Shown here: positions 1 to 49,548 of the stretch, in pieces
Layout of the letters: each line of letters begins with the position of its first letter
Position numbering within the stretch: the first letter of the stretch is position 1
Source: Candidatus Hydrogenedentota bacterium
Lineage (GTDB): Bacteria; Hydrogenedentota; Hydrogenedentia; Hydrogenedentales; CAIZGN01
Direction: 5' to 3'
Length of the DNA: 49,548 nucleotides
Assembly (NCBI GenBank): GCA_903932505.1
Contig: CAIZGN010000689.1
Span: 1 to 49,548 of the forward strand
Notes under the pieces: model-generated
Seen by the model: only the letters and a program-made list of their open reading frames with translations
Database searches by the model: none
Told to the model about the DNA's origin: nothing
Translations under genes and position numbers: made by a program

Positions 1-186
1 CGCGAATCGGGAGGCTGATATGCCCGGTTCGGCCATTTTGATGCCGAGCAAGAGAACCACGGGGATCGAGAGCAGCGTGTAAAAACTCGCCGGTCGCCGC
101 TTGTGCGCTGCGGACAGACCCTGACGCAGATAATCGCGCCAACCTCGCAGAGGTTTAATTTCCGGCTCCGATCCCTGGTAGGACAT
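1..186 (-). CDS. Partial hypothetical protein, N-terminus only (MSYQGSEPEIKPLRGWRDYLRQGLSAAHKRRPASFYTLLSIPVVLLLGIKMAEPG...), probable membrane segment; runs off the window edge
   Basis: Open minus-strand frame from ATG at 186 to the window edge with a hydrophobic stretch; absent from the ORF track because it is truncated. Confidence 0.5.
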   Translation of the reverse strand, partial: MSYQGSEPEIKPLRGWRDYLRQGLSAAHKRRPASFYTLLSIPVVLLLGIKMAEPGISASRFA

Positions 187-205
187 TGCCGTTTCCTTTC
201 GCGGC

Positions 206-421
206 TCAGCCGCGCATGGGACAACCACCGGCACTGCTGCAGCCTTCGCAGGCCGGTCTGGCAGCCCCGGAAGAGGGGGACGCGTTCACCGGTGCGAAAT
301 GACTCGCTTGTTTTTCCATTTTTTTGGAGCCGCACGCCGGACACGCGGGCTTGTCCGAGGCGCGAACCAGCAATTCGTTGCGTTCGCCACACTGACCGCA
401 AAGATATTCAAAAAGGGGCAT
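206..421 (-). CDS. FmdB-like small zinc-ribbon protein (71 aa)
   Basis: MPLFEYLCGQCGERNELLVRASDKPACPACGSKK: CxxC...CxxC zinc ribbon with the N-terminal MPxYEYxC pattern of the FmdB/CxxC_CxxC_SSSS family; start is an internal Met of the ORF at 206..553. Confidence 0.8.
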   Translation of the reverse strand: MPLFEYLCGQCGERNELLVRASDKPACPACGSKKMEKQASHFAPVNASPSSGAARPACEGCSSAGGCPMRG

Positions 422-634
422 GTAATGATCTCCAGTAAAGCAAACCCGGGCCGGAGCGCCAACCCTTGTCTCCGCGCAAACCCGCACAGGGATTATACCA
501 AGAATTTCGGTAATCTTGCGAACATCGAATTGAGCGAAGTGCTTTAATCCCATTGCTGTTGATTGGGATTGCCCGGTAACGGGGCATTTGGAGGGGTCTA
601 CCAGGTCTGATGCAATTCTCGGGACTTATCATAT

Positions 635-664
635 TTGACCCTCAACCCCTCCATTTGCTAAGAT
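635..664 (+). promoter_or_regulatory. Putative sigma70 promoter of rpsA (TTGACC-N18-TAAGAT)
   Basis: -35 TTGACC at 635-640 and -10 TAAGAT at 659-664, upstream of rpsA. Confidence 0.5.
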
Positions 665-670
665 CCCGTG

Positions 671-690
671 TTGCCGTCGTGCGACGGCAA
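671..690 (+). promoter_or_regulatory. Stem-loop in the rpsA 5' leader (TTGCCGTC-GTGC-GACGGCAA)
   Basis: Perfect 8-bp inverted repeat with a 4-nt loop between the putative promoter and the Shine-Dalgarno. Confidence 0.5.
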
Positions 691-722
691 ATCCCATCAT
701 GTAAAGGAGATAGGTGGTCGTT

Positions 723-2657
723 ATGAAACAAACTCGGGTTAACAAACAGGGCGCCATGGTCTTCATGGCAAAACTCGCGGAGCAGGAAGACCTGGTCCTC
801 GAACTGGATCAAGAGCTTGCGGTCAACATGGAGACCTTGCTCCAGGAAGCGCCGGAGAATTTCAAGGAAGGCGAGGTCGTTCGTGGCCGCGTTGTTGAAA
901 TCGGCGAAGATCGCATACTCGTTGACATTGGTTACAAGAGCGAAGGGGTGGTCGATTCGTCCGAATTTACGTCCGTCGCCGAACTGACAATTGGCGAGGA
1001 GTTCGACTTTTATATCGAAGAACCGGAAAACGAGCAGGGCATGCCGGTGCTTTCCAAGCAGAAAGCCGATCGCATCAAGAACTGGGAACATGTTCAGCAG
1101 ATTTACGACAACGATGGCATGATCGAAGGTGTGATTACGCGCCGGGTCAAGGGTGGTCTCAAGGTGGACATCGGCATCGACGCGTTCATGCCGGCCAGCC
1201 AGCTGACCTTCCGTCCGACGGGCGATCTCGACCGCTACATCGGTCAGCGCATGGAATTCAAGATTATCAAGCTGACGCGTCGCCGCCGTAACGTGGTGGT
1301 GAGTCGCCGCAAACTGCTCGAAGAGCAGCGCGCCGGTGAGAAGGAGCGTTTGCTGCAGAATATCGAAGTGGGCAAGGCGCTCATGGGCGAAGTGAAGAAT
1401 ATCACCGATTTCGGGGCGTTTGTGGACGTGGGCGGCATCGACGGTCTGCTGCATGTTACCGACATGAGCTGGGGCCGCGTGAAGCACCCCTCGCAGGTGG
1501 TGCAGGTCGGCCAGAAGATCGAAGTCATGGTTCTCAGTTTCGATCCCAAATCGGAGCGCATCAGCTTGGGCCTCAAGCAGAAGAGCGAGAATCCTTGGAA
1601 GTCCGCCGCCGACCGGTATCCGATTGGTTCCGTGGTGCGCGGCAAAGTGGTCAGTATGACCGATTACGGTGCGTTCGTGCAGCTTGAAGAAGGCATCGAA
1701 GGCATGGTTCACGTGAGCGAGATGAGTTGGACCCGTCGTGTGCGGCACCCCAACGAAATCCTGCAACTGGATCAGGAAGTCGACGTCATGGTGTTGGGCG
1801 TGGATCACGACGAAGAGAAGATCGCGCTTGGCATCAAGCAGACGCAGCCGAATCCCTGGAAGCAGCTTAGCGAGCGGTATCCGCTCGGCTCCACCCTCAA
1901 GGGTGTGGTCCGCAACCTGACCGATTACGGTGCGTTCGTCCAAATCGAAGACGGCATCGACGGATTGCTGCATGTGAGCGACCTTTCTTGGACCCGCAAG
2001 ATCACCAACCCCTCCGAAATGCTTCAGAAGGGCCAGGAAATCGAAGTCCGGGTGCTGAGCATCGATCCGGAAGCGGAAAAGATCAGCGTGGGCCTCAAGC
2101 AGCTCCAAGATGATCCTTGGATGGCGGTGATTGAGAAACTGCCCATCGGTTCGCATGCTGAAGTTGAAATCGCGAAGCTGGTGAGTTTCGGTGCCTTCGC
2201 CAAGCTGGACAACGGCGTTGAAGGTCTGATCCACGTGAGTGAGCTTTCCAACGAGCGCGTGCAGAAGCCCGAAGAAGTGCTCAACATCGGTGACAAGGTG
2301 ATGGCGAAGGTCATCAGCATCAGCCCCGCCGAGCGCAAGATTGGCCTGAGCATCCGCGAATACGAACGCGACCTCGAGCAGGGCGCGATGGCCGAGCACG
2401 GCCAGAGTGGCGGTGGCGACCGTGTGGACGTCAGTGCAAGCATGCACGGCGCGGTACCCCAAAGCATGATTCAAGCGGGCCGGAGCTTGGCAGACGTGGC
2501 GCATGAAATGATGGCCGCAGTCAGCCGTGCCGAAGCCGCGAAGCGCGCAGAAGCCGAAGCGGTGAAACAGGCGAGCGAAGCTGCAGTGGCGGAAGAAGCA
2601 CCTGTGGTGGAAGCACCTGCGGAAGAAGCGGCCCCAGAAGCCGGCGACGACGAATAA
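723..2657 (+). CDS. rpsA: 30S ribosomal protein S1 (six S1 RNA-binding domains)
   Basis: Six S1 motifs (e.g. GEVKNITDFGAFVDVGGIDGLLHVTDMSW, GKVVSMTDYGAFVQLEEGIEGMVHVSEMSW); start ATG 723 preceded by AAGGAGA. Confidence 0.95.
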   Translation: MKQTRVNKQGAMVFMAKLAEQEDLVLELDQELAVNMETLLQEAPENFKEGEVVRGRVVEIGEDRILVDIGYKSEGVVDSSEFTSVAELTIGEEFDFYIEEPENEQGMPVLSKQKADRIKNWEHVQQIYDNDGMIEGVITRRVKGGLKVDIGIDAFMPASQLTFRPTGDLDRYIGQRMEFKIIKLTRRRRNVVVSRRKLLEEQRAGEKERLLQNIEVGKALMGEVKNITDFGAFVDVGGIDGLLHVTDMSWGRVKHPSQVVQVGQKIEVMVLSFDPKSERISLGLKQKSENPWKSAADRYPIGSVVRGKVVSMTDYGAFVQLEEGIEGMVHVSEMSWTRRVRHPNEILQLDQEVDVMVLGVDHDEEKIALGIKQTQPNPWKQLSERYPLGSTLKGVVRNLTDYGAFVQIEDGIDGLLHVSDLSWTRKITNPSEMLQKGQEIEVRVLSIDPEAEKISVGLKQLQDDPWMAVIEKLPIGSHAEVEIAKLVSFGAFAKLDNGVEGLIHVSELSNERVQKPEEVLNIGDKVMAKVISISPAERKIGLSIREYERDLEQGAMAEHGQSGGGDRVDVSASMHGAVPQSMIQAGRSLADVAHEMMAAVSRAEAAKRAEAEAVKQASEAAVAEEAPVVEAPAEEAAPEAGDDE

Positions 2658-2774
2658 CGCCCGAATACAGGACCCTTTCACGAGCGCCGCTAGCCAGGCT
2701 CGCGGCGCTCGTTTGCATAACAAAGCAAGAGAGGAGCAGGACGCCCGTTGGGCTGTCCCAAGGAGATCATAGTA

Positions 2775-4592
2775 ATGGCGAAAACACGCAAGCACAAATT
2801 GGCGGGCACGACCATGAGCGGTGCCGACATCATCATGCAGGTGATGGCCGATGAAGGCGTCGACACCATTTTCGGATACAGCGGCGGGGCGATTTTACCC
2901 ACCTACGACGCGGTCTTCCGCTGGAATCGCCGTCACGATAAGAAACACCAAATCAACCTCGTGGTTCCCGCCAACGAACAGGGCGCGGGTTTTATGGCTG
3001 CCGGGTATGCGCGGGTGACGGGAAAGGCGGGCGTATCTTTGGTGACCTCCGGGCCTGGAGCCACCAACAGCGTCACCCCGGTGCGTGATTGCTCGGCCGA
3101 CTCGATACCGATGATTCTGATATGCGGGCAGGTGGCCCGACCCGCCATCGGCACCGATGCTTTCCAGGAAGCCCCTGTTTTTAACATCATGAGTGCCTGC
3201 GCCAAGCACGTCTTCCTCGTGAAGGAGCCCTCGGAACTCGAGGCCACCATGCGGACAGCCTTCCACATTGCGTTGCACGGGCGCCCCGGGCCTGTCGTCA
3301 TCGATGTGCCCAAAGATGTCCAGAATTGGACGGGTGTCTTCGAGGGGGAGGGTATGCTGCCGATGCATGGCTATTTCGAGCGGGTTCAAAAGCTTGAAAA
3401 CGCACGTCTGGAAAAGGAGCAGGCCGCTGAGTTCTTTCGTCTGCTCAAGGCATCGAAGCGCCCGCTGATCTACGCGGGAGGCGGGGTCATTATTGCGAAT
3501 GCCGCCGAGGCGTTGCGGGCTTTTTCAAAGCGCTTCCGCATCCCCGTCGCCACCACCCTTATGGGTATCGGCGCTCTGGACACCCAGGATTCGCTGTGCC
3601 TGAACATGATCGGGATGCACGGTGCGGCCTATGCCAATTATGCGGTGGAGGACTGCGATTTTTTGATTGCTGTGGGTGCTCGTTTTGACGATCGCGTGGC
3701 GGGGGTTCCGAAAGCCTTCGCGGCCAATGCGCGCATCGCCCATATCGACATCGACGAGGCTGAAATCGGCAAGGTGAAGCCGGTCGACTGGTATTTTGTC
3801 GGCGATGCGAAGCATGCCCTGAGCGATCTGCTCGAATTCGGCAAGAACGTGAAATCCGACCACGCCGCATGGATTAAGCATGTTGCGGAACTCAAGCGTG
3901 ACCATCCCATGGGTTATAACGAGGAAAGCGACAAGATTCAACCCCAGCACGCGATTCATGTCCTCAATGAAATCACCAAGGGCGAGGCCATCGTCTGCAC
4001 CGGCGTCGGTCAGCACCAGATGTTCGCCGCGCAGTTCTTCGATTTCAAGGAACCCCGCACTTGGGTCAGCTCCGGTAGCATGGGTACGATGGGGTTTGGT
4101 TTGCCTGCTGCCGTTGGTGCGGCTGCCGCTCGGCCCGGCGCGTTGGTGGTGGACGTCGATGGCGATGGTAGCATCCGCATGAACTTGGGCGAAATGGAGA
4201 CCTGTACGACCTATAACCTGCCCGTGAAGATTCTGCTCTTGAACAATCTGGGGGACGGCATGGTCGTTCAATGGCAGTCGTTCTATTTCGAGGGACGTTT
4301 CTCGGGAACCGACAAGTCGCTGCATTCCAAGGACTTTGTAAAAGCCGCCGAGGCCGACGGATTCAAGTTCGCCAAGCGGGTCAGCAAGAAAGAGCATCTG
4401 CGCGCCGCACTAGAGGAATTTGTCGCTTTTGAAGGCCCAGCGTTCCTTGAAGTGCGCACCGACAAGAACGCCTTTGTGTACCCCATGGTAGGGCCCGGCT
4501 GCACCTACGGGGAAATGATTACCGGCCCCCACATTCCCGGACGCGAAGGGGCATCCAGCGAGGACAAGTTGGACACGGCCGACGCCTTCTAG
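2775..4592 (+). CDS. ilvB: Thiamine-diphosphate-dependent acetolactate synthase, large (catalytic) subunit type
   Basis: ANEQGAGFMAAGYARVTGKAGVSLVTSGPGATN and the ThDP motif GDGSIRMNLGEMETCTTYNLPVKILLLNN; AGGAGA RBS upstream of ATG 2775. Confidence 0.85.
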   Translation: MAKTRKHKLAGTTMSGADIIMQVMADEGVDTIFGYSGGAILPTYDAVFRWNRRHDKKHQINLVVPANEQGAGFMAAGYARVTGKAGVSLVTSGPGATNSVTPVRDCSADSIPMILICGQVARPAIGTDAFQEAPVFNIMSACAKHVFLVKEPSELEATMRTAFHIALHGRPGPVVIDVPKDVQNWTGVFEGEGMLPMHGYFERVQKLENARLEKEQAAEFFRLLKASKRPLIYAGGGVIIANAAEALRAFSKRFRIPVATTLMGIGALDTQDSLCLNMIGMHGAAYANYAVEDCDFLIAVGARFDDRVAGVPKAFAANARIAHIDIDEAEIGKVKPVDWYFVGDAKHALSDLLEFGKNVKSDHAAWIKHVAELKRDHPMGYNEESDKIQPQHAIHVLNEITKGEAIVCTGVGQHQMFAAQFFDFKEPRTWVSSGSMGTMGFGLPAAVGAAAARPGALVVDVDGDGSIRMNLGEMETCTTYNLPVKILLLNNLGDGMVVQWQSFYFEGRFSGTDKSLHSKDFVKAAEADGFKFAKRVSKKEHLRAALEEFVAFEGPAFLEVRTDKNAFVYPMVGPGCTYGEMITGPHIPGREGASSEDKLDTADAF

Positions 4593-4602
4593 ACCACATA
4601 AG

Positions 4603-4637
4603 AAAAGGCGGGATCGCGCAAGCGATCCCGCCTTTTT
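4603..4637. terminator. Strong intrinsic terminator, probably bidirectional between convergent genes
   Basis: AAAAGGCGGGATCGC-GCAA-GCGATCCCGCCTTTTT immediately downstream of ilvB and of the convergent pilin-like gene. Confidence 0.9.
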
Positions 4638-4649
4638 GCATTAGTGGGA

Positions 4650-5063
4650 TCAAGGGGTCGCAGTAATGGAACCGGCTTCGTTGATGGTGAACGTGCGCAC
4701 CCCAGTCCGGTTCGGGGTTTGGGGTTCCGCCGTAATGGTGAAGCTCGAGGTGGAGAAGGCCCCAGTAAAGATATAGCCACTCAGTATGCGGCCCTCCACC
4801 CATTGCGGGTCGAGCAGGAATGGCGGACCTCCAGAGGGGTCGCTGGTTAGTTGGTTCCAGTCGGTGGCGTATTGCTTGTGCGAGGCGTTGTAGGACACCT
4901 CGGCCCCGAATATGGCCTTTAGGTTGGCCTGGGCTGCTGCCTCGTCGGCCGTGACCCGGGCGCGTGCCATGCTTGGGATGACCACGGCAATGATGGTCGT
5001 GAGAACGGCCACTACAATCATCATCTCGATCAGCGTAAAACCACGGTTTTTTCTCACAGTCAA
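4650..5063 (-). CDS. Type IV pilin / type II secretion pseudopilin-like protein
   Basis: Class III prepilin signal RG|FTLIEMMIVVAVLTTIIAVVIP. Confidence 0.85.
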   Translation of the reverse strand: MTVRKNRGFTLIEMMIVVAVLTTIIAVVIPSMARARVTADEAAAQANLKAIFGAEVSYNASHKQYATDWNQLTSDPSGGPPFLLDPQWVEGRILSGYIFTGAFSTSSFTITAEPQTPNRTGVRTFTINEAGSITATP

Positions 5064-5197
5064 ACCCTCCCCACGGTGTCTTGAGTTGCGCGAACTACTA
5101 CTATGCCATGCGGGACTAGTGCGAGTTCATTGTACCGTCAAGTAGCCACAAATGTCACGCAGCGACAAGCCAGGAGCGTGGGGTGCCAAAAACTACG

Positions 5198-5923
5198 CTA
5201 ACTCGCTGCATCCGGCTTGCGTACATGACGTTCGCGGATGTTCAGCATTTCGACCAGCAGGGAAAAAGCCATCGCAAAGTAAATGTAGCCTTTTTCAATG
5301 TGTTTACCCAGTCCTTCCGACACCAGCATGATGCCGATGAGCAGCAGGAAGGCCAACGCCAGCATATGGATCGAGGGGTGGCGGTTGACGAAGGCGGTGA
5401 CGGGCGGGGCAAAGAACATCATGACCATCACCGCGAGAACGACTGCCGCCACCATGATCGGGATTTGCTGCGACATGCCCACGGCCGTAATCACGGAGTC
5501 GATGGAGAAGACGATATCGAGAAGGATGATTTGCACGATGGCCCCGGCAAAGCCGGGTACTTCCCGAAAAGAATGCTCCTTTCCATCGGGTTGATCCATC
5601 TTCTCGTGGATTTCGGTGACCGATTTCCACACGAGGAACAGGCCTCCCAATAGCAGCACGACGTCACGCAGGTTGAAGGGATGATCCAAGATGGTGAAGA
5701 GCGGGGCTTTCATACGGACGATGAGACTGATGGAGAGCAGCAGCAGGATGCGCATAATCATGGCGAGGCTCAAGCCGACACGTTGCGCTTTGGCCCGCTG
5801 CTCTCGGGGCAGGCGTCCAGAGATCAGTGCCAGCACGACGATATTGTCGATACCCAGTACAATTTCCAGCCCGGTCAAGGTGAAAAGGGCCGCCAAACTT
5901 TCAAATGACCACAAACCGTCCAA
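5198..5923 (-). CDS. TerC family integral membrane protein (start approximate, TTG at 5923 or 5914)
   Basis: LTGLEIVLGIDNIVVLALISGRLP...IVQIILLDIVFSIDSVITAVGM: paired TerC motifs with acidic residues; multiple hydrophobic helices. The ORF extension to 7042 is antisense to another gene. Confidence 0.85.
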   Translation of the reverse strand: MDGLWSFESLAALFTLTGLEIVLGIDNIVVLALISGRLPREQRAKAQRVGLSLAMIMRILLLLSISLIVRMKAPLFTILDHPFNLRDVVLLLGGLFLVWKSVTEIHEKMDQPDGKEHSFREVPGFAGAIVQIILLDIVFSIDSVITAVGMSQQIPIMVAAVVLAVMVMMFFAPPVTAFVNRHPSIHMLALAFLLLIGIMLVSEGLGKHIEKGYIYFAMAFSLLVEMLNIRERHVRKPDAAS

Positions 5924-6115
5924 AATATGAAGCTCCCGAAGTGCACGGCCTCCGTAACATTGCTTCGTCCGAGTACGTTTCTCTTTCGATAGTCTGGGCC
6001 GGTTCGACGCTGAGTTTACCGCAATTTGGCAGGGTGAGCCAAATTGAGCGCGGCGAATTGCGTTTCTCACGGTGAATCGCCTAGGCTTGTCACTCACAGG
6101 AATGGAGGATCCGTC

Positions 6116-7300
6116 GTGGGTCGCAAGTGCTTCGCCATATTGCGGTATATCGCCTGGCTGGGGCTGTCCACTGCCTTGGTTCTTCTGGCGGTGGAGGGAA
6201 CCCTGCGTCTGGCGTTTGGACTGCCCAAAGGGCTCTTCTACTTCCGCCCTGTGGACAACCAAAGCCTGTATCTCCCCAACGCCACCCTTCAGATGGTCAT
6301 GGGGCCGGTGCCGTATACCGTGAAGACAAATTCGCTCGGGTTTCGCGGCCCTGAAATCACTTTGGAAAAACCGGCGGGCCTCGTGCGCATTGCCGCGATC
6401 GGTGATTCGGTCACTGATGGATTCTATGTCGACAATGACGATACCTACCCTGCGCAGATGGAGCGCGTGCTGCGGGAACGCGCTGTTGCGGTGGAAGTGG
6501 TGAATGCCGCGCGCGGGAATTCGTCTATTGACCTTGAATACGCAATCCTGCGGCGTTTTGTCCTGCGGCTGAAGCCTGACCTTGTGGTGCTGGCCTTTGT
6601 GGCTAACGACATTGATGACTTGCGCGGCGTGGGGAGGGAAAACTTGATCAATCGGGACTCTTTTGCCTTTGGGCCGGAGCAGGCGGCTGCGGCCAGTGAA
6701 ACCTTGCTGCTGGCCCGCACCGCGCTTGGCGAGCTGGTGTTGGACGCCAGTCTGCGCATGCGTTTTGAAAACTACCGGCGTTTTCAGCGGGGAATGTCGG
6801 TGACCGAGCGGGCCGGGCGGTATACAATTCCTGGGCAGGAGGATCAGGTGGAGTGCTTGCGCGTGTTTGTGGAGCAACACGCTGCGCGCAATGACAGCGT
6901 GCTGCTGTACAAGGCGTTCACGCCGCAACAGCAGGAAACCATCGCCAACTACGCTTATGCACTGGGACACATGCACCAAACACTGGCAGCGCAGGGTACG
7001 CGGCTTCTGTTCGTGTACACGCCGGGGTATAATGAGATACACGACCCTGCAGCACCGCGTATTCTTTGTGCTGCTTTGAGGAAGTCGTGCGAAGAACAGG
7101 GTATCCCCTTTGTGGACACTACCCCTGCTTTTCAGACGGCGTCAAAGAAGGAAATACTGGATCTGGCCCCGGCGGATTTTCACTACAACCCTGCCGGTAA
7201 TCGGGTGCTGGCCGAAGCGGTGGGCATGTACATCGCAGAGAACGGACTCGCGCGCCCCGGTGCGGAATCCACCCTGCAAACGGAAGGAGAAGTACGATGA
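6116..7300 (+). CDS. SGNH/GDSL-type hydrolase with N-terminal membrane anchor
   Basis: GDSVTDGFYVDNDDTYPAQMERVL (block I), NAARGNSSIDL, FVANDIDD, C-terminal DFHYNPAGNRVLAE; GTG start at 6116 after GGAGG. Confidence 0.8.
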   Translation: MGRKCFAILRYIAWLGLSTALVLLAVEGTLRLAFGLPKGLFYFRPVDNQSLYLPNATLQMVMGPVPYTVKTNSLGFRGPEITLEKPAGLVRIAAIGDSVTDGFYVDNDDTYPAQMERVLRERAVAVEVVNAARGNSSIDLEYAILRRFVLRLKPDLVVLAFVANDIDDLRGVGRENLINRDSFAFGPEQAAAASETLLLARTALGELVLDASLRMRFENYRRFQRGMSVTERAGRYTIPGQEDQVECLRVFVEQHAARNDSVLLYKAFTPQQQETIANYAYALGHMHQTLAAQGTRLLFVYTPGYNEIHDPAAPRILCAALRKSCEEQGIPFVDTTPAFQTASKKEILDLAPADFHYNPAGNRVLAEAVGMYIAENGLARPGAESTLQTEGEVR

Positions 7301-8079
7301 TATCGATACTCGCGTTGGTTTTTACACTGCAAGCGGGCCTTGCCCAAGTTCAGTCCGAGGGTGAGCCGCCCGTTCCTATAGCAATCGCTTCGTCGGACCA
7401 CGCGGCTTGGAAAACGGAGATATCGAACGCACTCCAGCAACTGGATCTGCTGGAGTTACTTGGCAAGATCACCCAGATTCATCCCATATCCGTCAATGTG
7501 CCCGGTGACCTCCAGCGCGTTCCCTTGGAGAACACCAAAGGCATGGAAGCCATCGCCAAACAAATCGAAATCCGGGTCACGAAGCTGTACTTGGACAAAC
7601 TGTCATTCCAGCGTCCCGACCAAACCTTGTGGTCGGCCGATCACCCGCTCCTGCCCACGATGGTGAGTTTTGGTGAAATACGCGTCAACGCAGAGGCAAA
7701 AACACCGGCGGGCATAGTCCCTCTTGAGGGTACGTTCCTGGGCGGGGCACTTCCTGCGGACTTTGATATCTTTCGCGATCGCCTTGAGTTGCACCCCACC
7801 CCCGCCCGACGTCAGAATGAGGGAAAGATCGACTCCGTCAAGGTGACGTCCACGGTTCCGCTGGTGGGTCCCATACTCACCAAACTGGCGGGCAAAGACC
7901 TCGCGAAAGCGCTTCTCAACGCGGGCGTGGGCAAGACCCTCACCCTGAAGCAGGGAGAATTGTTGGGCAGTGAAGGCGGTGGGCTGGGATCGGTGCTGCC
8001 ACTGCTCAAGAAAGGCGGGGATGCCGCAGAAGGCGGAAAGGGTGGCGTTGGTTCGTTGTTGGACAGTTTATTGAAATAA
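7297..8079 (+). CDS. Secreted hypothetical protein, translationally coupled to the SGNH hydrolase
   Basis: ATGA overlap with the upstream stop; N-terminal signal-like MISILALVFTLQAGLAQ; no family recognised. Confidence 0.65.
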   Translation: MISILALVFTLQAGLAQVQSEGEPPVPIAIASSDHAAWKTEISNALQQLDLLELLGKITQIHPISVNVPGDLQRVPLENTKGMEAIAKQIEIRVTKLYLDKLSFQRPDQTLWSADHPLLPTMVSFGEIRVNAEAKTPAGIVPLEGTFLGGALPADFDIFRDRLELHPTPARRQNEGKIDSVKVTSTVPLVGPILTKLAGKDLAKALLNAGVGKTLTLKQGELLGSEGGGLGSVLPLLKKGGDAAEGGKGGVGSLLDSLLK

Positions 8080-8178
8080 GAGGCACCCATATTCCCCGGG
8101 ATTTCGCACGGCAGCGCCTGAAGGGCCGGGGGATGTGTTCCCGTTTGCATGATTGGCAAATCCAGAGAGGATATCGGC

Positions 8179-11100
8179 ATGGCTTTTATTGATGCGGAAC
8201 GCGCGATTGAATGGCGGCAGATCCAGAAGCGGCTGGAGGTCATTGCGGCGGCAGTGTTCACTGGAACCACCCCCGTGGAGGCCTTGGAATATTGTGAATT
8301 GCCCAAGGGCCTCGGCCCGACGACCCTGCCCAAGTCGGGCTGGAAACCCTTTCGCGTCATGCAGCGCTGGGGCGCACACGATATCACCACGTGGGTGCGC
8401 ATGCGCGCCCGTCTGCCCAAGGACTTCAAGGGCGAATGCGCGGTGGCGCGCATTCGCATCGGCGATGCCACCTATGTGGAGGGCGAAGGTTGGATCGAGG
8501 AATCGGGGGAGGCGTTGGCCTATGTCAACGGGCAGCCACGCCAAGGCATCGATCGCAACCATGAGGTCATCGTGCTGTCCGACAGGGCCAAGGGTGGCGA
8601 GACCTTCGACATCGCCCTCGAATGCGTGGCGAGTACCCGTTTCGAAGCCTCGCACCAGTTCAGCCGCGCGGAAGTCGCGGTCATGCGTGCCCCCGTCTGG
8701 GATTTTTATTGGGATGCCAAGGCGGTTTTTGATGTGGCTGCCGAGTGGGATCGCAACTCACCGGAAAACCGCCGTCTGCTGGCCGTGACGTTCCCCGCCG
8801 TTTTTGAGGTGGATGTTACCAACACCGAAAGCGACGCTTTTCTGCGCTCGCTCGCTCGTGCCCGAAAGATGCTGGCCGATGGACTCAAAGATTTTCCCGC
8901 CAGCAAGGCGGACGGAAGCCTCACCGTGGTCGGGCATTCGCATATCGACACCGCATGGCTCTGGCCGTTGCGCGAGACCCGGCGCAAGGTGGGGCGCACG
9001 TGGGCAACGGTGCTGCGCCTCATGGAACGGTATCCCGAGTTCCACTTTTCAGCGAGCCAACCGCAGCTTTACGACTATTGCAAGACGCACCACCCGGAGA
9101 CTTGGAAAGGCATTCGCCAGCGGGTGAAAGAGGGCCGCTGGGAACTTTGCGGGGCCACTTGGGTAGAGCAAGACAGTCAGATGCCCTGCGGCGAGGCGCT
9201 CGTGCGGCAATTCCTCTATGGCAACCGCTTCTATGAAAAGGAATTCGGCATGCGCTCGCGTGCGGCATGGCTGCCTGATGCTTTCGGGTTTCCATGGTCG
9301 CTGCCGCAGATTATGAAGAAATGCCAGGTCGACACCTTCTACACCAACAAGATTAACTGGTGTCTGTACTCGAAGTTCCCCTACAACTACTTCATGTGGC
9401 AAGGGCCGGATGGTTCCCGCATCCGCGCAGTTATCGGCTCGACCAAGAATTACAACGGATTCCTCAATCCCAACGAAGTGCGCCGTCAGTGGCGCGAGTT
9501 CAAGCAAAACGACCTCTGCGACGACATGGTCTATTCCTTTGGCTGGGGCGATGGCGGTGGTGGGCCCACCATGGAAGCCATCGAGCATGGACGACGCTTC
9601 AAGAACCTCGCCGGGATGCCCCGCTGCACCTTTGGTCGCACCGAGGACACCTTCGCAAAGATGCACGCCAAGACCGCTGAGACGGCACTGCCCGTTTACA
9701 ACGGCGAGCTGTATCTCGAGCTGCACCGCGCCTGCCAGACCACACAGGCCCGCACCAAACGAAACAACCGCAAGGGCGAGTATCTGCTGAAGAACGCCGA
9801 GTGGCTGTCCTCGCTTGCGCTCGTGCATGGCGGACGCTATGCGCAGAAACCGCTTGAGGCCGCTTGGAAGATTCTGCTCACGCACCAGTTCCATGACATC
9901 CTGCCCGGTTCCTCCATCGGGCAGGTCTACACCGATGCCGATGTGAACTACGCGGAGATGCGTGCCATGGTGCAACCGGTACTGGACAGCGCGGTCGCGC
10001 ATCTGGCACAGCGCGCGGATACCAGCGGCAAAGGGACCCCCGTCATGGTCTTCAATCCACTTTCCTGGGTGCGTTCGGACAACGTCCATGTACCCGCCCC
10101 GGTACCGGGTGGAAAAGTGCATGTGCTCGCGCCCGACGGAACCGTGGTGCCCAGTCAGCGGGCGCACGATGGCGGCCTGCGCTTTGAAGCGGAGGATGTG
10201 CCGCCATTGGGCTATGCCGTATACCGCATTATGTCCGGTGAAGCCCCGATTGAATCAGCTCCGCTGCGCGTCTCGGAAAAGCTCATCGAAAACGCTTGTC
10301 TGCGGGTGCGTCTGGACGCGCATGGCCGTTTCACCAGTGTCTACGACAAGGTGGAAGAGCGGGAAGTCCTCGCGCCCGGGGCGAAGGGCAACGTCCTGCA
10401 ATTCTTCGAGGACCGTCCGCACAACCACGATGCATGGGATTTTGACCACAATTTCGAGGACAAACAATGGGAAGCGGGCAAGGCCGTTTCCATCGAAGTC
10501 ATCGAGAGCGGCCCCGTGCGTGCGGTGCTTCGCTTCACACACAAAATGGGGCGCAGCACCCTCATACAGGACATCAGTCTGGGTGCGCAGTCGCAACGGG
10601 TGGACGTGTCCATGCGGGTCGATTGGCAGGAACGCTACGTCCTCTTCAAAGTGGCATTCCCAGTAGACATCCTGAGTCCGCGCGCCACCTATGAGATCCA
10701 ATACGCGGCCATCGAACGCCCCACCCACCACAACACCGAGGCGGATCGGGGCCGTTTTGAGGTGGCCGCACATACCTGGGCCGACCTCTCGGAGGGGCAG
10801 TACGGGGTAAGCCTGCTCAACGACTGCAAGTACGGCTACGACGTGAAGGACAACGTCTTGCGCCTTTCGCTGCTGCGTTCGCCGATGGAGCCCGATCCGA
10901 AGGCTGATGAGGGCGCACACGAATTCGCCTATGCCCTTTATCCCCATGCGGGGGACTGGCGGGAAGGGACGGTCCAACAAGGCCACGAATTCAACCAGCC
11001 GCTCTTCGCCGTACCCGTAAAGGCTCAGGACGGCCCCATGCCCAAAGCCTATGCCTTCGCCAGTGTCGACGAAGAGCATGTTGTGCTGGATGCCATGAAA

Positions 11101-11310
11101 AAGGCCGAGGATTCCGATGCCATCATCCTGCGCCTCTACGAAGCGCACGGACAACGCGGCCCCGTATCCGTCTACCTCGCCGAACGCCCGAAAAAAGTCA
11201 CCGAGTGCGACATGATGGAGGAAAACGAAACCCCGATCGAATGCACGAACAACCGAATCCAGCTATACCTTACGCCCTACGAGATTCGGACATTGAAATT
11301 GGTGTTTTGA
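8179..11310 (+). CDS. Alpha-mannosidase, glycoside hydrolase family 38
   Basis: VGHSHIDTAWLWPLRETRRK metal-binding motif, AWLPDAFGFPWSLPQIMKKC nucleophile region, FVWG-like YSFGWGDGGGGPT. Confidence 0.92.
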   Translation: MAFIDAERAIEWRQIQKRLEVIAAAVFTGTTPVEALEYCELPKGLGPTTLPKSGWKPFRVMQRWGAHDITTWVRMRARLPKDFKGECAVARIRIGDATYVEGEGWIEESGEALAYVNGQPRQGIDRNHEVIVLSDRAKGGETFDIALECVASTRFEASHQFSRAEVAVMRAPVWDFYWDAKAVFDVAAEWDRNSPENRRLLAVTFPAVFEVDVTNTESDAFLRSLARARKMLADGLKDFPASKADGSLTVVGHSHIDTAWLWPLRETRRKVGRTWATVLRLMERYPEFHFSASQPQLYDYCKTHHPETWKGIRQRVKEGRWELCGATWVEQDSQMPCGEALVRQFLYGNRFYEKEFGMRSRAAWLPDAFGFPWSLPQIMKKCQVDTFYTNKINWCLYSKFPYNYFMWQGPDGSRIRAVIGSTKNYNGFLNPNEVRRQWREFKQNDLCDDMVYSFGWGDGGGGPTMEAIEHGRRFKNLAGMPRCTFGRTEDTFAKMHAKTAETALPVYNGELYLELHRACQTTQARTKRNNRKGEYLLKNAEWLSSLALVHGGRYAQKPLEAAWKILLTHQFHDILPGSSIGQVYTDADVNYAEMRAMVQPVLDSAVAHLAQRADTSGKGTPVMVFNPLSWVRSDNVHVPAPVPGGKVHVLAPDGTVVPSQRAHDGGLRFEAEDVPPLGYAVYRIMSGEAPIESAPLRVSEKLIENACLRVRLDAHGRFTSVYDKVEEREVLAPGAKGNVLQFFEDRPHNHDAWDFDHNFEDKQWEAGKAVSIEVIESGPVRAVLRFTHKMGRSTLIQDISLGAQSQRVDVSMRVDWQERYVLFKVAFPVDILSPRATYEIQYAAIERPTHHNTEADRGRFEVAAHTWADLSEGQYGVSLLNDCKYGYDVKDNVLRLSLLRSPMEPDPKADEGAHEFAYALYPHAGDWREGTVQQGHEFNQPLFAVPVKAQDGPMPKAYAFASVDEEHVVLDAMKKAEDSDAIILRLYEAHGQRGPVSVYLAERPKKVTECDMMEENETPIECTNNRIQLYLTPYEIRTLKLVF

Positions 11311-11323
11311 CAGCGGTAGGGGA

Positions 11324-11500
11324 TCACGACATCGAGTTCGTCAATAGTCCAGCGCAGCCCGAACGCTGCTTCTGGTAGTTTTCTGCAGCCTCAGCCAGCG
11401 TTGTGCTGGGCTGGGGCTGAGAATCCATGAGCCGTAAGAATAAGTCGCGCTCCCGGTTAGACAGCACCGTCCACTCGTGTTCCGCCACCGATTCCTCCCC
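11324..11500 (-). pseudogene. Remnant of a DUF1778/TacA-like antitoxin C-terminus
   Basis: Minus frame ending at 11324 reads EHEWTVLSNRERDLFLRLMDSQPQPSTTLAEAAENYQKQRS, resembling the C-terminal 'LS..(D)..F..aLd.PP.pn..L..a..ry' tail of DUF1778 antitoxins; no start codon or N-terminal RHH domain in frame. Confidence 0.45.
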
Positions 11501-11501
11501 G

Positions 11502-11750
11502 TCACACGCCACGTGGGGCCTCTTGGTGGACGCGCGATTGGAGGCGCTCGGCAATCCACACCTTGATGATCGATTGCCGCAGAACTCCCAAACGGCTGGC
11601 TTCTTGGTCCAAGGCGCGCACCATCCACACGGGAAAATCGACGTTGATACGTTTGCAGTCGCGGTTGATATGCCGCACCGTGGAAAGATCCAAAGATTCG
11701 GCAATACTCTCACCCGCGTCGAATCTTCTATCCAGATCTTGCGCTTTCAT
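11502..11750 (-). CDS. brnA: BrnA-family type II antitoxin
   Basis: MKAQDLDRRFDAGESIAESLDLSTVRHINRDCKRINVDFPVWMVRALDQEASRLGVLRQSIIKVWIAERL, highly characteristic of BrnA. Confidence 0.85.
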   Translation of the reverse strand: MKAQDLDRRFDAGESIAESLDLSTVRHINRDCKRINVDFPVWMVRALDQEASRLGVLRQSIIKVWIAERLQSRVHQEAPRGV

Positions 11751-11900
11751 ACCATGCGCACTCCTCTTTCCGGGATCTTCGGACTGAAATGATGCGTGCC
11801 CTGCCCTCCCGATAGGTGACTATGGCGGACCACAATTTCTCTCCAATCCGGCCTATGACCAAGCTCCTAGACTCGTCGTCTCGTCAAACTCGAACTCCAT
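11728..11900 (-). pseudogene. brnT: Internally deleted/frameshifted BrnT toxin remnant
   Basis: Starts MEFEFDE (BrnT-like N-terminus, ATG at 11900), then in another frame ESRSLVIGRIGEKLWSAIVTYREGRARIISVRRSRKEECAWYES (BrnT-like C-terminus), stopping at 11728 and overlapping the brnA start. Confidence 0.7.
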
Positions 11901-12006
11901 GGTATAGAAATTATGCCATAAGTCTCCGGTTTTTGAAATGAGACGCATTGACGTATCGGAAACCTGTGCAAGAACACCCAAAGGCAAACCTCGTTCACAC
12001 ACCCGT

Positions 12007-14643
12007 TCATTTCTCGATCCGCGCCACCTCTTTTCTGTTGGCATCCATGCGCACCAGGCAACACTGCGCGGTGGTGGAAACCGCACCTGCCCTGAGGGGC
12101 TGGTCGACGTCTTGCGCTGGGTCGCGGGCGATGAAAAGGTCGGTGCCCCCCGCGTGTTGGAGCTCAAGCGCGATGGGGCTGCCTGCGGCGGATGTGCCAT
12201 CGGTGTGCTTGACCTCGAGGCGGCTCATGCCCTTAAACAGCGGAGTTTCCACATAGGGTTCATAGACGCTGACGAAGGTGGATTCGAGGGGTGCGCCACC
12301 TTCGCTGGTGCGCTGAATCATGAGGCGCGGTTGCCACATCTCTTCACTGGATCCGTAGAGTCCGGCGACGAACCAGCCCTCGGTGCGGCCCGCGCGTGCG
12401 CCTTCCGTCCAGTCGGTATATCGCATGTGCATCTTCGCGCCTTCAGGCAGATAATGGAAGGGATCATCAAAGGTCCACGTGGCACTCCACCCGGAGAGGG
12501 CCTTCGGATCCATCAAAAAATTACGCATCTGCAGGTCTTGTCCGTAGTCGGGCGCGGGGACCGGGTTGAGTCCGCTCAAGGCGAGGCTTCCGTAATGACT
12601 CTGCACGAACTTCGCATGATCCGTGCCACCCGCAACACGGAAGATATCGATGACATAGAAATCCTGCGGCGATAGGTCGATGAGTGCGACCGTGCGCTCG
12701 TAGCGTTGGCCGTTGTTGAGTGCATTGCCGGAGACGCGGATGGCGTGCAGATTGTCTTGATCAACCCAGAGCGTGGTTTGTCCTGCGCCGTCGGGCGTGC
12801 TCTTGCCATCCACCGTCACGGTGTTGTGCGCGGCGGTGGTGGTGTACCAGCGGGCGCGGGGCGATCCCCATCCACCGAACTGCACCGGTGGGTAGCCGTA
12901 TTCCGGCAAGAAGTCGAGACCCTTCGCGAAGAGTCCGATATTCATGGCATCCTGATGGCCGTGGGGGCCACCGGAATCATAGTCGACCCACAGTGCGCGG
13001 CGGTCGGCCCCTTCGCCCGATCGCAGTATCGCGACGTGCCACTGCTCCTTGTTCAGGCTGGGCAGTTTGATCTCCGCGCCTTCTTTGGCCACCACCCCTT
13101 CGATTCCTTTTCGGATGGCCTCGGGATTCTCCGCGAAGAAATCGTGGGGAAGTCCATCGAGCGAACTGTTGTTTTCACGGTAGGCCACTTGGGCATAGGC
13201 GGGGTCACCGGTCGCTTCATAAAGTCGCCACAGCAGGGTGTAGGAGGATGGCGCAAGCAGGGTCCAATTCGGGAAAGTGCCCGGCGAAGCACCGGGCCGG
13301 GTGAACGTCATCCCCCGGTAGTCCGGCACACGAATGGCGTACGTGCAGGTGTCGCCGATGCACGGGTAGTAGACATCAAGGCAGTGCAGGTCGATGAAAA
13401 AGCGGAAGGTCTCCTTGAGGCGAGGGTGCCGCTCGATGGTTTTCTGGAGAAACTCGGGCCCGGTCTTGGTGAATTCGCCAAAGAACATGGCCATCGCCTG
13501 AATGGTGAAGCACGAATAGCCCGCGAGTCCCTTTTCGCCGGTGACCCCGTCCACCGCTGTCGATTTTATAAGCATGGCATCCACAATGTCGTCAAAGGCG
13601 GCTTGGTGTTCCGCGCCACCGAGGACGGCGTGGGTGAGGGCGAGCGCAATTTCCGTGCGCGGATAGTTGGTGGTGATTTTCGGCACATTGTTCAGCGCAT
13701 CCACGAGGATGCGTTCCTCAATGTTGCGCTGGATATCGGCAAAGGTCTCTTTCTTGTTGGCGAGTCCGTGCACCTCGGCTTTCTTCGCGAGAAACGAAAC
13801 CAGCTCGCCATCATTGCGGATGCCCTCGAACAGGATGTCGTACGCCATGACCATCTCGCGGGTTTCTTCGCACGCGTCGTGCCAGGTGGAGACATAGCCG
13901 CGTAGTCCCGGGCCTTCGTACAGCATCGCCTGCTTGCTGAAGTCGAATTCGGGATACAGGTCGGCTACGCGGTCGAGCATAATGGCCGCCTTGCGAGCAT
14001 AGACCGGATCACCGGTGAGCAAATAGGCCGCGCTGAGGGTTCGGATGCCTTCCACCACCCCCTGCTTCCATTGGCCGTAAATGAGATAGGTCCCAATGAA
14101 CCGCCAGCGCTTTTCGCCATCCACATAACCCTCCCCGTCATCCACCCCGAACAAGTGCTTCGGGTCGGCAGCATCTGGGTGATCGGTATTGAAGAGCAGC
14201 GCGCGATCGGCCTTCGCGGCATCGAATACCCCGCGTGCATCCAGCCCGGAACGGTAGAACTTGTCGAAGTCGTTTTTGGGAAACCACTCCTTGCAATGCG
14301 GGCACTGCGTCTTCCAGGGATGCCCCAGCGCGTCCATGACCCAGTTGTACATGGGCACATCTTTCGTGCACGAAGGACACTGGCCGTTGGACCACACCAT
14401 CCATGACCGCGTGATGGTCGGGCCGAACATGAGCGACCACAGGTCGTCATCACTGCGTTCCATCCAGGGCTTGGCCTTGGCGAGCACCTGATCGCGCACA
14501 GCCATGATCCAATCCACCGATTGCGCCTTGGCGCGCAGCGAATCCGCGATGGCTTTGGGATAGAGGACACTGGCCTGCTTTTCCGAAAAAGCGGAGACGG
14601 AAAGGCCGGATAAGAGCAGAGTAATCGCAATGGCAGGGCGCAT
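12007..14643 (-). CDS. Secreted heparinase II/III-like (alginate-lyase-type) polysaccharide lyase family protein
   Basis: Signal peptide MRPAIAITLLLSGLSVSAFS; heparinase II/III C-terminal features (DYDSGGPHGHQDAMNIGLFAKGLDFLPEYGYP, AHNTVTVDG); AGGAG upstream of ATG 14643. Confidence 0.8.
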   Translation of the reverse strand: MRPAIAITLLLSGLSVSAFSEKQASVLYPKAIADSLRAKAQSVDWIMAVRDQVLAKAKPWMERSDDDLWSLMFGPTITRSWMVWSNGQCPSCTKDVPMYNWVMDALGHPWKTQCPHCKEWFPKNDFDKFYRSGLDARGVFDAAKADRALLFNTDHPDAADPKHLFGVDDGEGYVDGEKRWRFIGTYLIYGQWKQGVVEGIRTLSAAYLLTGDPVYARKAAIMLDRVADLYPEFDFSKQAMLYEGPGLRGYVSTWHDACEETREMVMAYDILFEGIRNDGELVSFLAKKAEVHGLANKKETFADIQRNIEERILVDALNNVPKITTNYPRTEIALALTHAVLGGAEHQAAFDDIVDAMLIKSTAVDGVTGEKGLAGYSCFTIQAMAMFFGEFTKTGPEFLQKTIERHPRLKETFRFFIDLHCLDVYYPCIGDTCTYAIRVPDYRGMTFTRPGASPGTFPNWTLLAPSSYTLLWRLYEATGDPAYAQVAYRENNSSLDGLPHDFFAENPEAIRKGIEGVVAKEGAEIKLPSLNKEQWHVAILRSGEGADRRALWVDYDSGGPHGHQDAMNIGLFAKGLDFLPEYGYPPVQFGGWGSPRARWYTTTAAHNTVTVDGKSTPDGAGQTTLWVDQDNLHAIRVSGNALNNGQRYERTVALIDLSPQDFYVIDIFRVAGGTDHAKFVQSHYGSLALSGLNPVPAPDYGQDLQMRNFLMDPKALSGWSATWTFDDPFHYLPEGAKMHMRYTDWTEGARAGRTEGWFVAGLYGSSEEMWQPRLMIQRTSEGGAPLESTFVSVYEPYVETPLFKGMSRLEVKHTDGTSAAGSPIALELQHAGGTDLFIARDPAQDVDQPLRAGAVSTTAQCCLVRMDANRKEVARIEK

Positions 14644-14702
14644 GGTCATCTCCTGTTGAGTTTCCGCATTGTAGCATGACCTTTTCAGGAGCACGCAAGG
14701 CA

Positions 14703-14751
14703 AAGAAAAAAGCGGGAGAACCAATCCATGGTAGTGGACCCGTCCTCCCGC
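14703..14751 (-). terminator. Intrinsic terminator downstream of hcp
   Basis: On the minus strand GCGGGAG...CTCCCGCTTTTTTC. Confidence 0.55.
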
Positions 14752-14802
14752 ACTTCCGCTTTTCTCTTGCGAGTCGGCGCGGAAGTCCCAGCAGGGAAAT
14801 GG

Positions 14803-16107
14803 TTATGCGCCCATTGCCGCCTTCACGTCGGCCGCGGCATCCTGTCCGATGGGTTGCACGCCCCAGCGCTCGACAAGCACATTGAGGATGTTCGGGGTGA
14901 CGAAGGCCGGAAGCGCCGGTCCAAGCCGCACGTTCTTCACGTCCAGCGCGAGCAGGGTCAGCAGCACCGCCACCGCTTTCTGCTCAAACCAGCTCACCAC
15001 CAGCGTCAGCGGCAGGTCGTTCACGCCGCACTCGAAGGCCTTCGCCAGCGCAAGCGCCACCTGAACCGCGCCGTAGGCGTCGTTGCATTGGCCCATGTCG
15101 AGGAGGCGGGGGAATCCAGCCACCGTGCCGTAATCGTGCTCGCGGATGCGGAACTTGCCGCAACCCAGCGTGAGGATGATCGAGTCTTCCGGCGTGGCTT
15201 GGGCGTAGTCGCTGAAATAGTTCCGGCCCGGCTCTGCGCCGTCGCAACCGCCAATAAGGAAGAAATGCTTGATCTGGCCGGCCTTCACCGCGCCGACGAT
15301 CTTGTCCGCCGCTGCGAGGATTTGCGTCCAGTGGAAACCAACCGTCGACTTCTTCAGCACGGTCGTTGTGAGGTTGCCGATAGCCTTGGCCTGCGCGATG
15401 ATCTCGGAATAGTCGTCATTCACGACTTTCTTGCCGCCGGGAACCGCCACGGTGCGCAGCGTGTAAAGGCGATCCGCATAGGGGGAGTCGGCCGTGGGGA
15501 TCAGCACGCAGTTCGTGGTCGCGAGGATCGGTCCGCCAAACGCCGCCCATTCCTTGCGCTGTTTCTGCCACGCGCCGCCGTAGTTGCCCTTGAGGTGCGG
15601 GTACTTGTGCAATTCGGGATACATGTGCGCCGGCAGCATTTCACCGTGGGTGTACACATTCACGCCCGTGCCTGCGGTCTGTTCCAGTAAATTCTTGAGG
15701 TCTAGCAGGTCGTGACCGGTCACCAGAATACCCGGGCCCGCTTGGATGCCTTCGCTGACTTCCACCGGGACAGGATTGCCAAATGTCTCGACGTGGCCGT
15801 CGTTGAGCAGCTGCATGGTGCGCAGATTCATGCGCCCGCATTCCAGCACCAGTTCCAACAGCGACGGAATATCAAAGTTCACGTTGGTCACGGTGGCAAA
15901 GAGCGCCTCTTCGATGAACGCTTCCACGGCCTCATCCGTCTTGCCCAGACGTCGCGCGTGGTGCTTGTAGGCCGCCATACCCTTGAGTCCGTACAGCAGA
16001 ATCTTCTGCAAAGATTCCATGTCGGGGTCTTTTCCGCATACGCCCTTGGTTACACAACCGGTGCCACGGAAAGTTTGTTCACATTGGTCGCAAAACATTT
16101 CACTCAT
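14803..16107 (-). CDS. hcp: Hybrid cluster protein (hydroxylamine reductase-type), short form
   Basis: N-terminal FCDQCEQTFRGTGCVTKGVCGK cysteine motif; conserved cluster ligands in GHDLLDLKNLLEQTAGTGVNVYTHGEMLPAH, TNCVLIP, IGGCDGAE, LTLGCGKFRI, GQCNDAYGA, WFEQKAV. Confidence 0.92.
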   Translation of the reverse strand: MSEMFCDQCEQTFRGTGCVTKGVCGKDPDMESLQKILLYGLKGMAAYKHHARRLGKTDEAVEAFIEEALFATVTNVNFDIPSLLELVLECGRMNLRTMQLLNDGHVETFGNPVPVEVSEGIQAGPGILVTGHDLLDLKNLLEQTAGTGVNVYTHGEMLPAHMYPELHKYPHLKGNYGGAWQKQRKEWAAFGGPILATTNCVLIPTADSPYADRLYTLRTVAVPGGKKVVNDDYSEIIAQAKAIGNLTTTVLKKSTVGFHWTQILAAADKIVGAVKAGQIKHFFLIGGCDGAEPGRNYFSDYAQATPEDSIILTLGCGKFRIREHDYGTVAGFPRLLDMGQCNDAYGAVQVALALAKAFECGVNDLPLTLVVSWFEQKAVAVLLTLLALDVKNVRLGPALPAFVTPNILNVLVERWGVQPIGQDAAADVKAAMGA

Positions 16108-16161
16108 GACTCGTTCTCCTGCTGGTTTTCACGTTCACGCCGATGCCGATCGGCGTCTCAA

Positions 16162-16176
16162 TATCTAATATAGATA
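16162..16176. promoter_or_regulatory. Palindromic operator-like site TATCTA-ATA-TAGATA
   Basis: Perfect 6-bp inverted repeat with 3-bp spacer placed over the predicted hcp transcription start. Confidence 0.6.
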
Positions 16177-16177
16177 A

Positions 16178-16206
16178 ATTATATCCCATATATCGCTGAA
16201 TGTCAA
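16178..16206 (-). promoter_or_regulatory. Perfect-consensus sigma70 promoter for hcp (TTGACA-N17-TATAAT)
   Basis: Minus strand: TTGACA (16206-16201), 17-nt spacer, TATAAT (16183-16178). Confidence 0.8.
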
Positions 16207-16336
16207 GAGGTTCGTGAAAATAGTTTATTCGGAGGCGGATGTCGCTGCGTTGGGGGCAATAGTGTGGTAAAATGACGGATGAGACGGGCACATGGCGGGG
16301 CGGGTTTTCCCGCTCCCGCTAAATGAAAGAGGTTCC

Positions 16337-17734
16337 ATGATGTCGATGTTTACGCGGAAGAATCTTGGCGGGTTTGCCCTTGCGGTCGTGTTGGTTGCGG
16401 GTTTGACGGGATGTCCGGCCACCCGCATCACGATGGCCGTGCCGACAAACGCCGTGGCCTTGGTCATTGATGCCGATCCCCAGACGGGGTTGCTGTCGGC
16501 CGGGCAGACAACTTGGTATAAGTTTGGGGCCGCCGGTGGACGTGAATACACCGTTGCTATCGACAGCAATGCCGCTCCGGGGACGACGGACGCGGGCCTT
16601 GGCGCGTTGAGTCAGGCCTATTATGAAAAAGTAAACGATTCCCGGGGTAACCCCATTCTGCAGACCGCCACAACGACCGCAAAATCAGTGGCCGTGGTTG
16701 CACCAGAGGCGGACCGCGACCTCTATGTGCAATTGACGAACGATTTCCCCGAGACCGTAACGGCGGACGTAAATTACACCATAGCGGTGACGCTCAAGCC
16801 GGATCCGATGAATGAGGGCGAGGTTGGGACGGAACTCAAGGTTACGGATGACCCGACAACGGTGGACTACACGCAGGCCACCCTGCAGTCCGGCACACCA
16901 ACCTGGGTGAAATTCACCAGCGTGAAAGGGGCGAACCTGCACTTGGACGTGAAGGGCGATGCCAAGATCACCGCAGTCTACGCCAGCGATCACCGCACGC
17001 CAGTGAGCGTCGATGCCTCCCTGCTCAATATATTGGATCTGCCCTCCGACGGCGAATATTTCATCGCCCTGAGCACTGACCTCGCCACGCAAACGGTGCT
17101 GGCGGGGCTCGTGAAGGTATCCGTGAATCCGGTATCCATTGCCGATATCACGACCGTGTGGACGCCATCTTCGCCCGCCGTGCAGACCAGCCGTCCGTAC
17201 CTCAAGGAAGCGAAGACCTGGGTGCAGTTTTCGGCCACCATTGGGCAAAACCTCTTTGCAGGGAGCAAGGATGGCACGGTGATCGGAACCGCCTACCAAA
17301 GCGATCTGGTGACCCCCGTCGATCTCAACAACATCCCCGCGACCGGCATCTACGCGCTTGCGCTGCACGCGGTCTCCTCGTCCTACCTTTCCGCATCGAC
17401 TGGCCTGGAACGCGTTTCCGCAGTGCCGACATCGGCGGCCGAGGTGAGTACGCTGTTGTCCGTGACGACGGAGTCGGCCCTCACCTATACCCCGGTGGTA
17501 CTCACCGCCAACGGCGCGACCTGGGTGAAGTTCAACGGGATGCCCGGCGGCTATCTACAGTTCACGGCACGGCCCTACACCGCGCAACTGACCGCAGTCT
17601 ATCTCCCCAGCGGTGGTGTTCTGGGCGACCCGGTAGACGCGCATGCATTGCTGGAGCAAGGCGTTTATGTCGCCCAACTGCGCAGTATCAGCGGCGCAGC
17701 CCGCTCCGAGGTCGAGGTCGCATTGTACTGGTAG
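16337..17734 (+). CDS. Secreted lipoprotein with about four degenerate internal repeats
   Basis: Lipobox-like signal LAVVLVAGLTGC; repeated pattern TTWYKFGA / PTWVKFTSVKG / KTWVQFSATIG / ATWVKFNGMPG followed by AxYxSDxxTPVDxxxLxxxGxYxxAL. Confidence 0.7.
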   Translation: MMSMFTRKNLGGFALAVVLVAGLTGCPATRITMAVPTNAVALVIDADPQTGLLSAGQTTWYKFGAAGGREYTVAIDSNAAPGTTDAGLGALSQAYYEKVNDSRGNPILQTATTTAKSVAVVAPEADRDLYVQLTNDFPETVTADVNYTIAVTLKPDPMNEGEVGTELKVTDDPTTVDYTQATLQSGTPTWVKFTSVKGANLHLDVKGDAKITAVYASDHRTPVSVDASLLNILDLPSDGEYFIALSTDLATQTVLAGLVKVSVNPVSIADITTVWTPSSPAVQTSRPYLKEAKTWVQFSATIGQNLFAGSKDGTVIGTAYQSDLVTPVDLNNIPATGIYALALHAVSSSYLSASTGLERVSAVPTSAAEVSTLLSVTTESALTYTPVVLTANGATWVKFNGMPGGYLQFTARPYTAQLTAVYLPSGGVLGDPVDAHALLEQGVYVAQLRSISGAARSEVEVALYW

Positions 17735-18062
17735 GCGCAATCCGACCTGCTATATCCAAGCGCACCGTTATCCCGCATCCCACGGAACCGCGCAAGCCAA
17801 GTCCGAGAGATTGCAGATAGCTGGCGTGTCCTGCATATTCCCTTACTTTTCGGTACCCACAGGTCTGAATTGTAAGGGAATTCCCCAAAAAACCGACAAA
17901 CGAATCCCTCATGACCTCTAAGCTACACGTTTTTGCAGTTCTGACGTGGAATTTCAAGGGGTGGATTGAGTTCGTTTTGACCAAGGGGGTACTATCATCA
18001 TAGAGTCCGTTTGAGCCAATAGACGCCCATCTTTCGTGCGGTCCCAACCCAGGAGTTCGGTG

Positions 18063-19778
18063 ATGCATCCCATTTCGCCACAGTCCGTTGTCTTCGCATT
18101 CATTTTTCTCATGGTGCTTACCCTAGTCTGCGCGACAAGACCTGCCCTTGCAGCCGGTGTGCCGACACCTGGGCAGATGGCGTGGCACGAAATGGAAATC
18201 GAGATGTTGTTGTGTCTTGATCCGTGCACTTGGCAGGGGCGCGAATACGATAACCACACGACGCCGCAGGACCAGGTGAATCCTACCCAACTCGACACCG
18301 ATCAATGGTGCCAGGCCGCCCAATCCTTTGGTGCCAGACAGATCGTGTTTGTGGCCAAGCACACGGGCGGATTCTGCTGGTGGCAGACAGAGACCAGCAA
18401 CTACGGAATCCGCAACACGCCCTACAAAGGGGGCAAAGGTGATGTGCTGGCCGAATTGTCCCAAAGTTGCCGCAAGTATGGCCTCAAACTGGGGATATAC
18501 CTGTATCCCGGCGATGAACAGTGGGGTGCCGGCATCGGAAGCGGCGGACGCACCAAGAACCCCGCCCGTCAGGAGGCTTACAACGCCGTCTTGCGGCAGC
18601 AATGGACCGAAGTTCTGTCCCGCTATGGAGAGATTTCCGAACTTTGGTTTGACGGAAGTTGTGTCATTGAACTGGGCGACGTGATTAAGCAATGGGCACC
18701 CTCCGCGATGGTGTTTCAAGGCCCGCATGCCACCTTGCGATGGCCCGGCAACGAAAAAGGCATCGCGCCCTATCCCGCTTGGCAGACCGTGGACAAAGCC
18801 GCCGCCGCAACCGGGGTTTCGACCGGCAAAGACAGCAATCCGGACGGCGATGTGTGGTTGCCAATGGAAATGGACACAACCCTGCTCGACCACAAGTGGT
18901 TTTGGGGCCCGGATACTGACCCGATGCTCAAGTCGGTTCAAACATTGATGGATGTCTACTATACGTCCGTGGGTCGAGGTTGTGTGCTCATGCTGAATGC
19001 CACGCCGGACACCACAGGCCGCATCCCGGAATCGCATATCCAGCGCTACCGGGAATTCGGGCGCGCCATTGAAAGTCTGTACGAAAAGCCCAAGGGTGAG
19101 ATATCGGGCACAGGAACCACCCTCGAACTGCGGTTTGCCGGTCCCACACGCGTCAACCGCGTGGTGACCATGGAGGACATCCGCGCCGGGCAGCGTGTAC
19201 GGGCCTATACCCTGGAATGCTTCCGGAATGGCACTTGGAAAAAGTGCCTGACGGGCCAATCCATCGGCTACAAGAAAATTGATGTACTGGAAAGCGCCGA
19301 CATCGATGGACTGCGCCTGTGCATCACCGATGCCTCGGACACGCCCCAAATCAAACGCTTTGCCGCGTACGAGGCACCGGAGTCGACCAACCCTTCCGCT
19401 TCGGTCACGGTGCCGGAAAACCACTGGAAGCTCGTGGACACAGAGAAGCCGATTCGGGCCACCACCACATGGATCCCCATTGAGATTCCGTTGACCGCCC
19501 GTATTCAGACACCCGGCGAATATGAAATCGAGTTGCGAACAAAAGACGAAAAGGCAGCGGTGAAAGTGAAGAACGCCGTGATCCTGATGGGTGGCACAGA
19601 AGCCCCGCGGCTCATCCGATCCCTCGGGCGCGGCAACGCATGGCGTATCAGCCGAACGGACCAAGTGACCCCGGATGAACATGGCGTGACGCTCCTGCGC
19701 CTCGAACTTCGTGTGCGCGGCGGGGAAGAAACTCCGGTGGAGTTCTTCGTGCGTCCTGCCGAAAACAAACCGGACTGA
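18063..19778 (+). CDS. Alpha-L-fucosidase, glycoside hydrolase family 29
   Basis: Signal peptide; FGARQIVFVAKHTGGFCWWQTETSNYGI, YLYPGDEQW, nucleophile motif ISELWFDG. Confidence 0.88.
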   Translation: MHPISPQSVVFAFIFLMVLTLVCATRPALAAGVPTPGQMAWHEMEIEMLLCLDPCTWQGREYDNHTTPQDQVNPTQLDTDQWCQAAQSFGARQIVFVAKHTGGFCWWQTETSNYGIRNTPYKGGKGDVLAELSQSCRKYGLKLGIYLYPGDEQWGAGIGSGGRTKNPARQEAYNAVLRQQWTEVLSRYGEISELWFDGSCVIELGDVIKQWAPSAMVFQGPHATLRWPGNEKGIAPYPAWQTVDKAAAATGVSTGKDSNPDGDVWLPMEMDTTLLDHKWFWGPDTDPMLKSVQTLMDVYYTSVGRGCVLMLNATPDTTGRIPESHIQRYREFGRAIESLYEKPKGEISGTGTTLELRFAGPTRVNRVVTMEDIRAGQRVRAYTLECFRNGTWKKCLTGQSIGYKKIDVLESADIDGLRLCITDASDTPQIKRFAAYEAPESTNPSASVTVPENHWKLVDTEKPIRATTTWIPIEIPLTARIQTPGEYEIELRTKDEKAAVKVKNAVILMGGTEAPRLIRSLGRGNAWRISRTDQVTPDEHGVTLLRLELRVRGGEETPVEFFVRPAENKPD

Positions 19779-19866
19779 CTCGCCAAGCCTCCGGGGCGGG
19801 GCATGGTTCTGCATTGGCGGGAGTTGACGAAGGGCATCGAACAACTGGACAAGCGGGAGGACGGCA

Positions 19867-22488
19867 ATGAAGGAATGGACACCTGAGGCACGGCAGCGGC
19901 TGGACAACTATCTTGATGAACTGAAGCGATGGGCCGAGGCTTCAGGACAGGATGGGGCTGAGATCACGGAGGGGATCCGGTCGCACGTGGAGGCGGAACT
20001 CAACGAGGCACCGGGCGAACCCGTCACCGAGGAAATGCTGCAAAGGAAACTCGCCGCGCTTGGGGCTGCGCAGGAGATTATCGCGCCGGACATGAAACCA
20101 GCGGACGCTTCGGGCGACAGTGCCTGGAAGCGAAGCAGCAAGGGCCAAATTCTAGGTCTTGTCCGCATTTTTCCCTTGTTGACGCTATGCACCGCCATAT
20201 TTGCCATTCTCTTTGAGTTCGTGGTTGGCATCATGTCGGAATTGTACATTGATCCGATGCCGGACTTGGGTCACTTGGCAGGGCTTATTCTCATTGTGGT
20301 CGGGCTGGGCCTGGGGGATGATTTTCGAAAAAAAGAGGCAGACCGCATCGGCGACTGGTTCAAATCATGGGTCTACATTCTGAACGGCTTTGCCGTCGTG
20401 TTGTCCTTCCTCTACTTCCTGGTATATGTGCCCGTTCTTCCCTTGGCGGCGATCTGCTGCCTTGTCTTGCTTGGATTCATGGGCTTTGCACCCCTGATGT
20501 GCTTCATGTTGAGCGTGGTGCAACTCAGTCAGCTCTGGGATCGATGCGGCGAACTGGGCGTGACCCGTGCCTGGGCGCTTAAGCGAATGGCTCTCGGGGT
20601 CGTGCTGGTGGGGGCGCTGGTCGGTCCCTCGCATATTCGCTCCGCAGTCACGGAATGGGCCGTCCGAAAAGCGCTGTCAGACAATGTGCAGGCGCAGATA
20701 CAGGGGCAGTGGTGGCTGAAGCGCCTTGGCAATGTCGAGAGCTTGGTACATAGCGCCTCGGGCCGCTTCCCCGGCATGGATTTCGATGGGGATGCGAATA
20801 TGTCGCGCTGGTCGCTGTATTACAAGATCACCGGAAAATCGCCAAGATTAGCATCGACACAGTCGGTCAGCCCCCTCTGGCGGAGTCCCCTCCATCTGAT
20901 CGATGTCCATGCGCAACGCGCGGTTGACCCCTGTTTGCTTTCCAGCACAATGGATGGCGCGGTGGATACCGGGACTGCAACCGCTTATCTGGAATGGACC
21001 CTCGAGTTTCGCAATGAGCAGGAGTGGGATCAATCCGTGCTGGGGCACATTCGTCTTCCCTATGGTGCGGTGGGCAGCCGACTGACATTGTGGGTGAATG
21101 GAGAACCCTGCGAAGCGGCTTATGGCACGCGCAATCAGGCGGTGCAAGCCTACCGCGATGTGGCGATCTCGCAGCGCCGTGATCCTGCCCTGCTGACAGT
21201 ATCGGGTTCGAATTCGGTCGCGCTTGAGTGTTTCCCCGTACCCTCCCATGGAACCCTGAAAGTGAAGGTGGGATTCACCATTCCGCTGGAATTGTGCGAT
21301 TCCAGCGCGGTGCTTACCCTGCCCTTTTTCGAGGGTCGGACCTTCGATCGGCCCGATTCAGTGTGCCGTTCCATCTGGATAGAAAGTCGCGCTCCGATGG
21401 AGACCGGAATCCCCGGTATCGAAGTCGAGACGCGGGCGGATGGCCGGACGGTATTGCAGGGCAAGGTTCCCGAAATCCAATTCGAACAGCCCGGTACGGC
21501 CATAATACGCATCCCTCAAGCTATCGCGGTTCCCGCGAGTGCCGATTCTGCGCTGTCCGAGACCCGCGCCACGGTTCACCTCGATGCCGGGCAAGCGGTC
21601 ACACCGGCACTGTGCCTGATCATTGATGGTTCAGTTGGTATGGCGGAGGCCATGGCGAAGATGGACTGGAATGCTCTAATCGAGGCACTGCCAACTGGAA
21701 GCCAGATTCGCGCGATACAAACGGGCCCACTTCCGCGTGTTTGGAAGGAGGAATTCGCACCGCCATCGCCCGAGCTGGTAGCCTGGCTGAAAGGGCTCAC
21801 CTACGAAGGCGGGCAGGACCCGGCACCGGCCTTGGAGAAAGCGTGGGAATGGGCTGCGGGACAAGCCAATGGCGCAATTCTTTGGGTCCACGACGCATTA
21901 CCGATCGAACTTTCGAGTGTAGAGGGGCTCCAGCAGCGCATGCGCCGTCAGCCGCAATCGGCCAACGGCGCGCCGATAGTTTTGTATGCACTGGGATATA
22001 CGAGCGAAAACAACGTGGTGATGGAGAAGCTGGACACGGCACCCATGATACGTCCCTTGCCAATATTGTCCGATGCCAAAGAGACGAGCAGTCATGCCGT
22101 GCGGCAAATTGCTGGGGCGCTACCCCGGGCCCGCTATGAACTCTTGCCCAATGGCCCGGCGGATGGCCCCGCCTCCCCTGACAAGGGGCACGGCGCACGG
22201 CTGGCGGTCGCAGAGCGGGTGCGGCTGATGGCGTGGCAGGGCACGCCCCAAGAAAAAGCGGAAGCCACCAAGCTGGCCATGTCGAACCGCCTGGTGACGC
22301 CACTGAGCGGTGCGGTGGTACTCCAAACGGCGCAGCAGTACAAAGACCACAACCTGAATCCGTCCAACGACCTCGATGCGGTACCCATCGTACCCGAGCC
22401 AGAGGAATGGGCACTCATCGCCGTGGCTTTCCTTGCCGCCACGGTGGCTTGGTCGCGACACCGGAAACTGGGTCGCGCGAAAACATGA
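19867..22488 (+). CDS. Multi-domain membrane protein: N-terminal HAAS-like domain, TM helices, VIT domain, VWA-like domain, C-terminal PEP-CTERM-type sorting tail
   Basis: HAAS-like LDNYLDELKRWAEASGQDGAEITEGIRSHVEAEL; VIT-like YLEWTLEFRNEQEWDQSVLGHIRLPYGAVGSRLTLWVNGEP; VWA-like ALCLIIDGSVGMAEAM; C-terminus VPEPEEWALIAVAFLAATVAWSRHRKLGR. Confidence 0.75.
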   Translation: MKEWTPEARQRLDNYLDELKRWAEASGQDGAEITEGIRSHVEAELNEAPGEPVTEEMLQRKLAALGAAQEIIAPDMKPADASGDSAWKRSSKGQILGLVRIFPLLTLCTAIFAILFEFVVGIMSELYIDPMPDLGHLAGLILIVVGLGLGDDFRKKEADRIGDWFKSWVYILNGFAVVLSFLYFLVYVPVLPLAAICCLVLLGFMGFAPLMCFMLSVVQLSQLWDRCGELGVTRAWALKRMALGVVLVGALVGPSHIRSAVTEWAVRKALSDNVQAQIQGQWWLKRLGNVESLVHSASGRFPGMDFDGDANMSRWSLYYKITGKSPRLASTQSVSPLWRSPLHLIDVHAQRAVDPCLLSSTMDGAVDTGTATAYLEWTLEFRNEQEWDQSVLGHIRLPYGAVGSRLTLWVNGEPCEAAYGTRNQAVQAYRDVAISQRRDPALLTVSGSNSVALECFPVPSHGTLKVKVGFTIPLELCDSSAVLTLPFFEGRTFDRPDSVCRSIWIESRAPMETGIPGIEVETRADGRTVLQGKVPEIQFEQPGTAIIRIPQAIAVPASADSALSETRATVHLDAGQAVTPALCLIIDGSVGMAEAMAKMDWNALIEALPTGSQIRAIQTGPLPRVWKEEFAPPSPELVAWLKGLTYEGGQDPAPALEKAWEWAAGQANGAILWVHDALPIELSSVEGLQQRMRRQPQSANGAPIVLYALGYTSENNVVMEKLDTAPMIRPLPILSDAKETSSHAVRQIAGALPRARYELLPNGPADGPASPDKGHGARLAVAERVRLMAWQGTPQEKAEATKLAMSNRLVTPLSGAVVLQTAQQYKDHNLNPSNDLDAVPIVPEPEEWALIAVAFLAATVAWSRHRKLGRAKT

Positions 22489-23894
22489 GTCCGAAATCCG
22501 CAGCCGGACACCGGGCGAACGGCACCACTCCTTTGTTCTACATCGGTGCCGGATTGGCGGGCGGGTGGGCAGCGGAAGGGTGGTTGCTCCAGCGTTGGGT
22601 CTCCGGGCAACCCTGGATTCCGGTGGTGGTACTCGGGGTGTGGGCCGTGCAGCGCTGCACCCGGGTTCCGGTGGCACGGGAGCGGTGTGATGTGGCCTTC
22701 AGTTGGCTTGTCGCGTCGACCGGGCTTCTGACCGCCTACGCCCTGCTTTGCCATACCCTTCCCCGACTCCTCTCCACGGGCTTGCTGACCACCAGTCTGG
22801 CCTGCATTGCATTAGCCGTCACGCCGCAGCCCTCTCGCTCGTGGTCCTGGCTGCCGCTGGCCATTGTGATCCTGCCGCTCGGGCCACCACTGGATTTTTT
22901 CTGCGCGTATCCCTTGCGCCGGGTCAGCGGTGTCCTCGCCGAGGGCATGCTGTGGGGGCAGGCGCAGCTCGATGGTCTCGCGCTTTCCGATGGCACCCGC
23001 CAAGTCCTGCTCGATGCGCCGTGCAGCGGCATCCACATGCTGGGTGTGGGGCTGCTGCTGGCCACTTTGCTCGCCGGATACACGGAACTCACCTTGTGGC
23101 GCACAGGCCTGCTGCTTGTCCTCACCCTGATGGCTATCGTTCTCGGAAACGCTCTGCGTGCGGCCTCGCTGTTCTTGGTGGAGACCCGATTCCCGCTGGG
23201 CGAACTCTTTCATAGCGGTGTGGGCTTGATAATCTTTCTGGCGGTGTCACTCGCGATGATGGCATTCGCCTGGCGACTTCGCGTAGTTCCAGGCGCGGCC
23301 CCGGACAAGCCGGAACGAGTCGCGGGTTACCTTTGTCGCGCGTTCTTTTTTCTATCCGCAGTGGCCGCCGCTGCATCGCCCCTTTTGGCGGAATCCAAAG
23401 CGCATAGGGGCGCTCCCCCGGAACTCGCTGGTATTGTCTGGCCGAAAACGTGGGAGGGAGCGCCCCTGGTCGCAGCGCCTATTCCACCAGAATGGGCGGG
23501 AGCCGAAAACTTGTTTGGAGGGCGCATGGCCCAGTTCCGGTGCGGCGAGGCCATGGTTCTACTGCGGCTCACCCCGGAGGTTTCCCGAGCCTTGCACGAA
23601 TCGCGCCGGTGCTACGAAGCCTTCGGCTGGCACTGCGCCACCCTGCCGGGCTGGCGCGACCCGCAGGGGCGGCTGTGGAGCAGTTTTTCCGCAACGCATC
23701 CCGACGGCCGCAAACGCGTTGTCCGGGAATGCTTCATGCGCGTGTCTGCACCCGTTTTGCCCGCCGCGCTGGAAGATCTACCTGCCAGGGGACACACCTG
23801 GCCCGATGCCTCCAGCTGGTACTGGGCATCGGCAATACCCGGCACAGAACCAGCATTAAACCTGGCAATTACCCGCGTAGCACCGCAAGGATAG
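22485..23894 (+). CDS. Exosortase-family cysteine transpeptidase/protease-like membrane protein with C-terminal extension
   Basis: Exosortase signature residues: Cys in DAPCSGIHMLGVGLL, Arg in LGNALRAASLF, His in ELFHSGVGLIIF, in a multi-TM context; ATGA overlap with the PEP-CTERM gene. Confidence 0.85.
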   Translation: MSPKSAAGHRANGTTPLFYIGAGLAGGWAAEGWLLQRWVSGQPWIPVVVLGVWAVQRCTRVPVARERCDVAFSWLVASTGLLTAYALLCHTLPRLLSTGLLTTSLACIALAVTPQPSRSWSWLPLAIVILPLGPPLDFFCAYPLRRVSGVLAEGMLWGQAQLDGLALSDGTRQVLLDAPCSGIHMLGVGLLLATLLAGYTELTLWRTGLLLVLTLMAIVLGNALRAASLFLVETRFPLGELFHSGVGLIIFLAVSLAMMAFAWRLRVVPGAAPDKPERVAGYLCRAFFFLSAVAAAASPLLAESKAHRGAPPELAGIVWPKTWEGAPLVAAPIPPEWAGAENLFGGRMAQFRCGEAMVLLRLTPEVSRALHESRRCYEAFGWHCATLPGWRDPQGRLWSSFSATHPDGRKRVVRECFMRVSAPVLPAALEDLPARGHTWPDASSWYWASAIPGTEPALNLAITRVAPQG

Positions 23895-23907
23895 GCCAAG
23901 ACCTTCG

Positions 23908-23945
23908 CCCTGGGAGCGCCGGCATCCCTGCCGGCGCTCCCAGGG
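23908..23945. repeat. Perfect 17-bp inverted repeat (CCCTGGGAGCGCCGGCA-TCCC-TGCCGGCGCTCCCAGGG); REP-like palindrome or terminator
   Basis: Arms are exact reverse complements, 4-nt loop, no adjacent T-tract, sits between convergent genes. Confidence 0.8.
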
Positions 23946-23951
23946 AAACGC

Positions 23952-25049
23952 TCAACCAAAAAAATCGCGAACCGCCAAGGCGACCTGTTCGACTTCCTCC
24001 ATCGGCAGATCGGGGTGCAGCGGCAGCGAAAGGACTTCGTGGGCGGCACGCTCTGCTTCCGGGAAAGAGCCCGGGCCAAGCTGGAGGCGTTGATAGACCT
24101 CTTGCAGGTGCAGGGGCACGGGGTAGTGCATGAGGGTGGCGACACCGCGTTCGCGAAGGTGCTCGGCCAGAGCATCGCGCTGCGGAGTGCGTATCACGAA
24201 AAGATGGTAGTTGGCAGTGGCCCACGGAGCCTCGTGCGGCAGGCGCAGGGGAAATCCGGCGAGTAGCTCGTGGTAGCGTTGGGCGCGCTGACGTCGGGCG
24301 TCATTGGCCCAGTCGAGGTGGCGCAGCTTCACCCGCAGGATGGCGGCTTGGATTTCATCGAGACGGCTGTTGACGCCGTCGCAGACGTGGTGATAGCGGC
24401 GGTCCTCGCCGTAGTTGCGCAGGCGGCGCAGGCGTCCCCGAATCTCGTCGGAATCGGTGGCAATCGCTCCGGCGTCGCCGTAGGCGCCGAGGTTTTTGGA
24501 GGGGTAGAAGCTGAAGGCGGCGGCAGCCCCGAAGCGTCCACAAGGGCGTTCCCGGTAGCATGCACCGTGCGCCTGCGCACAGTCCTCCACAACGACCAAG
24601 CCGTGCCGCTGCGCGATGGCCAATATGGCGTCCATGTCGCAGGGATGCCCGTAGAGGTGCACGGGCACAATGGCTTTAGTCTTTTCGGTGATGGCCCGCT
24701 CGAGGGCTTGGGGTGACATCGTGAGCGTGCCCGGATCAACGTCTGCAAGTTGCAGCTCACCACCGGCGGCGATGATGCCAACGGCGGTGGGCACACAGGT
24801 GTTGGCGGCCGTGATCACGCCATCGCCCCGGATCACACCCGCCGCAGCGAGCGCGAGATGGATGGCATCGGTGCCGGAGGCAACGCCAACGGCGTGCGCA
24901 GCGCCGAGGTGGGCGGCGAACTCGTTTTCAAAGGCTTCAAGCTGTTTGCCGAGGATATACCATCCCGCCTGAAAAACCTCGTCGATGGCGGCGCGGATTT
25001 CGGTTTCGAGCCTGCGAAATTCAGAGTGGAATTCGAGAAAAGGAATCAT
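23952..25049 (-). CDS. DegT/DnrJ/EryC1/StrS family PLP-dependent sugar aminotransferase
   Basis: GVASGTDAIHLALAAAG, VEDCAQAHGACYRERPCGRFG, FSFYPSKNLGAYGDAGAI. Confidence 0.92.
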   Translation of the reverse strand: MIPFLEFHSEFRRLETEIRAAIDEVFQAGWYILGKQLEAFENEFAAHLGAAHAVGVASGTDAIHLALAAAGVIRGDGVITAANTCVPTAVGIIAAGGELQLADVDPGTLTMSPQALERAITEKTKAIVPVHLYGHPCDMDAILAIAQRHGLVVVEDCAQAHGACYRERPCGRFGAAAAFSFYPSKNLGAYGDAGAIATDSDEIRGRLRRLRNYGEDRRYHHVCDGVNSRLDEIQAAILRVKLRHLDWANDARRQRAQRYHELLAGFPLRLPHEAPWATANYHLFVIRTPQRDALAEHLRERGVATLMHYPVPLHLQEVYQRLQLGPGSFPEAERAAHEVLSLPLHPDLPMEEVEQVALAVRDFFG

Positions 25050-25052
25050 GGC

Positions 25053-25766
25053 CTAGATCTCCTTGCGCAGTATGATGAGCCGGAACCACAATTCCGCCAT
25101 GTTCTTCGCCACATTGGCGATTCGCGGGAAATTGAAGAATTGTGACTTGCCGTGGGCGCGCTCGAAGTGGTGCACCGGTACTTCGGCCACGCGGAATCCG
25201 GCGCGCTGGATTTTGACCATCATTTCGCAGCAGATAATGCCGCTGTTGTGGATCAGGGTAATGCGGTCGAACACGCTGCGGCGAATGAGCCGGAAATCGC
25301 AGTCGACATCGCGCAGACGCAGCCCAAAAGCGGTCTTCACCATCCAGTGGTAGATGCGGCCGATAACCCGCCGGTGCGTGGGGTCGTTGCGGGTGATCTT
25401 GTAACCCTGCACCACATCGACCTCGGGGCTTGCCTGCGCAACGAGCAACTCAAGCTCGCGAACATCATATTGGGCATCGCCATCGGTGTAGAAAATCCAC
25501 TCTTTGCTTCCGGCGGCGAAACCGCTGCGCAAGGCACCGCCATAACCCCGGTTCTTCTCATGGCGCACCACCTTGACCGTGGGATATTTCTCCTCGATGA
25601 TATCGAGCAACTGCAGGGTGTGCGGGCCGCTTCCGTCATCGATCAAGGTAATGTCGTAGTCCAGTCCGAGTCGCTCGGCCGTTTGAACGGTGAGCAATAC
25701 CATGCTTCCCATGGTGCCCCAGTCGTTGTAGCAGGGGTAGAAGATTGAAACCGAGGTCTTGTTCAT
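25053..25766 (-). CDS. Glycosyltransferase family 2 (dolichyl-phosphate-mannose synthase-like)
   Basis: SIFYPCYNDW, ITLIDDGSGPHT, NRGYGGALRSGF, FYTDGDAQYD, DVDCDFRLIRR. Confidence 0.92.
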   Translation of the reverse strand: MNKTSVSIFYPCYNDWGTMGSMVLLTVQTAERLGLDYDITLIDDGSGPHTLQLLDIIEEKYPTVKVVRHEKNRGYGGALRSGFAAGSKEWIFYTDGDAQYDVRELELLVAQASPEVDVVQGYKITRNDPTHRRVIGRIYHWMVKTAFGLRLRDVDCDFRLIRRSVFDRITLIHNSGIICCEMMVKIQRAGFRVAEVPVHHFERAHGKSQFFNFPRIANVAKNMAELWFRLIILRKEI

Positions 25767-25820
25767 AGGGCGTTCCAGTAATTGCGGGGGTTGGTGTATT
25801 GCAAGAGGCGGGTCTCTGCT

Positions 25821-26432
25821 TCAGGTTTCATCACGCACGGGAATCACGGGGTGCGAGCGCACCCAGCCGGTGCGGCTATAGGGATAGTAGATGCACCGGA
25901 CTTTGCCGACGATTTCCGACACAGGGACGGTGGTGCCGTCGATGTGACTGTCATCGCTGTCGTTGCGGTTGTCACCGAGGAAAAAAATATGCCCCTCGGG
26001 CACGACCACTTCGGGTACGATGGCGTATTTCATGGGCTCGGCAATGTAGGGTTCAGACACATAGCCCCCGTTGATGAACAACGCTCCGCCCCCAACGCCG
26101 ACGTGATCTCCGGCGAGACCCACTATCCGCTTCACGATATGCGCCCCTTTTTCCTTGGGGTCGTGCAACACCACGATGTCGCCGCGCTCGTAGGTTCTCT
26201 GGGACAGGGTCACCAGTTGGTCGCCCACAAGAAGGTTTGGTTCCATGGAGCGGGAAGGAACAAGAAAAAAGCTCATGCCGCGCACGACAAAGAGGTAGAA
26301 CAGCACCCATACGGCTACCAGCACAATGAGTTCACCGGCCCTACGTCCAAAGAAAAGGCGTCGCAAGTGGCTTGGTTCAGCGACAGGTGCCGGGGAGGGC
26401 GGTACTTCCATAATAGGGTCGGGCTGGGACAT
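25821..26432 (-). CDS. lepB: Signal peptidase I (start 26432 or 26483)
   Basis: VPSRSMEPNLLVGDQLV catalytic Ser motif, RGDIVVLHDPKEKGAHIVKRIVGLAGD Lys box, FFLGDNRNDSDDS. Confidence 0.92.
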   Translation of the reverse strand: MSQPDPIMEVPPSPAPVAEPSHLRRLFFGRRAGELIVLVAVWVLFYLFVVRGMSFFLVPSRSMEPNLLVGDQLVTLSQRTYERGDIVVLHDPKEKGAHIVKRIVGLAGDHVGVGGGALFINGGYVSEPYIAEPMKYAIVPEVVVPEGHIFFLGDNRNDSDDSHIDGTTVPVSEIVGKVRCIYYPYSRTGWVRSHPVIPVRDET

Positions 26433-26442
26433 CAGGGACTTT

Positions 26443-27393
26443 CTATGGCTGGGCTTTTTCGCGTGGTTTTGTTTTCGAGCCACGCTCCGATTTTATATCC
26501 GCCAACAGCGCCTTGGCGGGATCGCTGTTCGGAATTATTTTCAAGGCTTCGTTCACGCATTTCTCGGCCTTGGCGAGATTTTTTCCGCGAACCCATGCGC
26601 GGCCTTCGTTTAGCCACGAGAAGAAGCACTGATCCTCTCTTTGCGCGTTCTTGCGGGCCTTCTGCCAGGCCTTTGCGGCATCCGCCCACTTGACGGGTAC
26701 GCCAAAGTCTTCAGCGGCGAGGAAATTGACTGCGTAATCACAGGTGAGCTCATAGTCCTTGGGCTGGAGTTTGGCGGCCAGACGGGAGTATTCCATAGCC
26801 TTGAGATAGATTTGCTCCCGATTCCATTTTTTGTAGGTGGCGAGCTGCGGGAAATTGACGAGATACACCTGAACCGCGTTGAAGAGGTAGTTCGGATTCT
26901 TGGGTTCCAGTGCCAGTGATTCGTCCAGATGCTGGAATCCCTTTTCGTATTCGCCGTTGTGGCAATAGTGCATGGCGAGGTTGTTGTGTGCGGCACCGCA
27001 CGTGGAGTCTTTGGTGAGGGCCAGTTCCCAGCTTCGCAGGCCACCTTCCGCATCGCCCGCATAGTCATACAGGATTTCACCGTAGGGAACCAGGATGCGG
27101 GGATTCTCCGGGTATTTTTCCATCGCTCGCTCGAAGCTCTGCTTTAGGATATCGGTGTGTTTCTTGATGAGCGCGACTTGGTCGTCAACGATGGACTGGT
27201 TTCCGGCAACCCTTGCCGCATCCATCTTGTCTTGGGCCTCGTTGATGGTCTGACGTTCGCGCTCGTAACAGGCGAGCAGGGCCGCCTGAAATTTCGGCTC
27301 GTTTTCAGCCAGCGCCTGTATTTCCCGTGTTTCCACGGGCCACTCGCCCGGCGCGGCGGACAAGGCGCTTATAAAGAGAATCAACCCAACCAT
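26443..27393 (-). CDS. Exported TPR-repeat protein
   Basis: Signal-like N-terminus MVGLILFISALSAAPG; TPR pattern CGAAHNNLAMHYCHNGEYEKGFQHLDESLALEPKNPNY. Confidence 0.7.
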   Translation of the reverse strand: MVGLILFISALSAAPGEWPVETREIQALAENEPKFQAALLACYERERQTINEAQDKMDAARVAGNQSIVDDQVALIKKHTDILKQSFERAMEKYPENPRILVPYGEILYDYAGDAEGGLRSWELALTKDSTCGAAHNNLAMHYCHNGEYEKGFQHLDESLALEPKNPNYLFNAVQVYLVNFPQLATYKKWNREQIYLKAMEYSRLAAKLQPKDYELTCDYAVNFLAAEDFGVPVKWADAAKAWQKARKNAQREDQCFFSWLNEGRAWVRGKNLAKAEKCVNEALKIIPNSDPAKALLADIKSERGSKTKPREKAQP

Positions 27394-27630
27394 ACCAGTC
27401 CTCCTTTGGTGTTTGCGTGCTCAGTCGGCATGCAAAGAGGCCGCATCCACATGTGGATGATAGTACCAGATACTTTTCGTCTTGTGCGAGTCTGTCACCG
27501 GAAGTACGGAAGAATGGCGGAAATTTCCACCGCATCGGCTGGCCAAAGAAACCGGATCTTGTGCCGGCTCCCAAATTATTGGTATGGTAGGCGGGAGTAG
27601 CCAGTCTAATGCGCTTGAAAGGGTAATACC

Positions 27631-30189
27631 ATGGCACGAGTATCAAAATTCACCGTTGTACCGCGACTGCCGGAACGTCTTTCGCGGTTGCTCGATATTG
27701 CGAACAATATGTGGTGGTGCTGGAATCCAGACGCCGTCAGTCTATTCTTCCGGATGGATCGGGACTTGTGGAGCACAACACATGAAAATCCCCGCTTATT
27801 GCTGGGAGAAATGAGCCAACTTCGCCTTGAAGAGTTGGCCAAGAACGATTCGTTCCTGGCCCACATGGATCGGGTTTGGGACAACCTGCAGGAATACATG
27901 TCCGTCCGCAGCTGGTCGGCCCGCAATCCGCAGGCTCCCAAAGACATGCTGGTCGTCTATTTGTCTGCGGAATTCGGACTGCACGAGTCGATCAGCGTCT
28001 ACTCGGGCGGTTTGGGTGTGCTAGCGGGTGACCACCTCAAGGCGGCGAGCGACTTGGGGCTGCCCCTCGTCGGCGTCGGGCTGCTGTACCGAGAGGGCTA
28101 TTTCCGCCAATACCTCAATCAGGACGGCTGGCAGCAGGAACTTTATCCGCGCAACGATTTCTATAACATGCCGATCCAGATGGAGCGCACCGCGTCCGGC
28201 AAGCCGCTCGTCATCGAGGTGGAATACCCCGGCCGGATCGTGAAGGCGTATATCTGGCGGTGTCAGGTGGGACGTGTACCGCTCTACTTGCTCGATTGCG
28301 ACCACGAGGACAATCAGCCCGCAGACCGTGCGATCACCGGGCAGTTGTACGGTGGCGACCGCGAGACACGTATCCGCCAGGAAATCATGCTGGGCATGGG
28401 CGGCGTACTCGCCATTCAAGCGTTGAACATCACGCCGAGCGTGTACCACATGAATGAGGGCCACGCCGCGTTCATGACCCTGCAACGGATCAAGGATTTG
28501 GTGCGGCGAGACGGGGTGACCTTCCGTGAGGCTTCAGAAACGGTGAAGGCTGGCAGTTTCTTCACCACGCACACGCCCGTGCCCGCCGGTAATGACATGT
28601 TCGAGCCGGGCATGATCGACACCTATCTGCGCAAGTATTGCCAGGAGGTGAATATCTCCATGGATGAATTGCTGTCGCTTGGTCGCCAAAACCCGCATGA
28701 CGGACGCGAACCCTTCTGCATGACGGTGCTGGCGCTTAAACTGAGTGCGGGTGCCAACGGGGTGAGCAAGTTGCACGGCGAGGTGTCGCGCAACATGTGG
28801 TCACTGACGTGGAAGGGGCTTCCTGAAAACGAAGTGCCCATTACCTCGATCACCAACGGCATTCACACCCGTTCGTGGATTTCACAGGATTTAGCAGACC
28901 TCTATGACCGCTATCTCGGGCCGGGCTGGATCAACAGTCCCGACGACCAGTCGATCTGGGAACATATCGATGAAGTGCCGGACACGGAATTGTGGCGGAC
29001 GCACGAGCGACGCCGGGAACGCATGGTGAATTTTGCCCGCCGTCGGCTCTTGAAGCAGCTGATCAATCGAGGCGCGCCGAGTTCGGAGCGTCGTTTCGCG
29101 TTGGAGGTGCTTGATCCGGAGGTCTTGACCATCGGCTTTGCGCGTCGTTTCGCCACCTACAAGCGGGCGACCTTGCTCATGCGCGATCCCGAACGCCTGA
29201 AAAAGATCCTGTGTGACCCGAAGCGGCCTGTGCAGCTCATTGTGGCGGGCAAGGCCCACCCGGCGGATACTGCGGGCAAGGAAATCATCAAGCAATGGGC
29301 CCATTTCTGCCGCGACGGCGAGACCCGAAACCACATGGTGTTTCTGGAAGACTACGACATCAACGTGGCCCGCTACATGGTCCAAGGGGTGGACTGCTGG
29401 CTGAACACGCCGCGCCGTCCCATGGAAGCGAGCGGCACGAGCGGAATGAAAGCGGCGGCCAACGGTGCGCTCAACATTAGTATCCCGGACGGATGGTGGT
29501 GTGAGGCCGAGTTGCTGGGCGACAACGGATGGAGCATCGGCAAGGGCGAGACCTACGACAGCATTGAGGAACAGGATCTCGTCGAAAGCGAGGCCCTGTA
29601 CGACATTCTCGAGAAGGAGATCGTACCGATTTTCTATGAACGGGGTCACGATGATCTTCCCCGGGAGTGGATTGCCCGCATGAAATCCGCGATCAGTACC
29701 ATTTGCCCGGTGTTCAATACCTACCGCATGGTGCAGGAATACGCGGATCGCTGCTATATTCCGTGTTCGATTCGCAAGTCCACGCTGATAGAGAACAAGC
29801 GCGCCCGCGCGCTTGCGCTGTCGCACTGGAAGGATCGGGTGCATCAGTTGTGGGATAAGGTGAACGTGGTCAGCGTGGCCTCCGGCCCGACCGAAGGCTT
29901 GCCGGTGGGTTCGAGTCTTCAAGTCAGTGCCGAGGTCTACCTCGGAGAACTTACCGAGAAGGACGTCACGGTCGAAATTTACTACGGGGATCTGAGTCCG
30001 AACGGGCAGATTCCTCATGGGTACACGATGGAAATGTCATGCGCCAAGGTGCTTGGCAATGGCGTCTACCGTTTTGAAGGCGCGATTCTGTGCAAGGAGA
30101 CCGGACAGCAGGGATTCACCATCCGGGTGATCCCCAATCACGAAGATCTTGCCCAGAAACACGAGACCGGTTTGATCGTGTGGTCGTGA
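27631..30189 (+). CDS. glgP: Alpha-glucan (glycogen/starch) phosphorylase, GT35, with N-terminal DUF3417-type region
   Basis: ARVSKFTVVPRLPERLSRLLDIANNMWWCWNPDA; PLP region PRRPMEASGTSGMKAAANGALNISIPDGWW; FARRFATYKRATLL. Confidence 0.92.
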   Translation: MARVSKFTVVPRLPERLSRLLDIANNMWWCWNPDAVSLFFRMDRDLWSTTHENPRLLLGEMSQLRLEELAKNDSFLAHMDRVWDNLQEYMSVRSWSARNPQAPKDMLVVYLSAEFGLHESISVYSGGLGVLAGDHLKAASDLGLPLVGVGLLYREGYFRQYLNQDGWQQELYPRNDFYNMPIQMERTASGKPLVIEVEYPGRIVKAYIWRCQVGRVPLYLLDCDHEDNQPADRAITGQLYGGDRETRIRQEIMLGMGGVLAIQALNITPSVYHMNEGHAAFMTLQRIKDLVRRDGVTFREASETVKAGSFFTTHTPVPAGNDMFEPGMIDTYLRKYCQEVNISMDELLSLGRQNPHDGREPFCMTVLALKLSAGANGVSKLHGEVSRNMWSLTWKGLPENEVPITSITNGIHTRSWISQDLADLYDRYLGPGWINSPDDQSIWEHIDEVPDTELWRTHERRRERMVNFARRRLLKQLINRGAPSSERRFALEVLDPEVLTIGFARRFATYKRATLLMRDPERLKKILCDPKRPVQLIVAGKAHPADTAGKEIIKQWAHFCRDGETRNHMVFLEDYDINVARYMVQGVDCWLNTPRRPMEASGTSGMKAAANGALNISIPDGWWCEAELLGDNGWSIGKGETYDSIEEQDLVESEALYDILEKEIVPIFYERGHDDLPREWIARMKSAISTICPVFNTYRMVQEYADRCYIPCSIRKSTLIENKRARALALSHWKDRVHQLWDKVNVVSVASGPTEGLPVGSSLQVSAEVYLGELTEKDVTVEIYYGDLSPNGQIPHGYTMEMSCAKVLGNGVYRFEGAILCKETGQQGFTIRVIPNHEDLAQKHETGLIVWS

Positions 30190-30306
30190 CGGGAGTGTGG
30201 TGCCGCATGCCGGAGGAGAGTCGGCCAATACGCTGAGCGGTTCGTCTGCGGGCACCATTGTTCCGGGCGCACGCGGAATTTATAATGACCGCAGCGGAGA
30301 TCTGGC

Positions 30307-31260
30307 ATGGCGACGTTCCTTATTACTGGCGGCGCGGGATTCATAGGGTCCAATTTGGCCCACTCGCTGGCTTCGCAGGGCGAGACGGTGCGGATTCTGG
30401 ACGATTTTTCGACCGGTCGCCGCGCCAACGTGTCCGGCTTGGGTTCCGCCGTCGAGGTCATTGAGGGCAGCGTGTGTGATCGTGCCACGTTGGACAAGGC
30501 GCTGCGCGGGGTGCGCTACTGCCTGCATCAGGCGGCGATACCCGCCGTGCCCCGCTCCATCGCCGCACCCGAAGCCACCAACCACGCCAATGTGGACGGG
30601 ACGCTCAGCGTCTTTGTCGCAGCGCGCGCGGCCGGGGTGGAAAGGGTCGTCTATGCCTCCTCCTCCTCCGTCTACGGCAATGCGCAGACCTTCCCGCTCA
30701 ACGAAACCCTGCCCAAGGCTCCCATCTCGCCCTACGCGGTTTCCAAGGCGGCGGGGGAGATGTACGCCGAGGTCTTTTCCGAACTTTACGGCATGGATCT
30801 CGTAGGCTTGCGTTATTTCAACGTGTTCGGCCCCCGACAAGATCCGACCTCGGACTATGCAGCAGTGATTCCGCGTTTTGTGGTGCGTTTGCTGCGCGGG
30901 GAAGCGCCGATCATTTTCGGGGACGGCACACAGGCCCGCGACTTCACCTTTGTGGACAACGTGGTGGACGCGAACTTGCGCGCCTGCCGGATGCCGGGAC
31001 CGTTGCGCGGGGTGTATAACATCGCGTGCGGGCAACCGGTTTCCGTGCTGGAATTGGCTCGCGCCCTCAGTCGTCTGACCGGCGCGGATATTGCCCCCGA
31101 ATTTCATCCCGCCCGTGCGGGTGACATCCTGCGTTCTTGGGCGGATATCGGTCGTGCGCGCGGGGCTTTTGCCTACGAGCCGTCGGTGTCGCTCGAAGAG
31201 GGCTTGGCGCATACTTTGCGCTGGCTGCGCGAAGAGGAGGGCACGTCATGGCGCGGATGA
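30307..31260 (+). CDS. NAD-dependent epimerase/dehydratase (UDP-glucose 4-epimerase-like SDR)
   Basis: FLITGGAGFIGSNLAHSLASQG Rossmann motif; YASSSSVYG...SPYAVSKAAGEMY catalytic YxxxK. Confidence 0.92.
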   Translation: MATFLITGGAGFIGSNLAHSLASQGETVRILDDFSTGRRANVSGLGSAVEVIEGSVCDRATLDKALRGVRYCLHQAAIPAVPRSIAAPEATNHANVDGTLSVFVAARAAGVERVVYASSSSVYGNAQTFPLNETLPKAPISPYAVSKAAGEMYAEVFSELYGMDLVGLRYFNVFGPRQDPTSDYAAVIPRFVVRLLRGEAPIIFGDGTQARDFTFVDNVVDANLRACRMPGPLRGVYNIACGQPVSVLELARALSRLTGADIAPEFHPARAGDILRSWADIGRARGAFAYEPSVSLEEGLAHTLRWLREEEGTSWRG

Positions 31261-33194
31261 AATGCCCCCGATGCATGCATATCAACCCCAGTGGCGCGCA
31301 CGAGTGTGTGCAGTGCAAAACGCCCCTTCCGCGCATCTTGGTCGAAGCCCCGGCAGCCCATCCCTCGGCGGCCCCGGAGAAAATATCGCAATTTCGTCAG
31401 GGCGATGTGCTGGCCAATCGCTACACGTTCCAGAGCATCATCGGTCGCGGCGGCATGGGCTGCATCTACAAAGTGCGGGATGATGTGCTTGGGGAGGTGG
31501 TGGCGCTTAAAACGCTGCTGCCTCAGTTCGGGCAGGACAAAATGGTGCTGGAGCGTTTCTTCAACGAGGCGCGTATTGCGCGGCGTCTGGCCCATCCGAA
31601 CATCGTGCGGGTGCATGACATCGGGATATCGCAGAACATCGTGTATATTTCGATGGAGTTTCTTTCCGGCCAGTCCTTGCGCGAAAAACTCGAGGCCCTG
31701 CCTGCAGGCGGGCGCATGGCGATTCAGGAAGTCCTGCGTGTGGCGGATCAGCTATGCGCCGCGCTGGAGTACGCCCACCAATACACAGTCCATCGCGATA
31801 TCAAGCCGGAAAACGTGATGATTGTGAGCAACGGCACCGTCAAGCTGATGGACTTTGGCATATCAAAGCTCATGGCGGATCAGCAGTTGACCGGTGCCTC
31901 GATCATCATGGGTACGCCCATGTACATGGCCCCGGAACAGGTGCGAAGCAGTCAGAGTGTGGATGCCCGGGCGGACATCTACAGCGTTGGCGTCATGCTC
32001 TATGAAATCATTACCTCCATTCCGCCCACGGGCATTCCGAAGAAACTCACCCAGGTCGTGCCGGAAGTTCCGGTTGAGCTTGAGGCCATCGTGGAGAAGT
32101 GCGTGGAGCCGAACCGTGAGCGACGCTATGCCGACGCCACGGAATTGCGCAGTGCGCTGCGCGCCGTTCGCCACACTATGAACGGAAGCGGGCCGCTCGT
32201 TTCGTCGGCGGCTCCGGCCGAAGAGAAACGCCCGTTCGACCCGATGAAGGTCTTGGGGGGAATGGCCGCCGTGGCCATTCTTTGGGCGACGGCGTGGGGG
32301 CTTCAATGGGCGGACCGGAACCGGCGCGATGTGGTGTCGGCATGGGAGAAAGAATCGCAACGAGAAGCAACGCCAGCGGCCGCGAGCTGGGATTCGTATG
32401 CGGCCTTGGTCAAGAAAATCCAACCGGCGGCGGAGTCTCGGGCTGCGGAAAGACCCGGTGGCGCGGCGGTTCTCAGTCGCGCGCTGGCGCTGTGGCAAGG
32501 GGCGGAGTCTACGCATTCCCCGAAAAAGGCCTGGGAGGCCGCCCAGTGTCTGGCTGCGCTGGCCATCTGGCCGCAGGATCTTTGTCTGGTGCCACCCGGC
32601 GAGGTCTCGATAAACGGGGCCTCTGTGCATGTGCCAGCGTTCTTCATCGAGCATCTGGAGGTTTCGCTGGGTTCCTATCGTGAATTCTGCAAGCAGGAAA
32701 ACTGGCGGATTCGCCCGGGGCAATTCCCCGATGGGGCGGATCCGAATGACGCCATGGGCAATGTCTCCTTTTCCGATGCGCAGGCCTACGCGGCCTCCCG
32801 GGGTTGGATGCTTCCCACCGAGGCGCAGTGGGCGCGTGCGGCCTACGGTGAAAGCCAGCCGCTGGCGGAGGTGGTGGAGGGAGAGGTGGTCGGCGAATTG
32901 TCGTGGGTCGGCTGTGAGGCGTTGGCCGGTGATGTGAGCGAGTGGACGCGAAGCCCGATCAACGGCGAGGAGGACACCCCGCTGCCCTTGGGAACCGAGA
33001 TGGTGCTTCGCGGCGGGAATGCGGAGTGGGCACCGAAAGATCCGTTGACGGAGCGTGCGAACGCCTACTTGGACGCAGGGGATCGCCCGGTCATTGAGTG
33101 GTTGGCTCCCTACGTGGGTTTCCGTTGTGTCATGGAATTACCCGTTCAACCGGAACTGCTGGAGGCGTTGGTGAATGTCACCGCTCAGCCCTGA
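31248..33194 (+). CDS. Ser/Thr protein kinase with N-terminal zinc ribbon and C-terminal formylglycine-generating-enzyme (SUMF1)-like domain
   Basis: CPRCMHINPSGAHECVQC; IIGRGGMGCIYKVRD, VHRDIKPENVMI, MDFGISK; C-terminal FFIEHLEVSLGSYREFCKQ...ASRGWMLPTEAQWARAA...LRGGNAEW...VGFRCVME; overlaps the upstream stop. Confidence 0.88.
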   Translation: MARMKCPRCMHINPSGAHECVQCKTPLPRILVEAPAAHPSAAPEKISQFRQGDVLANRYTFQSIIGRGGMGCIYKVRDDVLGEVVALKTLLPQFGQDKMVLERFFNEARIARRLAHPNIVRVHDIGISQNIVYISMEFLSGQSLREKLEALPAGGRMAIQEVLRVADQLCAALEYAHQYTVHRDIKPENVMIVSNGTVKLMDFGISKLMADQQLTGASIIMGTPMYMAPEQVRSSQSVDARADIYSVGVMLYEIITSIPPTGIPKKLTQVVPEVPVELEAIVEKCVEPNRERRYADATELRSALRAVRHTMNGSGPLVSSAAPAEEKRPFDPMKVLGGMAAVAILWATAWGLQWADRNRRDVVSAWEKESQREATPAAASWDSYAALVKKIQPAAESRAAERPGGAAVLSRALALWQGAESTHSPKKAWEAAQCLAALAIWPQDLCLVPPGEVSINGASVHVPAFFIEHLEVSLGSYREFCKQENWRIRPGQFPDGADPNDAMGNVSFSDAQAYAASRGWMLPTEAQWARAAYGESQPLAEVVEGEVVGELSWVGCEALAGDVSEWTRSPINGEEDTPLPLGTEMVLRGGNAEWAPKDPLTERANAYLDAGDRPVIEWLAPYVGFRCVMELPVQPELLEALVNVTAQP

Positions 33195-33394
33195 GTGGAC
33201 AATTTTGTCGGGAAATGCGGTCGAATTCGTAGTCGCTCCCTAAAGTTCGTGTTTTTTTATAAACCGGGGTGATTTTAGTGGTTATTGTTGTAAGTTATTT
33301 ATTTGAAATGACTTATGTTGCATAAATTGAGAGATATGGGGGCTTGGGCGGGTTTTTTATTGCTTGGGTTATGAATCTTTTCCTCGCTTTCTCG

Positions 33395-33400
33395 TATAAT
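33395..33400 (+). promoter_or_regulatory. Possible -10 element (TATAAT) in the AT-rich region upstream of the giant repeat protein
   Basis: Consensus -10 only; no convincing -35 at correct spacing. Confidence 0.3.
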
Positions 33401-33566
33401 AGACATGGTGTAAGAGATTTTAGAAGCAGCGAAGGGAAGAGAACGAAATATCGGGCCGTGGGACCAAGTCGCCTGCGGTTTGTCTGCGTATCCCCTTGGG
33501 AGAAGGGGAGCGGTCTGTCTTCCGGACGCTTTGTGTGTTTATTCCAATTATCGGGAAGGACGAGCC

Positions 33567-36500
33567 ATGCTAGCCATCCGATGCCCCCATTTTTTTGTGC
33601 GCACCCGTCGAACGGGAATTGTTCTGGCCGCCGTCACCGTGGCCTTGGTCGCCACGTCCGCGCTGGCCGTGGACTTCGAGTTCGGTGCTGGGCGTGACGG
33701 TTCCTACACCGTCAGCGGCACTAAAACCGTTCAGGAGGTCTGGGCGGAGCTCGCCGCGAGCGCCTCGATGACCTATGACCCCCTGAATGCCTACCAAGTG
33801 CCCAATTTTGAGAATCTCATCATCGATGAAAACTCTTCGTTGACTGCCGAGTCTTTTTCGGGTGACCCAAGTGCGGCCGTGGACTCGCAGGACGGCGGCA
33901 TTTTGCGCTTGCGGGTGAACGGTACTTTATGGATTAAACCGGGGGGACGTATTGACGTATCCGGACGCGGGTATCACGGGGGAATTGCGGGTGCCGTTGC
34001 AGACCAAAAGGGTGTGCAAGGGGACTCTTGGGGGATGGTGGGAGCCAATGATCGCGTAGAAAACCGGGGTGGTGGTGGCGGTGGTTTGCCCGATCCCACG
34101 GTGGGTGGTGGTGGTGGCGGCGGCAATGCGACCGCAGGCACGGGCGGTGGCGGTGGACGAACGGGCTTGGCGGGTTTATCTTTTGATACGGTGGCGCAAT
34201 CACAGGATCCCTCGTTCCGAGGGAATTATCCGTTTCCGCGTTTTGGCTCGGGCGGTGGCGGAGGCGGTTTCGTGCTGCTGAACGCCAATGCGGCGGCGGT
34301 CGGCGGTTCGGGTGGTGGCGTCATCGTCATTGAGGCGGCACACATCATCAATCAGGGCACGATGTCGGCGGAAGGTTCTGGCGGCGGCACGGGGATTTCT
34401 GGCGGCGGTGGTGGTGGTGGTGGCGGCGTCTGGATACGCACCCTTTCCTCCGAGACCCGTCAGTCGGGTACGGTGACCGTCAAAGGCGGGTCGGGCGGCG
34501 TCAGCAACCCCCCCGTGGGCGAGGAAGGTTTTAACGGCGGGACGGGCGGCTTGGGCGAAAAACGATGGGAGACCCAGTACGAAGTCGCTCCCACGGTTGA
34601 AGGCAACGGTCGCGTGGTGGTCACGCCGGTGGCGAATCAGTTCATCCCCGGCACATTGGTGACGTTGGAGGCCAAGCCGGATGATGGGTGGTGTTTCAAG
34701 GAGTGGACGGTCGGCGCATCGGGCGTGAGCCGGGTGGTGGCTGTGTCGTTGACGGACAACCTGTATCCGAACGCGATTTTTGAGGTGGATCCCGGTCTTC
34801 GTGTGCTTCCCATCGACGAGCAGACGGTGCGTTGCGAAGGCGGTACGGTCTATCTGCAGGTCACGGGCAGTAAGTGCGAACCCACCAGCTGGACCGCCAT
34901 TGTTCAGGAAGGTGTGACCTTCATTACCTTGGCGGCCGGTGGCACGGGCACGATCTCCTATCCCACATCATCAACCATATCGTTGGTCTTGCCGGCCAAC
35001 CAGACCGGCCTCGTGCGCACGGGTAGCATTCTGGTAACGGACACCGATCCCCTGCACGATGTCTCGTATACCATTCCGATTCGCCAGTTGAACTGCCGAC
35101 CGGTTCTGGATGTGCGTCCCACCGACGATCTCGTTCCCTCCGCTGGTGGTGTCCGCTCCTATGGCATCACGAACAAGGGCGAAGGTCTCATGGCATGGAA
35201 CGCGGTCATCACCAGCGGTGCCAATTTTATGACCTTGGGCAATACCAACGGAACCGGGAACGGGGCACTTTCTGTGACCGTTTCTCAGAATCTGACCGCT
35301 GGGCCGCGTGTGGGTACCATCGAAGTTCAAGCGCCGGACGGTGGCGACAGCAGCCCGAAGATTATTACGATTACCCAGGCCAACAACACCCCTGTGCTGG
35401 ATGTGCGACCCACAACGGACTATGTGACCTCGGCGGGCGGGCCGCGCTATTTTTCCATCACCAACAAGGGTGAAGGCACGATGACCTGGAACGCGGTCGT
35501 CACCAGCGGTGCGAACTTTCTCACCTTGGGTACGACCAATGGCACCGGCAATGCCACGCTGGCAGTGACCGTGCTGCCGAACCAGACCTCCGGCCCGCGC
35601 GTGGGTACCATTGAAGTCCAAGCCCCCGACGGCGGGGTGAGCAGCCCGAAGATTATTACCATCAACCAAGCCAACAACACGCCCATTCTGGATGTGATGC
35701 CCACAGAGGACTCGGTGTCTTCCACCGGCGGGAGCCGGGCCTACACGATCGCGAACAAGGGCGATGGCGTGATGGCGTGGAATGCGGTCATCACCAGTGG
35801 CGCGAATTTCCTCACCTTGGGGAACACCAACGGCACAGGGAACGCGACGCTATCGGTGACGGTCGGACCGAACCTGGGTTCGGCACCGAGAACCGGAACG
35901 ATCGAGGTGCGCGCCCCCGATGGCGGGGTGAGCAGCCCAAAAACCATCACGATCACCCAAGCGAACAGCAGCCCGGTTCTGGACGTGCGACCGCTGGAGG
36001 ACTTGGTCTCCTGTCTGGGTGGCGCGCGATATTTCACCATTACGAACCGGGGTGAAGGTGTGATGGCGTGGAACGCGGTGATTCTTGACGGCGCGAATTT
36101 CATGACGCTGGCCACCACGAATGGAACTGGAAACGCCTCGTTGTCGGTAACACTGGCACCAAACCTGACCGCATCCACACGGACGGGCACCATTGAAGTG
36201 CAGGCCCCGGATGGCGGCGTGAGCAGCCCCAAGACCATCACCATCACCCAAGACAAGAACAGTCCGGTGCTGGATGTGGGACTCACGGAAGACTATGTGT
36301 CCTCGCTGGGCGGTTCCCGCACCTATACCATCAGCAACAAGGGACAGGGCGTGATGGACTGGAATGCGGCCGTGATCAGCGGTGCCAATTTCATCACCTT
36401 GAACAACTCGAACGGCACGGGTGCCGGTGCCCTGTCCGTGACCATTGGCCCCAATTTGACCTCCTCGCCACGAACAGGCTCCATCGAGGTTCGTGCGCCG

Positions 36501-39500
36501 GGCGCAGGGGTGAGCACGCCCAAAACGATCACCATCACGCAGGCGAACAGCACACCCGCGCTGGATGTGCGTCCGGTGGATGATTTCGTGCCCTGCGCGG
36601 GCGCGTCCCGTTCGTACACCATCACAAACAAGGGCGAGGGCAACATGCCATGGAGCGCGGTGATTACCGCAGGATCCAATTTCTTAACGCTGGGTGCGGT
36701 GAGCGGCACTGGCACCGGGGCACTCCCTGTGACCATTGCGCCAAATTTGACGTCGCTGCCCCGGGTGGGAACGATTGAAATCCAGGCCCCCGATGCCGTG
36801 GACAGCAGTCCCAAAGTCATCACCATCACCCAGGCGAAGAACAGCCCGATTCTGTATGTGACGCCCACCGAAGATCTCGCCTTGCCCTGTCTGGGCGGTG
36901 TGCGTTACTACACGCTCATAAACAAGGGCGAAGGCGTGATGGCGTGGAACGCCATTGTCACCAGTGGTTCTGGCTTCCTTACCGTGGGAACATCGAGTGG
37001 CGTTGGTGCGGCCTCCTTGAGCGTCACGGTGGCGGCGAACGCGACCTCGGCGGACAGAACCGGAACCATTGAAGTTCGCTGTCCGGACGGTGGGGCGAGC
37101 TCACCACAGGTGATTACCATTACGCAGTCGAAAATTACCCCGATCCTTTCCCTCGCACTCACCGAGGACACCATTTCATCCACCGGAGGTTCTCGCAGCT
37201 ACTCCATCACCAATCTGGGTGAATGCACCATGCCGTGGTCGGCGGAAGTGACCACGGGAGACAATTTCCTCACGCTGGCGAACACCAGTGGAACCGGTGC
37301 CGGCGCCTTGTCAGTGACCATTGCCCCCAATCTGGACTCGTCGCCGAGAATCGGCACGATTACGGTGACCGCGCCCGATGGCGGTGTCAGCAGTCCGCAG
37401 ACCATTACCATCACACAGAACAACAGCCGTCCGGTGCTGGATCTGCGGCCGCTGGAGGACTTTGTGCCGTGCGCGGGCGGTGCGCGCTCCTTCACCATCA
37501 CGAACAAGGGTGAGGGCGCGATGCCTTGGAATGTGGTGGTGACCACGGGCGGCGGTTTCCTCACGCTGGGCGCGAGCAGCGGCACCGGCAGTGGCACACT
37601 GTCCGTGACGGTGGCCCCGAATCTCACCTCCTCGGCCCGCACAGGCACGGTCGAAGTGCAGGCACCGGATGGCGGGGCCAGCAGTCCGCAAACCATCACC
37701 ATCACCCAGGCGAAGAACAGCCCCTCGCTCGACGTCAGCCCGCAGGACGACTTTGTCCCCTGCCTCGGTGGCGCGCGCAGCTACACCATCGCCAACAAGG
37801 GAGAAGGGGTCATGGCTTGGAACGCGGTGGTGACCAGTGGCGGAGGATTCCTCGCCTTGGGTGCGAGCAGCGGCACTGGCCCTGCAGCTCTCTCCGTGAC
37901 TGTGGCCCCCAACCCGACCTCCAATTCCCGCAGTGGCACCATCGAGGTGCGCTGTCCGGACGCCGGGGCGAGTTCCCCCAAGATCATCACTATTTCACAG
38001 GCCAAGATTGCGCCGTTGCTCGACTTGGGCCTCACGGAAGACACCGTGTCCTCGGCGGGCGGCACGCGGAGTTACACCATCACGAATATCGGCGAGTGCG
38101 CGATGCCGTGGGCCGCTGAAATCACCAGCGGCGCGAATTTCCTGTCGCTGGCGAATTCCAGCGGCAATGGGAGCGGCACCTTGTCCGTGACCATCGGCCA
38201 GAATCTGGATACGACACCTCGCATCGGCACCATTGAGGTTACCGCACCGGATGCGGGGGTGAGCAGTCCGAAAACGATTACCATCACGCAGACGAACGCA
38301 CGACCGGTGCTGGATGTGCGCCCGGTGGACGACTTGGTGCCCTGCGCGGGTGGTGCGCGTTCCTACACCATCACCAACCGAGGCGAAGGTGCGATGGCGT
38401 GGAACGCCGTTGTGACAGACGGCCCGGGCTTCCTGACCCTGCCGACGAACAGCGGTAGCGGCACCGCTACCCTGTCGGTGACGGTGGCCCCGAATCTCAC
38501 ATCCTCCGCACGCACCGGCACGATTGAGGTGCAGGCACCGGACGGCGGGGTGAGCAGCCCGAAGACCATCACCATCACCCAGGCGAAGAACAGCCCCGTG
38601 CTGGATGTTACGCCCCTCGAGGACTTTGTGCCCTGCCTGGGCGCGACGCATTCCTTCACCATAGCGAACAAGGGTGAAGGGGCCATGCCGTGGAACGCCG
38701 TCGTGACCAGTGGCGGCGGTTTCCTCACGCTGGGTGCCAGCAGCGGTTCCGGGCCGGGTACGCTCTCGGTGACCGTCGCCGAAAACAAGACGCCGGATGA
38801 CCGGGTGGGCACGGTGGAAATCCAGGCCCCTGACGCCGGCGTCAGCAGCCCCAAGATCATTACCATTACACAGAGCAAGGTGAGTCCCGTGCTGGACGTT
38901 TCGCCCGAAGGCGAGGTTTTTGTGTCCTGCGACGAGGCCCCGGTGACGTTGAATATTACGAACAAGGGCGAGGGCAGTATGACGTGGTCCGCGATTGTGA
39001 CTGGCGGCGCAGACGACTTTCTGGCCTTGCCGGTGAGCAGCGGAATTGGTGCGGCGGCACTTTCCGTGACCGTGAAGCAGAACCGGAGTTCCGGTGAACG
39101 TACCGGCACGATTGAAATCACCGCGCCCGATGCGGTGGGCAGTAGCCCGAAGGTGATCACGATACGTCAGGGATTCATCGAACCCATCCTGAGTGTCGCA
39201 CCGGTGGAACAGCGCATTGGCGGTGCGGGTGGCACGGTGCCGTTCACCGTGGGCTTGGGCGGGGCTCGGTGCACACCGTGGCGGGCCATGCTGCTTAGCG
39301 GGATGCAATACAACATGACGGTTGCACCGGTGGAAGGTCCTATCAAAGGCGCGGGCGATGCCTCGGTTACGGTGACCGCCCCGGCGAATGACCGACCCGA
39401 AGAACGGCGGGCGGAGATGAAGATCATGGTGCAACCCGACGATCTGGCCTTGCCGCTGGAGGAACAGACCGTGGTGATTTATCAGGATCCGTGTCTGGGA

Positions 39501-40037
39501 CCACCGCCACCCACTAATGTCACCGCGAGCGATGGGAAATATGTGAACGGCGTGAAGCTCTTGTGGACGCCCTCGCAGGGTGCGACCCAATACCAAATCT
39601 TCCGCAGTGAGGCCAGCAACTTCAAGGATGCCTTGCTGATCGCGACTACGGCTACGCCTACGTACGTTGATACAACCGCGTTGTATCCCGATGTCGAAAT
39701 CGTCGGGCGTTCGTGCTTCCAGGCGGGCGAGTATCTGGCCAATTATCGCGTCTATTACTATTGGGTGCGCGCGCTGAACAGTTGCGCGGGCAGTGAGCCG
39801 AGCGACCCCAATACGGGGTATCGCGACATGATTCGCCGTATTGCCCCACAATACACGCCGGTGAAAAGTAACACCGACGGGTCCGGCACCACTGTATCCA
39901 ACACCACCGCTACTCCCCAAGCCGCCACCGCGATGCCGGTGGATGCACGTGGAATTTTGGGTGACAACGCCGTCGCCTTGCTGACATTGCTCATGTTGAG
40001 TCTGGGGGCGTTGTGGAAAGGGCAAAAAAGTCTGTAG
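33567..40037 (+). CDS. Giant secreted surface protein (~2156 aa): Gly-rich N-terminal region, bacterial-repeat-type domain, 14+ tandem BACON-like domains, FN3-like domain, C-terminal hydrophobic tail
   Basis: Signal peptide RRTGIVLAAVTVALVATSALA; repeats LDVRPxxDxVxxxGGxRxYxIxNKGEGxMxWNAVVTSGxxFLTLGxxxGTGxxxLSVTVAPNLTSxxRTGTIEVQAPDGGVSSPKTITITQ; C-terminus GDNAVALLTLLMLSLGALWKGQKSL. Confidence 0.85.
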   Translation: MLAIRCPHFFVRTRRTGIVLAAVTVALVATSALAVDFEFGAGRDGSYTVSGTKTVQEVWAELAASASMTYDPLNAYQVPNFENLIIDENSSLTAESFSGDPSAAVDSQDGGILRLRVNGTLWIKPGGRIDVSGRGYHGGIAGAVADQKGVQGDSWGMVGANDRVENRGGGGGGLPDPTVGGGGGGGNATAGTGGGGGRTGLAGLSFDTVAQSQDPSFRGNYPFPRFGSGGGGGGFVLLNANAAAVGGSGGGVIVIEAAHIINQGTMSAEGSGGGTGISGGGGGGGGGVWIRTLSSETRQSGTVTVKGGSGGVSNPPVGEEGFNGGTGGLGEKRWETQYEVAPTVEGNGRVVVTPVANQFIPGTLVTLEAKPDDGWCFKEWTVGASGVSRVVAVSLTDNLYPNAIFEVDPGLRVLPIDEQTVRCEGGTVYLQVTGSKCEPTSWTAIVQEGVTFITLAAGGTGTISYPTSSTISLVLPANQTGLVRTGSILVTDTDPLHDVSYTIPIRQLNCRPVLDVRPTDDLVPSAGGVRSYGITNKGEGLMAWNAVITSGANFMTLGNTNGTGNGALSVTVSQNLTAGPRVGTIEVQAPDGGDSSPKIITITQANNTPVLDVRPTTDYVTSAGGPRYFSITNKGEGTMTWNAVVTSGANFLTLGTTNGTGNATLAVTVLPNQTSGPRVGTIEVQAPDGGVSSPKIITINQANNTPILDVMPTEDSVSSTGGSRAYTIANKGDGVMAWNAVITSGANFLTLGNTNGTGNATLSVTVGPNLGSAPRTGTIEVRAPDGGVSSPKTITITQANSSPVLDVRPLEDLVSCLGGARYFTITNRGEGVMAWNAVILDGANFMTLATTNGTGNASLSVTLAPNLTASTRTGTIEVQAPDGGVSSPKTITITQDKNSPVLDVGLTEDYVSSLGGSRTYTISNKGQGVMDWNAAVISGANFITLNNSNGTGAGALSVTIGPNLTSSPRTGSIEVRAPGAGVSTPKTITITQANSTPALDVRPVDDFVPCAGASRSYTITNKGEGNMPWSAVITAGSNFLTLGAVSGTGTGALPVTIAPNLTSLPRVGTIEIQAPDAVDSSPKVITITQAKNSPILYVTPTEDLALPCLGGVRYYTLINKGEGVMAWNAIVTSGSGFLTVGTSSGVGAASLSVTVAANATSADRTGTIEVRCPDGGASSPQVITITQSKITPILSLALTEDTISSTGGSRSYSITNLGECTMPWSAEVTTGDNFLTLANTSGTGAGALSVTIAPNLDSSPRIGTITVTAPDGGVSSPQTITITQNNSRPVLDLRPLEDFVPCAGGARSFTITNKGEGAMPWNVVVTTGGGFLTLGASSGTGSGTLSVTVAPNLTSSARTGTVEVQAPDGGASSPQTITITQAKNSPSLDVSPQDDFVPCLGGARSYTIANKGEGVMAWNAVVTSGGGFLALGASSGTGPAALSVTVAPNPTSNSRSGTIEVRCPDAGASSPKIITISQAKIAPLLDLGLTEDTVSSAGGTRSYTITNIGECAMPWAAEITSGANFLSLANSSGNGSGTLSVTIGQNLDTTPRIGTIEVTAPDAGVSSPKTITITQTNARPVLDVRPVDDLVPCAGGARSYTITNRGEGAMAWNAVVTDGPGFLTLPTNSGSGTATLSVTVAPNLTSSARTGTIEVQAPDGGVSSPKTITITQAKNSPVLDVTPLEDFVPCLGATHSFTIANKGEGAMPWNAVVTSGGGFLTLGASSGSGPGTLSVTVAENKTPDDRVGTVEIQAPDAGVSSPKIITITQSKVSPVLDVSPEGEVFVSCDEAPVTLNITNKGEGSMTWSAIVTGGADDFLALPVSSGIGAAALSVTVKQNRSSGERTGTIEITAPDAVGSSPKVITIRQGFIEPILSVAPVEQRIGGAGGTVPFTVGLGGARCTPWRAMLLSGMQYNMTVAPVEGPIKGAGDASVTVTAPANDRPEERRAEMKIMVQPDDLALPLEEQTVVIYQDPCLGPPPPTNVTASDGKYVNGVKLLWTPSQGATQYQIFRSEASNFKDALLIATTATPTYVDTTALYPDVEIVGRSCFQAGEYLANYRVYYYWVRALNSCAGSEPSDPNTGYRDMIRRIAPQYTPVKSNTDGSGTTVSNTTATPQAATAMPVDARGILGDNAVALLTLLMLSLGALWKGQKSL
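34060..34560 (+). repeat. Poly-glycine-coding low-complexity tracts (GGT/GGC-rich)
   Basis: Encodes GGGGGGLPDPTVGGGGGGGNATAGTGGGGGRTG, GSGGGGGGFVLL and SGGGGGGGGGVWI. Confidence 0.85.
35100..39182 (+). repeat. Tandem coding repeat, 14 units of ~291 bp (97 aa)
   Basis: Unit boundaries at the P of xPVLDV: 35100, 35391 ... 38886, 39183; one extra codon in unit 7 and two in unit 14. Confidence 0.92.
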
Positions 40038-40060
40038 ATTCGAGAGGGAGACCCTTGGCA

Positions 40061-42829
40061 ATGAGCGTTCGATCCTTGTTGCGCGCGTGGGTGTTTGTGG
40101 TCTTGATCAGCGGCGGGGCTTGGGCTGAGTCCTTGACGGACTTCGCCTTGGTGGAGCATTCGGGACTCGATTTCCCGGCGGGGCGCTGTGGCGGTCACGC
40201 TCAGACGGGGGTGGGGTGGACGGCCCCCAAAGACGCGACCGTGACCCTGCGCTGCGCATTCTGGCGCTTGCGCGGGGGGCCGCCCACTCAGGTGACCCTG
40301 TGGGTCCAAGGCCGCAAATGGATTGACGGGGCGGACATCACCGGCAAGTCTGACGCGCCCACCGGTGCCGAGGCACTGCTCGCCAAACAGGGGGGTGATC
40401 CCGCCGGACTTCGCGGGATTTCGGTGCGCGCGGGTGACGAGATACTCGTTGAAATCGGGGGCAACAATTTTGCGGGCATTGACTTCGCCGTGGAGAGTGC
40501 AACGGAGTCGTGGGATCTCGCAAAGGACTTCAGCGACTCGCAAAACCCATCGGGGCCGTGGACCTACGGCCAGGTGAGCAAGGACGCGCAAGGGCTCCCG
40601 CATATCAAGCCCTATGACCTGCACACGGACGATTTCGATCGTCCTGATTTTCCCCAAGGTGGCCAAGGATCGTGGTATGGCAAGGACCTGCCCTTCTACT
40701 GCTCCATCCTGAAAAGTGCAGGCCGCACCGCTGTGGATCCCGAGGTGCGCTATACCAGCGGTCGCACGGTCTATCTGGAGGGTCTGGTGAACGGTCGCTG
40801 GTCGGGCCGATACTGGTCGGTGGACGGACGGCGGAACGTGGCCTATGAGCGCGTCGCAGAACCCGCCTTTCGCCTCGCCATCGATGGCGAGGTTCTGTCC
40901 GACGGATGGGTATTTGTGGGGACTGCCGAGGCGGCCGCGCAACCCGGCTCCCGGCATGTCATCGTCGAGCTGTCCCACCAGACGCGCCCCTTGTCCGTGA
41001 TCTTGCACACGCTGCTTGATGGCACGCCCGTGATAACGCGCTGGCTGGAAATCATCAACCGGGGGGAGAAGTCGATCGCGATCACCGAGCTTCGCCCGTG
41101 GATTACCTGGCTGGGCGCGGGTGGCACATTCTGGGGTGAGGCCAATCCCCCGCGCTATTTCGAGAACCCATTTACGCTGGGCACCTTCACCAAGACGAAC
41201 CACTGCTGGGAGGGTTGGTTCGACTGGAAACTGCTTCCGGCGGGTCGTACCGTCTCCGGTTGTGACACGGGACAGTGTTTCGATGATCCCTTCTTTGTGG
41301 TGCGTAACGATGGCACAGGCGAATACCTCATCGGGGATTTGGCGTGGTCCGCGAACTGGCGGATGGAAATGGATTATGAGCCGGGGACTTTGAATGTGTT
41401 GCGGGTGGGCATTGGCCCGTGGGCCAGTGACGCCCTCCGCGTGATCCCCGCAGGGGAACGCACCGCCACTCCTGCAGTGCATATGGGGCGGGTGGCTGGT
41501 GACCTCGACGCGACGGTGCAGGCGATGCATGACCATGTGCGGCGCAGCGTGCTGCCGCCCCGCGATCCTGAGCGCTCGTACCGCATACAATTCGCCGTTC
41601 CCGGTGATCAAGGCTATCTCTCCCCCAACTTCGGCAACCCCGCCGGATGCACCGAAAAGGCGCTCATGGAAAACGTCGACCTGGCGGTGGCCCTGGGTGC
41701 CGAACTCTTCATCATGGACGCTTGGTGGTGGGAGCGGCAGGGCGACTGGACCGCATCGGAAGAACGCTTTCCGCGCGGCCTCACCCCCTTGGTGGACTAT
41801 GTACACAGCAAGGGCATGATGTTCGGGCTTTATGGAGAGATCGAAAAGGCCAGCCCGGGAAGCCAGATTGCAACAGCGCACCCCGAATGGCTCGAGTGGC
41901 TCAAGCCCTGGCCGATTCTCGATTTGGCCCAGGCGGAGCCTGCCGCATGGATGGAATCACAATTAACCACGCTGATCGAACGGGAGAAATTGGATCTGTT
42001 CCGACTCGACTACAACATTCCTTCAGCCGAAAAGCTCGAAGGCATTCCGCTCCTGCGCGATGGCATCCCCGAAAACCGCTGGTGGCGATACTATGAAGCG
42101 TTTGGCGACATTTTCCGGCGTGTGCAGACGAAGTACCCGGCGTTGGTGTTGCAACAGGCGGCCTGTGGCGGTGGAAGGAACGATCTGGGCACGGCAGGGC
42201 TGTTTCACGAGTCCTACCTCAGCGACGGACTGCGCATGCCGTATGAGATGCAGAATTACGGAGGGCAGACCCTTCATCTCCCCCCGGAAATCATGATTAT
42301 CGCCCACGGCGCGGACGCGGGCGGCGGATTGGGCCATGTGGAAAACTTTGAAACCTATTTGCGGGTCACCTATACCTTGGGAACTCCGTGGATCTTCGCC
42401 GGGATGTCAGCCCCGAATGTGACGGCGCTCAGCGACGAACGCCGTGAGCGGTTTCTGCACTATGGGAAGATCTACAAGGAATTCATTCGCCCGCTGCTGC
42501 CCACCTGCCGAGTCTATCATCACGCCCCGGTGAGTGTGAACGGTGGTGTCGAGTCCAGTCCTTGGTTCGCGATGGAATTCGCTTCCCCCGCACGCGACCG
42601 AGCCTGGGCACTTGTGGCGCGCATCAAGAACGGCGACCCGGAGACCTACGTCTTCCGTCCGCGCGGCCTGAGTCTTTCGCGCACGTATCGCGTGACCTTC
42701 GATAACACGGGCGACGCTGTGGTGATCGATGGCCTCACCCTCATGCGCGAGGGACTGCCGCTGCGACTGGGGAGTACCGGGCAATCCGAATTGATTCTCC
42801 TAGAGGAGACTGCCGCTCCCTTGCCATAG
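40061..42829 (+). CDS. Secreted GH36-like (alpha-galactosidase type) glycoside hydrolase
   Basis: Signal peptide; GAELFIMDAWWW, HSKGMMFGLYGEIEKASPGS, LDLFRLDYN, QQAACGGGRNDLGTAGLFHESYLSDGLRMPYEMQ. Confidence 0.75.
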   Translation: MSVRSLLRAWVFVVLISGGAWAESLTDFALVEHSGLDFPAGRCGGHAQTGVGWTAPKDATVTLRCAFWRLRGGPPTQVTLWVQGRKWIDGADITGKSDAPTGAEALLAKQGGDPAGLRGISVRAGDEILVEIGGNNFAGIDFAVESATESWDLAKDFSDSQNPSGPWTYGQVSKDAQGLPHIKPYDLHTDDFDRPDFPQGGQGSWYGKDLPFYCSILKSAGRTAVDPEVRYTSGRTVYLEGLVNGRWSGRYWSVDGRRNVAYERVAEPAFRLAIDGEVLSDGWVFVGTAEAAAQPGSRHVIVELSHQTRPLSVILHTLLDGTPVITRWLEIINRGEKSIAITELRPWITWLGAGGTFWGEANPPRYFENPFTLGTFTKTNHCWEGWFDWKLLPAGRTVSGCDTGQCFDDPFFVVRNDGTGEYLIGDLAWSANWRMEMDYEPGTLNVLRVGIGPWASDALRVIPAGERTATPAVHMGRVAGDLDATVQAMHDHVRRSVLPPRDPERSYRIQFAVPGDQGYLSPNFGNPAGCTEKALMENVDLAVALGAELFIMDAWWWERQGDWTASEERFPRGLTPLVDYVHSKGMMFGLYGEIEKASPGSQIATAHPEWLEWLKPWPILDLAQAEPAAWMESQLTTLIEREKLDLFRLDYNIPSAEKLEGIPLLRDGIPENRWWRYYEAFGDIFRRVQTKYPALVLQQAACGGGRNDLGTAGLFHESYLSDGLRMPYEMQNYGGQTLHLPPEIMIIAHGADAGGGLGHVENFETYLRVTYTLGTPWIFAGMSAPNVTALSDERRERFLHYGKIYKEFIRPLLPTCRVYHHAPVSVNGGVESSPWFAMEFASPARDRAWALVARIKNGDPETYVFRPRGLSLSRTYRVTFDNTGDAVVIDGLTLMREGLPLRLGSTGQSELILLEETAAPLP

Positions 42830-42853
42830 AGGGTAAGTCTTGAGAGGAAAAAC

Positions 42854-42882
42854 TTGACAGATATAAGAATTCGTGATAGATT
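42854..42882 (+). promoter_or_regulatory. Putative sigma70 promoter (TTGACA-N17-TAGATT) for the hybrid histidine kinase
   Basis: TTGACA 42854-42859, TAGATT 42877-42882. Confidence 0.6.
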
Positions 42883-42979
42883 GCACTAGCAGTAAAATAG
42901 AATTTGGGTTACCGAAGTGGGTGCTTTGTTGGCAGGTATGCGTGAGGATGTATGTAATTAACATGAGAGGGTGAGGCTT

Positions 42980-45103
42980 ATGAAGGACGAAAAAGCAGGG
43001 CAAAAAACGAGGAGTACGGCGGGGGAGATGGAGGATGCCCGATGGCGACTGGAGTGCATTCTCGAGGGAACTGGGATCGGCACGTGGGCGTGGAATGTGC
43101 AAACCGGTGAGGTGACGGTCGGGAAAACCTGGGCGAGTTTGGTCGGCTATACGCCGGAAGAGCTGCAGCCGGTAACCATCGAAACCTGGCGGACGCTCAC
43201 CCACCCGGATGATCTGATGCGATCCGACTCGCTGGTGCTGCGTCATTTTGCAGGGGAGCTTGCACGATACGACTGTGAATGCCGGATGCGCCACAAGCAG
43301 GGGCATTGGGTTTGGATTCAAGATCGCGGCCGGGTCACCACCTGGAAGGATGGTCGGCCGTTGATGATGTTTGGTACCCACACCGACATTTCCGACCGCA
43401 AGCGATTAGAATCGGTGATGGAGGCCCGGCTGCGCTTGTTGCAAGCCCGACCTGGTGGCACGCTGGAAGAATCGCTGCGGATCGTGATCGACGAGGCGGA
43501 GGCGCTGACCGGCAGCACCGTGGGCTTCTACCACATGGTGAATGCGGATCAGCTTTCTCTCACCCTGCAGACATGGTCTACCAACACGACTGCAAAAATG
43601 TGTCAATCTGAAGGTGCGGGGCAACACTATCCGGTCAGCGATGCAGGAGTCTGGGTGGACTGCGTGCGCGAGCGACGTCCGGTGATTCACAACGATTACG
43701 CATCCCTGCCGCATCGTAGAGGCCTGCCGGAAGGGCACGCCCCCGTGGTTCGGGAGTTGGTGGTTCCAGTGTTGAGGGACGGTTTGATCGTGGGTTTGCT
43801 CGGCGTGGGCAACAAGCCCACGGATTATGAGGAGTCGGACGCACAGACGGTTTCCGCTTTTGGCGACTTGGCTTGGGACATTACGGAGCTGCGCCGTGCG
43901 GAAGAGGAGAGGCGGCGCATTGAGGCCCAGTATTGGAAGCTCCAGAAATCGGAGAGTTTGAGTTGCCTCGCCGGTGCCGTGGCGCATCACTTCAACAACC
44001 AGCTTCAGGCCGTGCTGGGGAATCTCGAACTTTCGATGTACTCGGTCGAGCCGGACAGCGAGGTTCGCGGCTTTCTTGCCGACGGATTGACCGCCACGCA
44101 GGTCGCCGCCGAGTTGAGCGCGCTGATGTTGACCTACCTCGGACAGATGCCCGAGGGGCACGAATCGCTCGACCTCGCCGAGGTCTGCCGCCAGAATCTG
44201 CCCGTGCTTCAGGCGGGGCTTAAGAAGGGGGCGGTGTTGGAATTTGATCTGCCTTCCAGGGGGCCGATGATTGCCGGGAGCGTGACGCAGATACAGCAAG
44301 TGCTGGCCAATATCGTTTCGAATGCCTGCGAGTCCAACGTCGCTGCAAAGTCCGTGATACGCGTGTGTGTCAAGTCGGCGACTTCCGAGGAAATATCCAA
44401 TACCCACCGATTCCCCGTCGATTGGGATCCGGTTCCGGGAATCTATGCGTGCCTCGAAGTTGGTGATTCTGGGGAGGGGATTCCGGCCAAGGATTTGGAC
44501 AAGATTTTTGATCCCTTCTTTTCCAGTAAATTCATGGGGCGTGGGATGGGTCTGTCCGTTGTGCTCGGTATCGCACGTACACACGGTGGCTGCATCACGG
44601 TTTTTAGCAAGCAGAATGTCGGCAGCATTTTCAGGGTCTATTTCCCCACAGGCCCCGTGGCGTCAAAGTCCGCCCCCCCGGTGGAAGAGGTTGCTCCCGA
44701 GTTACGCAAAGGTGGCACCTTGCTGGTGGTGGACGATCAGAAAATGCTGCGAACCCTCGCTGAGGGCATTCTGAAGCGAATGGGATATTCCGTGCTCTCT
44801 GCCGAGGATGGGGTGGAGGCGGTGGAATTGTTTCGCGAGCATCAGGATAAGATTACCGGCGTACTGTGCGACATGTCCATGCCCAGAATGGACGGATTGG
44901 AAACGCTGTCGGCCTTGCGCGAACTTTCGCCCGGCTTGCCCTTTATCTTGGCCAGCGGTTACAGCGAGGAAGAGGTTCTGCAGGGTATTCGCGACGAAAA
45001 GCCGCACGCGTTTCTCAGCAAGCCCTACCGGCGCGAGCAACTGTGCGAGGCACTCCGGTTGGCTTTGGGCACACAAGTCTCCAGCGATGGCGAAAGGGGC
45101 TGA
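42980..45103 (+). CDS. Hybrid sensor histidine kinase: PAS, GAF, HisKA/HATPase, receiver
   Basis: PAS TGIGTWAWNVQTGEVTVGKTWASLVGYTPEEL; GAF TGSTVGFYHMVNAD; GAVAHHFNNQLQAVLGNLEL H-box; GDSGEGIPAKDLDKIFDPFFSSKFMGRGMGLSVV; receiver LLVVDDQKMLR...VLCDMSMPRMDG. Confidence 0.92.
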   Translation: MKDEKAGQKTRSTAGEMEDARWRLECILEGTGIGTWAWNVQTGEVTVGKTWASLVGYTPEELQPVTIETWRTLTHPDDLMRSDSLVLRHFAGELARYDCECRMRHKQGHWVWIQDRGRVTTWKDGRPLMMFGTHTDISDRKRLESVMEARLRLLQARPGGTLEESLRIVIDEAEALTGSTVGFYHMVNADQLSLTLQTWSTNTTAKMCQSEGAGQHYPVSDAGVWVDCVRERRPVIHNDYASLPHRRGLPEGHAPVVRELVVPVLRDGLIVGLLGVGNKPTDYEESDAQTVSAFGDLAWDITELRRAEEERRRIEAQYWKLQKSESLSCLAGAVAHHFNNQLQAVLGNLELSMYSVEPDSEVRGFLADGLTATQVAAELSALMLTYLGQMPEGHESLDLAEVCRQNLPVLQAGLKKGAVLEFDLPSRGPMIAGSVTQIQQVLANIVSNACESNVAAKSVIRVCVKSATSEEISNTHRFPVDWDPVPGIYACLEVGDSGEGIPAKDLDKIFDPFFSSKFMGRGMGLSVVLGIARTHGGCITVFSKQNVGSIFRVYFPTGPVASKSAPPVEEVAPELRKGGTLLVVDDQKMLRTLAEGILKRMGYSVLSAEDGVEAVELFREHQDKITGVLCDMSMPRMDGLETLSALRELSPGLPFILASGYSEEEVLQGIRDEKPHAFLSKPYRREQLCEALRLALGTQVSSDGERG

Positions 45104-45165
45104 CCGGGTACCGACCCGGCGGACACGCACGCCATCGATTTCGGAAGAAAAGGGGGGGAGTCGGA

Positions 45166-45459
45166 CTAAGCTTTGGCCTTGGGTTTGGCCGCTGCTTTGG
45201 GTTTGGCGGTAGCCTTGGGCTTCGCAGCCGCTTTGGGCTTGGCCGGACTTGCGCTGGTGGGCAGGGCACTGTACAGACCCTTGGCCGCTTCCAGAATGTT
45301 GCCGAGGCCGCGCTTGCCCTCGTCGGTGGCGGGTACGCCCAGTTTGACGGCGTCCGCCACGAGGCTTTCCCAATCGTCGTGGTTCCACACGCCCTTTTTC
45401 TTGACGACAAACGAACCGCACAACGCCAGCACTTCTGTTACCGCATGTTCTGTGGCCAT
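45166..45459 (-). CDS. Small protein with Lys/Ala/Pro-rich histone H1-like C-terminal tail
   Basis: MATEHAVTEVLALCGSFVVKKKGVWNHDDWESL...SPAKPKAAAKPKATAKPKAAAKPKAKA. Confidence 0.65.
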   Translation of the reverse strand: MATEHAVTEVLALCGSFVVKKKGVWNHDDWESLVADAVKLGVPATDEGKRGLGNILEAAKGLYSALPTSASPAKPKAAAKPKATAKPKAAAKPKAKA

Positions 45460-45598
45460 GAGCCAATCTCCTTAACCTGTGTTCCGCAACGGCCCCACAT
45501 GGAGCTGCGGCGCGGATACGCCGTGGAAAAGTGGACGGATCGGAACCGTCCCCCATAACAAAACAATACTATAGCGCATTTTATTGCGCCGCGCAAAA

Positions 45599-45638
45599 GA
45601 AAAAAGGCCCGGCATCGTCCTTGTGGAGATGCCGGGCC
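45599..45638 (-). terminator. Intrinsic terminator of groEL
   Basis: Minus strand GGCCCGGCATC-tccacaaggac-GATGCCGGGCCTTTTTT. Confidence 0.88.
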
Positions 45639-45651
45639 CAAGCGTAGCGTC

Positions 45652-49462
<3,811 letters not shown>

Positions 49463-49485
49463 GACATTCAGCAAACCCAAAAAAC

Positions 49486-49513
49486 AGCCCTGCCGTCCCC
49501 CGACGGCAGGGCT
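49486..49513 (+). terminator. Intrinsic terminator-like hairpin
   Basis: AGCCCTGCCGTC-cccc-GACGGCAGGGCT followed by TAGTATTT. Confidence 0.65.
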
Positions 49514-49548
49514 TAGTATTTAGGGGAACCGCTATATGGACTGCGCCG

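Follow-up and report, generated by a model that had tools for sequence, protein, structure and literature searches.

Dedicated sorting systems, in which an enzyme has a single target encoded nearby, were defined by Haft and Varghese (2011; PMC3237569), who also pointed to LPXTG, GlyGly-CTERM, or PEP-CTERM tails on VIT/VWA proteins; hence, the kind of system analyzed here is already known. Like our gene pair, the XrtN/TIGR04477 system pairs a single exosortase with a single large VIT protein encoded beside it, and the XrtK/MSEP-CTERM system (TIGR04287/TIGR04286) has a multi-TM, VIT-related substrate. The dedicated Gram-negative sortase system (TIGR03784/85/87/88), which includes a histidine kinase and a regulator, is similar in having one sorting enzyme, one VIT/VWA target, and adjacent genes. 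HAAS and PadR are described as a two-component-like dyad, with HAAS fused to a multi-TM sensor, a standalone PadR encoded next to it, and a GxP motif, and exosortases are not mentioned in that work (Ravi et al., 2024; PMC11237479). All these traits of the dyad are seen in relatives of the locus considered here, which lies in a window (the whole stretch of DNA analyzed) of 49,548 nucleotides from a Candidatus Hydrogenedentota genome, below called the host genome. Judged by its sequence, the locus quite probably encodes a dedicated one-enzyme, one-substrate exosortase system, with envelope anchoring and, in most relatives, PadR signaling.

Gene pair and protein domains

The two overlapping genes occupy positions 19867–22488 (873 aa) and 22485–23894 (469 aa) of the plus strand (Table 1). 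The preliminary description had reported an ATGA overlap, a first product with a HAAS-like start, several TM segments, VIT, a VWA-like region, and a PEP tail, and the exosortase Cys/Arg/His triad in the second product. All of these are confirmed: the overlap by the open reading frames; the domain order by profiles, the AF2 model, and the alignment; and the triad as C180, R225, and H243.

Table 1. Features of the locus (positions in the window)
Feature	Position	Strand	Basis
PadR C-terminal stub (RGMVLHWRELTKGIEQLDKREDGNEGMDT*), leftover of the regulator gene found ahead of the pair in relatives	about 19797..19886	+	
HAAS–5TM–VIT–VWA–PEP-CTERM envelope protein, 873 aa; presumed sole substrate	19867..22488	+	profiles, alignment, model
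HAAS-like domain, residues 1–75; three helices in the model; GxP replaced by GAA	19867..20091	+	
Membrane region, residues 93–253; five predicted helices, N-in (positive-inside rule)	20143..20625	+	hydropathy, K+R per loop
VIT domain, residues 355–507	20929..21387	+	Pfam PF08487, 27.4 bits; ITIH1 fold match
VWA-like domain, residues 581–731; degenerate-looking MIDAS; invariant D587, S589, H675	21607..22059	+	
Sorting tail: PIVPEPEEW, hydrophobic helix, RHRKLGR	22384..22485	+	P-E-P in all alignment rows and L102
ATGA start/stop overlap joining the VIT and exosortase genes	22485..22488	+	sequence
Exosortase core, residues 1–270	22485..23294	+	PF09721, TIGR04178, conservation
Catalytic Cys180; Arg225; His243	23022–23024; 23157–23159; 23211–23213	+	
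Exosortase-fused C-terminal domain (R361, LHxxxxCY, C416, WPDxSxWYW)	23412..23894	+	alignment

The VIT domain of the host protein lies above the Pfam gathering threshold (27.4 vs. 26.5), and the HAAS score lies below its own (19.2 vs. 27; some orthologs reach 22.6–23.6). The HAAS assignment is supported by homology to ten further HAAS proteins, all of which have a PadR gene upstream. Pfam makes no VWA call in the host protein. In a Foldseek comparison, inter-alpha-inhibitor heavy chain 1 (ITIH1), a VIT+VWA protein, matches the AF2 model over ~600 columns (E 1.8e-15), the model having a mean pLDDT of 59.8 overall and 70–84 across much of the matching region; a PDB sequence search using the VIT profile returned zero matches. 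The third metal ligand of VWA domains is expected to be Asp. In the alignment, this position is held by the invariant His675, alongside the likewise invariant D587 and S589, and the metal site looks degenerate.

Hydropathy and the model place five helices ahead of the ectodomain. Mean K+R counts are 2.4 for the N-terminal flank, 0.2, 3.3, 0.0, and 3.2 for the four successive loops, and 4.1 for the tail, which fits a predicted topology with HAAS and the basic tail in the cytoplasm and VIT–VWA outside. All PEP-CTERM elements (Pro-Glu-Pro, hydrophobic helix, basic cluster) are seen in the host tail, both in the sequence and in the alignment. The motif is PEPEEW, that is, PEP rather than MSEP, as had been stated at the outset. 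PF07589 (PEP-CTERM) has no Pfam match in the host VIT protein and a sub-cut-off one in L062 (11.3/20.7).

The host exosortase exceeds both superfamily cut-offs, with 57.8 for PF09721 (25.7) and 36.4 for TIGR04178 (23). C180 and R225 are invariant in the alignment, and H243 is kept except for Asp in G049; given this replacement of the catalytic His, exosortase activity may not be kept everywhere. The extra C-terminal domain spans exosortase residues ~310–469 and is probably periplasmic. The Pfam search yields no family for it, and it weakly matches the C-terminus of XrtT. It also occurs as a standalone gene in L008 and L102 (Acidobacteriota), in G015, and in the Cre-linked loci described below, and is presumably comparable to EpsI-type partner proteins. 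The structure models have low-to-moderate confidence (pLDDT about 60), and a fold search with the exosortase model gave no match at E ≤ 0.001.

Distribution of the pair and specificity of the enzyme

The VIT and exosortase genes stand side by side, in a fixed order, in all 13 genomes that have them: ten Hydrogenedentota, one MAG labeled Omnitrophota by NCBI (L006), and two Acidobacteriota (L008/L103 and L102). Mostly or all, these are draft MAGs; L060 and L061 are closely related, and the G037 system is spread over two contigs. Since both proteins and the gene order recur in 13 genomes at ~25–41% identity, the pairing is not due to chance. Among 68 Hydrogenedentota genomes, the exosortase query and the VIT-body query hit the same ten, always at adjacent genes, with no orphan of either gene; the co-occurrence survey proposed in the preliminary description thus bears out the pairing. 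In the exosortase-profile search of the phylum, E-values drop from 1e-29 for pair members to 1e-14 for the next matches. Weak exosortase matches in the phylum, mostly ORFs of ~350–450 aa, were rejected as a different class upon inspection of four genomes. Weak VIT matches in other Acidobacteriota were not counted as members either: the one subjected to a family search, L115, is a VIT/VWA protein of TIGR03788 type that lacks a neighboring exosortase. Neither protein had a match in plasmid searches.

The maximum-likelihood tree of exosortases, from which C-terminal fragments are excluded, splits the 13 pair members from 30 generic exosortases with branch support of 100/99. In the VIT tree the main clades recur, and the Hydrogenedentota member G015 again groups with Acidobacteriota; therefore, both genes travel together.

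The Pro-Glu-Pro of the VIT tail, together with the presence of further PEP-CTERM proteins in the host genome, would agree with a generic PEP-CTERM exosortase lying beside the VIT gene by accident. We regard this as highly improbable, given the separate clade of the pair exosortases and the adjacency in every genome. Moreover, the host genome encodes two further exosortases (C511 and C530) and about nine ordinary PEP-CTERM matches, whose tails differ from that of the VIT protein (e.g., VPEPASLALLGLG... and VPEPASLALLGLGLAG). Since these ordinary enzymes and substrates coexist with the pair, the pair exosortase is not the generic enzyme of the host, which settles the question for which a tally of PEP-CTERM proteins had been suggested. 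Conversely, in G006 and G015 the pair exosortase is the only one, and PEP-CTERM matches are absent.

The tail points the same way. Its P-E-P is kept in all 13 pair genomes, and in each of the 12 genomes searched the tail profile has just one strong match (E ≤5.5e-27; next best, 0.055), so that the VPEPEEW–helix–basic tail reported initially is genuine and conserved in orthologs. One tail per genome and adjacency throughout correspond to the single target, encoded nearby, of the dedicated-system definition (Haft and Varghese, 2011). The initial one-enzyme, one-substrate reading is supported.

Sister systems are seen in Acidobacteriota G112, G137, and G099, where the gene ahead of a related exosortase encodes a protein that bears Pfam VIT and VWA domains and ends in a TPEPETW tail. 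This protein resembles TIGR03788, the target family of the dedicated sortase (402–407 bits, cut-off 552). Upstream are genes for a CreC kinase (L153; 574 bits, cut-off 356) and a CreB regulator (L152; 314, cut-off 273). In the tree, the sister exosortases nest inside the pair clade; hence, 16 of 16 exosortases of this clade adjoin a VIT/VWA protein, and signaling genes recur nearby. The presence of CreB/CreC where the other systems have PadR hints that envelope sensing might be general among VIT/VWA proteins paired with a dedicated transpeptidase.

PadR linkage and a possible mechanism

Of the 11 HAAS-bearing systems, 10 have a PadR gene ahead of the HAAS-bearing one; the host is the exception. 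In nine loci the PadR gene (PF03551, E 2e-18) is directly upstream of the VIT gene, mostly overlapping it; in G037 it lies beside the N-terminal half of the VIT gene, on the separate contig. A PadR gene likewise lies immediately upstream of each of ten further HAAS genes inspected in the phylum (10/10), in line with the published dyads (Ravi et al., 2024). Hence, most of the pair systems are HAAS–PadR dyads with a presumed exosortase substrate as the sensor. We did not find an earlier description of such a link between sorting and signaling in the literature searched, which covers few subscription papers; within it, exosortase and PadR appear together only in a haloarchaeal genome description, with one mention each.

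In the window, an alpha-L-fucosidase-like gene terminates at 19778 and is followed by the PadR stub. The stub aligns with the PadR C-termini of L060, L061, L062, L058, and L059 with scores of 41–58, which none of 1000 shuffles equals, and the other five frames score at background. The HAAS GxP motif reads GAA in the host copy; each of the nine other HAAS rows retains it. The two traits of a dyad, GxP and a PadR next door, are thus both absent from the host, and a neighboring PadR is found in 10/10 other HAAS-bearing systems; therefore, both halves of the dyad have decayed in the host genome. The truncation could be an assembly join artifact, although the stub is in the correct frame and place. 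As to a PadR encoded elsewhere in the host genome, the only candidate, a remote match (30% identity, E 0.007), was rejected. The HAAS-like, regulatory-type N-terminus of the preliminary description is thereby refined: in relatives it implies a PadR dyad, of which the host copy retains neither PadR nor GxP.

For exosortases, whose substrates are mostly secreted proteins, the pair and its linked regulator form a small testable system: a single substrate to follow, a single active-site Cys, and, for relatives, the regulator as readout. In the mechanism we propose, the VIT/VWA protein would span the inner membrane with its five helices, HAAS facing the cytoplasm and the VIT–VWA ectodomain exposed on the outer side, and a helix at the C-terminus would serve as an anchor. 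The neighboring exosortase would cut near Pro-Glu-Pro via Cys180, assisted by Arg225 and His243, removing the anchor, and would link the C-terminus thus created to an acceptor in the membrane or envelope; the extra C-terminal domain of the enzyme may assist in holding the substrate or the acceptor. This would leave the ectodomain fixed at two ends, by the N-terminal helices and the covalent C-terminus. In most relatives, the cytoplasmic HAAS would hold the adjacent PadR, and the anchored ectodomain would act as an envelope sensor controlling transcription. In the host, with PadR reduced to a stub and GxP gone, the signaling half is probably dead and only the sorting, or structural, half at work. 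We infer the sorting and transfer steps from the exosortase/archaeosortase model, with lipid anchoring by archaeosortase A as the analog of exosortase-family chemistry (PMC7157517), and the signaling step from gene linkage in relatives.

The HAAS–PadR linkage in relatives and CreB/CreC beside the sister exosortases could also be explained by an exosortase acting as a protease switch, whose cleavage of the tail liberates the sensor or changes its shape and thus frees PadR, as in regulated proteolysis, rather than anchoring the sensor. This seems unlikely, as a cleaved ectodomain would still be held in the membrane by the N-terminal helices; furthermore, the two Acidobacteriota pairs (L102 and L103) have neither HAAS nor PadR, and the host has lost PadR yet retained enzyme and tail. 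We tentatively consider a membrane-to-gene device, in which the exosortase-anchored VIT/VWA ectodomain might control the HAAS-bound PadR, passing correct C-terminal sorting or envelope strain on to transcription. The pair also suggests that dedicated sorting systems built around VIT/VWA proteins, be it with a sortase, an exosortase, or a rhombosortase, may share an envelope-sensing role.

Comparison with named systems

Profile search shows that, apart from the superfamily signature, neither protein passes any named NCBIfam family. For the XrtN system, the host pair scores 36.3/200 (TIGR04476) and 107.7/250 (TIGR04477); for XrtK/MSEP-CTERM, 14.2/55 (TIGR04287) and 36.3/150 (TIGR04286), with PEPEEW in the tail; for XrtQ (NF012182), 70/270, the best relative reaching 166/270; and for XrtT (NF033770), 46.3/250. 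The XrtQ cut-off is exceeded in none of 396 Acidobacteriota genomes. Over all pairs, the VIT protein reaches at best 108–144/250 (TIGR04477), and the exosortases 60–166/270 (XrtQ) and 46–73/250 (XrtT). With both proteins far under the named cut-offs and the exosortases in a clade of their own, the subfamily check called for initially supports a new or poorly described variant.

A divergent member of the XrtN/TIGR04477 or XrtK/MSEP-CTERM systems would show a similar gene logic, and no profile matches the VIT protein better than TIGR04477 (E 1e-31 to 1e-42), while the MSEP-CTERM profile matches its TM region. The latter match also refines the early contrast between a multi-TM substrate and ordinary secreted PEP-CTERM proteins: at least the MSEP-CTERM (XrtK) substrate family shares the trait. 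We consider membership in either system improbable. The VIT scores amount to 43–58% of the TIGR04477 cut-off, and those of the exosortase to 30–61/200 for XrtN; by profile scores, the nearest named exosortase is XrtQ for the core and XrtT for the core with the C-terminal domain. Compared with XrtK/MSEP-CTERM (33–57/150 and 14/55 bits), PEP replaces MSEP, and the exosortase is far longer than the 163-position XrtK model. HAAS and PadR are additional to both systems.

What is new is a substrate that is multi-TM and fused to HAAS, its link to PadR, and the exosortase clade, none of them described in the literature searched, in which subscription papers are few. Relative to the dedicated sortase system, the pair has an exosortase, a multi-TM substrate, and HAAS–PadR in place of the kinase and regulator; relative to the published HAAS–PadR dyads (PMC11237479), the sensor is a presumed exosortase substrate, with PadR and GxP absent from the host copy.

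Exosortase variants and a remnant in the phylum

The G049 exosortase retains the catalytic Cys and Arg and carries Asp in place of the catalytic His; judging from this substitution, activity may be lost or the chemistry altered. In the G033 genome (contig C3), only 38 residues from the C-terminal end of the exosortase survive (SWPDLSSWYWAVALPGSAVGRTLAVTVEE), preceded on the 5' side by unrelated sequence; this remnant is best read, from the sequence, as a scar left by the system's loss. Hydrogenedentota also contain a third class of weak matches to PF09721, the Pfam exosortase family (E 1e-6 to 1e-8).

Coordinates of the features described (window or locus)
Feature	Position
Exosortase, G049	L059:8255-9697
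Exosortase remnant, G033	L164:6736-6849
Third-class PF09721 matches	L161:6007-7194; L163:5433-6551; L162:3890-6880
Signal peptidase S26 gene	window 25821-26483
Open reading frame, 2185 aa	window 33480-40037
Second HAAS protein, G037 and G034	L063:561-2792 and L057:6295-7281
Sigma/anti-sigma-like ORFs	L103:11213-12653
CreB/CreC-linked loci, Acidobacteriota	L153:3462-8380; L152:3058-8695; L154:6944-11861

Neighbouring genes

A short distance 3' of the window pair lies the signal peptidase gene, surrounded by genes for a DegT aminotransferase, a glycosyltransferase, and a TPR protein; the window also holds a long open reading frame. In G037 and G034, the exosortase is followed 3' by a second HAAS protein, pseudopilin-like and with DGHxEY repeats.

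Acidobacteriota loci

Shortly 3' of the Acidobacteriota pair, ORFs resemble, by eye, an ECF-type sigma factor and a zinc-finger anti-sigma protein. The CreB/CreC-linked loci encode a PEP-tail VIT/VWA protein, an exosortase, and, as a separate gene, the C-domain; they look like a counterpart of the dedicated sortase system that uses an exosortase instead.
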